Virus record (IMG/VR): IMGVR_UViG_3300031952_000013
Span: 20,861-84,860 of that record
Strand: one strand, 5' to 3'
Source: a virus
DNA length: 64,000 bases
Shown: in pieces, positions 1 through 64,000 of the stretch
How the letters are laid out: each line of letters begins with the position of its first letter
Position numbering within the stretch: the stretch's first letter is position 1
Made by a program: the position numbers and the translations under genes
Notes under the pieces: generated by a model
The model's database searches: none
Told to the model about the DNA's origin: nothing
Seen by the model: only the letters and a program-made list of their open reading frames with translations

Positions 1-1
1 T

Positions 2-148
2 TGGGGGTTGCTGGCATGTGTGGGTTGTGAGTTGGAGAACAAGCCGGATTGCGGGGGTAAAGTCATACTGATGAGGATTCGCAAAGGTAGATTTCCTGTA
101 ACTGGCATCAAGGGGCGAGTTACGGTTGAAGGGAGGTTGATGGAATGA
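2..148 (+). CDS. 3' end of a probable small lipoprotein
   Basis: Only the last 48 codons are in the window; the start lies upstream. The visible part opens with a hydrophobic stretch ending in LLACVGCE, which resembles a lipobox (Cys after L-L-A). A basic segment rich in Gly, Arg and Lys follows (KVILMRIRKGRFPVTGIKG). If the lipobox is real, the mature protein is a lipid-anchored peptide of roughly 40 residues. The stop overlaps the ATG of the next gene, so the two are translationally coupled. I do not recognise a family. Confidence 0.5.
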   Translation, partial: WGLLACVGCELENKPDCGGKVILMRIRKGRFPVTGIKGRVTVEGRLME

Positions 149-294
149 GTTGGGTAGAGAAACATTCAGTAAACTGTATTTATTGTGGCCGGTTGTTTGA
201 TGAGAGAGAGGGCATTCCAGGGCCAGAGTACGAAGGGACAGTTTGCCCAAAGTGTATTAAGGAAGGAAGAAAAACAATTCAGGAGGAGGAATAA
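145..294 (+). CDS. Small zinc-ribbon protein (49 aa)
   Basis: This short gene begins MSWVEKHSVNCIYCGRLF and ends PKCIKEGRKTIQEEE. Two CxxC pairs (CIYC and CPKC) about 20 residues apart form a likely single zinc ribbon. It starts inside the stop region of the preceding gene (ATGA overlap). The stop lies two bases before the tRNA gene. Function unknown; it is one of a large set of tiny Cys-pair proteins in this genome. Confidence 0.6.
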   Translation: MSWVEKHSVNCIYCGRLFDEREGIPGPEYEGTVCPKCIKEGRKTIQEEE

Positions 295-409
295 ATGGGT
301 AGGTAGCTTAATTAGTAAAGCACTCGGCTGTGAACCGACAGAACAAGGTGCAAATCCTTGCCTACCCTGGATAGTTATATTTTGATTGAGAAGGAGGAAT
401 AAATGGGTA
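285..409. repeat. 17-bp direct repeat flanking the tRNA gene
   Basis: The 17-mer GGAGGAATAAATGGGTA occurs at 285-301 and again at 393-409. The second copy is the ribosome binding site and start codon of the next gene. The first copy supplies the 5' acceptor strand of the tRNA (GGGTAG). The arrangement looks like a duplicated gene start with a tRNA placed in or grown from the first copy. Confidence 0.8.
297..368 (+). tRNA. tRNA-His (anticodon GTG)
   Basis: The sequence folds as a cloverleaf. The acceptor GGGTAGG pairs perfectly with CCTACCC. The D stem is GCTT/AAGC with an 8-nt loop. The anticodon loop CTGTGAA gives GTG, reading CAC/CAU. The T stem is CAAGG/CCTTG with loop TGCAAAT. The anticodon stem has one C-C mismatch at its outer pair and the variable region is only 4 nt. 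The usual bacterial His features (G at -1, C at position 73) are not encoded, since both flanking bases are T, so it may be degenerate. It lies between two copies of a 17-bp direct repeat. Confidence 0.82.
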
Positions 410-933
410 ATCGTGCGTTTGTAATTTTTGCTAACAAGGATTGGACGAAGTTCTCTCCGGCTGTTTATCTTCACTGGAATGGTGGGCCAGAGAGCGTGTA
501 TGCTTTCCTTGAGGAATTGAATCATCGAGAGGTTAGAGCAGACCAAGAGTATGAGTGTGCTAGATTCGTTCAGATTGCAGGGGAATTCTTTGATTCTAAT
601 GGCCACTACACAGGTTTGTCTCTCGGTGTTCAGAGTGTGCCTGAGGGGGTTGATTTGGAACACCTGACGCAAAAGTTCGACCCCGGCGACAACGGATTGT
701 ATGTTGTCTGCCGAGAAGGAAGTCCTAAAGAGGGTATAGTAGTTAGAAGATTTGGTTATGGTGGTGCAGAAGTCTCAGAAAAGGTAGTTAAAGGGGAGCG
801 GGAGGCTGTTTTGCTGAACGATACATATTATGAGGGGATTAGAGGGCAATTCAGGGCGGCTGATAGAGGAAGAATCACTGAGTCTGAATGGATGAAGAAA
901 CTACATTTTTCTAAGAAAGGAGAGGTAAAATGA
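403..933 (+). CDS. Conserved-looking phage protein, MGNRA...YLHWNGGP type (176 aa)
   Basis: The protein begins MGNRAFVIFAN and carries PAVYLHWNGGPESVYAFLEE. I associate this N-terminal pattern with a hypothetical family seen in many tailed phages; no function is known to me. The rest is mixed alpha/beta with no catalytic motif or membrane segment visible. The ribosome binding site AAGGAGGAATAA is strong. The stop overlaps the start of the next small membrane gene by ATGA. Confidence 0.7.
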   Translation: MGNRAFVIFANKDWTKFSPAVYLHWNGGPESVYAFLEELNHREVRADQEYECARFVQIAGEFFDSNGHYTGLSLGVQSVPEGVDLEHLTQKFDPGDNGLYVVCREGSPKEGIVVRRFGYGGAEVSEKVVKGEREAVLLNDTYYEGIRGQFRAADRGRITESEWMKKLHFSKKGEVK

Positions 934-1052
934 TTCACTGGTTATGGCTGATTCCTGCAGCTGTTTTGGGAATGTTTGTTATGGCTCTCTGTTGTTCTTC
1001 AGGTAAGAGGAGCGACGCGGAAGATTGGATGAGGAGACACGGAAAGTTTTAG
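930..1052 (+). CDS. Small single-span membrane protein (40 aa)
   Basis: The peptide begins MIHWLWLIPAAVLGMFVMAL and then has CCSS and a charged tail ending RRHGKF. The first 20 residues form one membrane helix. The shape (short N terminus, one helix ending MALC, polar tail) resembles the small DUF3789-type phage membrane proteins; this is inference from pattern only. It is coupled to the upstream gene by ATGA. Confidence 0.6.
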   Translation: MIHWLWLIPAAVLGMFVMALCCSSGKRSDAEDWMRRHGKF

Positions 1053-1061
1053 GAGGATTAA

Positions 1062-1298
1062 ATGGGAAACGATGTGATTATTATTGAGAAAACAGTTCCT
1101 CTGGATGAGTTGGTTCAGATGTCTCCTGATATGGGTGAGCAGATTCTTGATGCGATTAAGTACCACGTAAACTCGGAGATACTGCCGGAGTATGAATTAA
1201 CAGAGGATGATGTTGATACAATCTCATCTAGTGTGGTTGTGATGATTAGTTTGAGAACTACAGTTCCTTGGCCTGGACCTATTGAGAAAAAAGGCTAG
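1062..1298 (+). CDS. Hypothetical acidic protein (78 aa)
   Basis: The protein begins MGNDVIIIEKTVPLDELVQM and ends PWPGPIEKKG. It is acidic with probable alpha/beta structure. There are no Cys pairs, membrane segments or recognisable motifs. The ATG follows AGGAGG closely, which supports the start. Confidence 0.55.
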   Translation: MGNDVIIIEKTVPLDELVQMSPDMGEQILDAIKYHVNSEILPEYELTEDDVDTISSSVVVMISLRTTVPWPGPIEKKG

Positions 1299-1361
1299 AA
1301 TCCCTTGCCACATATCTGTGTGGTTAAACCTGTGAATATATTGAACAGCAGGGCTAGTTTA

Positions 1362-1394
1362 GGGCGGTGAATAGAAGGGGTTTAAAGACCGCCC
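1362..1394. other. GC-rich hairpin in a 117-bp gap
   Basis: GGGCGGT and ACCGCCC form a perfect 7-bp stem with a 19-nt loop. The sequence after it is CCTTAATAA, so there is no U-tract and it is not a classic intrinsic terminator. It sits just upstream of the ribosome binding site of the next gene and may attenuate or protect the transcript. Confidence 0.45.
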
Positions 1395-1415
1395 CCTTAA
1401 TAAAGGAGAGAGAAG

Positions 1416-1706
1416 ATGGGTATGTATGACATTTATGGTGAAGAGGGGGCTCAGCTTAAAGTTGGGCCTTGTGATCTAAAGCATTATCTGATAGGTGAGG
1501 TTGTTTCTATTGAGGATGGAGTGTATGTTGCTCCCTATGAAGGTATTGTTGTGGTGTACAAGGGTATACTGGTAGCTGTGGTTAAAAAGATGTGGTCTAA
1601 GTGGGGACATGTTATTGACTGGACTGCGATTGTAGAGGAGATGAACCCTTTGATGGAGTATATAAAACAGTTTAAGGTTAAGGAGTCTGAGGATGAAGAT
1701 GTCTGA
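1416..1706 (+). CDS. Hypothetical protein (96 aa)
   Basis: The protein begins MGMYDIYGEEGAQLKVGPCD and ends KVKESEDEDV. The core is beta-rich (VYVAPYEGIVVVYKGILVAVVKK) with a very acidic tail. No family is recognised. Its tail overlaps the start of the next gene by 14 nt, so the two are probably expressed together. The GGAGAGAGAAG ribosome binding site is well placed. Confidence 0.55.
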   Translation: MGMYDIYGEEGAQLKVGPCDLKHYLIGEVVSIEDGVYVAPYEGIVVVYKGILVAVVKKMWSKWGHVIDWTAIVEEMNPLMEYIKQFKVKESEDEDV

Positions 1707-1911
1707 GAAGGTTGAATTAAGCCGAGAACAGTTTATTAAGAATCAGGAGGCTTACTGTAAGGAGAAAGGTTATCCATTCTTCATGCCTTATAATGGGATG
1801 TGCTGGGCGTGTGGGCGTGATGTGGTTAAGTCATTGATTGAGCGTGGATTGAGAGGCAAAGAAGACTTAGTGACTGGTTGCCCTCTTTGTCATCGGTCGT
1901 ATTGTGATTAA
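1693..1911 (+). CDS. Cys-rich zinc-binding protein, paralogue of the 15.5-kb gene (72 aa)
   Basis: Two CxxC pairs are visible: CWACGRD and CPLCHRSYCD. Between them lies a helical segment, VVKSLIERGL. A second copy of the family is 14 kb away with the same order (KEK.YPFFMP.NG.C..CGRD, LIE.G, LVTGCPLC..SYC). The likely fold is a small zinc finger. Its job is unknown; this shape is common among phage proteins that bind nucleic acids or host factors. Confidence 0.65.
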   Translation: MKMSEKVELSREQFIKNQEAYCKEKGYPFFMPYNGMCWACGRDVVKSLIERGLRGKEDLVTGCPLCHRSYCD

Positions 1912-1912
1912 G

Positions 1913-2008
1913 ATGATTTTATTGTTTCGTCCTGGTTGGTTGGTTTGGTTAGATTTCGTGTTTCCTTGGATTCATGTTCGCAGAGGAAAGCGAGTTAAGG
2001 AGGTTTAA
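1913..2008 (+). CDS. Very small Trp-rich hydrophobic peptide (31 aa)
   Basis: The reading frame encodes MILLFRPGWLVWLDFVFPWI followed by HVRRGKRVKEV: a hydrophobic first half with three Trp and a basic tail. It would suit a short membrane-associated peptide. It starts 1 nt after the preceding stop and ends within the ribosome binding region of the next gene. No own ribosome binding site is obvious, so expression would rely on coupling. Confidence 0.35.
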   Translation: MILLFRPGWLVWLDFVFPWIHVRRGKRVKEV

Positions 2009-2009
2009 T

Positions 2010-2198
2010 GTGATTACTTTTTACAGGGATGATTTTAGGCTCATGTCTGACGGCTCGTCTGGGTTTGATATGCTCTTGACAGCGTTAGGTTATGATTATA
2101 AGAAGACGAAGAAAGTGGATTGTGTTCAGTTGCATAATCCTAAGGAGGGAGGCTGGTGTCTTTGGGATGTAAATGATCGTCCAATAGAGAGAGGCTGA
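2010..2198 (+). CDS. Hypothetical protein with GTG start (62 aa)
   Basis: I chose the GTG because AAGGAGG lies 6 nt upstream. An ATG further upstream in the same frame lacks a ribosome binding site and lies inside the preceding peptide. The product begins (M)ITFYRDDFRLMSDGSSGFD and contains YDYKKTKKVDCVQLHNP and GGWCLWDVNDRP. It is soluble and mixed alpha/beta, with no recognised family. Confidence 0.5.
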   Translation: MITFYRDDFRLMSDGSSGFDMLLTALGYDYKKTKKVDCVQLHNPKEGGWCLWDVNDRPIERG

Positions 2199-2199
2199 G

Positions 2200-2439
2200 A
2201 TGAAATTACCAGGTAAGTGTCCTAGGTGCGGTGAGAAAACACTAAACTACGGCAGTTTCGATGTTGAAGGTGACGCTTGTTATTTTAAATGTGATTGTAA
2301 TGACTGTGGGTTTGTAGGTAAAGAGTGGTATCATTTACAGTTCATAGAGTTTACAGACAGTTCGACAGGTGACACTATGGAAGATGAAGAAAGGAGGTTA
2401 ATTAAAGATGAAAGCACTAATGATAAATCTTCAGGATGA
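2200..2439 (+). CDS. Zinc-ribbon protein (79 aa)
   Basis: CPRCGEKTLNY near the N terminus and CDCNDCGF about 25 residues later form a classical two-knuckle zinc ribbon. A charged tail follows (DTMEDEERRLIKDESTNDK). The fold is typical of small nucleic-acid-binding phage proteins. It overlaps the next gene by about 30 nt. Confidence 0.6.
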   Translation: MKLPGKCPRCGEKTLNYGSFDVEGDACYFKCDCNDCGFVGKEWYHLQFIEFTDSSTGDTMEDEERRLIKDESTNDKSSG

Positions 2440-2605
2440 AATCTTACGTCCTACAGGTAGGGTAATGTTCTGTAGGATTTGTGGAGCAAAGTATTCGGCT
2501 CATGCTGGAGATTACTTTATGGCAGGTTCGGAGCATAAGTTTACTTGTTGTGGGCAGACTATGGACATTGGAATTCCTTTTTCAGGGATTCATTCTATTA
2601 AGTAA
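2408..2605 (+). CDS. Zinc-ribbon protein (65 aa)
   Basis: The product has CRICGAKYSAHAG and TCCGQTMDIG, two Cys pairs spaced as a treble-clef or ribbon. The N-terminal 20 residues (MKALMINLQDEILRPTGRV) come from the stretch overlapping the upstream gene. An internal ATG just before FCRICG is a possible alternative start. Function unknown. Confidence 0.5.
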   Translation: MKALMINLQDEILRPTGRVMFCRICGAKYSAHAGDYFMAGSEHKFTCCGQTMDIGIPFSGIHSIK

Positions 2606-2616
2606 GGAGGCTAAAC

Positions 2617-2811
2617 ATGGATAGCTTAGGTAGTTGTAGGCACAATAAGTTTACGGTACTCAATTGTAGGGATGCGTATGGTCCCTATATGTTGGCTGTC
2701 TGTTCTGCCTGTAATAGGCCATTGTCTATGACATGGAATCTACTGCATCCTGTGGTAGGTAGAGTAAAACTAAGTCTAGGAGGTAACTATGGAAAACGTA
2801 ATCAAGTTTGA
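2617..2811 (+). CDS. Small Cys-containing protein (64 aa)
   Basis: The protein begins MDSLGSCRHNKFTVLNCRD and has VCSACNRPLSMTWN. C and H residues near the N terminus plus CSAC could bind one zinc. The ribosome binding site AAGGAGG is good. It overlaps the next gene by 23 nt. Confidence 0.5.
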   Translation: MDSLGSCRHNKFTVLNCRDAYGPYMLAVCSACNRPLSMTWNLLHPVVGRVKLSLGGNYGKRNQV

Positions 2812-3076
2812 TTCTATGGTTGCTCATAAGCCCCACAAGAAAGTGAAGGTTGAGCAGTCTATAGGTTATTTTGAGTGTAGAATTCGGATGTCGTTAAGCC
2901 CTAAGGATATCTTCTTGTTGGCTGTTTATGTTAGAGATGGAGAGGGCGGGTCTCAAGAGTATAGGGATGCCCTTCTAAACAGACTGGTAGATATGTGGGT
3001 TAGGCGTGGACTGTCTAGGTACTACGCACCTTCTACTGCTATCGAGGCTGTATTAAAGCAGCGTAACTTAGGCTAG
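2789..3076 (+). CDS. Hypothetical protein (95 aa)
   Basis: The product begins MENVIKFDSMVAHKPHKKVK and continues with a helical segment (LSPKDIFLLAVYVRDGEG, EYRDALLNRLVDMWVRRG). It has no Cys pair and no membrane segment. The ribosome binding site AGGAGGTAACT lies inside the upstream gene. It is the last gene before a 272-bp gap in which I found only a Fur-box-like palindrome. Confidence 0.5.
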   Translation: MENVIKFDSMVAHKPHKKVKVEQSIGYFECRIRMSLSPKDIFLLAVYVRDGEGGSQEYRDALLNRLVDMWVRRGLSRYYAPSTAIEAVLKQRNLG

Positions 3077-3282
3077 CTTATTCTGTCACTTAAAAGGCTA
3101 AATGAGGTTAGTTACCCGTTTATTTTTTAGGGAATGGCACGTATATGGTTTTGAAGGACCACTGGCACCAATTCTATTTTGGTGGAGATAGGTGTCTTAT
3201 TGCAGGTAAGTTTATTCTATAGGATGTGTGGTGAGGTATTCTACGAAGGTTAAGAGGTAGTGGGTTCACGCAATAAAAGGAA

Positions 3283-3297
3283 TGAGAATCATTCTCA
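3283..3297. promoter_or_regulatory. Fur-box-like 15-bp perfect palindrome
   Basis: TGAGAATCATTCTCA is a perfect 7-1-7 inverted repeat. It matches the bacterial Fur operator consensus TGATAATNATTATCA at 13 of 15 positions. It lies about 50 bp before a small membrane-protein gene in an otherwise non-coding gap. Reading it as a host iron-responsive operator is inference; a dyad for a phage repressor is the alternative. Confidence 0.55.
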
Positions 3298-3348
3298 ATT
3301 AGGTTGATTTTCCAGGGGTAGATTGAGGCTACGAGAGAGGAGAAATAG

Positions 3349-3531
3349 GTGACAAAGCCCAGGGTAGTGTGGGATGGTTTCACTATATTTTGGGTAGGTG
3401 TATTCATGGCATTTATTATATCCTTAGTGGTTGTACTGTGGGTATTAGCGACTGCCTGGACAGGTATATGGCGCGAAAGTAAGGCTATGTGGCGTGGAGC
3501 GAACTCAGGGAGGAGGGGCCGTCGGGGGTGA
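3349..3531 (+). CDS. Single-span membrane protein with basic tail (60 aa, GTG start)
   Basis: The product begins (M)TKPRVVWDGFTIFWVGVFMA. A membrane helix of about 25 residues follows, then a Trp/Arg-rich tail ending RGANSGRRGRRG. The GTG follows a GAGAGGAGAAATAG ribosome binding region. The Fur-box-like palindrome lies upstream, so the gene may be metal-regulated. Function unknown. Confidence 0.5.
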   Translation: MTKPRVVWDGFTIFWVGVFMAFIISLVVVLWVLATAWTGIWRESKAMWRGANSGRRGRRG

Positions 3532-3626
3532 GGTTGTGGGGTTGTGTGGATAGGTTGACATAGGTTAGGTTGGTGGGTTGAACTGTCCTCAAAATAGGCC
3601 ATTGAATTCTACGGACATTTGAGTGT

Positions 3627-3798
3627 GGTAGGTTAGGTTATAAGTTCCGGTCTGTAGGGGGGTTGGATAGGTAGGGTTGGTCAGGTAGGTTAGGTTATAA
3701 GTGTGGGTCTGTGGGTGGGTTGGTAGGATGGGTAGGGGTAGGTTGGTTTGGTTGGGTTGGTAGGTTAGGTTATAGGTTCCGGTCTGGGAGGGGGATGG
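3627..3798. repeat. Three diverged G-rich direct repeats
   Basis: A unit of about 40 bp with core GGTAGGTTAGGTTATAAG or TATAGG, then a TCCGGTCTG or TGGGTCTG block and a G-run, occurs at 3627, 3684 and 3759. Spacings are 57 and 75 bp. Shorter GGTTAGGTT copies lie on both sides (3561-3571, 3851-3860). GG tracts are dense enough for two-tier G-quadruplexes on the + strand. Confidence 0.75.
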
Positions 3799-4143
3799 TA
3801 GGACGGGCAGGGCAGGTTGGTTAAGGTTAGGATGGAATAGGATGGGCTGGTTGGTTAGGTTGGCGGGCTTGAGGTGTGATAGTTTTATTTTTAGTTGGAA
3901 TTCTATTTTGGTTGGGTCGGTTTGTTCGTGGGCCTAGGACGGGATTGGTCTAGGGGAAATTGGCTAGGTTGGAACCGGAAAGACGCTTGCGATAGGGTAG
4001 GGGAGGGGGCGGCTATGTAAAGTTAGTTTACTTAGTTGACATAATATAGAATAAGATGTTTTGGTATAGTTTTGTGCCAAAGTAGAATATAGGTAGAATA
4101 TATTAAAATATAGGCATAGAATATTTTGTTTGGCATAAAAATA

Positions 4144-4166
4144 GCCCCTTGTGTGGAATAAGGGGC
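4144..4166 (-). terminator. Candidate intrinsic terminator reading leftward
   Basis: GCCCCTT and AAGGGGC form a perfect 7-bp stem with a 9-nt loop. On the minus strand the stem is followed by TATTTTTAT, as in an intrinsic terminator. No minus-strand gene was identified, so it could stop antisense transcription entering the G-rich repeats, or it may be a structural element. Confidence 0.5.
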
Positions 4167-4266
4167 AGTATATACTGAGGGTACAATACAATATAGTATT
4201 ACAGTATGATTCGCTGAAAGTCCGAGAGTAAGCTCAAAGAGGAATTGATGATTGATTAACTTTGTT

Positions 4267-4282
4267 GAGTGAGGATATATGC
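4267..4282. repeat. Left arm of a 16-bp inverted repeat
   Basis: GAGTGAGGATATATGC is the exact reverse complement of 4746-4761, on the other side of the gene between them. This suggests the gene and its flanks behave as a unit (small mobile or moron-like insert), or that the two arms pair in RNA or DNA. Confidence 0.75.
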
Positions 4283-4310
4283 GCAAATAAGATAGGAGCG
4301 TATATCTAAC

Positions 4311-4685
4311 ATGTTGAATCCCATGAAAAAGGCCGGTTCCTTTGCGGAGTTTTTATACGATGTAAAAGCTCTCGGCAAGATTGTGCTCGTCGAAGCGTTC
4401 AAACATACCTTTATCGCCGATGTAACGGGGCAAGAAGGGGAGCGAGGATATATTGTCAAGGGAAAAGAGAAAACATGGACGGTAGGCGCGGATTGCTTGA
4501 CTAAAGCTAGTGTCCTCGACGGTCTCCCTATTGAAGGGGTGAACGGAAAGGTTAAAGTCAGTGTCAAGGGAAAGGATACTGTCACCATGAGTGAGGAGGC
4601 CTTTGAACGTCACCCGCTCTTTGGGGCGATAGTCTCAGCCCATGCGAGACAGCGAGAGTATAAAAAGACAAAAGAGAGTGAGTAG
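4311..4685 (+). CDS. Hypothetical protein of a possible moron unit (124 aa)
   Basis: The product begins MLNPMKKAGSFAEFLYDVKA and ends QREYKKTKESE. Its core looks beta-rich (IVLVEAFKHTFIADVTG, KVKVSVKGKDTVTM). Codon use is visibly richer in C (CTC GGC, GCC GAT) than in neighbouring genes. It stands alone between non-coding stretches, bracketed by 16-bp inverted arms and followed by nested hairpins. These are the hallmarks of a separately acquired, separately transcribed gene. The nearest GGAG is about 13 nt from the ATG, so the start is uncertain; a second ATG lies four codons in. Confidence 0.6.
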   Translation: MLNPMKKAGSFAEFLYDVKALGKIVLVEAFKHTFIADVTGQEGERGYIVKGKEKTWTVGADCLTKASVLDGLPIEGVNGKVKVSVKGKDTVTMSEEAFERHPLFGAIVSAHARQREYKKTKESE

Positions 4686-4767
4686 TTCTACTCTCTGGAG
4701 TGATACGGCTATATAGTGTGCTCGCCGTAGAGTAGCACACAAACAGCATATATCCTCACTCTCTTTT
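4670..4767 (+). terminator. Nested hairpins after the isolated gene
   Basis: AAAAGAGAGTGAG (4670-4682) pairs perfectly with CTCACTCTCTTTT (4755-4767). The 72-nt loop itself contains the hairpin GTGTGCT/AGCACAC (4716-4740). The left strand covers the last codons of the gene. The right strand ends in five T residues, so it could end transcription. The right strand also pairs with the arm upstream of the gene, so two mutually exclusive structures share GAGTGAG. Confidence 0.5.
4746..4761. repeat. Right arm of the 16-bp inverted repeat
   Basis: GCATATATCCTCACTC is the exact reverse complement of 4267-4282. It also forms part of the long hairpin with the 3' end of the gene. Confidence 0.75.
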
Positions 4768-4770
4768 TAT

Positions 4771-4819
4771 AACATGCTGATATAGAATAGAGTGTGGTTC
4801 TATCCTATATTAGCATGTT
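4771..4819. repeat. Inverted repeat with 15-bp arms
   Basis: AACATGCTGATATAG (4771-4785) and CTATATTAGCATGTT (4805-4819) pair at 14 of 15 positions, with one G-T wobble. The inner TAGAA/TTCTA can extend the stem. It lies between the gene's hairpins and the AT-rich repeat array, and could be an operator or a cruciform at an origin. Confidence 0.7.
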
Positions 4820-4856
4820 TTCTTTTATCTCTATATACTACTATTTATATAGGATA

Positions 4857-4964
4857 TATAGAATAGATATACTCTATAGAATACATATACACTATAGAAT
4901 TGATAGAGTATATAGGATTTATAAAATATATAGACTATATACGATGTATAGAGTGAATAAAACC
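4857..4964. repeat. AT-rich array of six 18-bp direct repeats (iteron-like)
   Basis: TATAGAAT or a one-to-two-base variant recurs exactly every 18 bp at 4857, 4875, 4893, 4911, 4929 and 4947. A weaker half-period of 9 bp is visible (GATATACTC, CATATACAC, GATAGAGTA). Extra copies of TATAGAAT lie at 4045 and 4781. One frame reads through as a hexapeptide repeat (YRIDIL, YRIHIH, YRIDRV), but it has no ribosome binding site. Phased AT-rich direct repeats beside dyads in a non-coding gap suggest a replication-initiator binding site. Confidence 0.75.
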
Positions 4965-5197
4965 GATAGGCAAATCAAGATTTTTATTGGTTGTTCGGAT
5001 ATATTATTTATAGATACCCTATATGAGTGGACACACAAAATTGTGGTTTTTAGCACTTCTCGGAAATAAATTTGGGTCCCATCTGGGGTAGCTGTGTATG
5101 TTCAGGTCTACAGGTATAAAAACGGGTAACTATCCTCTTTATCTCGGTATATGTAGTGAATTAAATGTTAAAAACTATTCTACAGGGGATAACATAA

Positions 5198-5290
5198 ATG
5201 GAATTCATCCTCATGTTTATTGTTCTGGGTATTCTAGGAGGGTGGTCTGGGTTCTTCAGAGGGTTAAGAGGAAGGAAAGATGAAATTTAA
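5198..5290 (+). CDS. Small membrane peptide (30 aa)
   Basis: The frame encodes MEFILMFIVLGILGGWSGFF and then RGLRGRKDEI: one membrane helix with a positively charged C-terminal flank. AGGGGATAACATAA provides a ribosome binding site. It overlaps the start of the next gene by 11 nt. I prefer it to a longer frame on the same strand starting at 5098, which has no good ribosome binding site and no protein-like features. Holin-like size, but no direct evidence of lysis function. Confidence 0.45.
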   Translation: MEFILMFIVLGILGGWSGFFRGLRGRKDEI

Positions 5291-5531
5291 GGTTTATGGT
5301 TGGATTGGAATTAACCGTGATATTCACCCCGCTAAAGGGGAACGATTTGAGGATTATCGCCTTTCATTGATTCCAGGCGTTGATTTTTCTTTAGAAAAGG
5401 ACCAATGGTCACCAAACAAAGACGATCCGAATGGATTTAAAGGTGCTTGGTTTACGATTTGTTTTTCCTGGTTGATTTTTGGTTTCACCCTTGATTTTCG
5501 ATTTGGGGATCACGCCAAGGAAAACGCATGA
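5280..5531 (+). CDS. Hypothetical protein (83 aa)
   Basis: The product begins MKFKVYGWIGINRDIHPAKG and has a hydrophobic C-terminal half (WFTICFSWLIFGFTLDFRFG). It may be membrane-associated or simply beta-rich. AGAGGAAGGAAAG precedes the ATG. It overlaps the next gene by ATGA. Confidence 0.55.
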   Translation: MKFKVYGWIGINRDIHPAKGERFEDYRLSLIPGVDFSLEKDQWSPNKDDPNGFKGAWFTICFSWLIFGFTLDFRFGDHAKENA

Positions 5532-5716
5532 TCGAGGAGAGAGGTGGTTACAAAATCGAAGCTCTTAAAGATGCTATAAGAGAGTTGGTCGGTGCTCTTC
5601 ATCAAAAAACTATGGGGGCTTATGGAGTTGACTACTACGAAGGTCAGTATGAAGAAGAGATTGATGGTCTAGCAAGAGTTATTTTAAGTATAATGGAGAG
5701 AGGTAGAGGAGAATAA
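5528..5716 (+). CDS. Hypothetical helical protein (62 aa)
   Basis: The product begins MIEERGGYKIEALKDAIREL and has DYYEGQYEEEIDGLARVILS. It is mostly helical and acidic. No family is recognised. It is coupled upstream by ATGA. Confidence 0.5.
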   Translation: MIEERGGYKIEALKDAIRELVGALHQKTMGAYGVDYYEGQYEEEIDGLARVILSIMERGRGE

Positions 5717-5729
5717 ATGACTTTCCGTG

Positions 5730-5861
5730 ATGAGGTGGGGTTTATTGAATCTGGTTCCTCAGTATAGGTGGTTGAAGAATGTGGTAGAATCCTGGCGGGA
5801 CGTTGAAACTGGGGATTATATGTTTAAGGTAATGGAAGACAATCTTAGGAGGAACGAATGA
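5730..5861 (+). CDS. Small hypothetical protein (43 aa)
   Basis: The frame gives MRWGLLNLVPQYRWLKNVVE and continues WRDVETGDYMFKVMEDNLRR, which looks like genuine coding sequence. The good ribosome binding site just upstream (GAGGAGAATAA) serves an ATG at 5717 in another frame that stops after 16 codons. This gene is therefore either translated by reinitiation or its start has been damaged by a frameshift. Its stop overlaps the next ATG. Confidence 0.4.
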   Translation: MRWGLLNLVPQYRWLKNVVESWRDVETGDYMFKVMEDNLRRNE

Positions 5862-5953
5862 ATACTTTAGGTATTGTTCTTGGTATTTTAGTCATCGGAT
5901 GCTTTATTTACTTTTTCGGTCGGTTGCTCTATCAGAAGTATTCCAAAAAGTAG
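5858..5953 (+). CDS. Small membrane peptide (31 aa)
   Basis: The product is one membrane helix (MNTLGIVLGILVIGCFIYFF) with a basic tail (GRLLYQKYSKK). TTAGGAGGAACGA is a strong ribosome binding site. Typical of accessory phage membrane peptides of unknown function. Confidence 0.55.
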   Translation: MNTLGIVLGILVIGCFIYFFGRLLYQKYSKK

Positions 5954-6039
5954 CCTAAGGCGTTATGAGGGTCTGGGGTGAGAGGGGTTTACAGCCCTTC
6001 TAAGGCCTGCCTGATTAACATAACGATAAGAAGCGTGGA

Positions 6040-6249
6040 ATGGGGCCGATGACGTTCCAGAGAGTGACGCAAGGGTATGGAATCGAGGCCCCCCTTAGGA
6101 TTAGAGGAAGGAAAGTGAAAAAGTGGACGTCTAAACAGAGGGCGAGATTGGCGAAGCGAAGGTCTGCTTACGAAGACGCATTGGGTAACCGGATGCTTTC
6201 TGAGAAAATTCAGAAGTCGCTGCATAAGCCAGGAAGTCAAAAGAGGTAG
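6040..6249 (+). CDS. Basic hypothetical protein (69 aa)
   Basis: The product begins MGPMTFQRVTQGYGIEAPLR and is very rich in Lys and Arg (RGRKVKKWTSKQRARLAKRR). It is helical in the middle. Such composition suits RNA or DNA binding; no motif is recognised. The ribosome binding site is weak, and an 86-bp gap without clear features precedes it. Confidence 0.45.
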   Translation: MGPMTFQRVTQGYGIEAPLRIRGRKVKKWTSKQRARLAKRRSAYEDALGNRMLSEKIQKSLHKPGSQKR

Positions 6250-6259
6250 GGGGAGCGGG

Positions 6260-6583
6260 ATGAAAAAGGAACAGCGGTTTTATTTTCCTAAGGACGCTTG
6301 GGGTCTTACAGTAGTTAAGGCGGAGAATGGTTTTGTTGTTTGGGCTTTTCCTGGTTCCGAGGTTTTAGCTCTTGAGAATGACAAGGAGAGTGAGAGGGAA
6401 TGTGACGACGTGGATGCTGCTAAAAAACTCTTGTGGTATATTCTGGAGTATTTCAATATAAATCCCTCTAGGTATGTTAGGCGGAGGTTAGGAGTTATAG
6501 AAAAAGTAGGGGAGAAATACACGCTCGCAAAAGATGAGAAGTTTGAAACGGAAAAGATTTTGCGGGCTGTAAAAGAAAGGTGA
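6260..6583 (+). CDS. Hypothetical protein (107 aa)
   Basis: The product begins MKKEQRFYFPKDAWGLTVVK. It has a beta-rich first half and a helical second half (DVDAAKKLLWYILEYFNINP, then KYTLAKDEKFETEKIL). No conserved motif is seen. GGGGGAGCGGG precedes the ATG. Confidence 0.5.
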   Translation: MKKEQRFYFPKDAWGLTVVKAENGFVVWAFPGSEVLALENDKESERECDDVDAAKKLLWYILEYFNINPSRYVRRRLGVIEKVGEKYTLAKDEKFETEKILRAVKER

Positions 6584-6613
6584 GAGGAAGAAACTTGATG
6601 GATAAAAAACAGA

Positions 6614-6856
6614 GTGAAGAAACTTCTCCAAGCAATCCTGTATCTGGTCACAGGGGCAGTCTTAGACCTCGCGGTAACAAGATGGTACATTTTGATTTCT
6701 GCCCGACAAAGTTTATTGGCGGCGTTGCTCGGAGGGGTATATACATTGGTGACGATATTCGTGTATAGTAGGATAGTGGTCAAATGGGACTGGGTATTGG
6801 CAGGGGCGTTCTCAGTAGGTACAGGAGTGGGAGTATATTTGGCGTTTCTATTTTAG
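6614..6856 (+). CDS. Two-span membrane protein (80 aa, GTG start)
   Basis: The product begins (M)KKLLQAILYLVTGAVLDLAV and is hydrophobic throughout, ending GAFSVGTGVGVYLAFLF. Two or three membrane segments are likely. The upstream in-frame stop at 6596 limits the start, and GTG is the only standard start left. The preferred frame overlaps a less protein-like frame on the same strand. Function unknown. Confidence 0.5.
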   Translation: MKKLLQAILYLVTGAVLDLAVTRWYILISARQSLLAALLGGVYTLVTIFVYSRIVVKWDWVLAGAFSVGTGVGVYLAFLF

Positions 6857-6865
6857 GAGGTTTTT

Positions 6866-7186
6866 ATGCCTATTACCAAAACTAAACAGATTACGTTGAC
6901 GGTGCTTGTGGAGGAAGGAGATTTCAATATTGTTTGTACGGACACCTTACAGGTGAAGGCAGGGAGTAATGTTGGATTCAGCCTTGACGTTACGCCGCTT
7001 TTGGGGTTCAATAAGCCGGTTACGTTTTCTCTTAGTGGTCTTCCTGCGGGAGCGGTTATGACGTGGAACGCTAAGGGGAACGTGTGGCAGCCTGGATTGG
7101 GCAGTCTTCAGTGTGATATAGCGATTCCTCTGAATAATGGTCTGGTTGGGACTTACACACTGGTTCTTACTGGTGTTTCTGCTTAA
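6866..7186 (+). CDS. Ig-like single-domain protein (106 aa)
   Basis: The pattern (strands ITLTVLVEEGDFNIV, VGFSLDVTPLLGFNKPVTFS, LSGLPAGAVMTWN, GTYTLVLTGVSA) is that of a bacterial or phage Ig-like beta-sandwich. Such domains often decorate virions or bind glycans, but here the gene is far from the structural module. There is no signal peptide. GGAGG lies 5 nt before the ATG. Confidence 0.55.
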   Translation: MPITKTKQITLTVLVEEGDFNIVCTDTLQVKAGSNVGFSLDVTPLLGFNKPVTFSLSGLPAGAVMTWNAKGNVWQPGLGSLQCDIAIPLNNGLVGTYTLVLTGVSA

Positions 7187-7293
7187 TGATTCAGAAGAGG
7201 CATCTGGTTAGGTTGACGGTGAAAAAGAAAGGTAGAAACATCTTTGTGGTTATCTGGAACTTTTTGAGGGGTGTATGGGAAAAGATATTTTGA
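7186..7293 (+). CDS. Small basic peptide (35 aa)
   Basis: The frame encodes MIQKRHLVRLTVKKKGRNIF followed by VVIWNFLRGVWEKIF: a basic N terminus and an amphipathic, Trp-containing end. It starts at a TAATG overlap with the Ig-like gene and overlaps the next gene by 19 nt. It may be a membrane-active peptide. Confidence 0.4.
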   Translation: MIQKRHLVRLTVKKKGRNIFVVIWNFLRGVWEKIF

Positions 7294-7544
7294 GTGGGTT
7301 GGAGGAGAAGAGCAGAGTCTCATTGGGTCTGACTAAGGCTGAGGCAGGCGTGTTTAGGTTGGTTGGTGCAGGTATGTCGAATGACGCGATTGCCGCAAAG
7401 TTATTTGTCAGCCTTGGCACTGTGCGTACTCATCTGAAAAGTATCTACAAACTGATTGGTTCTTCGGATAGGTATTCGATTGTATCTATCTGGTTCACTT
7501 TCCTGGCTGACCAGGGTAAAATAGATGGAGGAGAGAATGGATAA
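7275..7544 (+). CDS. LuxR/GerE-type helix-turn-helix regulator (89 aa)
   Basis: Residues about 18-70 fit the LuxR C-terminal DNA-binding domain: LTKAEAGVFRLVGAGMSNDA, IAAKLFVSLGTVRTHLKSIY, KLIGSSDR. The conserved L(T/S)..E..V..L...G.SN..IA..L..S..TV..H...I..KL pattern is nearly complete. There is no receiver or ligand-binding domain, so it probably binds DNA constitutively as a phage regulator. GAGGGGTGT precedes the ATG. Confidence 0.8.
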   Translation: MGKDILSGLEEKSRVSLGLTKAEAGVFRLVGAGMSNDAIAAKLFVSLGTVRTHLKSIYKLIGSSDRYSIVSIWFTFLADQGKIDGGENG

Positions 7545-7776
7545 CTTAAAAAGAATTTGCCGCAAGTGTAACAGCAACTTTCTACTCTGGCTGTTTGGGT
7601 GTAAGCAATACACAAAAGAGAGAAAAGTTTGTCTGGAGAGTGGCCGGTTTGCAAGAAGCACCTGTCCTAATGTGATGTTGGTTAGTCTTCGTATATCGCA
7701 ACTTCCTTCTGGTTATTGTAACATGAAACACGGGATGGTGCGGAATGAAGAACCGGCTGGAGAGACGAAAAAATGA
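7537..7776 (+). CDS. Cys-rich small protein (79 aa)
   Basis: The product begins MDNLKRICRKCNSNFLLWLF. It has further Cys at GCKQYTKERKVCLESGRF, STCPNVM and GYCNMKHG. At least six Cys suggest one or two zinc sites. I chose the ATG 3-8 nt after GGAGGAG rather than the upstream in-frame ATG inside that site. It overlaps the regulator gene by 8 nt. Confidence 0.5.
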   Translation: MDNLKRICRKCNSNFLLWLFGCKQYTKERKVCLESGRFARSTCPNVMLVSLRISQLPSGYCNMKHGMVRNEEPAGETKK

Positions 7777-8921
7777 AAGATCAATTTCTTATTTTTCAAT
7801 CAGGGCTATGCGACTTCTCTACTGCTGAGTGGGGGGTCCTCAAGTTTAAGGATGGTATCTTTGACCTTGATGAACCGAAGGCCTTTAACAGACAGCGTAG
7901 GATGCTCAATGCGGGGGGCAATATGTCCCGAATCCTACGAAGCTCCCCTTGGGGGGTCCCCGCTGGACAGATGTTTGACTATACTCATCCTCAATACTTC
8001 TCTATCTTGAGGAGATACCTGAAGATTCTCAACAACCCCTGCCAGGCTGCACCAACAGGACAGGGAGCAAGGGTTGTCATCGAACCCTTTGATGGCTCAT
8101 CAGAGAAGTGGTTTTATACCGATCACAAGAAGGCAGGAGATTTGCTGAGGACTTTCCTGGCCAATACAGCCGACTTGGACTTCGTTGATATTGGGTCTGG
8201 GAATGAGTGCGAAGATGACCGCTATCCTTTTCTTTTCCGTGATACCATCATCCCCGCCTTCGATGATTTCAAAAAGATACCGTTCTCCTATGGCTCGACC
8301 TACAATTATAAGAACAGCGTAGAAAGTGAGAAGAGAATTCACGACTGCAAGGCAGTAGCTTCAAAGAAATGGGGCGATCTGACCTCATTCGCAATTTTCA
8401 AGCAGGTGCATGGATGCTGTGACAAGACCAGCGAGAACCTTATCCAAGCCGCTGAGTGGTGGGCCAAGCATAATATGGGCACTTTCTACTCTGTGGACGG
8501 ATGCAAGAGAAGCAAGAGTCCATGCGATTTCTACCAGGATCAGGTCCGTTCCTCTCCCGAGGAATTTGCGGGGACGGCAAAATACGTTCTTGACTACATC
8601 GAGACCATGCTTCATCCCAAGTTCAAGATGACAACCGGTCAGGTCAAGTGTGCTTTTGAGTTCATTAGTAAGGTCTGGAACAACGACGTTTGTGGTGCGT
8701 TGCCTATCATCGCAGTAAGCGAACTCCATAAAGCCGTCTTTGGTGAGTACCCATTCAACTGGGGCAAGTACCCGGATGATTGGGTCGAGCCTATTCCCCC
8801 GATACCGCCTGAACCCCCGACCCCACCGACACCCCCCGTCCAGATCAAACCCTGCTGCTACTTCTGGAACCGGCACAACTACCTTCATTGGATTAGGTGT
8901 ATCCTGTTCGGTAAGCATTAG
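7773..8921 (+). CDS. Putative TIM-barrel glycoside-hydrolase-like protein (382 aa)
   Basis: The order of segments (RVVIEPFDGSS, LDFVDIGSGNECEDD, IPFSYGSTYNY, THE-like GHEs absent, HNMGTFYSVDGC) fits a GH5-like (beta/alpha)8 barrel with acidic residues after strands. E214-equivalent catalysis cannot be assigned by eye. A Pro-rich linker (PIPPIPPEPPTPPTPP) near residue 350 leads to a short Cys/Trp tail. There is no signal peptide. The gene uses far more C on the + strand than its neighbours, which points to recent acquisition. Possible roles are host glycan or cell-wall degradation. Family assignment is inference. Confidence 0.5.
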   Translation: MKDQFLIFQSGLCDFSTAEWGVLKFKDGIFDLDEPKAFNRQRRMLNAGGNMSRILRSSPWGVPAGQMFDYTHPQYFSILRRYLKILNNPCQAAPTGQGARVVIEPFDGSSEKWFYTDHKKAGDLLRTFLANTADLDFVDIGSGNECEDDRYPFLFRDTIIPAFDDFKKIPFSYGSTYNYKNSVESEKRIHDCKAVASKKWGDLTSFAIFKQVHGCCDKTSENLIQAAEWWAKHNMGTFYSVDGCKRSKSPCDFYQDQVRSSPEEFAGTAKYVLDYIETMLHPKFKMTTGQVKCAFEFISKVWNNDVCGALPIIAVSELHKAVFGEYPFNWGKYPDDWVEPIPPIPPEPPTPPTPPVQIKPCCYFWNRHNYLHWIRCILFGKH

Positions 8922-8934
8922 TTAGGAGAGTTTA

Positions 8935-9372
8935 ATGGCAATTCAGAGATTCATCCCCCCGATGATGGGGAGGGGGAAAGGGAGGATTCCCCAGGCCATA
9001 CCTGCTGTGAATATTACGGTTGGAAAGACGGCTAGGTTTCACTTCAATACGGCGGCTATCCTGAGGTATCTTGGTGATAAGACCTGTGTGGAGTATTTCT
9101 TTGATTCAGAAAAGGGGTTTATTGGATTTAAGTTCTACAAAGACAAGATGCCGAATACTTTTACTCTGACCTTGACAAAGGTTGGTACAAGTGCTACTGC
9201 TAGAGTAGTTGCTTCAGCGTCTACGTTTATAGACTACTATGGTTTGAGAGAGCGGTTGAAAATAGCACACAACAGGACATTTGTGTTGTATGTCTCTGAT
9301 GAGGATGCTGATTTGATACTGGGTGATATTAGCGAGGTTATGCATGAAAAAAGCGACAGTGAAGGTACTTGA
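8935..9372 (+). CDS. Hypothetical protein (145 aa)
   Basis: The product begins MAIQRFIPPMMGRGKGRIPQ and contains beta-rich segments (VNITVGKTARFHFNTAAI, IGFKFYKDKMPNTFTLTL). No family is recognised. AGGAGAGTTTA precedes the ATG. Its 3' end overlaps the next membrane-protein gene by 29 nt. Confidence 0.5.
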   Translation: MAIQRFIPPMMGRGKGRIPQAIPAVNITVGKTARFHFNTAAILRYLGDKTCVEYFFDSEKGFIGFKFYKDKMPNTFTLTLTKVGTSATARVVASASTFIDYYGLRERLKIAHNRTFVLYVSDEDADLILGDISEVMHEKSDSEGT

Positions 9373-9547
9373 TTTCATTATTATGTTTGTGATTTTGGTT
9401 CTTATTGCGGTTGGTGTGGTTGGTTTGTTTCCTTTTTATGTGATTCGTAAGGGATTGACTGGAGAAGACACACCAAAGTTAAAAGTAACTATGAAAGGTG
9501 AGGAAGGAGAGGAATCCTTTTCCCCATCGACAGATAAGCCGATGTAG
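9344..9547 (+). CDS. Single-span membrane protein (67 aa)
   Basis: Starting at the ATG after GCGAGGTT, the product begins MKKATVKVLDFIIMFVILVL. One long membrane helix is followed by an acidic soluble tail (KVTMKGEEGEESFSPSTDKP). The N-in/C-out arrangement resembles small phage membrane anchors. Function unknown. Confidence 0.5.
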   Translation: MKKATVKVLDFIIMFVILVLIAVGVVGLFPFYVIRKGLTGEDTPKLKVTMKGEEGEESFSPSTDKPM

Positions 9548-9553
9548 GTCAAT

Positions 9554-10123
9554 GTGAGTGATGGAATTCTTCAGAGAGTTTCTTATGTGGCTGGTAACGA
9601 CGAACTGACTAAGGTATTTGTTGATTACTACCCCAAGGTAACAGCAACTGTAAAGAAACGTCTTGGTGATGATTGTGATTGGGAGGACGTTGTTGGCATC
9701 ATTTTTCTCGATTTGTGTGAGGAGGTTTTATCAGAGAGATTCAAAGGTGATTGCTCCCTGTCCACCTTGCTTTTTGTAATCACTCAAAGGCGAATAGCTG
9801 ACAGATTTCGTCAGAAGTACAAACAGGACAAGGTGATGTCAAGGTGTTCATTGGAGACAGCGGAGCGTTATAGGAGCGAGGATATGGATACAGGAAGATT
9901 TCAGGCATCTGGGATTGGCGTTTCGGAGTTTTATAAGGCGTTGATGAGACAACCTATGCGGAATCAAAATCTATTGGAGGATTATTTTGAGCAGGGTTTA
10001 ACTCGTTATGATTTATCCGAGAGGTATGGTTTGTCCCTGTCGAGAGTTAATTCGATTATCAGTAGGTTTCTACGTGTCATTTCTTATGGAAGAGAGAGGG
10101 TACATGCTAAAGATAATGCTTAA
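9554..10123 (+). CDS. ECF-like RNA polymerase sigma factor (189 aa, GTG start)
   Basis: Residues about 20-95 follow sigma region 2: YYPKVTATVKKRLGDDCDWE, DVVGIIFLDLCEEVLSERF, then STLLFVITQRRIADRFRQKY. Residues about 140-175 follow region 4 (LLEDYFEQGLTRYDLSERYG, LSLSRVNSIISRFLRVI), a helix-turn-helix for the -35 element. Region 3 is absent, as in ECF sigmas. It probably redirects host RNA polymerase to phage promoters. It overlaps the next gene by 20 nt. Confidence 0.75.
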   Translation: MSDGILQRVSYVAGNDELTKVFVDYYPKVTATVKKRLGDDCDWEDVVGIIFLDLCEEVLSERFKGDCSLSTLLFVITQRRIADRFRQKYKQDKVMSRCSLETAERYRSEDMDTGRFQASGIGVSEFYKALMRQPMRNQNLLEDYFEQGLTRYDLSERYGLSLSRVNSIISRFLRVISYGRERVHAKDNA

Positions 10124-10319
10124 AGAGCCGGTCGGAGGGATGATTTCTCAGGGGCAGGCAGCTAGGTCTGCTAATTATCTGGAATCGGAGGGAACAGTGG
10201 AGGAGTTTATAAAGAATGTTGGAGCGGCTGGGACTCCGTGGGTTAAAGGAGTTTCACCTGCGGGTGAGCGTCTTCTGGTTCCTTTAAACAACATAGCTTT
10301 TATCATAGAGGTCAAATAG
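10104..10319 (+). CDS. Hypothetical protein (71 aa)
   Basis: From the ATG after AGAGAGGGTAC the product begins MLKIMLKEPVGGMISQGQAA and ends ERLLVPLNNIAFIIEVK. It is alpha/beta, possibly a small SH3-like barrel at the C terminus. It is co-transcribed with the sigma factor. No family is recognised. Confidence 0.5.
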   Translation: MLKIMLKEPVGGMISQGQAARSANYLESEGTVEEFIKNVGAAGTPWVKGVSPAGERLLVPLNNIAFIIEVK

Positions 10320-10868
10320 GTGGAAATTAAACACATACTGGAACTTCGGGACGGTGATTTCAATGTTCCCGTCCATGTCTTGAATCCTCACCAGAAGTAT
10401 AGAGGTGAGATTTGTTCCACCCTCAGGGAATATGTTTTTAATCCACTCACAAAGGTTATTTTACTGGTTGGGATGAAGAAGGGCCCTAAACAGTTTCGCT
10501 CGTTGCATATTTCAGAGGCCTCCCTAATTGCGATGGCTATGGAGAAGAGGGGTTATGAGACAATGATTATGGAGCAACCTGAATATGAATTCTTCGGTAG
10601 GGCGACCTGGGAGCCAGGGAGGGTTGTAGGTTTACCAGGAAGTCTGACGGTTGACAAAGGTTGTGGGGCTGTGACTCAGACGTTTGCGTTTGTCGAATCT
10701 ATCCCAGAAGTTCGGTTGCGCAGTATCGCTAGGCTTGTTATGGCTGTCCAAGGTTATTTGGACGCACCTGGTATCGAAATAGAATATGTTTGGTCTACGA
10801 ATTTTGTCGGGGTAAAACAATTAAAATTAATAATTTACGACTATAAGTTTTTGTCACATTCTTCTTGA
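10320..10868 (+). CDS. Hypothetical protein (182 aa, GTG start)
   Basis: The GTG directly abuts the preceding stop. The product begins (M)EIKHILELRDGDFNVPVHVL and includes VILLVGMKKGPKQFRSLHIS and LIAMAMEKRGYETMIMEQPE. It has no recognisable motif. The stop codon lies inside the -35 box of the following promoter, so this gene closes the upstream transcription unit. Confidence 0.5.
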   Translation: MEIKHILELRDGDFNVPVHVLNPHQKYRGEICSTLREYVFNPLTKVILLVGMKKGPKQFRSLHISEASLIAMAMEKRGYETMIMEQPEYEFFGRATWEPGRVVGLPGSLTVDKGCGAVTQTFAFVESIPEVRLRSIARLVMAVQGYLDAPGIEIEYVWSTNFVGVKQLKLIIYDYKFLSHSS

Positions 10869-10893
10869 CAAGAGGAACTCAAAATCCTATATT
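10865..10893 (+). promoter_or_regulatory. Near-consensus sigma70 promoter
   Basis: TTGACA (10865-10870) is followed by exactly 17 nt and TATATT (10888-10893); an overlapping TATAAT lies just downstream. The transcript would start near 10900, about 18 nt before the GTG of the next gene and just ahead of its AAAGGAG site. This is the best host-type promoter I can see in the window. It would drive the second sigma-like gene and the clamp-loader pair. Confidence 0.7.
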
Positions 10894-10917
10894 ATAATTG
10901 TACGAAAGGAGTCAAAC

Positions 10918-11562
10918 GTGGCAGAAAATCTAACTCAGGAGTCTCTTTATTTTTTCCTGTTTAACAAAGCTGTAGATATTACGGCTAGGTCAATGGATTA
11001 TCTCCCGCCCACAAGGATAAAGGAGACGGCTCACGACATCACGGTGGATTTTTTGTTCTTCAGTCAGAGCTATAGGCTGACTTACGATGTATCTAGGGAT
11101 ATAATGCCGTTTTTCTCTTCCTATGTGAGGAAAAAGTTGCGGAGAGCCTGGGAGGTCTTTAATGCAGAGTTGGTTGGGAGCGGCTCCAACTGGAATGGGT
11201 CGGTGGAGAGGGTCCGGGGTTGTTCTAGGGTTGAAACTTGGATTGAATTTAAGGATTGTGTTGAACGGATTAGGAGTTTGGTGAGGGGGAAGGTCTATGA
11301 TGGGGTTTCTGTGGAATCAGTTTTGAAGGCTGGTTTGTATCTCCATGCTGACGAAGGGGTGTTGTCGATTGAGACAGTGTGTAATTACCTGGGTACTTCT
11401 AAGGTAGAGGGGGTTAGAAGCGGTCTCAAATTGATTCAAAGGCTTCTGATTTATTGTCTAGGAGCGTGTGATGAACCGTATTTTTATACAGAAAGGCCCA
11501 AAAGGGTTGGTAGAAAAGGTAACTCAGCAAGCAAAGGAAACGGCAAAGAGTCGGGGGTCTAG
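10918..11562 (+). CDS. Divergent sigma-factor-like protein (214 aa, GTG start)
   Basis: The N-terminal 80 residues resemble sigma region 2 (IKETAHDITVDFLFFSQSYR, then FFSSYVRKKLRRAWEVFNAE). A later helical segment could be a region 4 helix-turn-helix (SIETVCNYLGTSKVEGVRSG, LKLIQRLLIYC). The C terminus is basic (RPKRVGRKGNSASKGNGKES). The match is weaker than for the sigma factor 1 kb upstream. Placement directly behind a host-type promoter supports an early regulator. A DNA-binding protein of another type is the alternative. Confidence 0.4.
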   Translation: MAENLTQESLYFFLFNKAVDITARSMDYLPPTRIKETAHDITVDFLFFSQSYRLTYDVSRDIMPFFSSYVRKKLRRAWEVFNAELVGSGSNWNGSVERVRGCSRVETWIEFKDCVERIRSLVRGKVYDGVSVESVLKAGLYLHADEGVLSIETVCNYLGTSKVEGVRSGLKLIQRLLIYCLGACDEPYFYTERPKRVGRKGNSASKGNGKESGV

Positions 11563-12262
11563 GTTTTGCTTTGACGCGTCTGATTTTTCGTGTTGGTTAG
11601 GTGAATGGCGAGATAAACTCAAAAGTTACGTTGAGTTCTCCCATCCAGGGGATATCTTTGTGGTGAATGTTGCTGGATTTGGTGAGGAACACTTTGCTTT
11701 GTTGTTAAAGAGTCTTGAAAGCCTTACAGTGGGGGAGTTTTGGTTGTATGGGCGGCTTCTTGCATCATATCCGTTAACTGTTCGCAGTCGTTGTCAAGTG
11801 ACTTTAGACCAAGAAGAAGGGGAAGTGGATATGGTGGGACTCCAGTTGGTTCTTGATGAAGTGAAAGCCATGAAGAAGTTGGATTCGGCATCCAAAGATG
11901 TTCCTAGGGCCGAATTTTTTGTCCCCTACTTATATAATCTTGGTCATTATGACACGTCGATGGCTGTTGCGATGGTGCTTCTGAAGGCGTCCTTTGTAGA
12001 TTTTTTGTATATGTTGGATGTGTCGAATTTGTCTTCATTTTCGGCACTGATGAGTTTTGCTGAAAGACTTAAAGATGAGAACGCGGTACTCAATCTATAT
12101 GAGGAATGGCTCGCTGAAAATCCTATTTTTAGTGAGAAGGAATTGCGAATTTGTCCTGCGATTCACGACCCTAAAATCAAGGCGGATTTGGACAATAAAT
12201 TGGTGCTTGGTAAATTTTTTGTTCCGTATTTAATCTGCGCCAAAATGGTCAAGTCGAAATGA
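11471..12262 (+). CDS. Putative clamp-loader delta-prime-like subunit (263 aa)
   Basis: The N terminus has a degenerate P-loop-like stretch (FIQKGPKGLVEKVTQQA). Around residues 60-115 come the order and spacing of a clamp-loader AAA+ core: DIFVVNVAGFGEEHFALLLK, SLESLTVGEFWLYGRLLASY, then VRSRCQV. The last carries the SRC arginine-finger motif. There is no intact Walker A, as in bacterial HolB. The gene overlaps the delta-like gene by 4 nt and DnaX and beta clamp genes are in the same genome. The assignment is inference; it needs profile-profile comparison. A GTG three bases upstream is an alternative start. Confidence 0.45.
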   Translation: MNRIFIQKGPKGLVEKVTQQAKETAKSRGSRFCFDASDFSCWLGEWRDKLKSYVEFSHPGDIFVVNVAGFGEEHFALLLKSLESLTVGEFWLYGRLLASYPLTVRSRCQVTLDQEEGEVDMVGLQLVLDEVKAMKKLDSASKDVPRAEFFVPYLYNLGHYDTSMAVAMVLLKASFVDFLYMLDVSNLSSFSALMSFAERLKDENAVLNLYEEWLAENPIFSEKELRICPAIHDPKIKADLDNKLVLGKFFVPYLICAKMVKSK

Positions 12263-13218
12263 CGTATAGAAGATTCCTCACCGATTTCGATGTACAGTTA
12301 CGCACTAAGTCTGTGTGGCTAATTGAAGGGGGGGAAGAAATAGTGCGAAGTGACGCTCTTTATATTCTGAAAAAGAAGTTTCAGCACCCACTGGCTAGAA
12401 TAAAGACGAAGTTGCCTTTGCAGTATCGGGAAGTGACCTATCACCTGTCGGATATAGTGAATTTGCCGACTGCTGTATCGACTGAATCGGCTTTTACCCT
12501 GACTGTAATACGATGGGAGAAGGGGTTATTGAACGAGAAGGAGACTAAACTGTTCCTTCGTGGGTGCAGGGATTCAAAATACTGGTTTGCAATTGTTGAT
12601 GCGACGGGAGAGGTTGGTAAAGTTTTTAAAGAAGTGTTTCCAAAACTCTCAAAGGGGGTTTCTGTTGACTGTAGGAAGATTTCAGAGGATGAGGAGTCAA
12701 AAAAGTCTCTGGTGTCTAGGAGGCTGGGGATTGTTGGCGCGAGTCCGAATGAGGATGTGATTAAATACCTTGCATCGGGTGATGAGATTTACGGAGGGTG
12801 GTTGTTTAACATTTTTTATATCCTAGAGGCTCTTAAAGAACCGAAGGTAGATGTTGATATGCTTAGGAAGCACAGTCTGATGGTTCCTAACATCGAATAT
12901 TATTTGATGAAAACACTTCTTGACAAAGGTAAGTTGGCTTTTTTGTCACTCCCGACGATTGATTATGACGATGGAAAGCTATTACGGTGTATTATAAGAG
13001 AGTTAATTTTAATACTGAATTGCAAGACGGTTCGTGGGAATAGCGACCAGAAGAAGTGCGGTATGGTTGGACTTCCCTATATGACGTTTTTGGCGTATAA
13101 AGACAAGTTAAAGAAAGTTGACTTGTTGCTTCTTTACCGTAGGTTGTATCTGACTTTCAAGACGCTTCGTTATGGAGGCCTCAAGGGGTCGGTGCTTTTA
13201 TTGTTGTCTATGTGGTAG
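12259..13218 (+). CDS. Putative DNA polymerase III delta-like clamp-loader subunit (319 aa)
   Basis: The layout matches HolA. It opens with VWLIEGGEEIVRSDALYILK (usual 'lY.i.GeE..l...al'). Next come a strand and acidic segment (SAFTLTVIRWEKGLLNEKE), then YWFAIVDATGEVGKVFKEVF and VSVDCRKISEDEESKK. A delta-type middle domain follows (NEDVIKYLASGDEIYGGWLF), then a helical C-terminal domain (LLLLYRRLYLTFKTLRYGGL). The family opens the sliding clamp. Sequence identity to bacterial delta is clearly low. The delta-prime-like gene sits immediately upstream. Confidence 0.5.
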   Translation: MTYRRFLTDFDVQLRTKSVWLIEGGEEIVRSDALYILKKKFQHPLARIKTKLPLQYREVTYHLSDIVNLPTAVSTESAFTLTVIRWEKGLLNEKETKLFLRGCRDSKYWFAIVDATGEVGKVFKEVFPKLSKGVSVDCRKISEDEESKKSLVSRRLGIVGASPNEDVIKYLASGDEIYGGWLFNIFYILEALKEPKVDVDMLRKHSLMVPNIEYYLMKTLLDKGKLAFLSLPTIDYDDGKLLRCIIRELILILNCKTVRGNSDQKKCGMVGLPYMTFLAYKDKLKKVDLLLLYRRLYLTFKTLRYGGLKGSVLLLLSMW

Positions 13219-13227
13219 GAGGTAAAT

Positions 13228-13488
13228 ATGATGGGTATGCATCCGGTAACTAAGAAATTACTGTGTGATTTGAACTGTCATGTCTGTGGAGGGTGGAAAA
13301 AACAGGGTTGTATTATGGTTGGAGGTATGGTCACTATGGCTTTTGCTTATTTCAGATGTGTCGCCGAAGGGATTACAGTGGATAAGGTTGGGCATCCTAT
13401 TGAGTTTTGGGCTGACAATCTTGAGTTGAGTAAGGATACCTGTCCTACTACTGACTATATTTTATACGACAGGGAGGTAATAAATTGA
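13228..13488 (+). CDS. Cys-containing hypothetical protein (86 aa)
   Basis: The product begins MMGMHPVTKKLLCDLNCHVC and continues with a Gly/Met-rich segment (GGWKKQGCIMVGGMVTMAFA). Cys residues at LCDLNCHVCGG could bind a metal. AGGAGGTAAAT is a strong ribosome binding site. No family is recognised. Confidence 0.5.
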   Translation: MMGMHPVTKKLLCDLNCHVCGGWKKQGCIMVGGMVTMAFAYFRCVAEGITVDKVGHPIEFWADNLELSKDTCPTTDYILYDREVIN

Positions 13489-13561
13489 GTTTTGGGGGTT
13501 GTAGGGGGTATATGAATTGTTGTGTCACAAAAGAGTTTATAATAGAAGAAGGGGCGTCGGT

Positions 13562-13777
13562 ATGGAAATAAAAGCGTGTCCTTTTTGCGGAGAGAAGATA
13601 AAATTCTCAGTTAGGCACTTTGATGCGAGTCTTGTTAGTCAGGCTGAATTAGTAGAGTGGCCTGATTGGATGGTGGTGATTACGTGCGGAAATTGTGGGG
13701 CACAGGGTCCTTTAAAAGTGTGTACTGAGGAGGAGGCAGTAAAGGTTTGGAATGAAAGAGAAATGTCGGTTTTGTGA
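13562..13777 (+). CDS. lar: Lar-like zinc-ribbon protein (71 aa)
   Basis: The product begins MEIKACPFCGEKIKFSVRHF and ends with TCGNCGAQGPLKVCTEEEAV and WNER. The pattern LKPCPFCG...CxxCGA.GP...EEA...WN.R is that of the Lar/restriction-alleviation family of zinc ribbons, found in lambdoid prophages. In E. coli Rac, Lar modulates a type I restriction enzyme; many phage members are uncharacterised. The chosen ATG begins at the conserved N terminus. Confidence 0.65.
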   Translation: MEIKACPFCGEKIKFSVRHFDASLVSQAELVEWPDWMVVITCGNCGAQGPLKVCTEEEAVKVWNEREMSVL

Positions 13778-13934
13778 CGGAACAGGTACATTTAGTATGA
13801 CTATGACAGACACCAACGGAGAAAACAAGGACATACACTTGGCTTGTCCTGCCTGTGGGGGGTCAGGCCAAGTTCCCAAGAGAAGTCAAGATAATCCGTT
13901 TCAGTCCAGGGTTGGAAAGTTGACATTGGATTAG
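13752..13934 (+). CDS. DnaJ-type zinc-finger mini-protein (60 aa)
   Basis: CRFCDGTGTF and CPACGGSGQV are two CxxCxGxG knuckles as in the DnaJ central zinc domain. There is no J domain. The gene overlaps the Lar-like gene by 26 nt. Such free-standing DnaJ-zinc mini-proteins are frequent in phages; targets are unknown. Confidence 0.65.
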   Translation: MKEKCRFCDGTGTFSMTMTDTNGENKDIHLACPACGGSGQVPKRSQDNPFQSRVGKLTLD

Positions 13935-13972
13935 AATAGGTGAGAGGATAGAAACTCATCTTGGAGAGCGCG

Positions 13973-14167
13973 ATGTCATCAACCAAAACGTATACTGATT
14001 CTTTGATAAAGACGGATTTTCATCATCTTCCTCTTTGCCTCCTTCCCAAATGGAGGGTGACAGGGGATGAGTTAAAACATTTTCTGGAGGAATTCCCTAA
14101 AACCGAGTATTCTGTGGAATTCCTGGTTAAGTTTTTAGAGGCTCATGGTTGTGAGGTAGACAGGTGA
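13973..14167 (+). CDS. Hypothetical protein (64 aa)
   Basis: The ATG after TTGGAGAGCGCG gives a product beginning MSSTKTYTDSLIKTDFHHLP. It ends with a helical segment (ELKHFLEEFPKTEYSVEFLV) and KFLEAHGCEVDR. No motif is recognised. Its stop overlaps the GTG of the next gene. Confidence 0.45.
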   Translation: MSSTKTYTDSLIKTDFHHLPLCLLPKWRVTGDELKHFLEEFPKTEYSVEFLVKFLEAHGCEVDR

Positions 14168-14298
14168 GCCGGAAAAAGTTAAATAGGAAGAAAAAAATAT
14201 TGAATAAAAAGAAACTGACAAGCCGTAGGGTAGGTAAGCAAATGGTATGGTGGAAACTAGATTCACTGCCTGAATCTTCACCTTATTTTTGGGTATGA
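14164..14298 (+). CDS. Very basic small protein (44 aa, GTG start)
   Basis: The frame gives (M)SRKKLNRKKKILNKKKLTSR and then RVGKQMVWWKLDSLPESSPY. The first half is almost entirely Lys, Arg and Asn and should bind nucleic acid. It is coupled to both neighbours by GTGA and ATGA overlaps, which supports translation despite the short length. Confidence 0.4.
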   Translation: MSRKKLNRKKKILNKKKLTSRRVGKQMVWWKLDSLPESSPYFWV

Positions 14299-14546
14299 AG
14301 ATGAGTCCTGATATTACTATGTGTCTAGAGAAGAAGTGTCCGATAAAGAGAAAATGCTATCGTCATATAGCAAAACCGGATAAGTGGCAGTCGTATTTTG
14401 TGGAAGTTCACTTTGAAAAGGGTCTTGGGAAGTCGGGAAAATGTGAATATTTTTGGGATGTTACGAAAGAAGGGGACCCGGTGCCGTACTGTACCGACTG
14501 CGGAGCGATAGAGCCGGAGGAAATTGAGGAGGAGGAAGATGAGTAA
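14295..14546 (+). CDS. Cys-rich acidic protein (83 aa)
   Basis: Starting at the ATG overlapping the previous stop, the product begins MKMSPDITMCLEKKCPIKRK. It has further Cys at KCYRHIAKP, SGKCEYFWDV and PYCTDCGAIEPEE. At least six Cys suggest zinc or Fe-S binding. The tail is a run of Glu and Asp. The pattern (MC..K.C..K..CYRH) recurs in phage hypothetical proteins. Confidence 0.5.
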   Translation: MKMSPDITMCLEKKCPIKRKCYRHIAKPDKWQSYFVEVHFEKGLGKSGKCEYFWDVTKEGDPVPYCTDCGAIEPEEIEEEEDE

Positions 14547-14760
14547 AATAATTGGAAGGTTACTTTGGTTTTTAAGTAAACATCATCTTTGGAAACGACC
14601 CACCGGTAGCATGGGGATAGGAGGAGAACCCACCTACGGATATGGGAAATTGTCTGATAATGGATATTGGCAATTTCCTGTGTATCCCCAAAAACGGGAG
14701 TCCCCCGATGACTGTCCCCGCAAACAAGGGGTGAAGGAGGAGAAAGATGAGCAAGCCTGA
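14539..14760 (+). CDS. Hypothetical protein (73 aa)
   Basis: From the ATG after GAGGAGGAAG the product begins MSKIIGRLLWFLSKHHLWKR and is Gly/Pro/Tyr-rich in the middle (GGEPTYGYGKLSDNGYWQFP). It ends VKEEKDEQA. That end overlaps the next start in the recurring GATGAGCAAGCCTGA junction. The N-terminal amphipathic helix may touch membrane. Family unknown. Confidence 0.45.
   Translation: MSKIIGRLLWFLSKHHLWKRPTGSMGIGGEPTYGYGKLSDNGYWQFPVYPQKRESPDDCPRKQGVKEEKDEQA
14746..14760. repeat. Recurring stop/start junction, copy 1
   Basis: GATGAGCAAGCCTGA encodes the end of one gene (..DEQA stop) and the start of the next (MSKPE). The same junction recurs at 15.7 and 16.3 kb with a longer conserved upstream part, and in diverged form at 15.25 and 16.65 kb. 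Confidence 0.7.
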
Positions 14761-14962
14761 ATTTTGGTGGTGTGTGAAATCATTTGACAGATTGGTTCTC
14801 GAAAGTGTCCGTCGAACAAGAAAAATAGCCCTTGCAGACCGTATCGGAGAATGGAAAAAACAGGGGTACGCATGGACCACAAAAATCAAATTACCCGGCA
14901 ATGAGTCTATCGTCCGCATCCGCGTTGAGGAAGTGGGGAGGAAGAAAATTCCTAATGAGTAA
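14747..14962 (+). CDS. Hypothetical protein, MSKPE start (71 aa)
   Basis: The product begins MSKPEFWWCVKSFDRLVLES and is basic (VRRTRKIALADRIGEWKKQG). The end is KLPGNESIVRIRVEEVGRKK. No family is recognised. The start lies in the recurring 15-bp junction and follows GGAGGAGAAA. It overlaps the previous gene by 14 nt. Confidence 0.45.
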   Translation: MSKPEFWWCVKSFDRLVLESVRRTRKIALADRIGEWKKQGYAWTTKIKLPGNESIVRIRVEEVGRKKIPNE

Positions 14963-15086
14963 ACCATACAGTAATTCTAACTGGCATTGGTTTCTTTGGT
15001 TAATGGGTCAGTCCTTTAAATTCGCAAAGGTAGCATTTCAAATGCTTTTTAATGGTGGAGCGCGCGTGAAAGGAACCCGCCGATGA
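14955..15086 (+). CDS. Small hypothetical protein (43 aa)
   Basis: The frame encodes MSKPYSNSNWHWFLWLMGQS and then FKFAKVAFQMLFNGGARVKG. A hydrophobic Trp-rich centre suggests membrane contact. It begins MSKP like several other genes in this block and overlaps the previous gene by 8 nt. Confidence 0.4.
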   Translation: MSKPYSNSNWHWFLWLMGQSFKFAKVAFQMLFNGGARVKGTRR

Positions 15087-15113
15087 CTGACCCGAGCAAG
15101 AGGGAGGAGGAGA

Positions 15114-15278
15114 ATGATGATTGAATTATCCTGCAATTGTGATGAATGTAAAAAGCGGTTGGGTGATGGAGATGCGGTTTATTGTGAAACCTGCGTAGCC
15201 GAACTTCGGCGGGAAATCGATGAACTGCAAAATGAGATTATCAAACTGAAAGAGGCCACTGATGAGCAGGCCGACTGA
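15114..15278 (+). CDS. Zinc-finger plus coiled-coil mini-protein (54 aa)
   Basis: The product begins MMIELSCNCDECKKRLGDGD. CNCDEC pairs with YCETCVAE to form one zinc site. A short coiled coil follows (LRREIDELQNEIIKLKEA). It ends ..TDEQAD and overlaps the next start in a diverged copy of the junction sequence. A 13-codon frame (MTDPSKREEENDD) precedes it and may be a decayed gene start. Confidence 0.5.
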   Translation: MMIELSCNCDECKKRLGDGDAVYCETCVAELRREIDELQNEIIKLKEATDEQAD

Positions 15279-15522
15279 CCCGAGCGAGAAGGATTTGCTG
15301 GAATTCCTTGATGGGCATAAACCCATAGGGAAACAAAATCCCGACCATGTTTGCTTCGACGCCATCCGCCGCCTGATCGAGGAGCAGAGGGAGTTGGAAG
15401 AGAAAGTGAAAGAGTGGCAAAAAAGGGCGACAAGTATTATGGACGACCTGGACACGTCCGATTCGAGCGGCGTTCTTCTTAATGACATCCGCGACTTCGA
15501 CTTCGGGAAGGGGGGGAAATAA
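15262..15522 (+). CDS. Helical protein, founder of a duplicated family (86 aa)
   Basis: The product begins MSRPTDPSEKDLLEFLDGHK, has a helix (FDAIRRLIEEQRELEEKVKE) and ends LLNDIRDFDFGKGGK. A diverged relative at 16.7-16.9 kb keeps IRRL.E, EWQK.A and IRDFD.GK but is interrupted by TAG. Function unknown. Confidence 0.5.
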   Translation: MSRPTDPSEKDLLEFLDGHKPIGKQNPDHVCFDAIRRLIEEQRELEEKVKEWQKRATSIMDDLDTSDSSGVLLNDIRDFDFGKGGK

Positions 15523-15524
15523 AC

Positions 15525-15722
15525 ATGCCGATCTCAAGAGTAGAGTTTCTGGAAAATCAGAAGAATCTATGCAAGGAGAAGATCTATCCGTTTTTCATGC
15601 CCGGAAATGGGATTTGTTTCCGGTGCGGACGGGACATCATTCCAAGACTGATTGAAAAAGGCGAGAACGGGAAGTCGCTCGTGACCGGATGCCCGTTATG
15701 TATGTATTCATATTGCGAATAA
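15525..15722 (+). CDS. Cys-rich protein, paralogue of the 1.7-kb gene (65 aa)
   Basis: CFRCGRDIIPRLIEKGENGK and LVTGCPLCMYSYCE match the 1.7-kb protein in order and spacing, about half identical by eye. The codon use is C-rich here (ATTCCAAGACTG, GTGACCGGATGCCCG) but G/T-rich there. The two copies therefore have different histories rather than being a recent tandem duplication. Confidence 0.6.
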   Translation: MPISRVEFLENQKNLCKEKIYPFFMPGNGICFRCGRDIIPRLIEKGENGKSLVTGCPLCMYSYCE

Positions 15723-15724
15723 AA

Positions 15725-15748
15725 GAGGCCGCCGATGACCAAGCCTGA
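15725..15748. repeat. Recurring stop/start junction, copy 2
   Basis: This 24-mer (GAGGCCGCCGATGA, C, CAAGCCTGA) differs by one base from the 24-mer at 16323. Its ATG opens only a 13-codon frame (MTKPDCIGNGRER), which looks like a leftover gene start. The next real gene begins within 40 bp. Confidence 0.75.
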
Positions 15749-15772
15749 TTGCATCGGCAATGGGAGGGAAAG

Positions 15773-15958
15773 ATGAAGGCCGTTTTATGTCCGGTTTGTT
15801 GTGGACGAGGAACGATTCCATCCCAACCCGTTGGGGTAAGTTTAACCGAAAATAAATGTCCTGGGTGTGGGGGTTTGGGATGGGTGACCGTTCCCGATGA
15901 TCTTTGGACTATGCCTTATCCAAAACAAAAGGAAAAAGATGATGATCCCAAAATATAA
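15773..15958 (+). CDS. DnaJ-type zinc-finger mini-protein (61 aa)
   Basis: CPVCCGRGTI and CPGCGGLGWV are CxxCxGxG knuckles about 20 residues apart. The tail is Pro/Lys/Asp-rich (YPKQKEKDDDPKI). GGGAGGGAAAG precedes the ATG. It resembles the 13.75-kb protein in plan. Confidence 0.6.
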   Translation: MKAVLCPVCCGRGTIPSQPVGVSLTENKCPGCGGLGWVTVPDDLWTMPYPKQKEKDDDPKI

Positions 15959-16118
15959 CCGCCTTTCCACCCTCGCCTGGGCCATCATCTTCCTCGCCGC
16001 GCTGTGGCTCTGCCTGGTTGCGATTCCGCAATTTACTGACAGGATTAGCCGCCATGAGGACACCTGGGCGAGGCAGACGGGGGATATTCCATCGGTGAAA
16101 TTAAGTGAGGAGGATTGA
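15939..16118 (+). CDS. Single-span membrane protein (59 aa)
   Basis: From the ATG after AAAGGAAAAAG the product begins MMIPKYNRLSTLAWAIIFLA. It has one membrane helix (to WLCLVAIPQF) and a soluble tail (SRHEDTWARQTGDIPSVKLS). The GC-rich codon use matches its neighbours. Function unknown. Confidence 0.5.
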   Translation: MMIPKYNRLSTLAWAIIFLAALWLCLVAIPQFTDRISRHEDTWARQTGDIPSVKLSEED

Positions 16119-16119
16119 G

Positions 16120-16305
16120 ATGTGGTGCTGCAAATGTCAGAAGCAATTATCTGAGTGTACGTGTTCCGACCTACAAGAAAGACTCAGATCGGTTGCGGCA
16201 ATGGGTTCATTCGTATATCGCTACTGCCGGAAGTGCGGCAAGCATTATGTCAAGTGCAAATGTTCCGAGCCGATTTGGGCGATCAAGAAAAACGCCGATG
16301 GGTAA
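16120..16305 (+). CDS. Two-knuckle Cys-rich protein (61 aa)
   Basis: The product begins MWCCKCQKQLSECTCSDLQE and later has YCRKCGKHYVKCKCSEPIW. The two halves resemble each other (CxKC..........C.C), suggesting an internal duplication, each half binding one zinc. GAGGAGGATTGAG is the ribosome binding site. Confidence 0.55.
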   Translation: MWCCKCQKQLSECTCSDLQERLRSVAAMGSFVYRYCRKCGKHYVKCKCSEPIWAIKKNADG

Positions 16306-16320
16306 TAAGGTGAGCCATGA

Positions 16321-16659
16321 ATGAGGCCGCCGATGAGCAAGCCTGAAGTGACGAGGAAGGAAATGCTGGATGTACTTGAACGCATAGAAGATGAGACAAG
16401 GGACGAAATTCGGGTTATCAAAAAAGGGGAATGGGCAGAAACCCGGCTTCCGCTTATGGAAGAGAGAATAAGAGCCGTCGCAAGCCTCCGCCGCCTCATC
16501 AAGAATGGGCCGGAGGTGACGACCGAAGAAAGATTTGTCAGACATATCGAGAGTCACTTGTCAGGCAACCAAATTCCTGTCTGCAAAATATGTGGCAAAA
16601 CTATCTTGGAAATAGACGGTGAGGCCGGGGTGACGGTGAAGGAGACCGCCGATGAGTGA
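16321..16659 (+). CDS. Helical protein with C-terminal zinc knuckle (112 aa)
   Basis: The product contains MSKPEVTRKEMLDVLERIED and a Glu/Arg-rich coiled segment, then PVCKICGKTILEIDG. It ends VKETADE in a diverged junction sequence. I give the upstream ATG, which follows GGTGAGCC. The MSKPE ATG at 16333, in the junction, is the alternative. ASLRRLIKN resembles IRRLIEE of the 15.3-kb protein. Confidence 0.45.
   Translation: MRPPMSKPEVTRKEMLDVLERIEDETRDEIRVIKKGEWAETRLPLMEERIRAVASLRRLIKNGPEVTTEERFVRHIESHLSGNQIPVCKICGKTILEIDGEAGVTVKETADE
16323..16346. repeat. Recurring stop/start junction, copy 3
   Basis: GAGGCCGCCGATGA, G, CAAGCCTGA: 23 of 24 bases are shared with 15725-15748, and the last 15 with 14746-14760. 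One frame reads AADEQA-stop and another MSKPE, so each copy can join the end of one gene to the beginning of the next. Confidence 0.75.
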
Positions 16660-16939
16660 GCTGGGGGAGAAGAAAATGCTGAAGCCCATTGAGAAAGCGA
16701 TCCTATATCTCAACCATGTAAAAAATTGGTCAACACATGGACCAGCGGATATGAATGTAGGAGTTCTGGCAGTAGAATTAGGACGTTCATATGATACCAT
16801 CCGCCGCCTCGTTGAGAAGTAGGGGGAATGGCAAAAGAAAGCAGGCATGATTCTCTCTGTTCATAGAACCATGACTGAAGAAGAAACCGACGATTTACTT
16901 GAGAAAATCCGCGACTTCGACTTAGGCAAGGAAGGATAG
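16652..16939 (+). pseudogene. Mosaic relative of the 15.3-kb gene, interrupted by TAG
   Basis: One frame runs from MSELGEKKMLKPIEKAILYL through a helix-turn-helix-like stretch (MNVGVLAVELGRSYDTIRRL) to TAG at 16820. It then continues in frame with EWQKKAGMILSV and ends LLEKIRDFDLGKEG. The parts after YDTIRRL match the 15.3-kb protein. The TAG therefore interrupts a once-continuous or recombined gene. It could also be two short genes (16652-16822 and 16847-16939), or amber readthrough. Other genes here end in TAG, so general recoding is unlikely. Confidence 0.45.
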
Positions 16940-17155
16940 ATGAGCGCCAAGAACCGGCGGCGGGGGAAGGGACCGGAGGTGGATGAGGATTGGATAGAGA
17001 AGTGGCTGGACAAGAACGTTTCTTGTGACTGTCACGAAGCGTATAAATTGAGAAAGATGACTGACCCGAATTGCTTCCGGCACGGTCGAGTCGATGATGT
17101 CGATTGGAGGATAATGCTCCGCGAGGCCGGGATAAGGGTAAAGGAGAAGAAATGA
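16940..17155 (+). CDS. Basic hypothetical protein (71 aa)
   Basis: The product begins MSAKNRRRGKGPEVDEDWIE and ends WRIMLREAGIRVKEKK. CDCHEAYKLRK plus NCFRHG could bind a metal. The last part resembles the end of the 16.3-kb protein (EAG.TVKE). It is the last C-rich gene of this block. Confidence 0.45.
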   Translation: MSAKNRRRGKGPEVDEDWIEKWLDKNVSCDCHEAYKLRKMTDPNCFRHGRVDDVDWRIMLREAGIRVKEKK

Positions 17156-17406
17156 AAATGAACCCTCCTGCTCAGGCTATGATTAAGGTGATTGATGAGC
17201 AGATTGAGGCTTGTTCTCCTTACCAACTCAAGGAGAGGATTATGTGGGGCAGCATCAAACAGACCGTGAAAGCTGTAGAGGGTTGGAAGATAATTCTAGA
17301 AAGGGTGGATTTTAGCATCCTTCCGTGGAAAGAGACGGATGCGTTTTTAGCGAGGATACGTAATTTTTTAGAGGGTACGTGTGTGGCTATGGAGGGCAAG
17401 AAATGA
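17152..17406 (+). CDS. Hypothetical helical protein (84 aa)
   Basis: The product begins MKMNPPAQAMIKVIDEQIEA and is helical throughout (KERIMWGSIKQTVKAVEGWK, KETDAFLARIRNFLEGTCVA). It overlaps its neighbours by 4 nt each. Codon use is back to the G/T-rich phage norm. No family is recognised. Confidence 0.5.
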   Translation: MKMNPPAQAMIKVIDEQIEACSPYQLKERIMWGSIKQTVKAVEGWKIILERVDFSILPWKETDAFLARIRNFLEGTCVAMEGKK

Positions 17407-17786
17407 ACAGAAGAGGATTTCTTGGTGTCGTGGGAGGCTCTGTTTCAGCGGCTTTTATAAGGTTAAAGCCGGAGAAACCAGTTTCTGCACCAAAACCGGT
17501 TGTCGAGAGTTTTGAATCTCTGGTGAAGATGCAATTGTTCAACGATAAGGGTAAGATGGTTGCTGAAAGTGTTAACCCTGTGGGTTGTGAGTTCCTCGAA
17601 AGGGGCGTAAGATTTTCGGATGCTCATTTTGCTACGGCGAAATCAAATTGGGGTACTCTGACAAGTTTTGTTATTTTGAATAGAAAGGGGAACAAAATCG
17701 TGGCTTGGGGGAATGTTACTGAAAAGAAAAGGGTTCGTAGAGGGGAGAGTGCTATTATGTCTGGGGTGTTTATTACCTTTAGTTAG
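17403..17786 (+). CDS. Tat-signal protein with tail-type beta domain (127 aa)
   Basis: The N terminus MNRRGFLGVVGGSVSAAFIR fits a twin-arginine signal (RRxFLG plus a moderately hydrophobic stretch). The C-terminal part (NWGTLTSFVILNRKGNKIVA, WGNV..KKRV..GESA) matches the 50.7-kb tail protein and the C terminus of the 52.6-kb tail spike (NWGTVTDFAIVD..., YGKL, GD..KFA). It may thus be an exported or virion-related protein using the same beta fold. The start ATG overlaps the previous stop. Confidence 0.5.
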   Translation: MNRRGFLGVVGGSVSAAFIRLKPEKPVSAPKPVVESFESLVKMQLFNDKGKMVAESVNPVGCEFLERGVRFSDAHFATAKSNWGTLTSFVILNRKGNKIVAWGNVTEKKRVRRGESAIMSGVFITFS

Positions 17787-17794
17787 GAGGCAGT

Positions 17795-18484
17795 ATGAAA
17801 ACACAAACTAAAATTATGGTTGGTCTAGGTCTAATCACTATTCTGATTCTGGTTGCCTGGGGTTACGAGTATGGTCGTAGCAATCAGATGAAGAAGACGA
17901 TTAATCTTATGGCGCAGGAAAGACAAGTAAAGATTGGGGAGTGGGAGGAGTGCCTGAGGTTGATGCAAGGGGAGATGAACACTCTTCTGGATAAAGCCGT
18001 GACAGCGCAGAAGGCTGCTGAGGATTTGCATGTTACTCTGGTGAAGGAGAGAGAAGCAAATCGTAGGGAGCGTGAAGCACGTTTGGCCGCTATGCCCCCG
18101 CAGGGTGTGGTTGAAGAAACACGGCGTATCTTGAATACTCAGGAAGTGTGGATTGTCACAACTAAAATAGAAATGACAGAGACGGCAGCCAGGATAAATT
18201 TGAGCAAGTTGTTGGATGGGGAGAATTTTGTTGAGGTGGAGAGACCGGCTTACGAGGCCACTATCACTCAACTGAAGATTTCCAATATCGAGTATTCCGA
18301 GGCTGTCAAAAAAGCACAGGCGCTGCTGAATATTCAGGAGTCGATTAAGAAGGTAAAGGATGATATTATCGGTGATGTCAAACTCTATGTCAAAGAGGTT
18401 GAATCATCAGCCAGGAAGAAGTTTGTCCTGTACTTCCTTGGTGGTATTGTTGCGGGTGGGGGTTTAGTTCTGTTAGCGAAGTAA
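17795..18484 (+). CDS. Membrane-anchored coiled-coil protein (229 aa)
   Basis: A membrane helix at residues 7-25 (IMVGLGLITILILVAWGYEY) is followed by about 170 residues of charged coiled coil. A second helix lies at the C terminus (FVLYFLGGIVAGGGLVLLAK). Both ends could sit in membrane with the coiled coil between, a plan compatible with a spanin-like or envelope-spanning role, but this is only inference from topology. AGGAGGCAGT precedes the ATG. Confidence 0.5.
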   Translation: MKTQTKIMVGLGLITILILVAWGYEYGRSNQMKKTINLMAQERQVKIGEWEECLRLMQGEMNTLLDKAVTAQKAAEDLHVTLVKEREANRREREARLAAMPPQGVVEETRRILNTQEVWIVTTKIEMTETAARINLSKLLDGENFVEVERPAYEATITQLKISNIEYSEAVKKAQALLNIQESIKKVKDDIIGDVKLYVKEVESSARKKFVLYFLGGIVAGGGLVLLAK

Positions 18485-18527
18485 GGTCTATTGCGGTATA
18501 TGTTTTGACGCTTCACGATGTAATAAC

Positions 18528-20717
18528 ATGAAGTTTGTATCCGTAACTACCAAAGAGCAGTTAAGTAGGTTGTGTCAACGTCTGTCTGATTTTAAAGGGA
18601 TTGTCGCTCTGGATATTGAAACCGAGTCAACTAATCCGTGGAGAGACGATATTGTGGGCATTGGACTCTGTTGGGGGGAGGCAGGAAGTGCATACATACC
18701 TATAAAACATAGGTATGACCAACCTTTTGAGTCACAATACGCTCTGAATATGCTCAAGAAGCCGCTTGAGGCGGTTGATTTGTGTTGTTTTAACGCCCCT
18801 TTTGACCTTGAGTTTCTTGATTTGAGAGGCGGAATAAGACCAAAATTGCCTGTAGATGTGGCTATTTTGGCTTATATAAACGCAAAATATGAGGCTTTAA
18901 ACCTTAAACATGTCTGTTCTATCGAACTTCCTGGGGTTAAAACAAGCTCTTTTAAGGATTTAATGCTTGAATATGACCTGAAACCATCTAAAAACTCGAT
19001 TTCGGAACTTCCTATCGGGGTTGTAACCGATTATTGCGGTCGGGATGCCCTAGCTACGTTCCTTTTATACCGAAAATTGTTCGATTCGGTCAAAAATCAC
19101 CCTATTTACCCTCTGGAAAGCCGACTTTTGCCTGTAACTATGTGGTTGAGGCGAAACGGGGTGCTTATTGACCGGAGTTTCTTTGAAGATGAGGAAAAGA
19201 CGCTTTTGGAGGAGTTGGGAGAGGTAAAAAGCATTATAGGAGCACAAATTTCAGATGCTTCGGGTCAAAAAGTCGATTTTAACATTGGTTCGTCAAAACA
19301 ACTGGGTCAAGTCCTTTATAAGACCTTAAAATTGAGGTGTGACGAGTATACGCCGACTGGACAACCCAGGACTGACAAGGAACAGCTTGCAAAGTACAAA
19401 TGGAAGCACCCCGTGGTCAAAAATATTGTTACTTTCAAGGAAATTCAGAAACTCCTCTCGACTTATTACTCAAACTACATGAAATACGTCGAGAAGGATG
19501 GTCGAATCCATGCAAGTTATAATCAAACAGGCGTACCCACAGGTCGGTATAGTTGTTCTGACCCTAATTTGCAGAACATTCCTGATAAGAATGCGTGGGA
19601 AATTGAGACCCCGGCAGGTAAAAAAGCGGTTTGTGCCGGTATGCGAAATGGTTTCATAGTGCCTGAAGACTGTTGGTTTGTCGAATTTGATTATAGTCAG
19701 ATAGAAGCGAGACTAGCAGCAGGGGTGACACAGGAGCCGATTCTGCTAAATGCTTTTTCTGAGGGGATTGATTACCACACAAAGACCGCATCTTTGGTGT
19801 TCAGCATCCCTGTGGATAGCGTGACGAAAGAACAGAGGAGGATGGCCAAGAGATTGAACTTTGCTTTGTCCTATGGGATGGGAACAAACAAGTTGTGGCG
19901 GGTGCTTAATGAGGATATTCCTATTTCGTACAAGGATTCGGCGGGGTTCAGAGACACTTATGTGAAGTCTTATCCTACAATGTTTCACATGGCTGAGGTT
20001 ATCGGAAAGAACGCCGAGAGAACGAGGTATGTTGATACAATCTTCGGTAGGCGTATTCCTGTGTTTGAATTCCTTAAAGGGGATGAAAAGTCGTTGCAAG
20101 ACGGGAGGCGCATGGCTTATAATGGGGTAATCCAAGGTAGTGCCGCAGATATTTTAAAAAGAGGTCTGATTAAGACTTGGAATTTGATAAACCGCAAATA
20201 TGGGATGGATAACGTCAAATTGACCATGACGATACACGATTCGATGGAATTTGAGGTCAAAAAAGACATTCCGATGGTTGAGTTCGTTAAAGATGTGATT
20301 GCAGAGACGAGATTGTGCTTGAAAGGATTTCCTGTGATGTTTGTAGAACCCTCTGTTGGAAATGTCTGGGGCGGGTTGCAATCTCCTCAAAAAGAGGAGG
20401 ATTTTAACATGTTTTTCGCCCGATTGTCAGGAAAAACGACAGTTGACCTGTCGGTTAAGCCTGTGGTTGTGAATGGCTCAAATGGACGAATTTTTGTGGT
20501 TGAATTGCCGGAATTTACCAAAGATGGTAGTTTCCGTACTATGACCCAGGTTGTAACTCTGAGGAATTACCTTGTGGGGCATCCTGGGAAGAATAAAGTG
20601 GTCTTGAAGATAGGTTCCCGTGAAGAGACACTTCCCTTTGACACGGCGATTAATCTAGAAGACAAAGACAGGATTGCTTTGATGATAGGAGCGCGTTTCT
20701 ATGAGAGGGTAGGATGA
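18528..20717 (+). CDS. polA: Family A DNA polymerase with 3'-5' exonuclease and C-terminal extension (729 aa)
   Basis: Residues 25-180 form a DEDDy exonuclease: D29 and E31 in ALDIETES, D93 in FNAPFDLEF, Y169 and D173 in DYCGRDA. Polymerase motif A is EFDYSQIEARL (D388). Motif B is RRMAKRLNFALSYG (R437, K441, F445, Y449). Motif C is TIHDSMEFEV (H570, D571). F445 corresponds to E. coli F762. The usual Glu after motif C Asp is Ser. There is no 5' nuclease domain. Residues about 622-729 extend beyond family A and resemble the DnaE C-terminal domain (VVTLRNYLVGHPGKNKVVLK). It is the phage replicative polymerase. No clear ribosome binding site precedes the ATG. Confidence 0.93.
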   Translation: MKFVSVTTKEQLSRLCQRLSDFKGIVALDIETESTNPWRDDIVGIGLCWGEAGSAYIPIKHRYDQPFESQYALNMLKKPLEAVDLCCFNAPFDLEFLDLRGGIRPKLPVDVAILAYINAKYEALNLKHVCSIELPGVKTSSFKDLMLEYDLKPSKNSISELPIGVVTDYCGRDALATFLLYRKLFDSVKNHPIYPLESRLLPVTMWLRRNGVLIDRSFFEDEEKTLLEELGEVKSIIGAQISDASGQKVDFNIGSSKQLGQVLYKTLKLRCDEYTPTGQPRTDKEQLAKYKWKHPVVKNIVTFKEIQKLLSTYYSNYMKYVEKDGRIHASYNQTGVPTGRYSCSDPNLQNIPDKNAWEIETPAGKKAVCAGMRNGFIVPEDCWFVEFDYSQIEARLAAGVTQEPILLNAFSEGIDYHTKTASLVFSIPVDSVTKEQRRMAKRLNFALSYGMGTNKLWRVLNEDIPISYKDSAGFRDTYVKSYPTMFHMAEVIGKNAERTRYVDTIFGRRIPVFEFLKGDEKSLQDGRRMAYNGVIQGSAADILKRGLIKTWNLINRKYGMDNVKLTMTIHDSMEFEVKKDIPMVEFVKDVIAETRLCLKGFPVMFVEPSVGNVWGGLQSPQKEEDFNMFFARLSGKTTVDLSVKPVVVNGSNGRIFVVELPEFTKDGSFRTMTQVVTLRNYLVGHPGKNKVVLKIGSREETLPFDTAINLEDKDRIALMIGARFYERVG

Positions 20718-21721
20718 AAGTACAATTCTTGACTGCTAAAGAGTTGGTAGATAAGATGGGGTACAGCTTGAAGTCTGGAGGGAATGTTTATGGATATGAA
20801 GTGGCTTCTGGTATTGCCTTGAATAGTTTAAAGGGAGCCGGAGTAGAAATTGCCGAGGATGCGAGGTTGTGTTTGCAGTACACCCCCCCACATTGGTTTA
20901 CTCCTATAGAGGGTAAAATTAATGTGATTTTCTCAATGTGGGAGGCTGAGAATATTCCACCTGATTTACTTGAATCGTTTGTTAAGGCTGACGCTATTAT
21001 TGTGCCATCTAAGAATTCAAAGGAGGCTTTGAAGAGAGGCGGGATATTGAAGCCTATCTATATTTGCCATCAGGCCTGTGATACAGATTTTTACTACTTC
21101 AAAGAACACGAAACGGCTGGTTTGGGAGGGACTGTTAGGTTTTTATGGGTTGGTGCGCCGAATGTTCGTAAGGGGTACGACTTGGCAATTCAGGCCTTCT
21201 ACGAGGCGTTCCATAACACAGGGGCTAACGTAGAATTGTATGTTAAGTCTACTCTGGAGGGGAAAGAAGGGGAAATCACTCCCATGACTAGATTTAATGC
21301 TGTTGTTGATACAAGGAATTTGCCGAAAGAGCAGTTGAGGGAGCTTTACTGGTCGTCTCAGGCGTTTCTATATCCATCTAGAGGAGAAGGGGCAGGGCTG
21401 CCCCCTATGGAGGCGATGTCAACGGGGCTGCCGGTTATTGGGCCTAGATATGGTGGGATGAGAGACTACATGTTTTCTGACTATTCTTATCCTGTGAAGT
21501 GGAAAATGGTGGAGTGCGAATATGGTATTAAAACTAGATTATGCGAAGTGGATATAGATGATTTGATTACTGTTCTGTGGAAGGTGTATAATAATATTCC
21601 TCAGGCTCTTGCTAAGGGAGAGGGCGCATCAAAGTTTGTCAATTGGGTATTCTCCCCTCAGATGATGGGGAAATCACTGACTGGTGTTTTAGAGACAATT
21701 GAGGAGAAATATAATGAGTGA
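20714..21721 (+). CDS. GT4-type glycosyltransferase (335 aa)
   Basis: The C-terminal half carries the GT-B/GT4 signature: RFLWVGAPNVRKGYDLAIQA for the Rossmann donor domain, and AFLYPSRGEGAGLPPMEAMS with the EX7E motif, then TGLPVIG. The N-terminal half has INVIFSMWEAENIPP and IIVPSKNSKEAL as in acceptor domains. It transfers a sugar from a nucleotide donor; the acceptor could be DNA, a virion protein or host surface glycan. It overlaps the polymerase by 4 nt, which favours a DNA or early role. Confidence 0.85.
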   Translation: MKVQFLTAKELVDKMGYSLKSGGNVYGYEVASGIALNSLKGAGVEIAEDARLCLQYTPPHWFTPIEGKINVIFSMWEAENIPPDLLESFVKADAIIVPSKNSKEALKRGGILKPIYICHQACDTDFYYFKEHETAGLGGTVRFLWVGAPNVRKGYDLAIQAFYEAFHNTGANVELYVKSTLEGKEGEITPMTRFNAVVDTRNLPKEQLRELYWSSQAFLYPSRGEGAGLPPMEAMSTGLPVIGPRYGGMRDYMFSDYSYPVKWKMVECEYGIKTRLCEVDIDDLITVLWKVYNNIPQALAKGEGASKFVNWVFSPQMMGKSLTGVLETIEEKYNE

Positions 21722-22106
21722 TAAGTCAGGGGTTCCACCCTCTGAGGTTGGTCCGAAAGGACCGAGGATGGGGAAGTTAAATCTTGGGGAGATGGTTGAA
21801 GCGGTAGTTCTAGCTACGTACATTAAGGTGCTTTGTCAAAAGCGTAATCTGCAAATGCAAGGGCAGTTCTTTGAGGGGCTGTTGGCTGGTTATGACCATT
21901 GGTTTAGAACTCTTAAAATTCCTCAGGATTTGTTTGATGAGCTTCAGGAGAAAATAGATAAAGATTTGGTTATGAAGAGGGCAGAAGAGTATATGGATAA
22001 GGCGATGGGTCAACAGGGTAGAATAATTGTTCCTGGTGTTCAGGATGTTGCGGCGGCAAAAGCGGCTAAATCCATTTTTGATCGTCAGTTTAAGGTGGCT
22101 AAATGA
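21714..22106 (+). CDS. Hypothetical protein (130 aa)
   Basis: From the ATG at the glycosyltransferase stop the product begins MSDKSGVPPSEVGPKGPRMG. It is mostly helical (MVEAVVLATYIKVLCQKRNL, DLFDELQEKIDKDLVMKRAE) with an Ala-rich end. No family is recognised. It is coupled to genes on both sides. Confidence 0.5.
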   Translation: MSDKSGVPPSEVGPKGPRMGKLNLGEMVEAVVLATYIKVLCQKRNLQMQGQFFEGLLAGYDHWFRTLKIPQDLFDELQEKIDKDLVMKRAEEYMDKAMGQQGRIIVPGVQDVAAAKAAKSIFDRQFKVAK

Positions 22107-22447
22107 GTATGATTGTTTATGTTTTACTGCTTACATTTGTTATGACGGGAAGTGTTCTGACAGGTGTGGCATCTTGGTATGGACCTGGGTTTCATGGTAG
22201 GTTAACAGCTAGTGGAGAAGTTTTTGATATGCACGCTATGACTGCTGCACACAGGAAACTCCCATTGGGGACGATGGTTAGTATCAGAAATATGTTGAAT
22301 GGGAAGACTGTGGTAGTGACAATCAACGACAGAGGACCCTATATTGATGGCAGGATGCTTGATGTTTCGTATGGGGTGGCTGTAAAGTTAGATATGGTGG
22401 ATAGGGGGTTTTGTCCTGTGCAGGTTAAGGTTATGAGGTTACAATGA
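22103..22447 (+). CDS. rlpA-like: RlpA-like double-psi beta-barrel protein (114 aa)
   Basis: A signal peptide (MSMIVYVLLLTFVMTGSVLT) leads straight into the RlpA core. GVASWYGPGFHGRLTASGEV, AHRKLPLGTMV, VTINDRGPYIDGR and LDVSYGVAVKL follow in order. The conserved Asp of NDRGPY and the WYG/H-G-T-A-G motif are present. Bacterial RlpA cleaves denuded peptidoglycan strands. In this phage it may act as a lysis or entry enzyme exported by the host Sec system. There is no SPOR domain. Confidence 0.85.
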   Translation: MSMIVYVLLLTFVMTGSVLTGVASWYGPGFHGRLTASGEVFDMHAMTAAHRKLPLGTMVSIRNMLNGKTVVVTINDRGPYIDGRMLDVSYGVAVKLDMVDRGFCPVQVKVMRLQ

Positions 22448-23172
22448 AGGTTAGTGCTGGATGGTTTGTTTCAACACCGTGTGATGTGGAGTTTATAAAG
22501 CATTTACATGGTCTGGAGAGGAATATTCAGGTGTCGTTCTATGAGAGACAGGATTTGTCGTGGACTTTGGCTCTGTCGCAGTATTCAGATAGAGTCACTT
22601 CTGTCCATCTTCCTAAAGGGCTGTCTGTGAGTGATTATCGAGAAGGGGGAGTGGTTGACAGTCTCATGGATGCTTTTAGTACAGACCTTTTTGTTGTGCA
22701 TCCTTGGGCTGAGGATTTAGAGATCATAGTTGATGTGGTACTGGAAAGAGAGAAGTTTTGTCTTTGTCTGGAGGGGTTTTCATTAGGGAAGGGTAAGGGA
22801 GGGGTGATTAATTTAATAGAGCGATTTGGTAAAGTTATGCGTACCTATCCTCACATTGGTTTGTGTGTGGATTTCTCCCATATCGAGACTGAGGTGATGA
22901 GTTGGCAGTTGGTTAAGGCGTTGTTGCCTTACACAAAGATGTTACATGTGTCTACGGTGGTTGATGGTAAACCGCATCGGCCTATGTATAGTACATTGTC
23001 AACAGTTTTAGTAAGGCCACTTTTGAATCAATTTTTACAGACACCGATAACTTCGGTGAAGGAGGTCGTGGTAGAGTACGATAAAGAATTTCAGAAAGAC
23101 CTGTTAAAAGATACGGCTCGTTTGAGTGAGTGGGTAGAGGAAAAAAGGAGGAAATTTAAAAATGACAAGTGA
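22444..23172 (+). CDS. TIM-barrel protein, AP-endonuclease-2/sugar isomerase-like (242 aa)
   Basis: Strand-end motifs at regular spacing suggest a (beta/alpha)8 barrel of the xylose isomerase-like superfamily: RVTSVHLPKG, LFVVHPWAED, FCLCLEGFSLGKG, HIGLCVDFSHIET, KMLHVSTVVDG and VVVEYDKEF. The metal-binding His, Glu and Asp positions (H in VHP, E in LEGF, D in VDFSH, E in VEYD) are mostly kept. The family includes endonuclease IV and sugar epimerases, so repair or sugar metabolism are both possible. Confidence 0.55.
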   Translation: MKVSAGWFVSTPCDVEFIKHLHGLERNIQVSFYERQDLSWTLALSQYSDRVTSVHLPKGLSVSDYREGGVVDSLMDAFSTDLFVVHPWAEDLEIIVDVVLEREKFCLCLEGFSLGKGKGGVINLIERFGKVMRTYPHIGLCVDFSHIETEVMSWQLVKALLPYTKMLHVSTVVDGKPHRPMYSTLSTVLVRPLLNQFLQTPITSVKEVVVEYDKEFQKDLLKDTARLSEWVEEKRRKFKNDK

Positions 23173-23401
23173 CAAGTATGAGTATCGCGTGTTTAGTCCC
23201 AATGCTTTTGTTACTCCTGAAGCTATGGAGGAAAGCATGAACGCTTTGGGTGAAGAGGGCTTCAGATTTATTTCGGCGTTTAAGTTTGGTACTTCTGACT
23301 TTTTGCTGTTCAGCAAGCCGAAATTTATGAAAATGCCTTATCGAGTGCAAGGAGATTCTACAGGAAAATTTACTATCAAAGGTGGAAGTTCGAGGGTATA
23401 G
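23162..23401 (+). CDS. DUF4177-like protein (79 aa)
   Basis: The pattern YEYRVFSPNAFVTPEAMEES, then MNALGEEGFRFISAFKFGTS and LLFSKPK, resembles the small DUF4177-type family (Y.y.....e..lN.lg.eGwe.v). The function of the family is unknown. A strong AAAGGAGGAAATTTAAAA site precedes the ATG. Confidence 0.5.
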   Translation: MTSDKYEYRVFSPNAFVTPEAMEESMNALGEEGFRFISAFKFGTSDFLLFSKPKFMKMPYRVQGDSTGKFTIKGGSSRV

Positions 23402-23418
23402 TAATAGGAGCGAAAATA

Positions 23419-23718
23419 ATGCGCCTAATGCAAAAGGTCAGTTTCCCAGGTGGTCGACAGTATGAACAATATACGGCAGAGTTCACGATTGAGGACCAGG
23501 ATGTTCCAAAAGAACTGCTTGGTGAGTGCAACTTATTGGAAAGGATGTTTTTGTTCAACACCTTGGTTTCAATTGAGGGACTTTTGTTTCAATACGCCAA
23601 GGGTTATATTTCCCTAGAAGAATACAAAGCACAAAAAGACAGGCTAATCAGTATTCTCTCGGACAAGTTGAAGAAGGTTCTTGGTGGGCTTTTGAGGGTG
23701 GAGAATGGCAAGCGTTGA
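23419..23718 (+). CDS. Hypothetical helical protein (99 aa)
   Basis: The product begins MRLMQKVSFPGGRQYEQYTA. It has a beta segment and then long helices (LLERMFLFNTLVSIEGLLFQ, YKAQKDRLISILSDKLKKVL). No family is recognised. Its 3' end overlaps the next gene by 14 nt, suggesting the two act together. Confidence 0.5.
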   Translation: MRLMQKVSFPGGRQYEQYTAEFTIEDQDVPKELLGECNLLERMFLFNTLVSIEGLLFQYAKGYISLEEYKAQKDRLISILSDKLKKVLGGLLRVENGKR

Positions 23719-24115
23719 CCTGAGTAATCTTTCCTTGACTTTTAAATTGCTGACGGACGCAATCTGTGTCAAACAGTTTGAGGATGACCGTGACATTTTA
23801 GAAATTAGCAGGTTGCTTCTGAAGGCACTAGTTTTGGCGTATGAGGCTAGAGTTTTTTTGCTGCGGGGTAGGAAAGAGGATTCGGCAGAGCAGTATTTAA
23901 AGTCTACAGTTAATCTTGTGTTGAAGGGATTAGCGCAGGACGAGAGACGGGCCTACCGAAAACTAAGTGTATCTACAGAGGTAAGAGTCTATGAAGATGC
24001 TGTGGAGTATGTGGACGTAGTTTTAGAGGCCTGTAAGAGGTATGAATCAATGTTAAGGCTTGTTGCAGACTCAATGAAGTTAGGAGTAAAATTGGCCTTT
24101 GAAGGCCATAATTAG
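23705..24115 (+). CDS. Hypothetical all-helical protein (136 aa)
   Basis: The product begins MASVDLSNLSLTFKLLTDAI and is entirely helical (LEISRLLLKALVLAYEARVF, AVEYVDVVLEACKRYESMLR). It lies between the overlapping helical partner and the ssDNA-binding gene, so a role in replication or recombination is plausible but unproven. Confidence 0.5.
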   Translation: MASVDLSNLSLTFKLLTDAICVKQFEDDRDILEISRLLLKALVLAYEARVFLLRGRKEDSAEQYLKSTVNLVLKGLAQDERRAYRKLSVSTEVRVYEDAVEYVDVVLEACKRYESMLRLVADSMKLGVKLAFEGHN

Positions 24116-24128
24116 GAGGAATAAAAAT

Positions 24129-24974
24129 ATGAAACTGGATTTAGCGAACGCGAAACCAGAGGGCAGGGCTGAATTTCCACGGCTCTCTTTGAAAAAAGAT
24201 GAGACGGCTAGAATTTGCATCCTCTCGACAAAGGATTGGGAAGTCTCCCTAAGGCATTTTGTCAACGGTGCTGGTTATGTCCATTGTCATGCTATGAAGG
24301 ACGCTAAGGATGAGATTGACCTTCTTCGGATTGAGGAGGAGGGTGGTAATCCTGACAAGTGCATGATGTGTAAAATGGCTCTTCAGCAGGATAATGGACC
24401 TGTGGGTCGTCCTTACAGACGGTTTGCTTTGAGGGTACTTCGCTACGGGACTGACCTTTATGGGAAAGTCACTCTTCCTTTAAAGTTTTGGATGGAAATT
24501 TGGATTATCAGTAACGAGAAGTACCGGCAGCTTAGACGGATTGTAGATGAATGGGGAAAGTTGGCTGAGCATGACCTTACTCTGACCTGCTCGGATGCTT
24601 CTTATCAAAAGATTTCTATTGATGTGAAAAAGGAAGCGGCCTGGATGAAAGATAAGCAGGGTGTGGTTGGTTATTGGAAAGCTGAACTTGGGAAGTACAA
24701 GTTGGATGAGTGTCTGGGTAACTCCTATGACGAAAAGACTCTGGAGAAGAGGCTTTCTCTAGTTGCTCGCAGGGGTCAAAAAACGACTGCCGTCGAGTTA
24801 GAGGAAGACTCAGTTTTCTCCTCTGATGAGGCTAAACCCAAGCCGATTGGTGATGTATTTGGGGCGGGTGGTTCGGGAACAGCCTCACCGGTAGATAACG
24901 GAGAGGGTACTAAGACAGGGTTTAAAGAAGAAGCTGAAACCGTTGATTTCCTAAAGGAATTGGATATTTCCTGA
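24129..24974 (+). CDS. ssb: Probable single-stranded DNA-binding protein (281 aa)
   Basis: The layout resembles gp32-like phage SSBs. A basic N terminus is followed by an OB-fold region with a Cys/His zinc site (HCHAMKDAKDEIDLLR and DKCMMCKMALQQ) and aromatic-rich strands (PYRRFALRVLRYGTDLYGKV, LKFWMEIWII). A flexible Gly/Ser/Thr-rich linker ends in an acidic tail (EEAETVDFLKELDIS). It sits directly before RecA, as expected. The ATG follows TAGGAGGAATAAAAAT. Classification is by pattern only. Confidence 0.6.
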   Translation: MKLDLANAKPEGRAEFPRLSLKKDETARICILSTKDWEVSLRHFVNGAGYVHCHAMKDAKDEIDLLRIEEEGGNPDKCMMCKMALQQDNGPVGRPYRRFALRVLRYGTDLYGKVTLPLKFWMEIWIISNEKYRQLRRIVDEWGKLAEHDLTLTCSDASYQKISIDVKKEAAWMKDKQGVVGYWKAELGKYKLDECLGNSYDEKTLEKRLSLVARRGQKTTAVELEEDSVFSSDEAKPKPIGDVFGAGGSGTASPVDNGEGTKTGFKEEAETVDFLKELDIS

Positions 24975-26029
24975 TGGAAGATTGGCATAAGAGTATCGAA
25001 CAGGAGTTTGGTAGTGATGTTTTTTTGTCTGGTTTTAGTGGCGATGTGGTTCCTACTGGAAGTTGTATTGTGGATGCTCTTACTGGTATTGGGGGTTTCC
25101 CTATTGGCGGAATTGTGGAAGTCTGTGGTACAGAGGGTAGCGGAAAGACAACGTTAGCCCTCACATCTATGGTATCGGCGTTGAGGTCAGGTAAGTCGGT
25201 GATGTGGTTAGATTTTGAGCGGAAACTCAGCAGTACCTATGCTAAGAAACTTGGAGTTAATTTCGATTTGGTTAGGGATTATGTGTTATCTCCTGAATCT
25301 ATGGAAGATGGTTGGATGATGATTAATCGGTTTTGTGAGGCTCCTCAGCACAGAGGGGGTATGATTTTTGTGGATAGTGTGGCTGCTATGCCCCCTATCT
25401 CTGACCTAGAGAAAGTGAAACTGATTATCGGTCAGGTGCGTGTCGCAAGTATGGCACAAGTTATGTCGGTAGCGTTTCGTCAGATGATTAATGTCCTCAA
25501 AAAATCCCAGGTAGGGATAGTGTTTTTGAACCAAGAACGCAGTCTGATAGACACTACGGGAAGAAGCATAGGACAGAAAACAACCCCAGGAGGAGCGGCT
25601 CTTAAATTTTACAGTTCGTTGCGGTTGAAAATGGAGATTAAAGGGGCCATAAAAGAGCCTCAAATTGACCCTATATCGGGGGTTGTAGCCGAAATTGTGA
25701 CGGGATTAAACATTCAGGTGACTGTGTTGAAGAATACGTTGGCTCCAAGTTATCGAAAAGCGTGGGTTGTTCTCCGTATGGATGAGGGTATCGACAACCT
25801 TACATCGGCGGTGAAAATCGCGGAGAATCTGGGTTGGATAAAGAAAAAGGGTTCTTATTATGTTCTGGCAGACCGATTTAGTGGCAGTGACACACTAGGT
25901 GGTCACAAAGAACATGGTTTTGAGCGTTTGAGGAAGTTTTTTCTGAACAACTCTGATGTGATGGGTATTCTTATGAAGGACGTGAACGATTATCTAACGT
26001 CCAAACCAATAAAATCAATGGAGGAGTAA
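24974..26029 (+). CDS. recA-like: RecA/UvsX-type recombinase (351 aa)
   Basis: Walker A is GTEGSGKTTL (residues 52-61). A RecA-like Walker B region is GGMIFVDSVAAMPP, and loop regions include VGIVFLNQERSLID and TTPGGAALKFYSSLRLKMEI. These match RecA order (MIVVDSVAAL..., INQ.R, GG.ALKFYAS.RL). It forms filaments on ssDNA for recombination and repair. The start overlaps the SSB stop by one base, supporting co-expression. The C terminus is shorter and more variable than in bacterial RecA. Confidence 0.93.
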   Translation: MEDWHKSIEQEFGSDVFLSGFSGDVVPTGSCIVDALTGIGGFPIGGIVEVCGTEGSGKTTLALTSMVSALRSGKSVMWLDFERKLSSTYAKKLGVNFDLVRDYVLSPESMEDGWMMINRFCEAPQHRGGMIFVDSVAAMPPISDLEKVKLIIGQVRVASMAQVMSVAFRQMINVLKKSQVGIVFLNQERSLIDTTGRSIGQKTTPGGAALKFYSSLRLKMEIKGAIKEPQIDPISGVVAEIVTGLNIQVTVLKNTLAPSYRKAWVVLRMDEGIDNLTSAVKIAENLGWIKKKGSYYVLADRFSGSDTLGGHKEHGFERLRKFFLNNSDVMGILMKDVNDYLTSKPIKSMEE

Positions 26030-27079
26030 ATGTCAACGGCTATTGAACGTGTAGAAAAACTCAGGGATGCTTTCCTGACTAAGGACCAGGCTCTAGAGAA
26101 GGCTGAGGTCTTTGAAAATTGTCAGGAGCTTCTTGTGAAGGGGAAAACTAAGTTTGAGTTTCATCCTTCAACGGCTAACACTTTTTTGATGCACTACAAC
26201 AACGGTGAGTATGTGGTGAGCCAGGAAAGTTTTGTGAAGTTAGGTCGTCTGGTGGGGATTCCCTCTACCTATGCTGAGAAGATTCCGGCTCAGTATTTGT
26301 TCCCCCATCTTAGTTACTGGTTTGCGGATGGTGACGTTGGCGTTAAGGCATTCATCCGTCCGACGAATGGCGGTGGGGATGTTCGGCCTAAGATTGCTGG
26401 TTTTGCCAAGGAAGACGCTTTCTACTATCCTCTGTCTCGCATTTTTGAGCAGATTGATAAGGTGCGTCCTGACTATCTTGTAGAGGGTTTGACAGATGTT
26501 ACATGGAGAGACACCACCTTTGGACTTGTTTTTCCTGAAACTGAATTTATAGTTGACGTAGGGAAAGGTGAATTGAAGAGAGGTGACCATCTATTCGGAG
26601 GGGTTAAGGTTAGGACTTCTCTACTGGGTGAGTTCCCCTCTAAGGTTGCGGCTTTCTTTATGACTCTGATTTGTCTGAATGGGATGATTAGCCGAGATGA
26701 GATTTATACATTCAATCGTCGTCTGGGGTTTGAGGGACTTGATGAGTGGTTGATAGACGGAATCACGAGTGCTATTGGTGCGCTTGAGTCTGAAATCGGT
26801 AAGGTTCGTAGGCTTACTGATATTGAGATTTCAGATGAGGCTATTCCCCCTTATGTATCCCATATGTTTGACCAGATGGGTATTAATCAGAAGACGAGGG
26901 AAGCAGTTTTAGGTAAGTTAGTTGAACGGCACCCCAGGAACCTGTATGACCTGATGAATGCTGTAACTGAGGTTGCTCATAGTATTGAGAACCGCAGGGA
27001 AGTGTATACTTTACAGGCTTTGGGTGGGTTTGTGGCGAGTCACGCTGAGTCCTGTGACCGTTGCCACAGACCATTTTGA
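26030..27079 (+). CDS. DUF932-like protein (349 aa)
   Basis: The protein resembles DUF932 phage proteins in length and order: FEFHPSTANTFLMHYNNGEY, SFVKLGRLVGIPSTYAEKIP, LFGGVKVRTSLLGEFPSKVA, then FFMTLICLNGMISRDE. The LCLNG-type motif after a conserved R.S is characteristic. Function is unresolved; in phages it often neighbours recombination genes, as here after recA. It ends with CDRCHRPF, a possible extra zinc pair. A strong terminator follows. Confidence 0.65.
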   Translation: MSTAIERVEKLRDAFLTKDQALEKAEVFENCQELLVKGKTKFEFHPSTANTFLMHYNNGEYVVSQESFVKLGRLVGIPSTYAEKIPAQYLFPHLSYWFADGDVGVKAFIRPTNGGGDVRPKIAGFAKEDAFYYPLSRIFEQIDKVRPDYLVEGLTDVTWRDTTFGLVFPETEFIVDVGKGELKRGDHLFGGVKVRTSLLGEFPSKVAAFFMTLICLNGMISRDEIYTFNRRLGFEGLDEWLIDGITSAIGALESEIGKVRRLTDIEISDEAIPPYVSHMFDQMGINQKTREAVLGKLVERHPRNLYDLMNAVTEVAHSIENRREVYTLQALGGFVASHAESCDRCHRPF

Positions 27080-27104
27080 TTCGTTCAGTTTTACCTCCTT
27101 GGGT

Positions 27105-27150
27105 GGGGGGAGAGGGCTTTATACTCCTTTCTTCCCTCTCCCCCCTTTTT
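27105..27150 (+). terminator. Strong intrinsic terminator
   Basis: GGGGGGAGAGGG (27105-27116) and CCCTCTCCCCCC (27134-27145) form a perfect 12-bp GC-rich stem with a 17-nt loop, followed at once by TTTTT. It ends the transcription unit that includes SSB, RecA and the DUF932-like gene. Downstream genes need another promoter or readthrough. Confidence 0.93.
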
Positions 27151-27185
27151 ATTAGAGGCTATATTATGAGAATAGGAAGAAGTAG

Positions 27186-27917
27186 ATGCATGATAAAAAA
27201 GAATGGAATCCTGAGCATTTTGATGTCAATTATTATGAGAGGAGTGAGAAAACTCCTTATGGTGGTTTCCAGGTTCCGTATACATGGGAAAACTTTAAGA
27301 ATCATGCTTACGCCAAAATCGCCTTTATTAGGAAGTATTTTGGTGGATTTGACATAAAGACAATCTTGTTCGGAGGTTGTGCTAAGGGATTTGAAGTGAG
27401 GGCAGCTAAAGAACTAGGTTACGACGCTTATGGGATTGATATATCAGAGTATGCTCTGGTTCATGCAGACCCGTCGGTGCTGTCTCAATGCACTCTTGGG
27501 TCTATTACTGATTTATCTAAGTTTTATAAGGATGATTCGTTTGATTTATTTGCTTCATTTGATGCGTGGCATACGATTCATCCTGATGAAAGGGAACAGG
27601 CAGCTAAAGAGATAAGTCGAATCACCAAGAAAGGTATTCTAATACGGACGGGGTTTTGTTCTGGTAAACAAGTTGGATTTATTTCATACGATGGTGACGT
27701 TGAATATATAGACCCTGAATTTAACGGTACGTATGACGGTAATCCGTCTTATCAGGATTCGATTGGTCTGTTCTTCAGACGGTTTGAAGAATTGGGTAAG
27801 TTTGCAGGTTTCTTTTCCCCTGTAGTCTGGGATAGGGATTACTTCATTTGGTACAGTCTGTGTCGTTCTGGTAATGACATGTTACGCAAGAATTATGGGG
27901 CAGGTGGTGGAGTTTGA
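27186..27917 (+). CDS. SAM-dependent methyltransferase (243 aa)
   Basis: A class I Rossmann motif is clear: IKTILFGGCAKGFEVRAAKE, then YDAYGIDISEYAL with the acidic ribose-binding Asp, and DSFDLFASFDAWHTI as motif IV. The Gly-rich loop is GGCAKG rather than GxGxG. It resembles small-molecule or protein methyltransferases rather than DNA ones (no DPPY/PC motif). AGGAAGAAG precedes the ATG. Confidence 0.75.
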   Translation: MHDKKEWNPEHFDVNYYERSEKTPYGGFQVPYTWENFKNHAYAKIAFIRKYFGGFDIKTILFGGCAKGFEVRAAKELGYDAYGIDISEYALVHADPSVLSQCTLGSITDLSKFYKDDSFDLFASFDAWHTIHPDEREQAAKEISRITKKGILIRTGFCSGKQVGFISYDGDVEYIDPEFNGTYDGNPSYQDSIGLFFRRFEELGKFAGFFSPVVWDRDYFIWYSLCRSGNDMLRKNYGAGGGV

Positions 27918-28858
27918 TTAAGACCATTGTAGTTAAGGGTTATCAGAGCCTCTATGACATCTCTCTGGAGATGGGGAAGTTCACAGTAATTTATGGTGAG
28001 TCAGATGTCGGCAAAAGTAGTTTATACCGGGCGATCAGGGGTCTGCTGACGACTGAAAGCGGGGATGCATTCATTTCTAGGGGGGAGAAAGGTGCTTTTG
28101 TCTCTCTGACGCTAGATTCAGGGGAGAAGGTTACTTGGGTTAAGAGGCGGGGTCAGAGCAGTGAATATACTCTGGGTAATCAAATTTACAGGCGGTCCAA
28201 GCAAATTCCAGACGAGATTGCGAAGGTGTTGAGGATTGCACCGATTGTTGTGGATGGTGACAAATTTTATCCCAATCTCAGGGGTCAGTTTGATAGTCTA
28301 TTTCTGTTGTTTGATTCATCGTTGAAGAGGGCAAGGGTTCTGGGTTCTTTGATTTCCAATATTCTGTTAACTGGTATCCGTCAAGTTAACTTAGAGAGGA
28401 ATCGGAACGAAGCCGATATTAGGGCAGCAGGAGATTTGAAGCAATCTTTAGAGGATAGAGTGAGTCAGAACTGGGATGGTCTACTTAGAGAGACGGATAC
28501 TTTAAAACAGACTTTGGTTGTGGCTAGAAAGATTCTTGACCGGATTGAAGAGATTAGAGTTGTAGTAGAGGAAATGGAGACGCTCAAACCCTATGAGTCT
28601 TTGATTTATGCTCTTTTGAACGAGAAAGATTTAGTGAACTTGGTTGAATTACTTGACAGGTATAGCGAGATTGCTGAGGTAGTTGCGGAAGTTTCTGGTG
28701 AAAAGAGTTCACTTGAGAGGAATGAATTTTTGATGGGAAAGGTAGAAAAGGACAGGGATGGGGCTAAGATTCTGTTGGATGATATGAAAGAAAAACTGAC
28801 AATTACCTGTCCGAATTGTAAGCGCCCGATTTCGTTGGTGGAGATGGGAATTGACTGA
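27914..28858 (+). CDS. N-terminal half of a split SbcC/Rad50-like ATPase (314 aa, TTG start)
   Basis: The protein begins (M)IKTIVVKGYQSLYDISLEMG and has Walker A GESDVGKSS (residues about 29-37), as in RecF, SbcC and gp46. A coiled-coil stretch runs from about residue 165 to 295, ending in CPNCKRPI, like a zinc-hook CxxC. No Walker B or signature motif is present. These are found in a separate gene 3 kb downstream. It pairs with the SbcD-like nuclease gene that overlaps its end, for DNA end processing. Confidence 0.75.
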   Translation: MIKTIVVKGYQSLYDISLEMGKFTVIYGESDVGKSSLYRAIRGLLTTESGDAFISRGEKGAFVSLTLDSGEKVTWVKRRGQSSEYTLGNQIYRRSKQIPDEIAKVLRIAPIVVDGDKFYPNLRGQFDSLFLLFDSSLKRARVLGSLISNILLTGIRQVNLERNRNEADIRAAGDLKQSLEDRVSQNWDGLLRETDTLKQTLVVARKILDRIEEIRVVVEEMETLKPYESLIYALLNEKDLVNLVELLDRYSEIAEVVAEVSGEKSSLERNEFLMGKVEKDRDGAKILLDDMKEKLTITCPNCKRPISLVEMGID

Positions 28859-29792
28859 GATATTGTTCTGGTCGGACCCCCATAATTCTGATACTCCCCC
28901 CCGTATGCGTAAGGATTCTTATTGTGAGGATATTCTTGCGAAGCAGGAGAAGATTGCCGAGTTGTCTAAGGGATATGATTTAGTTATTTGTGGTGGGGAC
29001 GTTTTTCACCAGAAAAGGGCTGACAGGATATCGTATCGTTTGGTGAACAGGTTGTGTGAGATTTATCGAGAGATGGGTAATCTGATTATCGTTCCTGGTA
29101 ATCATGATGTTGAGACAAGGTGGGATTTCAAAGTGCGCCCTTTGGGAATTCTGTCTCATCTTCCAAATGTAAGGTTGAGCCACGCGGAGTCTATTGAATT
29201 TGATGATTTTGTTATGCTGACGTATGGGGGGGCAGAATTCTTCCCTGAGGTAGAGTTTTTGAGTTGGTTAGAGGGTGAGTCTAGGTTGATTACTGTTAGA
29301 GATAAGAGACACAGGGTAGGGGTGTTTCATCAGGGTATTGGAAATACGGCATGGAATTTGCCTTTTCCTATGATTGATGCAAGGAAAGTTGAAAACTGGG
29401 TGGATTTTGGACTTATCGGTCATATTCACAGCCATGTAGGGTATGTTAGCGCAGGAAAGTTGTACTGTGCGGGGGCAATCAGCCGTGGTTCACTGACCGG
29501 TGATGAGGTGGATAGGCCGGTTTGTTATATGCATGTGGAGATTGGGAAAGACCAAATTTCCTGTGGTTTGCAGGAATTACCTATTAAAATGGGGGAGGAA
29601 GTTTTCAAGATTTCCGAGCGGATGGCTGAAAAAAAGACAGAGGCGGGGGTCAATCAATTTCTGTCTTACATAGAATCGTTTGACCTGCCCAAATCTATGA
29701 GTGCAGAGGAGATTATTTCCTATATCGAGTCCAATACAGAGATTGACAAGAAGGTTGCTCATAAGGCTGTGAGTGTCCTGAGGGGTTTGTGA
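28851..29792 (+). CDS. sbcD-like: SbcD/Mre11/gp47-like nuclease (313 aa, TTG start)
   Basis: The calcineurin-like metallophosphoesterase motifs are in order: WSDPHNSD (D9, H11), CGGDVFH (D50), VPGNHDVE (N84, H85), VFHQG and GHIHSH. The capping C-terminal region is helical. It would act with the split Rad50-like ATPase as a dsDNA exonuclease and ssDNA endonuclease during recombination-dependent replication. It overlaps the ATPase gene by 8 nt. Confidence 0.88.
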   Translation: MTEILFWSDPHNSDTPPRMRKDSYCEDILAKQEKIAELSKGYDLVICGGDVFHQKRADRISYRLVNRLCEIYREMGNLIIVPGNHDVETRWDFKVRPLGILSHLPNVRLSHAESIEFDDFVMLTYGGAEFFPEVEFLSWLEGESRLITVRDKRHRVGVFHQGIGNTAWNLPFPMIDARKVENWVDFGLIGHIHSHVGYVSAGKLYCAGAISRGSLTGDEVDRPVCYMHVEIGKDQISCGLQELPIKMGEEVFKISERMAEKKTEAGVNQFLSYIESFDLPKSMSAEEIISYIESNTEIDKKVAHKAVSVLRGL

Positions 29793-30604
29793 TGAAGTTA
29801 TTTGAAACGACGCTTTCTTATACGTTTCTCTCAACCTACCAGAAGTGCCATCGTCGGGCTTGGTTGCAGTACGTTAAGAAGGTTGTTCCGCCTGAGAAGG
29901 TCAATCAGAGGCCGTTTATCGTGGGAATTTGCGCAGACTGGTTGTTTAAGAAGTGGGTTGCTGGTGGCTACCACTCCGATTGGATGGAGCAAGAAGCCAG
30001 GGGAATCTTTGAATGGTTTTCTACAAAAAGAGTGATTCGTTACCTAGATGGTTCAGATAAAGAGAAACTCATCCTCAAGTTGACTATGGCGGTGAAAGAC
30101 CTACAACAGGCTGCTTTAGACGAGAAGTTTCCTGATAGGGTGCTTAATCTTCAGAAAGAACTTAGGGTAGACTATAATCAATTTGTTATGTCAGGTAAGT
30201 TAGACATCTGGTTTCCTGAGGAGAAAGCTATCTGCGATTTGAAGATAACATCGTCTATGAAGTACCTGGATAGTTTTCAACTGAGGTATTTTGCGTGGCT
30301 GATGGAGCGTAAACACACTATTTTTGTTGAGAAACTCACGTTTCTCTCTCCTATGATGAGGCCGTATCTCAAGGAGGTTTCTTGGTTGCCTAATGATAAG
30401 ACAGAGTTTGACCTTCTGTTGTTTGACGTTCTGGGGCGGATTGCGTCGAATGATTGGTCTATAACAACTAAGGATTGCTGGAGTTGCCCTGTGGCATCCT
30501 TCTGCGAAGAGTTTACTGTGGAGGCTGAGAGAACGAAATCAGCTTCTGGTGGATTTAAGATAAAAATAGGAGTAGAAGATGGAGGTATCGAAGAAGAGTT
30601 ATAA
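29792..30604 (+). CDS. Cas4/RecB-like PD-(D/E)XK nuclease (270 aa)
   Basis: The N-terminal pattern LSYTFLSTYQKCHRRAWLQY is typical of Cas4/RecB-like nucleases. The core is MSGKLDIWFPEEKAICDLKI (GxxD then D-x-K) followed by SFQLRYFAWL (QxxxY). C19 and the late cluster DCWSCPVASFC provide four Cys for an Fe-S cluster, as in Cas4 and AddB. It is probably a recombination exonuclease; there is no CRISPR array nearby. The ATG overlaps the SbcD-like stop; a GTG three bases earlier is possible. Confidence 0.82.
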   Translation: MKLFETTLSYTFLSTYQKCHRRAWLQYVKKVVPPEKVNQRPFIVGICADWLFKKWVAGGYHSDWMEQEARGIFEWFSTKRVIRYLDGSDKEKLILKLTMAVKDLQQAALDEKFPDRVLNLQKELRVDYNQFVMSGKLDIWFPEEKAICDLKITSSMKYLDSFQLRYFAWLMERKHTIFVEKLTFLSPMMRPYLKEVSWLPNDKTEFDLLLFDVLGRIASNDWSITTKDCWSCPVASFCEEFTVEAERTKSASGGFKIKIGVEDGGIEEEL

Positions 30605-30872
30605 CGCGCTCTTGGCTCACTATCGGGAATTAGAGACGACGTTAGCCACTCTGTCGGGGAGAAAAGAGGAAGCCACGAAGAGGCTTAACACTTTAGAGGG
30701 GCAGTTAGAGAAGTTGACGAAAGGAATGGATGTTGATGAGGTGTTGGCGAGGTTGGAAAAAGAAGCGGAAGTGAGGATTGACACGCTAAGGGCCAAGGTG
30801 GTAGAATTGGAGCGGCTAGTGGCTGATTTTAAGGTTTCTAAAATTAACAATGATTTTGATGTGGAGGTTTAG
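30579..30872 (+). CDS. Coiled-coil protein (97 aa)
   Basis: The product begins MEVSKKSYNALLAHYRELET and is one long heptad-rich helix (KRLNTLEGQLEKLTKGMDVD, LRAKVVELERLVADFKVSKI). It lies between the Cas4-like nuclease and the clamp. In size and position it could restore the missing coiled coil of the split Rad50-like protein, but that is speculation. Confidence 0.6.
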   Translation: MEVSKKSYNALLAHYRELETTLATLSGRKEEATKRLNTLEGQLEKLTKGMDVDEVLARLEKEAEVRIDTLRAKVVELERLVADFKVSKINNDFDVEV

Positions 30873-31964
30873 ATGAAGTTTATTATTCGCAGACCGTTTT
30901 TGTTGGCGTTATTGGAGAAAGCCTGGACTGTGACTATCGGGGGTACTCTTTCTACAACTAAGGGTTTTTACTTTGTCCAGAAAGACGATACCCTGACGGT
31001 TGCTCGTACTGACAGTATCTTGAGTGCGGTGGCTTCTACTAATGTGGTTAATTGGGTGAATAAAGAAGCTCCCAACGAATTCCTTGTGGATGCCGAAAAG
31101 TTCCTCCGGCTGATTAGAGGTCTTGCTTGCGATGAGGTTTCTCTTTCAGTTGAGGATAATGAAATTGCGATTTCTGGAGACAACTTCAATGCAGAGTGGC
31201 TCCTGTTCGATTTAAAAGACTTTCCGAAATTGCCTGTGTATCACAGGGAGATGAGCCTAGAAGTGCCTACAATCGAGTTTGTGGGGGCAGTAGACAGGAT
31301 TCGCTACGCTGCGTCGATTGAATCCCTGACTTCTGCTTATAAACAGATTTACTTTGAGAACGGGGCATGTTGGGCGACTGATGGTTATAACTACCAGGCT
31401 GTTGAAACTAAAATTACACTCCCAAATCAAGTTGCTCTGCCTCTTATCGGATTGGATGTTGTAAAGTTTTTGCGTCTCTCAGGTGTCAGTTCGTTCTTTT
31501 TGTCGTGGGATGATGACCACTACTATTTTATGATAGGGAATGACGCTTTTGTATGTCGGCGATCTCCGGTTCAACCTCCTAATCCTTTATTGGATTTCTA
31601 CGGTAAGTTGAGTATGGAGTATCATAAACTTCCCTATTTCACTTTTGAAGTCAGATTGCTTCGCCGGATTGTTGAGAGAGTGGCTATTACCGGTAGTTTT
31701 TCTAACAAACGAATCTGGTTTCATGTGACTCCTACAACTTTGACTATCAATGGGGTCGATGAGGACGGGAATTCCAGTTCAGAGGTGCTTATTATCACTT
31801 TAAATGGAGATAAGACAGATAGAACGCTTGGGATTCACTACGAAATGCTACTGTCTGCGTTAGCTTCTGTGAGGAAGGAATCAGCCAATTTTAGATTCAA
31901 CAAGAATCATTTTCTTATTACGTCGGAGGATAGTACAGCTATTCTCCCCTTGTTGAAAAAATGA
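30873..31964 (+). CDS. dnaN: Bacterial-type sliding clamp, DnaN-like (363 aa)
   Basis: Length and three-domain layout match the beta subunit. Domain 1 is MKFIIRRPFLLALLEKAWTV, then GFYFVQKDDTLTVARTDSIL. Domain 2 is VPTIEFVGAVDRIRYAASIE with ACWATDGYNYQAVETKI, equivalent to 'l.avATDghRLa'. Domain 3 begins FTFEVRLLRRIVERVAITGS and ends FLITSEDSTAILPLLKK, where bacterial proteins end '..yvvmPmr'. It encircles DNA and tethers the polymerase. DnaX and putative delta and delta-prime genes in this window would load it. Confidence 0.85.
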   Translation: MKFIIRRPFLLALLEKAWTVTIGGTLSTTKGFYFVQKDDTLTVARTDSILSAVASTNVVNWVNKEAPNEFLVDAEKFLRLIRGLACDEVSLSVEDNEIAISGDNFNAEWLLFDLKDFPKLPVYHREMSLEVPTIEFVGAVDRIRYAASIESLTSAYKQIYFENGACWATDGYNYQAVETKITLPNQVALPLIGLDVVKFLRLSGVSSFFLSWDDDHYYFMIGNDAFVCRRSPVQPPNPLLDFYGKLSMEYHKLPYFTFEVRLLRRIVERVAITGSFSNKRIWFHVTPTTLTINGVDEDGNSSSEVLIITLNGDKTDRTLGIHYEMLLSALASVRKESANFRFNKNHFLITSEDSTAILPLLKK

Positions 31965-32605
31965 GTGAATTAGGCGACTTGGAAAAGAGGCTGGAGTTTA
32001 TTTCTAGCCTTATTACTAGAAATAAAATTGAGAAGGACGTTAATGAGAAAACGATGGTTCGTCTTGATCTGACTATGGAGGATAAGAGAGAGTCTAACGA
32101 GACTCTTCTCAAGGTAGCTGAGTTGTTTAAGTCTTTGGGTGGGTCACATGAGAAAGACCTGTTGGATAAACTTAGCAAATTTGTTAACTATGGGTTGGTG
32201 GTGGTGTTTGGTGGTCATGGGATTTTCGTTCCTGCCATGTCTCTTGACGGTAAGGATATCAGAGTAGATTTCTTTATCGAAGTGGAAGGCAGCCTTTGTG
32301 GTATTGCAGACGCTAAGGGAGGGGGAGTCGCAGAGGTTGTGAGCATTCTTCTTCAGCTTTTCTTCATGGTGGTAATGAGAGGTCAGGGGGTTGGTGATGT
32401 GCTGATAATGGATACGGCTCTTGTGCATCTTTCTGACCAGTATCACGAGAGGATGTCGGCTCTGTTGAAGGAGCTTTGCGATAAGTTAAACATTCAAATT
32501 ATCCTGATGATTCACTCGATGGCTTTCGGTAAATACGCTGACAAATTGTATCTGTTTAGACAAGAGGAAGGAAAGACGATAGTGACGGAGGAAATGAGTG
32601 GATAA
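31961..32605 (+). CDS. C-terminal half of a split SbcC/Rad50-like ATPase (214 aa)
   Basis: A coiled coil comes first (residues 1-70). Next is an ABC/SMC signature-like stretch, DAKGGGVAEVVSILLQLFFM, and a Walker B region, GDVLIMDTALVHLSDQYHER. A switch His-containing strand follows (IQIILMIHSMAFG), and the end is DKLYLFRQEEGKTIV. These are the parts missing from the 27.9-kb gene. Together they make one Rad50/SbcC head. The canonical Walker B Glu (DE) is Thr here (MDTALVHL), which may alter ATP hydrolysis. Confidence 0.7.
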   Translation: MSELGDLEKRLEFISSLITRNKIEKDVNEKTMVRLDLTMEDKRESNETLLKVAELFKSLGGSHEKDLLDKLSKFVNYGLVVVFGGHGIFVPAMSLDGKDIRVDFFIEVEGSLCGIADAKGGGVAEVVSILLQLFFMVVMRGQGVGDVLIMDTALVHLSDQYHERMSALLKELCDKLNIQIILMIHSMAFGKYADKLYLFRQEEGKTIVTEEMSG

Positions 32606-32783
32606 TAAAAGGTTTGGTTTTACACCTTGTTTTGTGAAAAGTTTTAAAGGATTTGATACGGCTGGACAACCTGTATTTGAGATGTCCTGTATCTGTCCCG
32701 AGTGTTTGGGGAGAACAACTCCCATCCACCCTTGGGTTGAGGAGAAGAAAGATGAGCGAAGTGAGCCTGACGGGAAACGCTAA
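32598..32783 (+). CDS. Small zinc-knuckle protein (61 aa, GTG start)
   Basis: The product begins (M)DNKRFGFTPCFVKSFKGFDT and has SCICPECLGRTTPIHPW. Cys residues before and in CICPEC could bind one zinc. It overlaps both neighbours (8 and 32 nt). Function unknown. Confidence 0.45.
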   Translation: MDNKRFGFTPCFVKSFKGFDTAGQPVFEMSCICPECLGRTTPIHPWVEEKKDERSEPDGKR

Positions 32784-33264
32784 ACTTATTAGGCTTTCTA
32801 CTAAACCGTTTAAAATTTTGGCTTTAGATTTAGGGACTCATTGTGGATGGGCAGTATCAACTCCTTGTTCTGTGGTTGAAAGTGGGGTGCAGATGTTTGA
32901 TTTGCGGAGGGGAGAAAGTCCTGGGATGCGGTTTATCAGATTTAATAAATGGTTATCTGAGATGTTGATTAATGTGTTTCCAGATATGGTTGTTTATGAG
33001 ACGATGTTTGCTTGTCGTGGTCCTGCTCTTGAAGTTTTATTGGGTATGTATACTAGGATACAGGAACAATGTGCTATGAAGAGTATTCCTTACGCTGGTA
33101 TGAACGCGATGACACTGAAGAAGCGGGCTGCGGGAAGTGGTAAAGCATCTAAAGACATGATGATGAAGGCGGCTTCCGAATTTATAGGCCATCTAATTTT
33201 AGATGATAATGAAGCAGACGCAATTATGCTTTTAAAAATTGCTATGGAAGACTATGCTACATGA
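32752..33264 (+). CDS. ruvC-like: RuvC-like Holliday junction resolvase (170 aa)
   Basis: The RNase H fold acidic residues are in place: ILALDLGTHCGWAV (first Asp), DMVVYETMFACRG (Glu), and DDNEADAIMLLKIA near the end (paired Asp/Glu). The stretch NAMTLKKRAAGSGKASKDMM, matching the RuvC 'v...vKk...G.G.AsK..v' segment, is clear. It cuts four-way junctions made during recombination and packaging. The ATG after GAGGAGAAAG gives a normal RuvC length. Confidence 0.85.
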   Translation: MSEVSLTGNAKLIRLSTKPFKILALDLGTHCGWAVSTPCSVVESGVQMFDLRRGESPGMRFIRFNKWLSEMLINVFPDMVVYETMFACRGPALEVLLGMYTRIQEQCAMKSIPYAGMNAMTLKKRAAGSGKASKDMMMKAASEFIGHLILDDNEADAIMLLKIAMEDYAT

Positions 33265-33829
33265 AGAATGGTATTCAATTTATCAGAAGGCGGTGTGGGG
33301 CTGTGAAGCCTGTTCCGCTAGGCATGAGTGTACCCGACCGGTTCCTGGTGAGGGAGATTTAAATTCGTCTTTTTTGGTTGTTGGTAGGAACCCAGGTAAG
33401 AACGAAGATATTCTAGGGCAGCCCTTTGTTGGACCTGCTGGTGAGGTGCTGGATAAGTTTTTGGAATTGTGTGGCGTGTCACGGAGTAAAGGTTGTTTCA
33501 TCACAAATATGTGCTTATGTCATACCAGAGAGGATAGGTTTTTATCTAAGGAAGAGGTGAAGACCTGTGTTAAGGGATTTTTAATACCGACTTTGGTTCA
33601 GTTGAAGCCGAAGGTCGTTATGGTATGTGGGACGCAGCCAAATTATTTTATAAACGGTATCAAGAAACCGTCTCATCATCATGGTGAACTGTTTGAGCAT
33701 AGGTCAGGATTCCACACTATCTGTAGTCTTCATCCGGCAGCAGTTTGTTACAATCCCGACTTGTGGGTTAGATTTGAGGTTCTGGCTCCGGTTGTCAAGA
33801 GGTTACTAGATGATAATACGGTCTCCTGA
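33254..33829 (+). CDS. udg-like: Family 4 (Fe-S) uracil-DNA glycosylase-like protein (191 aa)
   Basis: Four Cys are spaced as in family 4 enzymes (C17, C20, C89, C105) and should bind a 4Fe-4S cluster. Motifs are FLVVGRNPGKNEDILGQPFV then GPAG, and later CSLHPAAVCYNPD for the HP loop. Family 4 normally reads GEAPG or GEGPG at the first motif; here it is GRNPG, so a catalytic-site Glu is replaced by Arg. It may be a repair enzyme or a polymerase-associated UDG-fold protein. Confidence 0.75.
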   Translation: MLHEEWYSIYQKAVWGCEACSARHECTRPVPGEGDLNSSFLVVGRNPGKNEDILGQPFVGPAGEVLDKFLELCGVSRSKGCFITNMCLCHTREDRFLSKEEVKTCVKGFLIPTLVQLKPKVVMVCGTQPNYFINGIKKPSHHHGELFEHRSGFHTICSLHPAAVCYNPDLWVRFEVLAPVVKRLLDDNTVS

Positions 33830-36347
33830 GGAAGTTGAAGATTTTTTAACCCGACACAAGTTTGATTTTGGCGATTTGCCGCACGTATATTTAGGCCAAG
33901 AAGACGGGAGTTTTCATAAGGATTGGGGTTTAGCCAAATATAAGATTCTTTTCTCGATGCTATGGCGGTATCAGGATAGTCGTGGGAATCAAACTGTTCC
34001 ACTTCTCTATCAGATTATAAATGAGTGGCGACCAGGAGAAGTTCTGATGGAGAGGGCCAATGTACCTGAGACAGAGGAACACTATAAACTTTTCCGTAAA
34101 TATCAGATTCCTCTGTTCGGTGTGGAATCAAAGCACAGTGCAGGGGGCTACGATATGATAATGACCTCCCTTAGTTATGTTCCGGTCTGGTGGAATTTCC
34201 CCCTAATGTTGAAACTTAGTGGGATTCCAGTTCTTCAGAAAGATCGTTCTGATGAAGGGCAGTATCCTTTAATCATGGTTGGTGGTTCGTCTGTCTATGG
34301 TAACTTTGGGTTGGTGTTTCCTGTAGTTGACATAATCTATTTTGGTGACGCTGAAGATGAAGAAGATGGAGGGGTTTTGCATTTATTGGATTACATTATG
34401 GAGTTGAGGGGCCATGGGTTACAAAATTCGGAGGTTCTAGATGCTATTCAACCTAACTTCCCTTATATCATGTGCCCCAGGTTCTACACTCCTCACTATG
34501 AGAAAGAAAAGTTTACAGGATGGACATCGGCTCCGTCCAAGTTTCCCAAGAAGTTTGTCGTTAGGAAATGCAAAAATCTGGATGCGGTTCCTAAGTACAC
34601 GAAGCCAATTCTCTCCTATACTGATAATACGATGGGTCTGGGTGAAGTGGAGATTTCCAGGGGTTGTCGTGGGATGTGTGCCTTTTGTGGTATCGGATGG
34701 AAGTACCGTCCATATCGGGAACGGTCTGTGGAAGTTATGGTTGAAGCTCTGACTACGAATAAGCGAAACTCTGGGGCGGTTTCGTTATGTCCTATCGCAA
34801 CGGAATTTGCGTACTACTCACACAAACGCAAGTTAATTAACGAACTTGCCAAGCACAGCCGGTATGTTGACCCTCTTTCCATGAGGATAGATGCTTTTGC
34901 AAGCGACGAAGAATTTGATATTTTCCTGAGGAAATTGTGTATGAATCAAGTGGCTCTGGGAGTGGAAGGAGTTTCTCAAAGACTTAGGAATAGAATGATG
35001 AAGGGAATTTCTGAGGAGGAGATTCTGAAGGCTTGTAAGATTGCGATTGAGGCTGGTTTTGACAGGGCCAAGTTTTTTATGATTGCAAATACGGACGAGA
35101 CTTGGGAAGATTTTGAGGAGTTCTTTTCTCTCTTAAAGAAGGTTGTGGATATGAAGAACAGAGCTAGGTCTCGATTAAAGATTAGGGCTTCGTGGACTCC
35201 GCTTTTTGTGGAGGCTTGCACCCCGCTACAATGGAAGAGTCCTACGATTCTACAAGACAATATTGATTGGAAACAGGTATACAACAGGTTGAAAGAACTC
35301 GGTATTGAGATGAAGTACGGGGTGAAACGCAATTATAAATTTATGCGGGTTTCTCAGGCTATGCATATTGGAGATACTCGGTTTGCTGAAGCAGTTGCTC
35401 TGGCAGCAGAGGAATCTGATAGGCCATTCTATTCGGGGTTTGATGATAAGTGCATCCCTAGACTTGAAAAATATATGGAGCAGACTGGTTATTCTTGGGA
35501 TTATATGCTCAGAGAGAAGACCGAAGATGAGGAGTTTATATGGGATGTTGTTGACAGGGGGGTCAAGAAAGAGACTTTATTGAAGTTGTGGAAGAAGATT
35601 AAATCAGGGGAGATGGATATGAAGAAAGTCAAGATTGTTCCTACAATGGATAATTGTGAACTGACAAAGACTCTCTATAACGAACAGGAAGCATTCTTTT
35701 GGGCTGTAGTGAAGTACAGGGTTTCTAAAGGATTGGATACGGTTCCCAATGCTTACTGGACGGCACACATAAGCAGGGCTGGTTTGAGGAGCGGGGTCCC
35801 CCTGGCAGTGAATAAGATTCACTTCTTTAGTAATCACGATAATGGAAACTGGTATGGAGGATTTGATTATATCGGTATTGGTTTAAGAAGCACACCATCC
35901 CCTGATAGTTGGTCTAAATTTTGTTCTGAGTTACAGCCGTTGGAGTATCAGAATGTATTGTGGTTACTAAATATGAAACCTACGTGGAGCGATCTGGTTA
36001 GTTCCTACCGGGTTGAGACTGACATTTCTCCTGCGGAGTGGGCAAAGTACAGAATCAAATTTGATGAAGCTGATAAGGTTACTGTGCGGAATAAAGAAAC
36101 AAGATATTTTTCTGGTGCGTGGAGGCAGTTGGTTGATTTGAAAGAAATCAAGTATATTGATGTTCAGGTTTCTGCCGATGTTGCTCCTACGATTATTCTG
36201 AATATCTATATGAGCCATGAGGTAGGGATTAGGTTTGCCCTAGTTGGTCTCCTTCCTGGGGTTTCATCTCGTCGGATAAAGAAGTTTCTGGTTGAGAAAA
36301 CGGGTTTACACAGGGTAAAAGATTGGGCGGTGCAGGAGAGTTTCTGA
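33810..36347 (+). CDS. Large radical SAM enzyme with B12-binding-like N terminus (845 aa)
   Basis: The radical SAM cluster is C286, C290 and C293 in SRGCRGMCAFCGIGW (CX3CX2C). Upstream, LIMVGGSSVYGNFGLVFPVV and DIIYFGDAEDEEDGG resemble a cobalamin-binding-type Rossmann domain, as in YgiQ- and BchE-like enzymes. The barrel continues with RIDAFASDEEFDIFLRK and LGVEGVSQRLRNRMMKG. The last 300 residues are not recognised. Substrate unknown; DNA, tRNA or peptide modification are possible. It overlaps the UDG-like gene by 20 nt. Confidence 0.8.
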   Translation: MIIRSPEEVEDFLTRHKFDFGDLPHVYLGQEDGSFHKDWGLAKYKILFSMLWRYQDSRGNQTVPLLYQIINEWRPGEVLMERANVPETEEHYKLFRKYQIPLFGVESKHSAGGYDMIMTSLSYVPVWWNFPLMLKLSGIPVLQKDRSDEGQYPLIMVGGSSVYGNFGLVFPVVDIIYFGDAEDEEDGGVLHLLDYIMELRGHGLQNSEVLDAIQPNFPYIMCPRFYTPHYEKEKFTGWTSAPSKFPKKFVVRKCKNLDAVPKYTKPILSYTDNTMGLGEVEISRGCRGMCAFCGIGWKYRPYRERSVEVMVEALTTNKRNSGAVSLCPIATEFAYYSHKRKLINELAKHSRYVDPLSMRIDAFASDEEFDIFLRKLCMNQVALGVEGVSQRLRNRMMKGISEEEILKACKIAIEAGFDRAKFFMIANTDETWEDFEEFFSLLKKVVDMKNRARSRLKIRASWTPLFVEACTPLQWKSPTILQDNIDWKQVYNRLKELGIEMKYGVKRNYKFMRVSQAMHIGDTRFAEAVALAAEESDRPFYSGFDDKCIPRLEKYMEQTGYSWDYMLREKTEDEEFIWDVVDRGVKKETLLKLWKKIKSGEMDMKKVKIVPTMDNCELTKTLYNEQEAFFWAVVKYRVSKGLDTVPNAYWTAHISRAGLRSGVPLAVNKIHFFSNHDNGNWYGGFDYIGIGLRSTPSPDSWSKFCSELQPLEYQNVLWLLNMKPTWSDLVSSYRVETDISPAEWAKYRIKFDEADKVTVRNKETRYFSGAWRQLVDLKEIKYIDVQVSADVAPTIILNIYMSHEVGIRFALVGLLPGVSSRRIKKFLVEKTGLHRVKDWAVQESF

Positions 36348-36372
36348 TGACTAAAGTTGAAGGAAGGTTGGA

Positions 36373-37506
36373 TTGAGTCAGTGGAATATTTCTTGGCGGC
36401 CTCGTGGATTTGGCGGTGTAGTTGGGCAAGAGCATGTGGTTCTATTCTTTCAAAAAGTTCTGGCTAACTGGTTTGATAAAGGAGAAACTCTGCCTATTGG
36501 AGTTTTGTTTGGGGGGCCGAGTGGAGTCGGAAAAACGACAATTGCTAGGATAATAGGGGCATCTTTAAACTGTGATTGTCGAGTGGGGGTGGAACCGTGT
36601 GGGATGTGTAAATCGTGTAAGGATATTATAACAGGTACGGGAGGGATTTTAGAAATAGACGCAGCCTTTTTTGGTTTAGTTGATAATATTCGACAATTAA
36701 GGCAGCGATTAAGTTCATATGCTTTTAGTTCTTACCAGGTTGTTTTAATTGATGAGTGCCATGTTATGTCCCGCGAGGCATTTAATGTCTTACTCAAGTT
36801 GCTTGAGGAGCCATTGGACAGGGTATTCTTTATTCTGGTGACTACAGCGACAGATAAGGTTATAGAGACTGTAAGAAGTAGGTTGATTGAATTCCGCTTC
36901 AAGTCGCTAAAATGGGATGTGGTATTTCCTTACATTTCTAAACTCCTCCAGGCTGAAGGGATTTTGTGTGAGTCGGAGGACATTGTAAAAAAACTTTACA
37001 TGATAGCTGACCACAATTTTAGGGAGTTGCTGATGATGTTGGAGCAAGCTGCGGTTGTGGGTAATGGTAATATCTCGTCGGATGTTCTTCGGGGGCTTTA
37101 TGGGAATCTGATGGTCTTTGATTCTATCATTGATTCTCTGGTGGAAGGGGATTTTGTTGGAGCGATTTCGTATTACGATGAGTATAGGTCAATGCAGCCG
37201 GATTTTTCTATCTTCTTGTCGGGATTTTTAGATGTACTGACGGATAGGTTGAAGGTTGGTTTGAGGTCTGGTGATTCACGTTCTCCAATATATTTAGCAA
37301 TAATTAAGAGTGTGTATGAACTTTTAGGGATGCGTTTGACGACTAAAGGGGGTGTACAGGCCAAGTTGCTTTTTGCGAATGTGGTCCAACTGGTTAAAGG
37401 AGCAGAGGCTGGTCGTACTGGAACAGGGAAGTCATTAAATGAAGAAGATGTATTTAACTTACTGACTGGTAAAGGGAAGTCGGTAGGTGCTGAGTCGAAA
37501 CACTAA
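36373..37506 (+). CDS. dnaX: Clamp-loader gamma/tau subunit, DnaX-like (377 aa, TTG start)
   Basis: The product begins (M)SQWNISWRPRGFGGVVGQEH, as in DnaX (..ryRP..f.d.vGQ..v). Walker A is GGPSGVGKTT (47-56). A zinc module follows, C67 with CGMCKSC (C76, C79, C82). Walker B is LIDECH (125-130), sensor 1 is ILVTTATDK, and the arginine-finger motif is SRL (169-171) instead of SRC. About 150 residues follow the AAA+ core. It is the ATPase of a bacterial-type clamp loader. AAGGAAGG precedes the TTG. Confidence 0.92.
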   Translation: MSQWNISWRPRGFGGVVGQEHVVLFFQKVLANWFDKGETLPIGVLFGGPSGVGKTTIARIIGASLNCDCRVGVEPCGMCKSCKDIITGTGGILEIDAAFFGLVDNIRQLRQRLSSYAFSSYQVVLIDECHVMSREAFNVLLKLLEEPLDRVFFILVTTATDKVIETVRSRLIEFRFKSLKWDVVFPYISKLLQAEGILCESEDIVKKLYMIADHNFRELLMMLEQAAVVGNGNISSDVLRGLYGNLMVFDSIIDSLVEGDFVGAISYYDEYRSMQPDFSIFLSGFLDVLTDRLKVGLRSGDSRSPIYLAIIKSVYELLGMRLTTKGGVQAKLLFANVVQLVKGAEAGRTGTGKSLNEEDVFNLLTGKGKSVGAESKH

Positions 37507-37882
37507 AGAAGCCTATGGTCCCTATGAGTCTGCCTATAAATCAATAACTCAAGACGCAGAAAAGGAGTTCCTGGCTAAGGTAGGAACCCTCACTGTGTTT
37601 CATAAAATCCTCATTGACCGAGTGGCTGATGCCTATGTTGCAGTCTTGAAGGCTGGTGAGATCACCCAAATTGGGGGGGATAATAAAGAGAAAGCGTCAG
37701 AACTCTTGACCAAGTGGTTAAGAGTTTCGTTAGCTGAACTGCATACGGCAGCCTTGGAAAAACAATCTAGGTTGCTATTTTTTGAGAAGGTTGTAGATAT
37801 TGCTGAAAAGTCCGTCGCTGATGTATACTCTAGGAAGGAGTTGCTGACAAAGTTACGGGACTTGGTTGAGGAGAGAGGGTAA
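37487..37882 (+). CDS. Possible terminase small subunit (131 aa)
   Basis: The product begins (M)LSRNTKEAYGPYESAYKSIT and is all-helical (FHKILIDRVADAYVAVLKAG, ELLTKWLRVSLAELHTAALE). Size, helical content and position two genes before the large terminase are compatible with TerS. However, no helix-turn-helix is obvious and a gene lies between. It overlaps DnaX by 20 nt, so it may instead belong to replication. Confidence 0.35.
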   Translation: MLSRNTKEAYGPYESAYKSITQDAEKEFLAKVGTLTVFHKILIDRVADAYVAVLKAGEITQIGGDNKEKASELLTKWLRVSLAELHTAALEKQSRLLFFEKVVDIAEKSVADVYSRKELLTKLRDLVEERG

Positions 37883-37903
37883 CTGGTATGTGGGAGGAGT
37901 CGG

Positions 37904-38932
37904 GTGAAAATTCGGGTAGATGTTTGTATCAATGGAGATAAGGTTGATATTGATTCGTCGTTTTTGGAGCGCAGGGAGTCGTGGCTGTCCGGTACAGGTG
38001 TGTATCTGGAATTTATACTGAAGGGTAGTTACTTGGAGCCGTTTGATTTTGATGTTGTGGTTGGTGGGGATGGGGCGACGGTGAGCCGCCATTCTTGGAA
38101 TCGGTTTTTCTTGAATCTCAAGTCCTCTGCTGAGGTTGTGTTTGTGGTGAAGGAATCTGGTAAGGTAGTGGCTGAAAAGAAACTAAATTTTAATGTTGTT
38201 CCTTTGTCTGTGCCTTTGCTCTTTACTGTGCCTTATCTGACCTATTATTCTGTCTCGGATATTCGATACTTTGCCAATCGGATTTCGGAGAATATGGTTG
38301 GTGGAACGAGATTTATTCTATTCTCGTCACGGACTCTTTCGTATCTTTCTAAGGTGGACATGAATCCAGAGGATGGTTTTTGGAAATTGCATGAGCTTGT
38401 TCTCTCAATTCTGACGGAAAGAGGATTGTCGGTTTATGTTTCTCCTTTTGACGATAAAACTCTCTATACGACTCATATTCTAAAACAACTGAGGCCGATG
38501 CTTTTGTCTTATGCAGAGCGGAATTTGAAGTTCAACTTGGTATGGGATTTGAGCAGTGGGATTTGGAAAAGCGGAGTTTCAGGGATAGTAGACAGTTTTT
38601 GTAATAAGTTTGGTAGGGAAATTAAGATCGCCACCTGTCCTGAGTTTGCGTCTAAATTGGGAGGGGAGGGGTTTGCTCAGATTGTGGTTCGTGGGCTAAT
38701 GACTGATGAGGTTGAGCCGAATACTATGGGAACGAAGATTTTTAGAGTCCATATTGTGACATCGGATTTCTATAAACTGCGGTCCTTTGTGGCTAGCCTG
38801 GTAAAGAATGGTTGGGGAGTGGAATGTGTGATGGAGGATGTTCCATCTTATATACGGAAGGTGCAATTTTCTCTTGGCAACGCTTTGTATAAGGGGTTTT
38901 TAGATGCAGGTGGTGGAAAAGCAGCTGATTGA
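37904..38932 (+). CDS. Unknown two-domain protein before terminase (342 aa, GTG start)
   Basis: Residues 1-95 form a beta-rich domain (KIRVDVCINGDKVDIDSSFL, VVFVVKESGKVVAEKKLNFN). Residues about 105-340 alternate strands and helices (LLFTVPYLTYYSVSDIRYFA, LKFNLVWDLSSGIWKSGVSG, EIKIATCPEFASKL), as in an alpha/beta barrel resembling glycan hydrolases. No catalytic pair can be assigned. It overlaps the terminase gene by 29 nt, which is unusual for a cell-wall enzyme. Function not known. Confidence 0.5.
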   Translation: MKIRVDVCINGDKVDIDSSFLERRESWLSGTGVYLEFILKGSYLEPFDFDVVVGGDGATVSRHSWNRFFLNLKSSAEVVFVVKESGKVVAEKKLNFNVVPLSVPLLFTVPYLTYYSVSDIRYFANRISENMVGGTRFILFSSRTLSYLSKVDMNPEDGFWKLHELVLSILTERGLSVYVSPFDDKTLYTTHILKQLRPMLLSYAERNLKFNLVWDLSSGIWKSGVSGIVDSFCNKFGREIKIATCPEFASKLGGEGFAQIVVRGLMTDEVEPNTMGTKIFRVHIVTSDFYKLRSFVASLVKNGWGVECVMEDVPSYIRKVQFSLGNALYKGFLDAGGGKAAD

Positions 38933-40574
38933 GTTAGCTCATCCTTTTGATCGAGCCTTGTCTCGGATGAGGAATGAGGTTGATACAGCTAGTTCTGTCT
39001 TTGAATTTGAGCCGGTTCCTCTGCAAACATTCGTTACAGATAAGGGATATTTGAGTCTTCCTCCTTTATCCTCTCGTCAGGCTGAGGCGGTGACTTACGC
39101 TACTCAGATTTATCGGGATGAGGAAATGAGGTTGTTGAAATGGAGAAAGCACCGTCAGGTTGATGAGTGTGTTTTTCTCTGGGGTAAAGGGTCTGGGAAG
39201 GATTTTGTAGCTCGCATTATTCTTATGAGGATTGCTTATCTTCTTCTAGCGTTGAAAAATCCTCAGGCCTACTTCTACCATCCTGATATGCCGTGTGGGG
39301 TTGAGCGGATTGATATGCTAAATACGGCGACTACGAAAGAGCAAGCGGCTAATGTATTCTTTGGACCGTTGAAGAAGTACATCTCGACATCTCCATTCTT
39401 CAGGAATCGGGCGCAGGCATTCAGGTCGGAGATTAAGTTTGATAAGGCTATTCATCTTATTAGTGGGCATTCTGAAGCGGAGGCCCAAGAAGGTCTTAAT
39501 TTGATTGCTGTTGTTCTGGATGAGATTGCGGCATTCAAGACAGACGAAGAAGTGGCTGATATTAAGAGGATGAAACTCAGGAAGAATGTGCCGCAGTCAG
39601 CGGCTTCTTTGTATGATTTTGCGAAAAGTACAGTTATCACTAGGTTTCCACAGGCAGGGAAAGTCATCTTGTTGTCCTTTCCTAGGTTCAATGGTGATTT
39701 CATTACGACTAAATATGAGGAAGGTAAAGACAAGCATCATGTCTACGTAAGTAAAGGTGCGACGTTTGAAATTAATCCTATACGGAAGAAGTCGGATTTT
39801 GTTAGAGAGTTGGAAGAAAACCCAGAGAGGTATAAGGCTAGAATTCTTTGCGACCCAGGTATTGCTGAGGATGCATTCTTTAAGAATATGGCAGCAGTGA
39901 AGAGGAGCTTTAAGACGGAATTTGAATGCCCTGTGGATGAAACGACTGGTAGATTGAAGTCTTGGTTTGTGTGTAAAGATAATTTCTACCGTTTTGGTCA
40001 TGTGGATTTAGCTAAGAACCGAGATAGGGCTGCTGTGGCTTTTTGTCACGCATTCCAGGTGGAGAAGAGACAGGTAGAAGTTAGGGAGGATAAAGAGGGC
40101 CAAGCAGAGACTAAAATTATTATTGTTGATTTGCCCCATGTTCGTCTTGATTGTCTGATGTACTTCAAAGCTCATCCTGGGGGAGAGGTTAATTTTGAGG
40201 TGGTTAGGGATAGTATCTTAGACTTTATTGATGCTCGTGGGTTCAAAGTTGAGTTAATTACTTTTGATGGTTATCAATCGGTCCAGATGAAACAGTCATT
40301 GGAGGCAAGGGGTATTGTGGTTGATGACCAATCAGTTGATAGGACTAGGGAGGCTTATGAGACATGGCAGGATGCTATGTACGAGGGGAGATTTGTTTCC
40401 TATTATATCTCCGATTTGGTGGACGACGAAATTCCTTTTTTGATTGATTTTAAAGGACGTAAAATTGAGCACAGAAAGGGCGGAGGAAAGGATGGTAGTG
40501 ATGCAGTTGCTGGTGCTGTCAATAACTGTGTGAAATCTGAGATGTGGGGATCGGTTGAATTTTGGACTGCATGA
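38904..40574 (+). CDS. terL: Terminase large subunit (556 aa)
   Basis: The ATPase has a Walker A variant in CVFLWGKGSGKDFVARII (residues 94-100) and Walker B with the catalytic Glu in IAVVLDEIAAF (about 204-214). The RNase H nuclease has YRFGHVDLAKNRDRAAVAF, VELITFDGYQSVQMKQSL and the C-terminal DGSDAVAGAVNN. It translocates DNA into the prohead and cuts it. Length and motif order fit siphovirus terminases. It starts the virion module. Confidence 0.92.
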   Translation: MQVVEKQLIELAHPFDRALSRMRNEVDTASSVFEFEPVPLQTFVTDKGYLSLPPLSSRQAEAVTYATQIYRDEEMRLLKWRKHRQVDECVFLWGKGSGKDFVARIILMRIAYLLLALKNPQAYFYHPDMPCGVERIDMLNTATTKEQAANVFFGPLKKYISTSPFFRNRAQAFRSEIKFDKAIHLISGHSEAEAQEGLNLIAVVLDEIAAFKTDEEVADIKRMKLRKNVPQSAASLYDFAKSTVITRFPQAGKVILLSFPRFNGDFITTKYEEGKDKHHVYVSKGATFEINPIRKKSDFVRELEENPERYKARILCDPGIAEDAFFKNMAAVKRSFKTEFECPVDETTGRLKSWFVCKDNFYRFGHVDLAKNRDRAAVAFCHAFQVEKRQVEVREDKEGQAETKIIIVDLPHVRLDCLMYFKAHPGGEVNFEVVRDSILDFIDARGFKVELITFDGYQSVQMKQSLEARGIVVDDQSVDRTREAYETWQDAMYEGRFVSYYISDLVDDEIPFLIDFKGRKIEHRKGGGKDGSDAVAGAVNNCVKSEMWGSVEFWTA

Positions 40575-40588
40575 TTTAGGAGGATTTT

Positions 40589-41962
40589 ATGAACGCAGAA
40601 ACGACTGTAAAAATGCCTGAGGATGTAAAACAAGAACCACCTAAGAACACTCTGGCTGAGTTTGGTACTGTCGGTATGGTTACCGATATGATGACCTATC
40701 TCCAAGATGAGGTCTTGGACAGGAGAGACATTACTTTAGACCAACTCATTCAGATGACCAAGTGTGACGGTCAGGCCAGGGGTATCTTGAATGCAATTAA
40801 ATATCCTATTAAGATGGCCAGACCCACTGTTAAGGAAGCCGAAGGCGGGACTAAAGAGGCTGAATTTATTAAGAAAAATCTTTTAGGTCCACCCGCTTCT
40901 GGTGGTATGGATACAGCTATCCAGACGATTATTAGTAGAATGGCTTTGGCTATTCGAGACGGATATAAGATTTTTGAGAAGGTATGGGAGCAGAGGGAGG
41001 GCATGATATGGTTGAAGAGACTGGCTTATCGAAGCACTCTCTGTACGGATTTTATCTATGATGAAAGAGGGGTTATTAAAGGGGCTAGACAACAGACCTC
41101 CTTCCAGGGGAAGAGGTATGATGTGGAATGGGATAAAGAGAAAATTGCCTACTTTATTTATAACCCAGAGGAGAACCCATATAAGGGAGAGAGTGACTTT
41201 TATCCGGTATTTTATCATTATGATAAAAAACACAAGTTGTATGCGATTGCTCACTTGGCTTATCAGTTGAATGCCTGTCCCATAAGGATTGGTAAGCACC
41301 CACAGAACTTGGGGAAGGAAGAACTGGAAAAGTTTAGAGACGCTTTAAAGTCTCTAGGGACTACGGTTGTTATGACATTTCCTAACACTTGCGAGATTGA
41401 TTCTTTTGAAAGTGGTAGGAAATTGACCGAGTTTCTGGGGTTGATTCAGCATCACGATGGTATGATGTCTAGGGTTTTCTTGACTCAGTTTATGAATCTA
41501 GGTCAGGAGGGTAGAGGAGGCAGTTATGCTTTATCTTCAGACCAGAGCGACTTATTCCTTATGTCCCTCATGTCGTTACTGTTTGATGTTGCTGATGTGT
41601 TCAATACTCAGGTCATTCCTCAGTTGATTGACTGGAATTTTGGTACGGATAAGTACCCGAAATTGACCTTTACTCCATTCTCTGATACAATTAGAACAGC
41701 TATCATGGACACCTTCAAGACCATTCTGGCTGCGAGATTCCCGCAGGTTAGTGCCGAGATGGTTCTGGAGTTGGAAAAGAAGGTTGCTGAGGAACTGGGG
41801 TTGGAGATTGACTATGTAGCAGTACAGGCTAGGATAGAGAAAGAACGCGCTGCGCTACAGAATATTGAGACAAAAGCCACACCAAACAGTAAAAAAGGAG
41901 GTCCGGGTACGACTAAAGGGGCGAATGAGGAAGAATCTGACGGTGATTTGGCATCTCAATAG
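40589..41962 (+). CDS. Portal protein, Mu gp29/DUF935-like (457 aa)
   Basis: The central region matches Mu-type portals: DGQARGILNAIKYPIKMARP, ALAIRDGYKIFEKVWEQREG, and ALSSDQSDLFLMSLMSLLFD followed by VADVFNTQVIPQLIDWNFG. This follows the order of DUF935 proteins ('..v.S.......i......DG.s.lE..w'). It forms the dodecameric DNA gate at the head vertex. It directly follows the terminase with AGGAGG before the ATG. Confidence 0.82.
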   Translation: MNAETTVKMPEDVKQEPPKNTLAEFGTVGMVTDMMTYLQDEVLDRRDITLDQLIQMTKCDGQARGILNAIKYPIKMARPTVKEAEGGTKEAEFIKKNLLGPPASGGMDTAIQTIISRMALAIRDGYKIFEKVWEQREGMIWLKRLAYRSTLCTDFIYDERGVIKGARQQTSFQGKRYDVEWDKEKIAYFIYNPEENPYKGESDFYPVFYHYDKKHKLYAIAHLAYQLNACPIRIGKHPQNLGKEELEKFRDALKSLGTTVVMTFPNTCEIDSFESGRKLTEFLGLIQHHDGMMSRVFLTQFMNLGQEGRGGSYALSSDQSDLFLMSLMSLLFDVADVFNTQVIPQLIDWNFGTDKYPKLTFTPFSDTIRTAIMDTFKTILAARFPQVSAEMVLELEKKVAEELGLEIDYVAVQARIEKERAALQNIETKATPNSKKGGPGTTKGANEEESDGDLASQ

Positions 41963-41972
41963 GAGAGGGTGA

Positions 41973-42686
41973 ATGCCGTTCCGAAATCAGCACTCCTGTA
42001 TGATTAACGAGAAGGTTACAGGTAATATCCAGTCGAAGAGAGCGAAGACACCGTTTGGAGAGGTTTGGGTGGTTACTGGTACAGGGCCAAACGGTAAGGA
42101 AGTAGTCAGGAGCATTAGATTTCCCGCTACGATGTCGGTTAGTTCGGCTTCAAGCATTTGCAAGCAACGTGGTGGGAGGTTTGAACCGGCTACACCTTCT
42201 GACCCAAAGGCTCAACTTCTTTCAGAGAATTATGGTTTTAATGAATTGTCGGCTTATGCGAAGAAAACCATTTTACGGTCTCTGATTGAGAGTTTTGATA
42301 TGCCTGAAGGTGATGATGTTCAGTTGGCTAAGTGGAAGTCAGCTTCAGTGAATGATTTGCCCGATTCTGCTTTTCTGATTATTCTTCCTGGGGGAAAGAA
42401 GGATAAGGAAGGTAAGACGGTTCCCAGGTCTAAACGGCTACTTCCTTACAAGAACGCTAATGGTCAGATTGACAAAGCGCATGTGCGGAATGCGATGGCC
42501 CGTGTTAATCAGGTACATGCGCCAGCTTCAGCAAAAAGGGCTGCTCTTGCTAAACTTATCAGGATTGCAAAAGCTCTTGGGATGGATGTGCAGGAGAGAA
42601 AGAAATTCAAACTGAGTGATGTTGATTATTACCTGGGTATCTTAGAAGGTCTGGAGAACTTAAATGCCACTTCCAACTCCAAATAA
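41973..42686 (+). CDS. Head-module protein with DUF6582-like segment (237 aa)
   Basis: The N-terminal half resembles a small head protein domain (FGEVWVVTGTGPNGKEVVRS, then SVSSASSICKQRGGRFEP). The C-terminal half has KSASVNDLPDSAFLIILPGG, KTVPRSKRLLPYKNANGQID and KAHVRNAMARVNQV. I know this pattern from a domain (DUF6582-like) common next to phage proteases. It probably assists head maturation. It overlaps the protease gene by 23 nt. Confidence 0.55.
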   Translation: MPFRNQHSCMINEKVTGNIQSKRAKTPFGEVWVVTGTGPNGKEVVRSIRFPATMSVSSASSICKQRGGRFEPATPSDPKAQLLSENYGFNELSAYAKKTILRSLIESFDMPEGDDVQLAKWKSASVNDLPDSAFLIILPGGKKDKEGKTVPRSKRLLPYKNANGQIDKAHVRNAMARVNQVHAPASAKRAALAKLIRIAKALGMDVQERKKFKLSDVDYYLGILEGLENLNATSNSK

Positions 42687-43971
42687 AGGCGAAAAGCAAC
42701 AGGATTTTGTTTCTCGCTGTATTTCGTTTGAAACGAAGGCTTCTCCTGATAGGGAAGCCAACCAGATTCAAGCGATGTGTTACGCCCAGTGGAGAAGGGC
42801 CAAGGCGGGAAAACTGTCTGAGGAGGATTTTGGTACTATGGAGCATTATGCCCTCTTTGCAGACAATCAGGGTTACGCCTCACAATTTGCTAAGAAGAAG
42901 GGCGTTAGATTGTGGAGGAAGCAGATTCTCAAATTTGGAACTTGGATTCATCCTGAAAATAAAGATATTACTTTTGATATTACTCCTAATGTGGTTAAGC
43001 AGATTATTGCTAATTTCAATTCTGGTGTTCCTGATGAAGCTCCGGTGACACTGACTCATTCGGATAATCCTAAGGATAAGACTGGTAAAATTAAGTCCTT
43101 TATTGAGACTTCTGGTGGGTTGGATGCTGTGTTTAGTTGTGACGATGAAGCTATCAATGAGAGAATTGAAATGAATAAGGACTCGGTTCCTGGGGTTAGT
43201 TGTTGGTTAGATTTGAACTATAAGGATAAACAAACCGGCGATGAGTTGGGGGCGGTAGTTAAACACGTCGCTCTGGTGAATCATCCTTACATTGAAGGCA
43301 TGTCAGGGTTCAATGCGGTTTTATCTGGTTTTGATGCGACGGATGGTAGCTCATATCTGCCTTTAGTAATGAGTGAGAAGGAAAAAGAAGAGGTTGATGA
43401 AACAATGCCTGACCTTACAAAAGATGAACTGATTAAGGTTTTAAAAGAGAAACACGATTTGGATGTGGCTACTCTACTTTCTGGTGCGGAGGAACTTACG
43501 ACTCTGCATGATAGGATTGATAAGGGTGAACTGGTTGATAGTAAATCTGTTTCTCTCGGTGAGGACTTGCTCAAGCAGATTAAGGAGAAACTTGCTCTGA
43601 GTGCTGCGGATAGCCTCAGTATTCCTGAGTTGGTCCAGAAATTGCTTGAGAAGGTCGCATCTCTCTCAATGGCTGAGTCCAAACTTTCTGATGCTGAGAA
43701 GCAGTTAACTGACCTCAAAGCGGATAAGGAAGTTGCTGCTCTTCTGTCGGAGGGTCGGATTCTTCCGGTTGAGAAAGACGTGTTCCTATCAATGTTTAAG
43801 AAATCTCCAGAGGTTTTTACTGAGATGGCAAAAGCTCGTAGGGACATGAAGAAGACTCTGGTTGAGTTAAGTGAGACGGGTGTGGCGTATGAACCGCAAG
43901 CTGATGACAAAACTAAAGCGGAACTGGCTAAGCAGATTGAGGCGGCCAAGGCTGAGGGCCGTGTTAAGTAG
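42664..43971 (+). CDS. Mu gpI-like prohead protease/scaffold (435 aa)
   Basis: A short N-terminal segment (KQQDFVSRCISFETKASPDR then ANQIQAMCYAQWRR) is frequent in phage head genes. The protease part follows: LWRKQILKFGTWIHPENKDI, APVTLTHSDNPKDKTGKIKS and VKHVALVNHPYIEGMSGF, as in Mu gpI. From about residue 240 the protein is a long charged coiled coil (LLKQIKEKLALSAADSLSIP and onward), the likely scaffold. It cleaves itself and the head proteins during maturation. Confidence 0.75.
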   Translation: MPLPTPNKGEKQQDFVSRCISFETKASPDREANQIQAMCYAQWRRAKAGKLSEEDFGTMEHYALFADNQGYASQFAKKKGVRLWRKQILKFGTWIHPENKDITFDITPNVVKQIIANFNSGVPDEAPVTLTHSDNPKDKTGKIKSFIETSGGLDAVFSCDDEAINERIEMNKDSVPGVSCWLDLNYKDKQTGDELGAVVKHVALVNHPYIEGMSGFNAVLSGFDATDGSSYLPLVMSEKEKEEVDETMPDLTKDELIKVLKEKHDLDVATLLSGAEELTTLHDRIDKGELVDSKSVSLGEDLLKQIKEKLALSAADSLSIPELVQKLLEKVASLSMAESKLSDAEKQLTDLKADKEVAALLSEGRILPVEKDVFLSMFKKSPEVFTEMAKARRDMKKTLVELSETGVAYEPQADDKTKAELAKQIEAAKAEGRVK

Positions 43972-44006
43972 GATGAGTGAGGGGAAATCTTTGGAGGTAA
44001 TGAACA

Positions 44007-44618
44007 ATGCCTAGTATTAAACTTCCGAGTGTTGTTGATGTAGCAATCACCACTATTAAGGAACTGTTGGCTTTTACCACGCTTCCTTATTATCAGGTTC
44101 CAGGAGTTCTGAAAGCGGCAGAAGGTGCGGTGGTTGTTGGTGATCCGATTGCCTGGAACACAGGTACGGGTGAGTTTATTAAGTATGTGAGTGGTGAGAC
44201 CCAGGTTACGGATGAAGCGGTTTTTACTGGTACTGCGGCTACAGATGAGTTTGTGTTTGCCCTAGACCACAATAAAATTATTGCTGGTTCGGTTACAGTT
44301 AAGATTAACAGTGTTACCAAAGCAGAAGGTACGGACTATAGTCTTGACTATGCCACTGGTGTTCTCACTCTGGTTGCGGACCTGGGTACTGGACTTCCTT
44401 TGACGGCTACCTACAAGTATAAGGCTGGTACTAATACTCCTGTTATTGGGTTTGTGAGAATCCCTGGTGATTCCACCTCTGCTGCTGTTCCTATTGAGGT
44501 TGTGGTTGGTGGGGCTGTTAAGTATTCGGTGATTTCCGCCGCTTCTTTGTGGAAGAGTTATATTCTGGATGACATCAAGGGTCGTTATATTGTTGCGGCT
44601 GATGCGGTTATTTTCTAA
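44007..44618 (+). CDS. Head decoration-like protein (203 aa)
   Basis: The pattern EGAVVVGDPIAWNTGTGEFI and PVIGFVRIPGDSTSAAVPIE, VVVGGAVKY matches lambda gpD-type decoration or stabilisation proteins ('G.iva......yv......G........g....v...G.v'). A middle insert (FTGTAATDEFVFALDHNKII) resembles a small beta domain. It sits directly before the capsid gene, as usual. Confidence 0.65.
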   Translation: MPSIKLPSVVDVAITTIKELLAFTTLPYYQVPGVLKAAEGAVVVGDPIAWNTGTGEFIKYVSGETQVTDEAVFTGTAATDEFVFALDHNKIIAGSVTVKINSVTKAEGTDYSLDYATGVLTLVADLGTGLPLTATYKYKAGTNTPVIGFVRIPGDSTSAAVPIEVVVGGAVKYSVISAASLWKSYILDDIKGRYIVAADAVIF

Positions 44619-44651
44619 GGTGAGAGTAGGAATCTGGTAAGAGGATAAACA

Positions 44652-45629
44652 ATGCCTGAACTAGCAATTCTTGAGCAGACTGTTTTGACTGGTTTAATCC
44701 AGAAATATGTGGCTCCGCCTGACCACGTAGCGACTGCCTTTTTCAATCGGCAGAGTCATCCTAACACGGTGGCTAAATGGGATGTTGTTTCTGGTAATCG
44801 GTACATCGCACATCCTACTCTCCCGAACAGGGAAGGTAAGATTGTCGGGCAGGCGGGAGTCGGGACGAAAACAGCTTCTTTTATTTATGTTAGAGAGAAG
44901 AAAGCCTTTGAGCCTACGACTCTTCGTTGGCTGAGAGAACCTGGGAATTTGGCCCAGAATAATGCAGAGGCCTGTGTGCGTCGGGAGACCCAAGACCTGA
45001 ATAACAGGCTTGAGCGACTTGTCGAACTTTATTGCTGGCAAGCACTCAAGGGGACGATTACTGTTAATGAACCTGATGTTAAGGCCGTGGTCAGCATGGG
45101 TATTCCTGGGACGCATACTCCTACAACTGGTGTTTCGTGGTCATCTACTACAGCCGATATTATCGGTGATGTGAAGGCGTGGAAGAAGTTGATTGCCGCA
45201 GATTGTGGGATGGCTGCTTCCGATGTTTATATTAATTCAGTTGTCATGGAGTATCTGTGGAAGAACACAGCTATTAAGACTTGGTTTACTGACAAGAACA
45301 AGGAAGAGTATTTCCGTACTGGTAGTATTTCTGGGTTGCTTGGGTTGAATTGGCATGTCTACGATGGTGGATATGTCAATGACTCTGATGTTTTTGTCAA
45401 CCACATTGGTGATGCTGAGTTGATTATGCTGGCCCAAGCTGCACCGGATACTTTTGTGCTGTTGGAAGGGCTGTCGGCTGATGAGGACGCTCCTAGAAAT
45501 CATACTGGTAAGTTCTCTAAGACGTGGCAGACAAGTGACCCGTCAGGCCGGTTTGTTCTGATTGAATACAATTTTATCCCGGTCCTGTTACAGCCCGAAG
45601 CTGTGGTTTTTGCTGATTTGACTCATTAA
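44652..45629 (+). CDS. Major capsid protein, lambda gpE-like (325 aa)
   Basis: Size, position and composition fit an HK97-fold major capsid protein of the gpE family. Examples are YVREKKAFEPTTLRWLREPG then NLAQNNAEACVRRETQDLNN, DIIGDVKAWKKLIAADCGMA and ASDVYINSVVMEYLWKN. The C-terminal part has HIGDAELIMLAQAAP and WQTSDPSGRFVLIEYNFIPV. Two hairpins follow the stop, as often after the capsid gene. Confidence 0.8.
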   Translation: MPELAILEQTVLTGLIQKYVAPPDHVATAFFNRQSHPNTVAKWDVVSGNRYIAHPTLPNREGKIVGQAGVGTKTASFIYVREKKAFEPTTLRWLREPGNLAQNNAEACVRRETQDLNNRLERLVELYCWQALKGTITVNEPDVKAVVSMGIPGTHTPTTGVSWSSTTADIIGDVKAWKKLIAADCGMAASDVYINSVVMEYLWKNTAIKTWFTDKNKEEYFRTGSISGLLGLNWHVYDGGYVNDSDVFVNHIGDAELIMLAQAAPDTFVLLEGLSADEDAPRNHTGKFSKTWQTSDPSGRFVLIEYNFIPVLLQPEAVVFADLTH

Positions 45630-45636
45630 TTTGTGA

Positions 45637-45690
45637 GGAATTGGCTCTAACGAGCCGTTAATTCCTTTGCGACCTCTCCTTGTGGGAGGT
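45637..45690 (+). terminator. Two hairpins after the capsid gene
   Basis: GGAATTGGCTC pairs with GAGCC and AATTCC around a TAAC loop (45637-45665), with a 3-nt bulge. ACCTC/GAGGT forms a second hairpin (45672-45690). No U-tract follows either, so they probably slow polymerase or protect the 3' end of the capsid mRNA rather than fully terminate. Confidence 0.5.
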
Positions 45691-45726
45691 AGGGTGGGTG
45701 GAGGGAAATTACATGGAGGTCTCTGC

Positions 45727-46122
45727 ATGATTGCGATTTGCACGATTGATGGTCTCACTACAGGTGGTAAGTTATTGCGAGTGGGAGAATTTTTTGCGCT
45801 TTCTGAACACTTCTTAAAGGAGGTTGAAGGAAAGACAGATGAGCAGGTTGCTCGCTGGCAACTGAAGGTTTACAAAAAGTCTATCTTCAGAAGGCCTACT
45901 CCTGAGGAACTGGCGGATGGTCTGAAGGCTAAGAAATTTAATCTAGCTGACTGTGAACAGAAGGAGAAAACTATTATTGGCAGATTTAAGATGCAAGCAG
46001 CTGAAAGAGAAAAGAGGGCGGCAGCAGTTCTTATGGGAGATTTAACAGAGGATGTAGAGATTGGAGATGAGTTGAAAATGGCTGTTGGTAAGGAAGCAGT
46101 TAAATCGGTTGAGAAAAAATAG
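45727..46122 (+). CDS. Hypothetical head-region protein (131 aa)
   Basis: The ATG is 6 nt after GGAGG. The product begins MIAICTIDGLTTGGKLLRVG and has a helical, Lys-rich second half (EELADGLKAKKFNLADCEQK, then AAEREKRAAAVLMGDLTEDV). Position after the capsid suggests a connector or head-completion accessory. No family is recognised. Confidence 0.5.
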   Translation: MIAICTIDGLTTGGKLLRVGEFFALSEHFLKEVEGKTDEQVARWQLKVYKKSIFRRPTPEELADGLKAKKFNLADCEQKEKTIIGRFKMQAAEREKRAAAVLMGDLTEDVEIGDELKMAVGKEAVKSVEKK

Positions 46123-46141
46123 TCTTGTATAGGTCAGCCGG

Positions 46142-46687
46142 ATGTCTTTAACTACTCTGGCTAATGAGACAGACGTTAGAAGCGCGGGTAACTTCTCTGA
46201 TAGGGTGGCTCAGGGAACGATTGTGTTTTACCTTGAGCTAACTTCTTTCTTGATGCGGGATTTGATTACTGATACGGTCTATCAGACTGCGTATCCAGAT
46301 GGAAGTATGTCTATGTCGAACAAACTTCGACTGGTAAAGGCTGAAGCCCTGATGACGGTTGGTCTAGCTTTACCTGCTGTTGCTGCTCCAACGACACAGG
46401 CGGGTACTTTGCAGTCGTTTAATATCGGTCGTACCGTTGATATTGAAGTTAAATCGTTTGCTAAAGAAATTATGGATATGGCAGCTAATTTTATTACTCT
46501 GGCCAAGGGTATTATCCCTGCTGGTATGATTACCGAAGAGGGTCAGCAGAGTGTTTGGTCTAGAGTGTATATGCGAGTGTTTCCTAGCTTGTCTGAGATG
46601 CCGACTGTGGCTGATATGCACAGCCTGGCTGAGGCTGCGATTCAGGAAGTTCGTGGAGAAGATTTCTTTGAAACGGGTCAGGGATAA
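46142..46687 (+). CDS. Putative head-tail connector (181 aa)
   Basis: The product begins MSLTTLANETDVRSAGNFSD and is helical (FYLELTSFLMRDLITDTVYQ, LRLVKAEALMTVGLALPAVA). The ending is acidic. Size, helical nature and position two genes after the capsid fit an adaptor of the gp6 type, but no specific motif confirms it. It overlaps the next gene by one base. Confidence 0.45.
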   Translation: MSLTTLANETDVRSAGNFSDRVAQGTIVFYLELTSFLMRDLITDTVYQTAYPDGSMSMSNKLRLVKAEALMTVGLALPAVAAPTTQAGTLQSFNIGRTVDIEVKSFAKEIMDMAANFITLAKGIIPAGMITEEGQQSVWSRVYMRVFPSLSEMPTVADMHSLAEAAIQEVRGEDFFETGQG

Positions 46688-47208
46688 TGAATATTTGGCA
46701 TGGTCACACAGGTCTTGATTTTCCACCGGATGTTGCGGGGAGATCGTGGAAGGTAGCAGTTCAGATGCTTGATTCTCGACTTCCTAGGATAATGAGAACG
46801 ACGGAGAGATTTTTGCAGGATGTTACACCTGAACAAACTGGTTTGATGAAAAAGATGGTCCGTTCTTGGGACCCACGCATAGCAGCTAATGGTGGTTGGC
46901 GTTTTGCTTATGGTTGGAAAAAGACAGAATGGCCTGGGAGGGTTTTTTATCCTTTGTTTGTGCTTGGTGGAACTGGTTTGTACGGTCCTAGACACAAGCC
47001 CATTAGACCTATCCAAGCTCCCTTTTTGGTTTGGAGAGACACGGAAGGTGAGGTATACGTGCGGTCTGAGGTTGCTGGTCAGCATCCCCAGGATTTATTT
47101 GCTGCCTGTGCTGGAAATGTGGATGAACTTATGACTAAAGAGATGAACTTGGCTATGATGGCTGGTTTTAGGTCGATTAAAAATACGACATGTGTTATTA
47201 AGGGATAA
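46687..47208 (+). CDS. HK97 gp10-like tail-completion protein (173 aa)
   Basis: The pattern matches HK97 gp10: a helical N terminus (AGRSWKVAVQMLDSRLPRIM then FLQDVTPEQTGLMKKMVRSW), a central GWRFAYGWKK strand, and APFLVWRDTEGEVYVRSEVA with GQHPQDLF. This family joins head to tail or caps the tail tube. The order relative to the neighbouring genes is the usual one. Confidence 0.6.
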   Translation: MNIWHGHTGLDFPPDVAGRSWKVAVQMLDSRLPRIMRTTERFLQDVTPEQTGLMKKMVRSWDPRIAANGGWRFAYGWKKTEWPGRVFYPLFVLGGTGLYGPRHKPIRPIQAPFLVWRDTEGEVYVRSEVAGQHPQDLFAACAGNVDELMTKEMNLAMMAGFRSIKNTTCVIKG

Positions 47209-47210
47209 AG

Positions 47211-47681
47211 ATGCCGATTACTGTTCTGAAGCACAAACAGGCTTTGTATGAAATCTTTACTGCGGCTATGGAAGCCAGTCAACCCCTGGATGGATACTGT
47301 GAGGGCGTACTGAAAAGTTCGTTAAAGAAAGTCCCTGGGTGGGATAAGTTTATTACACTGGGAGAGTTTTCGGCTTCAGATGTGGTGACGGGTTTTATGA
47401 ATAAGAAGTGGAGAGTTGTAACCCAGCTTATCCTGGCTGTTTCTCCTGTGAGGGATATCAGCGAAGGAGAGGAATTGGCTGAGGTGTACAGTTATGAATT
47501 GTCCCGTAAGATTAGGACAATTTTGGCTGGTAACAAAATTTTGGTATCCGCATCCTATCCTTCAGGTATATGTATTGAAAGTGTACATTCGGATTCAGAG
47601 TTGTTTTTTGTGGTGATACAGGATTTGATTTGTGCCGTTCAGCAGTCTTCTTTACGGATGAAGATGGTTGAGGAGGATTAG
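47211..47681 (+). CDS. Tail-completion-type protein (156 aa)
   Basis: The product begins MPITVLKHKQALYEIFTAAM. It has a mixed alpha/beta core (KWRVVTQLILAVSPVRDISE, LFFVVIQDLICAVQQ). Size and position between the gp10-like gene and the next tail gene are right for a minor tail or terminator protein. Its stop overlaps the next start by one base. Confidence 0.45.
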   Translation: MPITVLKHKQALYEIFTAAMEASQPLDGYCEGVLKSSLKKVPGWDKFITLGEFSASDVVTGFMNKKWRVVTQLILAVSPVRDISEGEELAEVYSYELSRKIRTILAGNKILVSASYPSGICIESVHSDSELFFVVIQDLICAVQQSSLRMKMVEED

Positions 47682-48178
47682 TGCCTATTTTTCCTGCTAG
47701 TACCTACGCGGCGGTTAAGTCGACGTTGGAGGGTTCTGCTTATCTGACGTATGTGGAAATAGTTACTGTCAGGAAATATCGTCATGGTAATCTTCCTGCT
47801 TTTAATCACCATGCTATTGTTATCAGTCCATCTTTCTCACAGGCTGTTACATATCCGGCGAATCAGAAGTATATTATGAACAGCATGCATCTTATATTGC
47901 TAGTGGTTATGCATTATGGTGAGGAGGATGCAATTTTGGGGAATACCCCAGGGCTTAACCCGCCTAAGGTTGGTATTTTGCCTATGTATGAGGGTGTTTT
48001 TAAGACTCTATTTGAGAACAATTTAGGTGACGAAATTTCGTTAATTCCTGGTATGGAAGAGTTGGATGAACCTTCATTTTTTGACGTTGTTGTGGATGAG
48101 GAAAGGGAAGGGTTTATGATGGAAGCTCGTATAGAATACAGGCCTAAGGGAGAAAGATTTGTTGGACAGCCCTTTTAA
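47681..48178 (+). CDS. Tail-terminator-like protein (165 aa, GTG start)
   Basis: The product begins (M)PIFPASTYAAVKSTLEGSAY and has LILLVVMHYGEEDAILGNTP, then GVFKTLFENNLGDEISLIPG and FFDVVVDEEREGFMMEARIE. The alternation of strands and helices with a final strand pair is as in tail-terminator proteins. It precedes the tail-tube gene, the usual place. Assignment is by position mainly. Confidence 0.45.
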   Translation: MPIFPASTYAAVKSTLEGSAYLTYVEIVTVRKYRHGNLPAFNHHAIVISPSFSQAVTYPANQKYIMNSMHLILLVVMHYGEEDAILGNTPGLNPPKVGILPMYEGVFKTLFENNLGDEISLIPGMEELDEPSFFDVVVDEEREGFMMEARIEYRPKGERFVGQPF

Positions 48179-48190
48179 GTAGGAGGAAGT

Positions 48191-48421
48191 ATGGTTGACG
48201 TAAAGAAAGTCAAGGTCAGACTCAGGCCACCTATGGGTTATTTGTGTGTAACTACCCCCTCAACTTCGATTATACTACATTCAGGTGAAACGGTGGAAGT
48301 GGATGTGGATACTTATAACAAGAAGTTGAAAGAATTTGCGGACATTGTTCCAGAAAAAGAAAAGAAAGAAAAGAGCGAGAAGAAAACTGTATCTTTTTTA
48401 TTTAAGGATGAAGAGAAATGA
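48191..48421 (+). CDS. Small basic hypothetical protein (76 aa)
   Basis: The product begins MVDVKKVKVRLRPPMGYLCV and has a Lys/Glu-rich end (FADIVPEKEKKEKSEKKTVS). The first half is beta-rich. It is the accessory gene before the tail tube; function unknown. AGGAGGAAGT precedes the ATG. Confidence 0.5.
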   Translation: MVDVKKVKVRLRPPMGYLCVTTPSTSIILHSGETVEVDVDTYNKKLKEFADIVPEKEKKEKSEKKTVSFLFKDEEK

Positions 48422-49482
48422 CGCTGCCAGGATATGAAGCTCAACGAGTGGAGGATATGTGGTGGGCGTTTTCTACCAAGAAGCAGAAGGATTATGATGA
48501 TGTTCTTGAAAACACTGACATTACTCTTATGCATCCTATCAGAGAGGCTTCGATTGCTGAGATTACTAGGGAAATACGCTCTGATAAGGAAGCCTACGGG
48601 AAGGGTCATGAGTTCACTACTGCTATGTGGGAAGTCGCCAGGGATGTGCGTTTCTCTAGGACGCTGGATGGTAGTTCGACCATTCTGGGTTGGGCATTGG
48701 CGTTTGCTCTGGGTAAAGTTGTTACGACTCAGCCTAATCCGGTAGGTGCGGCTAACACGTATCTGCATACAATGACATTTTTTAGCCCCGTTACGGAAGC
48801 CACGGCACAACTTCCTGTTACGTCTGTTGTTGAATATGTGAGTGCTGGTATCGAGAGATTGTTATATGCGCTGGCTGTAGGTAGTGTGACGATTTCGGCA
48901 GAAGGATTTGAGCAGCTGTCTGTTGCTATCGAGATGATTGGTAGTGGTATGACAGCTACTAATACTATGGTTAAGCCTTCGATGCCCACACTGGCCTATC
49001 TGTCCTCAAACGCTGCAATTATTAAGATGGGTGATTCCTCAGAGGATATCAGTACCCGTATTCGCAGTTGGCAGGTGGCGATTAACAACAATCCAAGAGA
49101 AGCGCGTGGTTATTTCCCTGGTAGTGGTTTGTACCGTGGTCGTATGGAAATTGGAAGCAGGTCTATTCTACCTAGTTTTGTTTTGGATGTGGCGGCAGAT
49201 GACGATTTACTGGCTGATTTCTTAGCTGGAACGGAAGTTGCTCTGGATTTAAGATGCGACGGTGACTTCACGGAAGGTACGACTTATAAACACTACCTGC
49301 GGATTCGTATTCCATCTGCTAAATATCGTGCATTACCTATCGAAGAGAGTGATGGAATTTTCACCTACGCGGTGACGTTTGATGAGGAAAGTGTTATTTA
49401 TGATGCGAATGATACTCCTAATCCTATCTGTACTGTTGAGGTTCAGAATAAGATTGGAAGTTATCTAGTGGAAGGTTCTTAA
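48418..49482 (+). CDS. Major tail (tube) protein (354 aa)
   Basis: The length, the beta-rich pattern and the position fit a siphovirus tube protein. Examples are ILGWALAFALGKVVTTQPNP, ITVSAEGFEQLSVAIEMIGS-like strands and EDISTRIRSWQVAINNNPRE. RMEIGSRSILPSFVLDV and TYKHYLRIRIPSAKYRALPI are typical of tail-tube folds. It forms the hexameric rings of the tail. Confidence 0.7.
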   Translation: MTLPGYEAQRVEDMWWAFSTKKQKDYDDVLENTDITLMHPIREASIAEITREIRSDKEAYGKGHEFTTAMWEVARDVRFSRTLDGSSTILGWALAFALGKVVTTQPNPVGAANTYLHTMTFFSPVTEATAQLPVTSVVEYVSAGIERLLYALAVGSVTISAEGFEQLSVAIEMIGSGMTATNTMVKPSMPTLAYLSSNAAIIKMGDSSEDISTRIRSWQVAINNNPREARGYFPGSGLYRGRMEIGSRSILPSFVLDVAADDDLLADFLAGTEVALDLRCDGDFTEGTTYKHYLRIRIPSAKYRALPIEESDGIFTYAVTFDEESVIYDANDTPNPICTVEVQNKIGSYLVEGS

Positions 49483-49505
49483 TATATTTTAGGAGGGAGA
49501 ATTTT

Positions 49506-50243
49506 ATGTATGAATTGATGCTTCCTGAATGTTGGTTTAAAGTGAGGGAGGAGAGAGGAGACCGAGTAGTGGTGGTTACTCATCACTTCAGGTCTCCCTC
49601 TTCCGAAGACTGGTTGGAGTATTTTAAAGGGATGAGCCAACTTGGACTGAGCAAAGGCCGAGATATTGTAGAACTGTCGGCAGCAGGACAGGAAAAAGAT
49701 GAAGAACTCTGGGATAAGCTCATCCTTCGGGTATCTGGGTATGCGGTTTCTGGTAAGGACCTGATGGGGTTGGAGGACTGGAAGACTAGAATTCCGTTAT
49801 CTCACAAACTGAATGCGGTCTCTGGTTTTCTGTATTTCTCCCGCACGGATGTGGGCGAGAATCCCGTGGAAGAAACTGTGCTGGATTTGGGTGAGTCATC
49901 GAGAACAATGAATTTTGATGTGCTTCAATTGAGTAAGTCTCACACAGTGGTTTTCACGTTTAATCCTCCAGAATCATCTGATTATATCCGCTATAGCAGA
50001 GCTTCGGCCAGGATGCAGGTTGTACGTACCAAGCAGAAAGGGGTTAGCAAATTGCTGGTTCCTTTCAATGCTCCGTTGATGATTGACCTGTTTGACAAGT
50101 TAATCGCTTCTGCGGAGGGTTATTCTTATCAGGGAAAGCCTTTGATGGATGTACCTGATTGGAAGTCGAAGATTGATGCTTATCATAAGAGAGAAGCAAT
50201 CCGAGAACTGTTTGGTATGTCTATGCAGGAAGAGGAGGCTTGA
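49506..50243 (+). CDS. Tail assembly-chaperone-like protein with internal duplication (245 aa)
   Basis: Two similar halves are visible: DKLILRVSGYAVSGKDLMGL, EDWKTRIPLSHKLNAVSGFL and DKLIASAEGYSYQGKPLMDV, PDWKSKIDAYHKREAIREL. In position (after the tail tube, before the next acidic gene) it matches a tail assembly chaperone, which normally has one such module. No -1 slippery site precedes its stop. AGGAGGGAGAATTTT precedes the ATG. Confidence 0.5.
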   Translation: MYELMLPECWFKVREERGDRVVVVTHHFRSPSSEDWLEYFKGMSQLGLSKGRDIVELSAAGQEKDEELWDKLILRVSGYAVSGKDLMGLEDWKTRIPLSHKLNAVSGFLYFSRTDVGENPVEETVLDLGESSRTMNFDVLQLSKSHTVVFTFNPPESSDYIRYSRASARMQVVRTKQKGVSKLLVPFNAPLMIDLFDKLIASAEGYSYQGKPLMDVPDWKSKIDAYHKREAIRELFGMSMQEEEA

Positions 50244-50255
50244 GAAGGAGGGGCT

Positions 50256-50648
50256 TTGAACGAGCTACTCCGGCAAGCCGCCAAAGTTATAGTTTCGGAG
50301 GATACAGGAAAGAGGGTTTGCCCTGGAGAGGAAAAATGCAACACCTTTCGTACATCGGTAGACTCGGAGGTTTGCAAAACATGTCCGAGAAATTTATCAA
50401 AGAGCAAACTGTACTCTATCGAAGGGGTGAATGCAGTGCTTCCTTGGTTGTTTCATTTGATGTATCTATATGGACTGACCAAGGTAGGGGCTACCTTTTT
50501 AATTGATGACCTGACAAGAGGGGAATGGGATGGATTGCTTATGTTAGAATCGGTGAAGAACGAAGTGGAACATGAAAAATATGAAGCGGAAAGGTTGAAG
50601 CAGAAAGCTACATCGGCTATTGCAAGCAGCCGAACAAAAAAGAGGTGA
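50256..50648 (+). CDS. Chaperone-region protein with Cys cluster (130 aa, TTG start)
   Basis: The TTG is 6 nt after AAGGAGG. The product begins (M)NELLRQAAKVIVSEDTGKRV, with CPGEEKCNTFRTSVDSEVCK and TCPRN forming a likely zinc or Fe-S site. GVNAVLPWLFHLMYLYGLTK and a helical end follow. It is in the same frame as the preceding gene but separated by TGA. An A AAA AAG heptamer lies at its 3' end (50636-50642); a -1 shift there adds only about six residues. Confidence 0.55.
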   Translation: MNELLRQAAKVIVSEDTGKRVCPGEEKCNTFRTSVDSEVCKTCPRNLSKSKLYSIEGVNAVLPWLFHLMYLYGLTKVGATFLIDDLTRGEWDGLLMLESVKNEVEHEKYEAERLKQKATSAIASSRTKKR

Positions 50649-50677
50649 GAGAAAGATAACCCGTTGAGGTTATACAA

Positions 50678-51088
50678 ATGGGCAGTTTTTCCGACTATTT
50701 GGAACTTGAACTTCTTGACCATGTATTTAAGGTTGGGGCTTATACTCAACCTACCAAATTGTGTATTGCCCTGTGTAAGTCGACTATTGCAGAAGACGAC
50801 ACTGGTTCGACGCTTCCTACTGAAGTTGCTAATGCCGGTGCTTACGCAAGGAAGCAGTGCAATACGTGGCAAACGGCAGCGGCTGGTGCTACCCAGAACA
50901 ATATTGCCATTACTTTTGTTGAAGCAACAACTAATTGGGGTACTGTTACTGATTTCGCTATCGTTGACAGTGCCACGTATGCTCAGGGTAACATGATTGC
51001 TTATGGTAAATTGACCACGTTCAAGAAGATTGGTACAGGAGACACGGCTAAGTTTGCTACCGGTGACATTGACGTTACTTTGACCTAA
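50678..51088 (+). CDS. Tail protein of a widespread beta family (136 aa)
   Basis: SDYLELELLDHVFKVGAYTQ, LCIALCKSTIAEDDTGST, YARKQCNTWQTAAAGAT, ATTNWGTVTDFAIVD and GNMIAYGKL..FKKIGTGD are the hallmark segments. I know this family from many siphovirus tail genes ('LLDHVFG...Y..P...YvaL.t....'). Two more copies of the domain occur here: the Tat-signal gene at 17.4 kb and the C terminus of the 52.6-kb tail spike. It is probably a fibre or baseplate-tip component. Confidence 0.7.
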   Translation: MGSFSDYLELELLDHVFKVGAYTQPTKLCIALCKSTIAEDDTGSTLPTEVANAGAYARKQCNTWQTAAAGATQNNIAITFVEATTNWGTVTDFAIVDSATYAQGNMIAYGKLTTFKKIGTGDTAKFATGDIDVTLT

Positions 51089-51110
51089 TGTTTGTTGGAA
51101 GGAGTGAGAT

Positions 51111-52295
51111 GTGTCTGATAAGCCTATTGGATTGCACGTAGCTATACTGAACAAGGGTTGGCTTAGGAGGGAGATGTATGCTATTCTTGATAGGATGAAG
51201 AATACGGCGGGGGTTCAAGTAACTCTTGAACCCCTTAACCGTTGTTGGCATAATCCTATTTTTGCTAACAGAAATATTCTTTCTAAGAGATTTCTGGATA
51301 CGGATTGTGATTTCACTCTTCAGATTGATGATGATATTATTCCGATAAACCATAATCCGGCTGAAATGGTATTTGCTAATAAAGATGTTGTAGGTTTTCC
51401 TGCTAAAGTTCGGCAATACGGTAGGTCTATTAACTGGGTTGCCTTCGTCAAGCATCCAACAGAGGAAGGTTACGCTCCCGTGGATTTTTCTTCCGTTGAT
51501 GATACAGTGGACTTGCTAAAGGTAGATGTTGTAGGAACGGGTATGATTATGGTAAAGAGGAATGTCATGGAGACTCTGTGGAAGAAGGGAGGCGGTCCGT
51601 TTACTCTCGAATTGGACAAGTTTGGGGTTCCTGATTTTGGGACTGATTTTGCTTTTTGTCGCAGGGTTAAGGCGGCTGGTTTTGAGGTTTTCACAACCCC
51701 TCAAAGGCTCTGTGAACATTTTAAAGAGTTCGGTTTACTTGATATTCAGGGGTATGACGAGAGTGACAGCCGAGACCCCGCATCCCATAAGTATGCAATT
51801 CCTTGGGGGGAGTGGGCTATTTCTCAGAAGGATTGGGAATTCTTGCGGAATATCGTTCAGCGGGAAGGAGTTAAGAAAATCTTAGAGTTTGGTTCTGGTC
51901 TTTCGTCTCTCCTTTTATCTGAATTCGCTGAGGTTGTGAGTTATGAGACTGACGCTGAGTGGCTGAAACTTATAGAGGAGAAGAAAATTCCTGGTTACAA
52001 TAATCTTACTTTGAGAAAATGGTCAGGGGTAGATGAGCCGGAAGAACTTTTGTATGGAAAGTATGATATGGTATTTGTTGATGGGCCTCCTGGTAAAGTA
52101 ACCGGGGGTCCTGGCAGAGATATTTCAATTCGTCTGGCGACTAAACTATCTGATAGAGTTGTAGTCCACGATGGTCAAAGGGCTGAAGAACTTGGATTAC
52201 AGCTAAAGTATTTGCGTGGAGAGGCATTTAAGCTGGTTTCTAGAAGTGGTTATTATAGTTCCTGCTGTCACCATTGGCTGAAACGAGTGGAGTGA
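51111..52295 (+). CDS. Glycosyltransferase-methyltransferase fusion (394 aa, GTG start)
   Basis: Residues 1-215 look like a GT-A glycosyltransferase. DFTLQIDDDIIPINHNPAEM has a DxD-type motif, VDVVGTGMIMVKRNVMETLW follows, and DFGTDFAFCRRVKAAGFEVF carries the (E/D)D acceptor motif. Residues 245-394 look like a class I methyltransferase: KKILEFGSGLSSLLLSEFAE, VVSYETDAEWL, YDMVFVDGPPG, VVVHDGQRAEEL. The fusion sits among adhesin genes, so it may decorate tail fibres or a host glycan. Both activities are inferred from motifs. Confidence 0.7.
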   Translation: MSDKPIGLHVAILNKGWLRREMYAILDRMKNTAGVQVTLEPLNRCWHNPIFANRNILSKRFLDTDCDFTLQIDDDIIPINHNPAEMVFANKDVVGFPAKVRQYGRSINWVAFVKHPTEEGYAPVDFSSVDDTVDLLKVDVVGTGMIMVKRNVMETLWKKGGGPFTLELDKFGVPDFGTDFAFCRRVKAAGFEVFTTPQRLCEHFKEFGLLDIQGYDESDSRDPASHKYAIPWGEWAISQKDWEFLRNIVQREGVKKILEFGSGLSSLLLSEFAEVVSYETDAEWLKLIEEKKIPGYNNLTLRKWSGVDEPEELLYGKYDMVFVDGPPGKVTGGPGRDISIRLATKLSDRVVVHDGQRAEELGLQLKYLRGEAFKLVSRSGYYSSCCHHWLKRVE

Positions 52296-52552
52296 TGATT
52301 AAAGTACAGAGGACGGTTGAGGAACAGTTGGAGATTCTTATGGGATTGATGTTAGATTTGCAGAAGCAGATAGCTCAAGACCGCCATAAGATGATGGAAA
52401 CGATTGAAAAGCAGGTTGATAAATCTTTTGAAAGCAAGTTGCCGGTTATTGAAGGACGTTTAGCCTTGAGGGAAGCAGTAAAGCTCCGGCAGTTGTTAGT
52501 TGAAAAAGGCATTATAAGAGAGGAAGAATTTTTAGCGAAACTACGGGGGTAG
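52295..52552 (+). CDS. Small coiled-coil protein (85 aa)
   Basis: From the ATG overlapping the previous stop the product begins MIKVQRTVEEQLEILMGLML. It is one long amphipathic helix (DLQKQIAQDRHKMMETIEKQ, then a second LRQLLVEKGIIREEEFLAKL). It may serve as a trimeric stalk or chaperone for the spike gene that follows. Confidence 0.55.
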   Translation: MIKVQRTVEEQLEILMGLMLDLQKQIAQDRHKMMETIEKQVDKSFESKLPVIEGRLALREAVKLRQLLVEKGIIREEEFLAKLRG

Positions 52553-52556
52553 TGAC

Positions 52557-54491
52557 ATGGCTACTCCATATTACGTCTCGCAAGTAGACGGGAACGATAG
52601 TTATAATGGGTTGTACCCTACCTTTATAAGTGGTTCTGACGGTCCTTGGCTGACTATCTCTAAGGCCGACAACCTATCTGGGAGCCAGTCTGATAACTCT
52701 GTTCTTTTCAATCGTGGAGGAACCTGGAGAGAACAGTATGCCTTGGAGTGCTATGGTATATCGGGTCATCCATTCACGGTTGGAGCCTATGGAACGGGGA
52801 ATAAACCAAAGATTTATGGGTCTGACCAACTTACCGGATGGACAGTTTATAGCGGCAATATTTGGCAAGCCACAACGAGTATTAACCCCAACAAATCAAT
52901 CTATTTTGTAAACACAGACGGATCAGTTAAATGGGGGACCAAACAGGCCAATGCCGATGCCTGTGATGCGGAGTATGAGTTTTTTTCCAACGGCACAACG
53001 ATGTACTGCTATGCATTAACCGACCCAGACAGCAGATACACAAGCGTAGAAGTACCAACCAGGGCATATTGCATTGGTGCGACCGGACAATCTTACATCA
53101 CTATTGATGGTCTCGACATAAGACATTTTACTGATAATGGAATTAGGATTTATACCGACGCTGTCTATAATACGGTCCAAAATTGCCAGATATCTTATGG
53201 CGGAGAAAGTGTTTCCGGGGCGGGACAGGGTATTATAATCAGAGGAAGTTATCATCAGATAATCGGCAACACAATCCACGATTGTAGCATTCACGGCATA
53301 AGAACCTCGACAGCTAGTGGTAAGACCACATCGAACATAACCATTTCCGAGAATGAAGTTTATGACTGTTATCATAGCCTAATCGACTTGTCCAACGGTA
53401 ATGCTACTGGAGTAAGTACCGATCATACGGTCACCAGGAACTTCCTATATACCACGTCGAATTATGCTTATCCATCAACGCTTGATTGTAACGGAATCTA
53501 TGTGGCAGGTGCTAGTGCTGACCAACAAAATATTGAAATTTCCTACAATGTCATAATCAATATCTTTGCTGCCGCCATTCAGATTCAAAACAATGTTGTA
53601 AATTGCAACATCTATAACAACACTTGTTACGGAACTAATCCGGTTAATAATTGGAGTTGGACTTCCGGAATTTCCATAGGCGGAAGCGGCTCAAGCGGAA
53701 TAGCGGTGAAAAATAATATCGCAGCTAATTTTTATAGTGGGGCAGGAGGAGGGGATTCTTGCTTCGGTTGCTCGAATTCTGCGTTTATGAGTAGCGTGGA
53801 CAATAATTGCTGGTATCAAGCCACAGGGGGAAGGATATTTGCTCATATCAATACTACTAACTATTATTCCGGTGATTTTGTCGCCTATAAAGCTGCTACG
53901 GGATGGGATACTCATGGGAAATGGGAAGACCCAAAGTTTGTAAACGCTGGTGGGAGTAACCCCGAGGACTATAAATTGACAGCTACTTCCCCTTGTATCA
54001 ACGCCGGAGTAGATGTTGGTTTGACACAGGATTATGAGGGGAATGCTGTTATTGGATTTCCTGATATCGGGGCGCAGGAATACGGGTTGGGGGTTGCTTC
54101 AGATTATCTGGAGAACAAACTTCTTGACCATGTTTTTAAGGTTGCTTCTTTTTCTGTTCCTACTAATTTATACATAGCTTTGTGTAAAGCTACGGTTGAA
54201 GATGACGACACAGGAAGTACATTACCGAGTGAGGTTTCTGGTGGGTCTTATGCTAGGAAACGTTGTAATACTTGGACTGCGGCTTCTGTTGGTGGGACTT
54301 TATCAAATAATATGGCTATTCAGTTTGTAGAGGCCTCAGCTACTTGGGGTACTGTAACTGATTTTGCTGTAGTGGATAGTGGTTCTGGTGGAAATATGTT
54401 GGTTTATGGTAAGTTGTCTTACGCTAAACGGGTTTTGTCTGGAGATATTTTTAAGTTTGCGACAAATGATTTGGATGTGGCAGTGAATTAG
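52557..54491 (+). CDS. Right-handed beta-helix tail spike with conserved C-terminal domain (644 aa)
   Basis: The N terminus (YYVSQVDGNDSYNGLYPTFI) leads into turns of parallel beta-helix with repeated N/G/I steps (ISYGGESVSGAGQGIIIRGS, HQIIGNTIHDCSIHGIRTST, then NITISENEVYDCYHSLIDLS). Residues about 510-644 repeat the tail-protein domain of the 50.7-kb gene (LLDHVFKVASFSVPTNLYIA, WGTVTDFAVVD). Codon use changes sharply near 54,080, from C-rich to the phage's G/T-rich style. The helix therefore looks grafted onto the resident C-terminal domain. It probably binds or cleaves a host surface glycan. Confidence 0.75.
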   Translation: MATPYYVSQVDGNDSYNGLYPTFISGSDGPWLTISKADNLSGSQSDNSVLFNRGGTWREQYALECYGISGHPFTVGAYGTGNKPKIYGSDQLTGWTVYSGNIWQATTSINPNKSIYFVNTDGSVKWGTKQANADACDAEYEFFSNGTTMYCYALTDPDSRYTSVEVPTRAYCIGATGQSYITIDGLDIRHFTDNGIRIYTDAVYNTVQNCQISYGGESVSGAGQGIIIRGSYHQIIGNTIHDCSIHGIRTSTASGKTTSNITISENEVYDCYHSLIDLSNGNATGVSTDHTVTRNFLYTTSNYAYPSTLDCNGIYVAGASADQQNIEISYNVIINIFAAAIQIQNNVVNCNIYNNTCYGTNPVNNWSWTSGISIGGSGSSGIAVKNNIAANFYSGAGGGDSCFGCSNSAFMSSVDNNCWYQATGGRIFAHINTTNYYSGDFVAYKAATGWDTHGKWEDPKFVNAGGSNPEDYKLTATSPCINAGVDVGLTQDYEGNAVIGFPDIGAQEYGLGVASDYLENKLLDHVFKVASFSVPTNLYIALCKATVEDDDTGSTLPSEVSGGSYARKRCNTWTAASVGGTLSNNMAIQFVEASATWGTVTDFAVVDSGSGGNMLVYGKLSYAKRVLSGDIFKFATNDLDVAVN

Positions 54492-54503
54492 TGGGGGTAA
54501 ATA

Positions 54504-57500
54504 TTGGCCCACACTTATGATACCAAAGTCCAGTTCCTGACGGGGGCAACTGACCCGAGGGAATTCGCCTACACTTGCGGGTCGGGGACGACGCTCCTCA
54601 CCTTACTCATCGTTGCGTCAGGGCTTACGCAACGGACCGGCGGTGCGCCGACTTATAATAATGTCGCCTTCACGCTCGGTGATAAGCAAATAGCCACAAC
54701 TGAGACGAATGTCGAATTCTGGTATATGGTCGGCCCGCCAACTGGGTCATCTCTTACGATACAGATTCAGAATGATAACACCAGGACAATCTTCGGATGT
54801 GCAGCTTCGTTTAAAGCTGCTACTGGTAAAATCTCGGCATTGAGGACTTGTTCAAAAACAACAGGATCAACTGCCAATCCTGGTGGTCCAACAATGACGG
54901 GATTGAAGGCGGGTGATGTTATAGTTTCTATCCTTGGTACTGGTGATAATACTTTTGCTCCTACGGCATTTTCTGGAACTGACGTCTTATACACATATGA
55001 TCCTGCAGCTTATGGAATGGGGTCACAATATTTTTTTGTTCCTAGTACAGCAGATAAATCGCTGACATGGACTGAGGTAACAGCAGCTGATTGGGCAACA
55101 GTGTGTGCGTCGTTCATGGAGAGGGTACCATTGGTTGGTACGGTGGGGGCATCTTCTAATGTTCCGAATACTCCTTACGTTCATAGAACTAGGAAGGCCG
55201 CTGGTATTTCTGGGGCATCTTCTAATGTTCCGAATACTCCTTACATTCATAGAATTAGGAAGTTTGCTGGTATCGTTGGAAGTGAGGAAGTAGAAGACGG
55301 CGGACTTGAGAGTTGGGACGATGCTTTTACTCCGTCCTACTGGAATACGTGGATTGGCGGCGGTACTACTACCATCAATAAAGAGACGAGCAGCCAGCAT
55401 AGCGGTTCTGCTTGCCTCAGATTCGATGTTGATGCGAGCAATAACGCTGCGACCGTCAGCAAGCATCCTGATTACCACACCCAACCAATAACGGCGGGTT
55501 GCTTATATAGGTTGTCTTTCTGGTACAAAACGACGAACGGTGGGGCATGTTGTTTCTTCTTCTATGCTACAGTGCCGTCAACATTTGGCTTGAAGTCAGA
55601 TGGAACGTTCGCTTCCGGTTATCAGGAGATTTACCTAGCTCCTGCCGCTTCATGGACTCAGTTCAGCATTAACTTCGTGGCTCCTGTAGGATACACAGAT
55701 TACAATCTGTTTTTGTTTGGGGGGGGTTATGAGCCAGCCCCGTCAAGTTCGATTTTCTACGATGATGCTTCGTTAACTAGTATTGCTGGTGTCCAGGCGG
55801 TATCTTCAAGTTCTGCTGTATTCAGGAAGGTTAGACCTCTTGCCGGTATTTCTGGGGCATCTTCTAGTGTTCCTAATATTTCTTATATTCGTAGGATTAG
55901 GCATGTTACGGCTCCTGTGATAGCTTCAGTTAGTGCGGCTACTGGTAGTATTACTAAGTCTATAGCTCCTAAATTATTGGTTGGTACTTCTGCTGCTCAG
56001 GCTGCGATAGAGGGTATAGTTGAGCGAGTAAGAAGGCTTTTAGGTATTACCCAGGTGGCTTCTGGCGCACTTGGGATTTTGAAGGAAACTAGAGAGGTTG
56101 TTGGTTCCTTCGCTGCTACTTCTTCAGTAAGTGGCACAACGAAAAGCACCAAAAAACTTGCTGGTACTTCGGTTGCTCTTTCTTCTACTTCTGGAGTTCT
56201 TAGTAGAGCAAAGAAACTTATTGGTTCTTTGGCTGTTGTTTCTTCTACTTCTGGAGTTTTGAAAAAGGTTGGGAAGTTTGCTGGTATATCTGACGCGAAT
56301 TTTTCTGCTTCTGGAATTTCTAAAATAAGCAGAGAGTTTGTTGGTACTTCGGCTGCCGTTTCTTCTGCCTCTGGGGTTTTAAAAGAGGTTAATAAACTTA
56401 TTGGTACTTCGGCTGCTCTTTCTTCTGTTTCTGGAGTTTTGAAAAAGACTAGGAAGTTTGTTGGAACTTCGGCTGCTCTTTCTTCTGTTTCTGGAGTTCT
56501 AAAAAGACAAAGAAGAATTATTGGAACTTCGGTTGTTATCTCGTCTGTTTCTGGTGGGTTAACTACTGGGGGTTCCGCCTCACTTTATGGGGATATATCT
56601 GCGGTTTCGTCTGTATCTGGAATTTCAAAGGTTCGTAAAGAGTTTATTGGGACTTCGGCTGCAGTTGCTTCTTTGTCTGGAATTTTAGAAAGAGTAAGAG
56701 AACTTGTCGGTACTTCAACTGCGGTTTCCTCTACTTCTGGAATCCTGAAGAAGAGAAGGAAGCTCGTCGGTACTTCAACTGCGGTAGCTTCTGTTTCTGG
56801 AATCTTAAAGAGAAGAAGAGAACTTATTGGTACTTCGGCTGCTATCTCGTCTACGACAGGTGTTTTAACAACACAAGGTCAGGTTTCTCTGTATGGGACA
56901 GTTAGTATTGTCTCGTCTGTAACAGCTGTTGCTAAGGTTAAGAAGGAGTTTGCTGGTGTTGTTGCTGGTGTGAGTTCTGTCCCTGCTGTTCCTTATACCC
57001 ATAGAACCAGAGAGGTCTCTTCTATTATTGCTTCTCAGTCGAGTGTATCTGGAAAGGTTAGTCCTAGACGAAAACTTATTGGGTCTGCGGTATCTGTCTC
57101 ATCTACTTCTGGAATTATGAAGGTGGCTAAACCCCTGAAGGGGGTTGTTGGTGGAGTGTCAGTTGTGTCTGGGTATGCTAAAACTAGAAGGGAGTTGGTT
57201 GGGTCTGTAAGTTCTACATCTTCTGTGTTTGGGGTTCTACATCCAAGGAAGAAACTGGTAGGAGCTATTGGTTCTGTATCTGCGGTCACCGGAAGTTTGA
57301 GAAAGTTCTTTTACTTCTCTGGTTTGGTATCATCAGGTTCATCCACTATTGGTATTTTAAAAAGAGCAAGACGGATTCTTGGAGTGGTGGATGGTGTTTC
57401 TAGTCTTGATGCTTATTTGGTTACTGGACAGGAGGCAAGAATACGGGGAAAGATTGATGCAACCTCCTCTGTATCTGGTAGTTGGAATGTTGATTATCGT

Positions 57501-57800
57501 TTATTTGGAGTCTCTACACCGTCGAGTTCAGTTGTAGGGGCGACTAAACTATTGATAGAGGTTTCTGGTGTTGTTACAGCTTCTTCCTCTCTGGTTGCGC
57601 TACAGAGAGTTACGTATCCTCTTCATGGTTCTTTTGCTGTTGTTAGTTCTGTTAGTGGTATTCTTGAATGGGTATTCCGTGGTCTTATTAAGAGGTTTGT
57701 GCGTGATGTTCCCAGATTCTTTGAGCGTGATGTCAAGCGTATGCATGAATTGAATAAGGATAGAGAGAGGATATTCGACAGGTCGTCTGGAGATGAGTAG
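54504..57800 (+). CDS. Giant repeat adhesin with embedded carbohydrate-binding-like domain (1098 aa, TTG start)
   Basis: Residues 1-205 form a beta-rich domain common at phage fibre N termini. Two SNVPNTPY..HR.RK repeats follow. Residues about 262-428 resemble a CBM4/9-type jelly roll (HSGSACLRFDVDASNNAATV, LYRLSFWYKTTNG, IFYDDASL). Then roughly 28 repeats of 20 residues follow the rule (I/V)GTSAAxSSxSGVLKKxRKL. The end is a charged helix (FVRDVPRFFERDVKRMHELN). It is probably a long, flexible, positively charged fibre or tail appendage. The TTG follows GTGGGGGTAAATA. Confidence 0.7.
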   Translation: MAHTYDTKVQFLTGATDPREFAYTCGSGTTLLTLLIVASGLTQRTGGAPTYNNVAFTLGDKQIATTETNVEFWYMVGPPTGSSLTIQIQNDNTRTIFGCAASFKAATGKISALRTCSKTTGSTANPGGPTMTGLKAGDVIVSILGTGDNTFAPTAFSGTDVLYTYDPAAYGMGSQYFFVPSTADKSLTWTEVTAADWATVCASFMERVPLVGTVGASSNVPNTPYVHRTRKAAGISGASSNVPNTPYIHRIRKFAGIVGSEEVEDGGLESWDDAFTPSYWNTWIGGGTTTINKETSSQHSGSACLRFDVDASNNAATVSKHPDYHTQPITAGCLYRLSFWYKTTNGGACCFFFYATVPSTFGLKSDGTFASGYQEIYLAPAASWTQFSINFVAPVGYTDYNLFLFGGGYEPAPSSSIFYDDASLTSIAGVQAVSSSSAVFRKVRPLAGISGASSSVPNISYIRRIRHVTAPVIASVSAATGSITKSIAPKLLVGTSAAQAAIEGIVERVRRLLGITQVASGALGILKETREVVGSFAATSSVSGTTKSTKKLAGTSVALSSTSGVLSRAKKLIGSLAVVSSTSGVLKKVGKFAGISDANFSASGISKISREFVGTSAAVSSASGVLKEVNKLIGTSAALSSVSGVLKKTRKFVGTSAALSSVSGVLKRQRRIIGTSVVISSVSGGLTTGGSASLYGDISAVSSVSGISKVRKEFIGTSAAVASLSGILERVRELVGTSTAVSSTSGILKKRRKLVGTSTAVASVSGILKRRRELIGTSAAISSTTGVLTTQGQVSLYGTVSIVSSVTAVAKVKKEFAGVVAGVSSVPAVPYTHRTREVSSIIASQSSVSGKVSPRRKLIGSAVSVSSTSGIMKVAKPLKGVVGGVSVVSGYAKTRRELVGSVSSTSSVFGVLHPRKKLVGAIGSVSAVTGSLRKFFYFSGLVSSGSSTIGILKRARRILGVVDGVSSLDAYLVTGQEARIRGKIDATSSVSGSWNVDYRLFGVSTPSSSVVGATKLLIEVSGVVTASSSLVALQRVTYPLHGSFAVVSSVSGILEWVFRGLIKRFVRDVPRFFERDVKRMHELNKDRERIFDRSSGDE
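55131..57678. repeat. Tandem 60-bp repeats inside the adhesin gene
   Basis: A 60-bp unit containing words such as GGTACTTCGGCTGCT, TCTTCTGTTTCTGGAGTT and AAAAAG recurs in register for long runs. The copies at 56,401 and 56,461 are nearly identical, differing mostly in the last third. Others are diverged. A C-richer domain (55,285-55,788) interrupts the array. Copy number is likely to vary by slippage or recombination between isolates. Confidence 0.85.
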
Positions 57801-58090
57801 TGGTTAAGAAAGAGTTTTTAATAAACAAATTTTCTGGGGAAGAGTGGGGAGTAGGATTTAAATTTTTTCCCCCTGACCTGAATGTAGGTGAAACGATAAC
57901 AACTTGTGTAGCAACGGTTACTCCTTCGGGTTTGGAGATTCATGGAGACGCGATTATTGATAAGGATGACCGGACAGTTACTCAGGTGATTAGAGGAGGC
58001 ACTTCTGGTATCACCTACACGGTGACGTTTACGACAGAGATTTCTAACGGTTACGTTTTTATTGACCAAGTTCTCGTCCGAATAAAGTAA
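57800..58090 (+). CDS. Small Ig-like tail protein (96 aa, GTG start)
   Basis: The pattern EEWGVGFKFFPPDLNVGETI, CVATVTPSGLEIHGDAII, TQVIRGGTSGITYTVTFTTE and FIDQVLVRIK is known to me as a short beta-sandwich in phage tail regions. It often lies near fibre or adaptor genes. It probably helps connect the adhesin to the tail. It overlaps the adhesin stop by one base. Confidence 0.6.
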   Translation: MVKKEFLINKFSGEEWGVGFKFFPPDLNVGETITTCVATVTPSGLEIHGDAIIDKDDRTVTQVIRGGTSGITYTVTFTTEISNGYVFIDQVLVRIK

Positions 58091-58094
58091 CTTT

Positions 58095-61000
58095 ATGGCT
58101 ACGTCTAGCAGTTCGCATGTTGCTTTAGTTGTATTTAATACCAGTGGTGCTATTACTGGTCTGAATTATTTAAATTCAGCCTTGGGTCGTACTAGACAAA
58201 GGATGAGTGAGTTTGTAGCGCAGTCTGGTTATTTGGTTTTGGCTTTGACTCGTATTGCAACATACACAGGAATTTTTACCTTCTTTGGTCTTATGGCTAA
58301 GGCTATTAAAGACAATATTGAACTTGAAAGAAGGTTTGCTGAAGTTTCTACCCTGATTAATATGGCTAATGCCGAGCAGGCTAGGGGTTTTGAGGAGGTT
58401 AAACAACAGATTTTGGAATTGAATCCTGCATTGGGTTCTGCAATAGATTTGACTAAGGGTTTGTACGAAATTATGTCAGCTGGTATTAATGAGCCTCAAG
58501 AAGCCATGAAGATTCTTGTGCAGTCAGCCAAGTATGCTAAGGCTGGTTTGACTGATTTAGGTACGTCTGCGGCTACGTTGACTTCAATTATTAAAGCCTA
58601 CCGTCTATCGGCTGATAAGGCTAGAGAATCTTCTGACTATATGTTTGCATCGGTTATGGAAGGTAAATTCCACGCTGAGGATTTGAACGAGGCCTTGGGT
58701 AGAGTTCTTCCTACGGCTGCGGCCATGGGAGTAGGTATTGATGAGGTTGGCGCGGCATTGGCTGTCTTGAGCCAAAGAGGTCTAGACGCTAGTGAGGCTG
58801 CTACAGCGCTGAATAGGATGATGATTTCATTTTTGAAACCGCAGGAGAAATCGGCTAAGGTAATGCATAGTTTGGGGATAGAAACTGGTATAACCGCATT
58901 TCAATCGGGTGGTTTGTTGGGAGCTATGAGACAATTGACTACAGCTATGGCTTCTCATGCTGACCTTTTGCCGATAGTATTTACAAGGGAGAGAGGTCTT
59001 CGTGGTGCATTTATTATGACTGGTAGAGGGGCTGATGAATATGCGAGGATGTTAGAAAAGGTGAGAGCATCAGCTGAGGGAGAAGGTGAGACTGAGAGGG
59101 CTTATCAGAAGATTATTGCGACGACATCTGAAAGGTGGAAGGCTTTAGGCGCACATATTCAGCAGACTATGGCTCAGTCTCATCAGTCAATGACTGGTTT
59201 GAAAAGTCTTATCGGGGTATTAGATGTGGTTTCGACCACGCTGATTACACTTTCTCGTGGGATTGTTTGGGTGGGTTTGGGTTTTCTTGGATTGAAAATA
59301 TCTACTGCGTTGATAACCTCACTGCTGGCTGGGTTGTATAGAACATTAACTATTGTGTTTGCTCAGTTTGAGGCTGCCGGTGGTATGATGGGTAGGTTTG
59401 TTCCTGCACAAATTAACAAGCAAATGAATACGTTAAATCGGGTTATCCCACGGTGGGAAGCGTTAAAAGGGGTTATGTCGTCTGTATTTACTGGTTTGAT
59501 AATTGGTGCTATCGCTTATCAACTAGCTAAACTTGCTATAGAAGCGGTTAATAAAGCTCTTGATGCGGCTATTCAGAGGCAAATTGACTATGGGAATCAA
59601 TTAAGAGCGCGAACTGTAGAGTTAAAAAGGTTGTCCCAGGCGCATAAAGAGGCAACAGGAGAAATAGTCAATTATTCTAAAGAAGTTGAAAACATGGTTG
59701 TTGTATGGACTATGTGGGAGCTTGGTTTGATGGCAGATAAAGTTGATCGGTTGGTTTTTATTATGAATAAAATGGGAGGGGCGGTTAAGTATAGTTTTTC
59801 TGAATCAAGGAAATTTAGGGATGAAGTAGCAGAACTTCTTACAACGATGGAATTGGGTGAGCCGCTTACTCGAAGGCAGTATCAGATTTTACTCGACTTG
59901 GGTAGGGTTTTAGGTTATGATAGTAAGGCTTATAAAACTATTACAGAGTATTCAAAAAAGTACAGTCAGGAGACTGAATATCTCGCTACCCAACAGAGGA
60001 AACTTAATCAATTGTTTGTTCTTCTGGGTAATGCTATGCCTTATGAGTCAATGGACGCGATGGGATTGGCAACAGAGTTGTCTAAAGACGACCTTGTTAA
60101 ATATGGTGATGCAGTCAAGAGAGCGTTGGATACTATGAAAAAAGTGGGAACTACGGACTTTAATGACTTTGTGAAGTGGTTGGAGGCTAGTGGAGAAGAA
60201 ACAGGTGCGTTTAGAAAGAAGCTGGAGGAATTTGATAAGCAACTTACTGCGGCTCGAGGTTTAAAATACCAGGTTGATTTGATGCAGATGGCTAAAGAGG
60301 AAACGAACAGGTTGAGTGCGGCTATGGAAGAATTGTCATTGTCTGACCAGCAGGCGACGGCTAGGGCGAAGGGATTGGCTGATGCCTACGCGGAATACAG
60401 TAAAGTTCTTTCTGATAGCGTGATTGCTAATATCCCTGAGGTCAAGAAGGCTGTTGAAATCTTGATCGCTAACCTGGCCCGTGTTCCGACTGAGTATCAG
60501 GCTTTAATTCTTAAATTGAATGCTATTGCTGAAAAAGACAAGACGGCTGAGATTGCGGCTAAGAAAGCTGAGAACGCACGAGAGTGGGTTATGGATGCCT
60601 GGACTCGGCTGAGTGCTGACTTAGAGACGCTTCAGAATAAGATTAATCAAGACGAAACGAAAAATATAATTACGGATGCTAAAGAGAAAAACGCATTATT
60701 GAAGAAGGATTTGGCAGACAGGTTGGACACTCTTGGTGCTTATTATGCCTATTCAAAGGTTTATCTTGTTCTTAATGCTGTGTTTGCGGCGGCAATGGCT
60801 AAGAGGGAACAAGATGCTCGTACAGCGTCTCTTGCGGACACAATGAAAGAATACGCTGAAGCTCAACAGAAAATGATTCAATCCCATTACGATGGTACTA
60901 CTCAGCGGTTGGCTATTGCTAAGAGAGAGTATCTTGGGATGATGCAGTTTCTAATGGTTTTTGGTTATAAATTTTTCCCTGGAATGGTTGGCTATATGAT

Positions 61001-62849
61001 GACGTTGTGGGAAAAGTTGTGGGGTAATTTTAATGCAAATTTGGAGGATACCAGAACTCCAATGCAGAAGATGATAGAGCGGTTTCAAACTTTGGGTTCT
61101 ATGATTTCGGCTATAACTACCAATTTGCGTGATATGTTTGATACGTTTGGGATTGGAGAATCCAAGGTTCTAGATGTTTTGGATGCGGTTGCTAAGGGGT
61201 TTAATGCTATTGAGCAGTCGTTGAGAGCGGTTGAGGCGGCTGAGTCGGCTGCTGCTGAAGAAGGGGCTAATTTTATTGATAAACTTAATAGAGTAACAAG
61301 TGAAATAGGTTTGGCTATTGCTGTTATTACTACAATAATCAGTTTGTTTTCAAAATTATTTGCAGGAAAAACGGAAGCGGAGAAACTGGCTGATGCGATT
61401 AAGGATATAAAAGAAGAGATGGGATGGTTGGGTGAGATAACGGATGCGACGGCTGAAAAGATTGCGAAGCTCAGAGAGGCGATGGGGGAAGCTGCGGTTG
61501 AGGCTAGAACTCTTGCTGATATGATGAAGGATACTGGAATCAACACTAACAATTATGGGCAATACTTAAACAGAATGATTGATTCTCTTAATGAACTTGT
61601 GTCTGCTTGGAAATTGGCGCAAGATTTGGGGTTTGGTGAGTTTGATATTCAACAGGAACTTGAAGGTCTTGGTAAGGCTTTTGAGGAGATGATTGGTTAT
61701 CTTCAAAGGATAGGGAAAGAGGGGGACGCTGGTATTTTGATATTCATAAAGCGGTTGAGAGAACTTGGTATTACTATAAAAGAAGTAGATGATTATGTTT
61801 ATGGTTGGTTAGAGAGGGCGGCTAAGGGTCTTACTGATATGATTACTGCTGTGACGGGGGCTGGTCCTCAGTTGGAGATTGCTGGCAATCTACTGCTCTC
61901 TGTGTTTAATGCGGCTCTTGCTCAGGGGATGTCTTTGCTTGATGCTTTGAATCTGATAGCTGACCCGTTGGCAGCCCTGTCAGCAAAGTATACGGAACTG
62001 GGTTTGGCTGGTAGTGGAGCGATTGCAGAACTTCTTAAAATTCAGAAGGTTAAGGAAGCAAATGAAGGTTTGTTTGAGGCCATCTCTGGTTTGAATGAGG
62101 TTCTACAGGCTCTTGGAAATACAGGGTTCTTGACGGCTGAAGATTTTTCGGCTATGCAGAGTAGTGTGGGTGAATACTTCAAACAATTAACGGCAGCCGG
62201 ATTGACTTCAAAAGAAGCTCTGGCTGTTCTTGCTCCTATCTTGGCTAACCTTGAATATTATGCCAAGCAGTATGGGTTTGCTCTTGACCCCGCTACTCAG
62301 GCTCTTATTGACCAAGCCAAGGAAGCCGGAGTGTATAAAGAAAAAGCAAAGACTATGGCTGAAGTTCTGGAGGAAGGTTTTGGTAATATCTGCGACAGGT
62401 TAGACCAGATTGTGAAGTATTTTACTGGTGATAATGGTATTCTGGATAACATAGATAAATTTAAGAAGCGGGGGGCTTGGGATGAGTTCAATGAAGGGGC
62501 GAGGGATGCGATAGATAATCTTGATGAAGTTAATAGACGAATGCCAAAAGGTCCTGGGCGTTATGATGGAGGTAACGGGTCAGCGCAGTTTGGAATGACT
62601 AATGTTGGACAGACTCAACTTATTAAAGTTCATCGGGGTGAGTCGATTATTCCTGAAAATATTTCGTCGGTTCTCAGATCGTTCTTTGGAGGGATGTCTA
62701 CTCCTGCGGCTACAGGAGGCCAGGCTGATATGGCACAGGTAACGGTGGAAATAGATGGAATGGCAGTTTATAAGGCTCTAGTTCCTATTATGCGAAAGGG
62801 TATGGGTAAATACGGAGACGTAGAAATACAAGGTGGTGGGGTATTTTAA
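58095..62849 (+). CDS. Tail tape measure protein, TP901 type (1584 aa)
   Basis: The conserved TP901 core is near the N terminus: VSTLINMANAEQARGFEEVK, GLYEIMSAGINEPQEAMKIL, KYAKAGLTDLGTSAATLTSI, LPTAAAMGVGIDEVGAALAV and LSQRGLDASEAATALNRM. Long alpha-helical segments and hydrophobic stretches follow (IVWVGLGFLGLKISTALITS, then GLIIGAIAYQLAKLAIEA). The C terminus has HRGESIIPENISSVL. A protein of this length would set a tail of roughly 230 nm at the usual 1.5 Angstrom per residue. Confidence 0.92.
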   Translation: MATSSSSHVALVVFNTSGAITGLNYLNSALGRTRQRMSEFVAQSGYLVLALTRIATYTGIFTFFGLMAKAIKDNIELERRFAEVSTLINMANAEQARGFEEVKQQILELNPALGSAIDLTKGLYEIMSAGINEPQEAMKILVQSAKYAKAGLTDLGTSAATLTSIIKAYRLSADKARESSDYMFASVMEGKFHAEDLNEALGRVLPTAAAMGVGIDEVGAALAVLSQRGLDASEAATALNRMMISFLKPQEKSAKVMHSLGIETGITAFQSGGLLGAMRQLTTAMASHADLLPIVFTRERGLRGAFIMTGRGADEYARMLEKVRASAEGEGETERAYQKIIATTSERWKALGAHIQQTMAQSHQSMTGLKSLIGVLDVVSTTLITLSRGIVWVGLGFLGLKISTALITSLLAGLYRTLTIVFAQFEAAGGMMGRFVPAQINKQMNTLNRVIPRWEALKGVMSSVFTGLIIGAIAYQLAKLAIEAVNKALDAAIQRQIDYGNQLRARTVELKRLSQAHKEATGEIVNYSKEVENMVVVWTMWELGLMADKVDRLVFIMNKMGGAVKYSFSESRKFRDEVAELLTTMELGEPLTRRQYQILLDLGRVLGYDSKAYKTITEYSKKYSQETEYLATQQRKLNQLFVLLGNAMPYESMDAMGLATELSKDDLVKYGDAVKRALDTMKKVGTTDFNDFVKWLEASGEETGAFRKKLEEFDKQLTAARGLKYQVDLMQMAKEETNRLSAAMEELSLSDQQATARAKGLADAYAEYSKVLSDSVIANIPEVKKAVEILIANLARVPTEYQALILKLNAIAEKDKTAEIAAKKAENAREWVMDAWTRLSADLETLQNKINQDETKNIITDAKEKNALLKKDLADRLDTLGAYYAYSKVYLVLNAVFAAAMAKREQDARTASLADTMKEYAEAQQKMIQSHYDGTTQRLAIAKREYLGMMQFLMVFGYKFFPGMVGYMMTLWEKLWGNFNANLEDTRTPMQKMIERFQTLGSMISAITTNLRDMFDTFGIGESKVLDVLDAVAKGFNAIEQSLRAVEAAESAAAEEGANFIDKLNRVTSEIGLAIAVITTIISLFSKLFAGKTEAEKLADAIKDIKEEMGWLGEITDATAEKIAKLREAMGEAAVEARTLADMMKDTGINTNNYGQYLNRMIDSLNELVSAWKLAQDLGFGEFDIQQELEGLGKAFEEMIGYLQRIGKEGDAGILIFIKRLRELGITIKEVDDYVYGWLERAAKGLTDMITAVTGAGPQLEIAGNLLLSVFNAALAQGMSLLDALNLIADPLAALSAKYTELGLAGSGAIAELLKIQKVKEANEGLFEAISGLNEVLQALGNTGFLTAEDFSAMQSSVGEYFKQLTAAGLTSKEALAVLAPILANLEYYAKQYGFALDPATQALIDQAKEAGVYKEKAKTMAEVLEEGFGNICDRLDQIVKYFTGDNGILDNIDKFKKRGAWDEFNEGARDAIDNLDEVNRRMPKGPGRYDGGNGSAQFGMTNVGQTQLIKVHRGESIIPENISSVLRSFFGGMSTPAATGGQADMAQVTVEIDGMAVYKALVPIMRKGMGKYGDVEIQGGGVF

Positions 62850-63949
62850 TGGGAAGCAACAGATTTCTGTATGATACGATTACCCGAAGTGGTGTGATTG
62901 CTCCTCTTTATTCTGCCGACTACCATCCTTCCCACCCTGTAGAGAACCTGAGGAGTCTTTGGAGTGATTATGCTTATCGGACAAAGTATGGTAGTGGGTC
63001 TGGATGGGGGTATTTTAAGATTGATGCGACTAATAACTACATAGATTTTAATGATGGTTCAGTACGTGCGGCTAATCTGACTATAGGTGATTATGATGGA
63101 GACTCTCTTGCTTCTCATATAGCTGCTAGGATGACAGCTGTTGGTGGTCAAACTTATACTTGCGTTTACTCAAATACGACAAATAAGTTTACAATTTCGG
63201 CTTCAGGGACTTTCTCTATTCTGTGGTCTACAGGGTCTCATCATTCAACTACTGTTGGAGAGCACATTGGATTTTATATTTCTCAAGATGATACGGGGAC
63301 TAATACTTACACGGCTGATTATGTTAGGTCACATAATTATGGTGGATTTCAGATTGATTCTTGGGATGGTTCATCTATTGCGACAACGGGGTGTGTACTT
63401 ATTGGATTGAATTTGACTTCTAGTTATCAGATATTGAGATTGGAGAGGTGGTATAATTCTGTTTGGGAGAGTATAGGAGACCTTACTTACAGCAGCACCG
63501 ATGGTAGGGCTTATATTTTTTATGCTCCTAAAAGTGCTACTAAGTACAGGGTAGTTGCTAGGGATTGGACTAATCCTGATAAGTATCTTGAATTTGGTGT
63601 GCCTATTCTTGGTGGTTATGTTGATTTGAGTCGGGGTTATGAATATGGGGCTACTGTTACTCACGATGATACTTCTCAAAAAGCCTACTCTAAGCATGGA
63701 TATTTGAATATTGTGGTGGGATTTGAGCAGGTGGTTCGGGCTGTTCAGTATGAGGTTATGACAGCGGATGAGACTAAGATTGATACGTTTTGGGATAGTG
63801 TAATGGAGAGGTACCCGTTTGTTTTTATTGGGGATTCAGCTGTTCCTTTCTCAGATATGACTTATGCTATTCTGAGAGCGGGGATTGAGAAAACAAGGTT
63901 AGATGAGTATTTTCAGAAGGTTACTATGGTTTGGGAGAAAGTTCTATAG
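62849..63949 (+). CDS. Distal tail / minor tail protein (366 aa)
   Basis: A lead-in with HPVENLRSLWSDYAYRTKYG is followed by a baseplate-type beta domain. It includes DYDGDSLASHIAARMTAVGG, NKFTISASGTFSILWSTGSH and TVGEHIGFYISQDDTGTN. The C-terminal half resembles distal tail proteins (VVGFEQVVRAVQYEVMTADE, RYPFVFIGDSAVPFSDMTYA). It directly follows the tape measure, the usual position of Dit. Confidence 0.6.
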   Translation: MGSNRFLYDTITRSGVIAPLYSADYHPSHPVENLRSLWSDYAYRTKYGSGSGWGYFKIDATNNYIDFNDGSVRAANLTIGDYDGDSLASHIAARMTAVGGQTYTCVYSNTTNKFTISASGTFSILWSTGSHHSTTVGEHIGFYISQDDTGTNTYTADYVRSHNYGGFQIDSWDGSSIATTGCVLIGLNLTSSYQILRLERWYNSVWESIGDLTYSSTDGRAYIFYAPKSATKYRVVARDWTNPDKYLEFGVPILGGYVDLSRGYEYGATVTHDDTSQKAYSKHGYLNIVVGFEQVVRAVQYEVMTADETKIDTFWDSVMERYPFVFIGDSAVPFSDMTYAILRAGIEKTRLDEYFQKVTMVWEKVL

Positions 63950-63959
63950 GGAGAATTGA

Positions 63960-64000
63960 GTGGCAGTAGTTGGTTTGTCTGGGACTTCTGCTGCGTCATT
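63960..64000 (+). CDS. 5' end of a further tail gene (partial)
   Basis: A GTG after AGGGAGAATTGA opens a frame reading (M)AVVGLSGTSAAS, which runs off the end of the window. The words GTSAAS recall the adhesin repeat, so this may be another member of that repeat family. Only 13 codons are visible. Confidence 0.4.
   Translation, partial: MAVVGLSGTSAAS

Follow-up and report, generated by a model that had tools for sequence, protein, structure and literature searches.

The window analysed here is a 64,000-nucleotide stretch of viral DNA corresponding to bases 20861-84860 of a virus record 84,860 bp long (IMGVR_UViG_3300031952_000013). The sequence of a second assembly of the same virus (IMGVR_UViG_3300031707_000011, 66,207 bp) continues across the end of this record to its beginning, indicating that the viral sequence is circular or terminally redundant. 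Whole-protein searches of IMG/VR with the repeat protein described below returned only this second assembly, as did queries with the tape measure and distal-tail-like proteins, and a portal query against GTDB genomes, made in search of a host, found no relative. In the tail region, the + strand encodes, in this order, a tail tube-like protein (48418), a free Gp80 protein, a protein starting at 51111 with a weak glycosyltransferase match, a β-helix protein ending in a Gp80 domain, the repeat protein, a Gp77-type adaptor and the tape measure. The free Gp80 bead protein (50678..51088, 136 aa) matches PF23140 with E = 7.7e-33, its best match in the PDB being gp80 of entry 8JOU (E = 0.0023). The β-helix protein (52557..54491) matches PF13229 (E = 2.9e-12) and, over its Gp80 part at about 54096-54479, PF23140 (E = 1.3e-36). 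Downstream of the repeat gene lie the genes for the Gp77-type fibre-tail adaptor (57800..58090, 96 aa; PF23148, E = 1.1e-10, score 42.4 bits with the cut-off at 27) and for the tail tape measure protein (58095..62849; PF10145, phrog_1533). The Pfam families Gp80 and Gp77 take their names from proteins of the Ralstonia podophage GP4, Gp80 from its fibre-I protein and Gp77 from its fibre-tail adaptor. The description of the repeat protein as fibre-like, made in a first-pass annotation, is thus supported by the position of its gene, which has a fibre-bead gene (Gp80) on one side and a fibre-adaptor gene (Gp77) on the other. In fibre I of GP4, five dimers of gp80 are reportedly held together by an elongated “rope” protein and sit on a 15-fold adaptor; we use the term rope below.

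The β-helix-Gp80 gene was found in two in-frame forms, one of 644 aa in the window (52557-54491) and one of 1525 aa in the sister assembly (L004:3411-7988), the longer form containing an extra β-helix region (+2643 bp). Since the rope gene and the 9.5 kb downstream of it are identical in both assemblies, the two length forms are due either to a payload that varies within the population or to collapse of the sequence during assembly.

The repeat protein is encoded by an open frame of 1098 residues on the + strand (54504..57800), with a TTG start codon and a G-rich stretch, GGGGG, 7 bases upstream. As a whole, it has no match in Pfam, PHROG or the PDB, and a tblastn search of 50,697 phage records, run with the low-complexity filter on, yielded no match. 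It begins with a domain of about 209 residues (54504..55130) which appears jelly-roll-like by eye, for which Pfam and PHROG searches gave no match and for which a single-sequence AlphaFold prediction of the N-terminal 430 residues was uninformative (pLDDT 32). Two repeat units of a 22-residue type follow (55131..55262; profile scan, and a 66-bp period with 91% match in TRF), and then a non-repeat module of about 170 residues (55263..55778) with a net charge of -11, which resembles a carbohydrate-binding module on visual reading of the sequence and for which no match was found in Pfam. The main array of 30 units, mostly of 20 residues, was delineated by iterative profile and TRF (55779..57680), and the protein ends in a basic tail (57681..57797) similar by eye to the R-rich C-termini of other ropes, possibly its anchor end. 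The N-terminal domain is probably a payload or adhesin module; a non-repeat N-terminal domain is seen by eye at the equivalent place in the metagenomic rope L064, and another metagenomic rope, L107 (842 aa), is about 400 residues longer than its relative L111. Together with the inserted module, the N-terminal domain looks like payload added to the rope.

The repeats had originally been described as about thirty 20-residue copies in one array. The number was close, as the iterative profile detects 32 units (0.055 expected in the shuffled protein), but these form two blocks split by the non-repeat module. Unit spacing is 20 residues in 24 intervals and 22 residues in 5, with longer gaps of 46 and 194 residues, the latter being the site of the module. 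The consensus of the units is approximately L-V-G-T-S-A-A-V-S-S-V-S-G-V-L-K-K-x-R-K, and the 60-bp periodicity of the DNA was recovered independently by TRF. A blind period scan of the protein returned 20 and 40 (score 0.97, against -0.34 +/- 0.04 for shuffles), and the 20-residue period (z = 15-20) is the strongest in the genome: in the genome-wide comparison the repeat gene scores z = 15 and the runner-up 2.8. What the sequence does not support is the near-identity of neighbouring units. The units at 56,397 and 56,457 are 78% identical in DNA over 60 bp and 75% identical in protein, and the longest exact stretch within the array, which these two units share (at 56,406 and 56,466), is 33 bp. 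Mean DNA identity over all pairs of units is 47%. Recent expansion, which had been deduced from this supposed near-identity, could apply to at most a few central units (about 56.2-56.8 kb) and not to the rest of the array. Comparison of these central units by codon position showed the smallest difference at the second position (0.13 versus 0.32 and 0.42).

We then compared the locus with GP4 and other phages encoding a Gp77 protein. Three gene features of a GP4-type module are present here, i.e. an adjacent Gp77 gene, Gp80 in the cluster and a periodic rope gene before Gp77. As in GP4 fibre I (8JOU; PF23140, PF23148), a gene for a long protein lies between Gp80 bead genes and a Gp77 adaptor gene; in relatives of GP4, the gene in the equivalent place has a period of 20-22 residues. 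The two systems differ in that the phage described here is long-tailed, as it bears a tape measure, whereas GP4 is a podophage; in that this rope has 32 units rather than about 10; in that payload modules are present inside the rope and Gp80 is also fused to a β-helix; and in that this genome contains stray unit copies in other tail genes. No PDB sequence matched the profile of this repeat or the ropes of JC1 or DC1, two close relatives of GP4, although the rope chain of 8JOU may lack a deposited sequence.

Alignment searches with Gp77 identified 152 loci, which after removal of redundancy left 109 genes located directly before Gp77. A significant short period was found in 89 of these 109 genes, and in 81 the period was about 20 or 22 residues or double that; no clear short period was detected at the remaining 20 loci. 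A 20/22-type period was found in only one of 102 genes located after Gp77 and in none of 96 second genes before it, making it hard to invoke chance for the link between this step and the fibre module. Among named phages, the gene between Gp80 and Gp77 has a period of 20 in POI1126 and PBC5, and of 22/20 in JC1; in Itty13 the 20-22-residue repeat shows only weakly. A gene with 20-22-residue repeats adjoins Gp80 in ctjtQ328, and one is located near Gp77 in CRP-603 (weakly) and in Mae-JY22 (22). On one metagenomic contig, L046, Gp80, a rope of 20-residue SSVSG-type units and Gp77 are all present, and its units and those of the virus described here can be aligned in phase (hhalign score 33.8, against a maximum of 21.9 when columns were permuted inside the unit). 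With L064, L059, L041, L038 and L046, scores for in-phase alignment ranged from 31.5 to 48.4, those of the permuted controls reaching at most 18-23. Rope length varies from about 100 to about 990 residues across the class, and residues vary greatly, while the 20/22 step is kept. Many unrelated phages have a rope with a step of 20 or 22 residues next to the Gp77 fibre-anchor gene. No description of this rule was found in the open-licence papers searched, although the GP4 paper might already mention a rope repeat; the step seems to be general and so far undescribed.

Neutral ropes of 20-residue GSSASVSSASG units were also seen in four IMG/VR contigs (L059, L036, L041 and L064), where they adjoin head genes of the portal or capsid region and where none of the neighbouring genes tested matched Gp77 or Gp80. 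In three of them (L059, L036 and L041) the rope is followed by a conserved gene of 107-108 residues with no Gp77 match, possibly a diverged adaptor family. Several DNA-pattern hits, L015, L018, L020 and L022 among them, were rejected as chance matches to Ser-rich sequence.

An additional comparison was provided by LSH1, a phage described in 2026 (PMC13243795). Its three-gene module (gp34-gp36) encodes a β-helix payload whose long C-terminal region is badly predicted, together with an Ig-like protein and a dimer resembling gp80. The authors of that study ask whether a repetitive motif underlies the bad prediction, the repeat itself not being identified by them (PMC13243795). In the LSH1 relative Slicko01, residues about 960-1760 of an 1843-residue protein show a 20-residue period in most 160-residue windows, with a best local period score of 1.36 against a shuffle maximum of -0.27 +/- 0.08, and this protein is the most 20-periodic of the 113 gene products. 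Since these data were not used to form the rope explanation, the explanation passed an out-of-sample prediction. LSH1 and Slicko01 share with the locus described here a β-helix payload, a long poorly predicted region (a 20-residue array in Slicko01), a gp80-like dimer and an Ig-like protein; they differ in that payload and rope are in one protein and in that the Slicko01 rope is acidic. The Slicko01 rope neighbours a 107-residue protein without a Pfam match above cut-off; the Gp80 match is weak (E = 0.0036, below cut-off), and the adaptor has no Gp77 match.

Variation in copy number had been suggested as a means of tuning length. This suggestion is supported for the class, in which relatives differ and rope lengths vary; in this virus, the array is base-identical in its two assemblies. 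A constant copy number across all relatives, the opposite outcome, is not what we found. L104 and L109, whose Gp77 proteins are 95% identical, differ by exactly one 20-residue unit at one place, and L095 and L097 (Gp77 96% identical) differ by about six units. In many other pairs of relatives, length differences are not multiples of 20, owing partly to the choice of start codon and to payload insertions. Unit gain and loss is therefore one process among several.

Taken together, we consider it likely that the repeat protein serves as the rope in a beaded fibre of the GP4 type and that its units dock Gp80 subunits. In this mechanism, the 20-residue units would be equivalent docking segments, most likely one per Gp80 subunit; the free bead and the β-helix-Gp80 adhesin would be strung along the rope; and the Gp77-type adaptor, whose gene adjoins that of the rope, would fix the bead chain to the virion. 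The stoichiometry is suggested by GP4 itself. About 9-11 units were counted, partly by reading of the sequences, in the ropes of close relatives of GP4, and the 8JOU structure contains ten gp80 chains, together with three adaptor chains, so that the simplest reading is one unit per Gp80. Unit number would then set bead number and so the reach of the fibre, and the rope described here, with its 32 units, would bear about 32 Gp80 subunits or about 16 dimers, three times the number in GP4, with the N-terminal and inserted modules as payload carried on the rope. We infer the contact between unit and bead, its one-to-one ratio, the orientation of the rope and its display at the virion surface from these comparisons. 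An AlphaFold prediction of six units as a single chain, with an alignment of eight rows in which the rows for the repeat units were taken from other phages, drew two 8-residue strands per unit at low confidence (pLDDT 51, pTM 0.36). The lack of a confident fold for the modelled monomer is as expected if the rope needs its partner, which is not proof that it does.

The same model bears on a different possibility, that the units fold by themselves into a fibre shaft, stacking as a β-solenoid or a trimeric β-spiral without bead proteins. The two predicted strands per unit are compatible with such a shaft, as is the β-helix of poor quality obtained by the LSH1 authors for the equivalent region (PMC13243795). 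However, no confident fold of the repeat region alone was obtained with the single-chain model, the array is tied to Gp77 and Gp80 genes, and composition that swings widely at a fixed step is more easily reconciled with an external ruler than with a conserved core; we regard a self-folding shaft as unlikely. Beads could also link to one another, as in the neck fibre of the Anabaena myophage A-1(L), in which about 16 beads are arranged on a 15-fold ring and gp81 trimers are modelled linking head-to-tail (PMC10966104). This is likewise a bead-chain fibre, but no rope with repeats has been described for it, and we set it aside as a model because its beads are modelled as linking themselves. The presence of a rope gene argues against self-linking of the A-1(L) type, which involves N-terminal hairpins and no rope.

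The first-pass annotation had also proposed that a strongly positive array wraps acidic surface glycans or membranes. The charge itself is real, since residues 431-1050, 620 residues in all, carry a net charge of +57 with K/R at fixed places. As a basic function, however, wrapping is highly improbable: the ropes of the 109 set, in the same gene position, have net charges of -99 to +26 and that of Slicko01 has -86 over 775 residues; equivalent ropes are neutral or acidic. The basic character is therefore a local flavour rather than a defining property, and what is conserved in ropes is the 20/22-residue step, not charge. Charge may nevertheless add host-specific binding in this rope. Nor do we give much credence to a flexible linker under little constraint in which DNA slippage has generated the repeats as a side effect, an explanation that would account for the exact gains and losses of units and for the weak conservation of sequence between phages. 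Phase and motif are common to unrelated phages, the period of 20 or 22 persists even where units are too diverged for recent duplication (POI1126, Slicko01), and the minimal difference at second codon positions in the central units is as under protein-level selection; slippage in a linker is scarcely tenable against these observations.

Copies of the repeat unit were also found in two other genes of the genome. A 62-residue ORF on the + strand, made up of about three repeat units, starts at 63960 and runs past the end of the window at 64000 (L004:17457-17645 in full). One gene separates it from the tape measure gene, and the gene for a 1470-residue tail protein lies on its other side. The 1470-residue tail protein holds two of the rope's units. 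These copies are either stray docking units or remnants; in the former case, by hypothesis, the same beads or adhesins could dock on both proteins.

In cellulosomes, a single scaffoldin with many equal docking sites recruits tagged modules through cohesin-dockerin pairs. The rope as proposed here would work alike, with no sequence relation; its docking unit would be a short peptide, and the recruited proteins would be tagged by a Gp80 domain. Tentatively, and with appreciable doubt, one may extend the docking mechanism to that of a phage scaffoldin, in which each 20-residue unit acts as a universal docking site for Gp80-tagged proteins of any kind, up to 32 interchangeable adhesins are carried per rope and the same peptide in the 62-residue ORF and the 1470-residue tail protein brings adhesins to the tail tip. 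If so, a phage could adjust host binding in two independent ways, through the number of repeats and through the payload that carries the tag. More generally, if one unit seats one Gp80, fibre length would be readable from sequence and unit gain or loss would be a measurable change of reach. The class-wide rule is testable and concerns a widespread but almost unannotated organelle: the gene before Gp77 would be the rope, and its length divided by 20 (or 22) would predict the number of beads. The rule may also explain why long regions next to phage adhesins, such as that of LSH1 (PMC13243795), are predicted poorly.

Several minor observations were made along the way. Just past the window end in the circular map (L005:177-6908; G000:C1), the 1470-residue tail protein ends in a long CxxC array, the next ORF (247 aa) consists almost entirely of Cys-rich repeats and the one after it encodes a 510-residue radical SAM enzyme (PF04055, E = 2.8e-13) with a Cys-rich N-terminus. 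This cluster may be a phage-encoded peptide-modifying system acting on the Cys-rich tail protein; a literature search on such a system returned nothing on point. In Burkholderia phage DC1, the Gp80 bead gene (L242:1798-2217) is labelled “major capsid protein”, and “head protein” in the RefSeq copies of its relatives, which looks like mis-annotation. Finally, outside the long ORFs of the window, tandem repeats occur at 3684-3822 and 4846-4952, comprising a 75-bp unit rich in G and a 9/36-bp array rich in AT (TATATAGAA). Repeats of this sort occur at origins of replication or serve in regulation.
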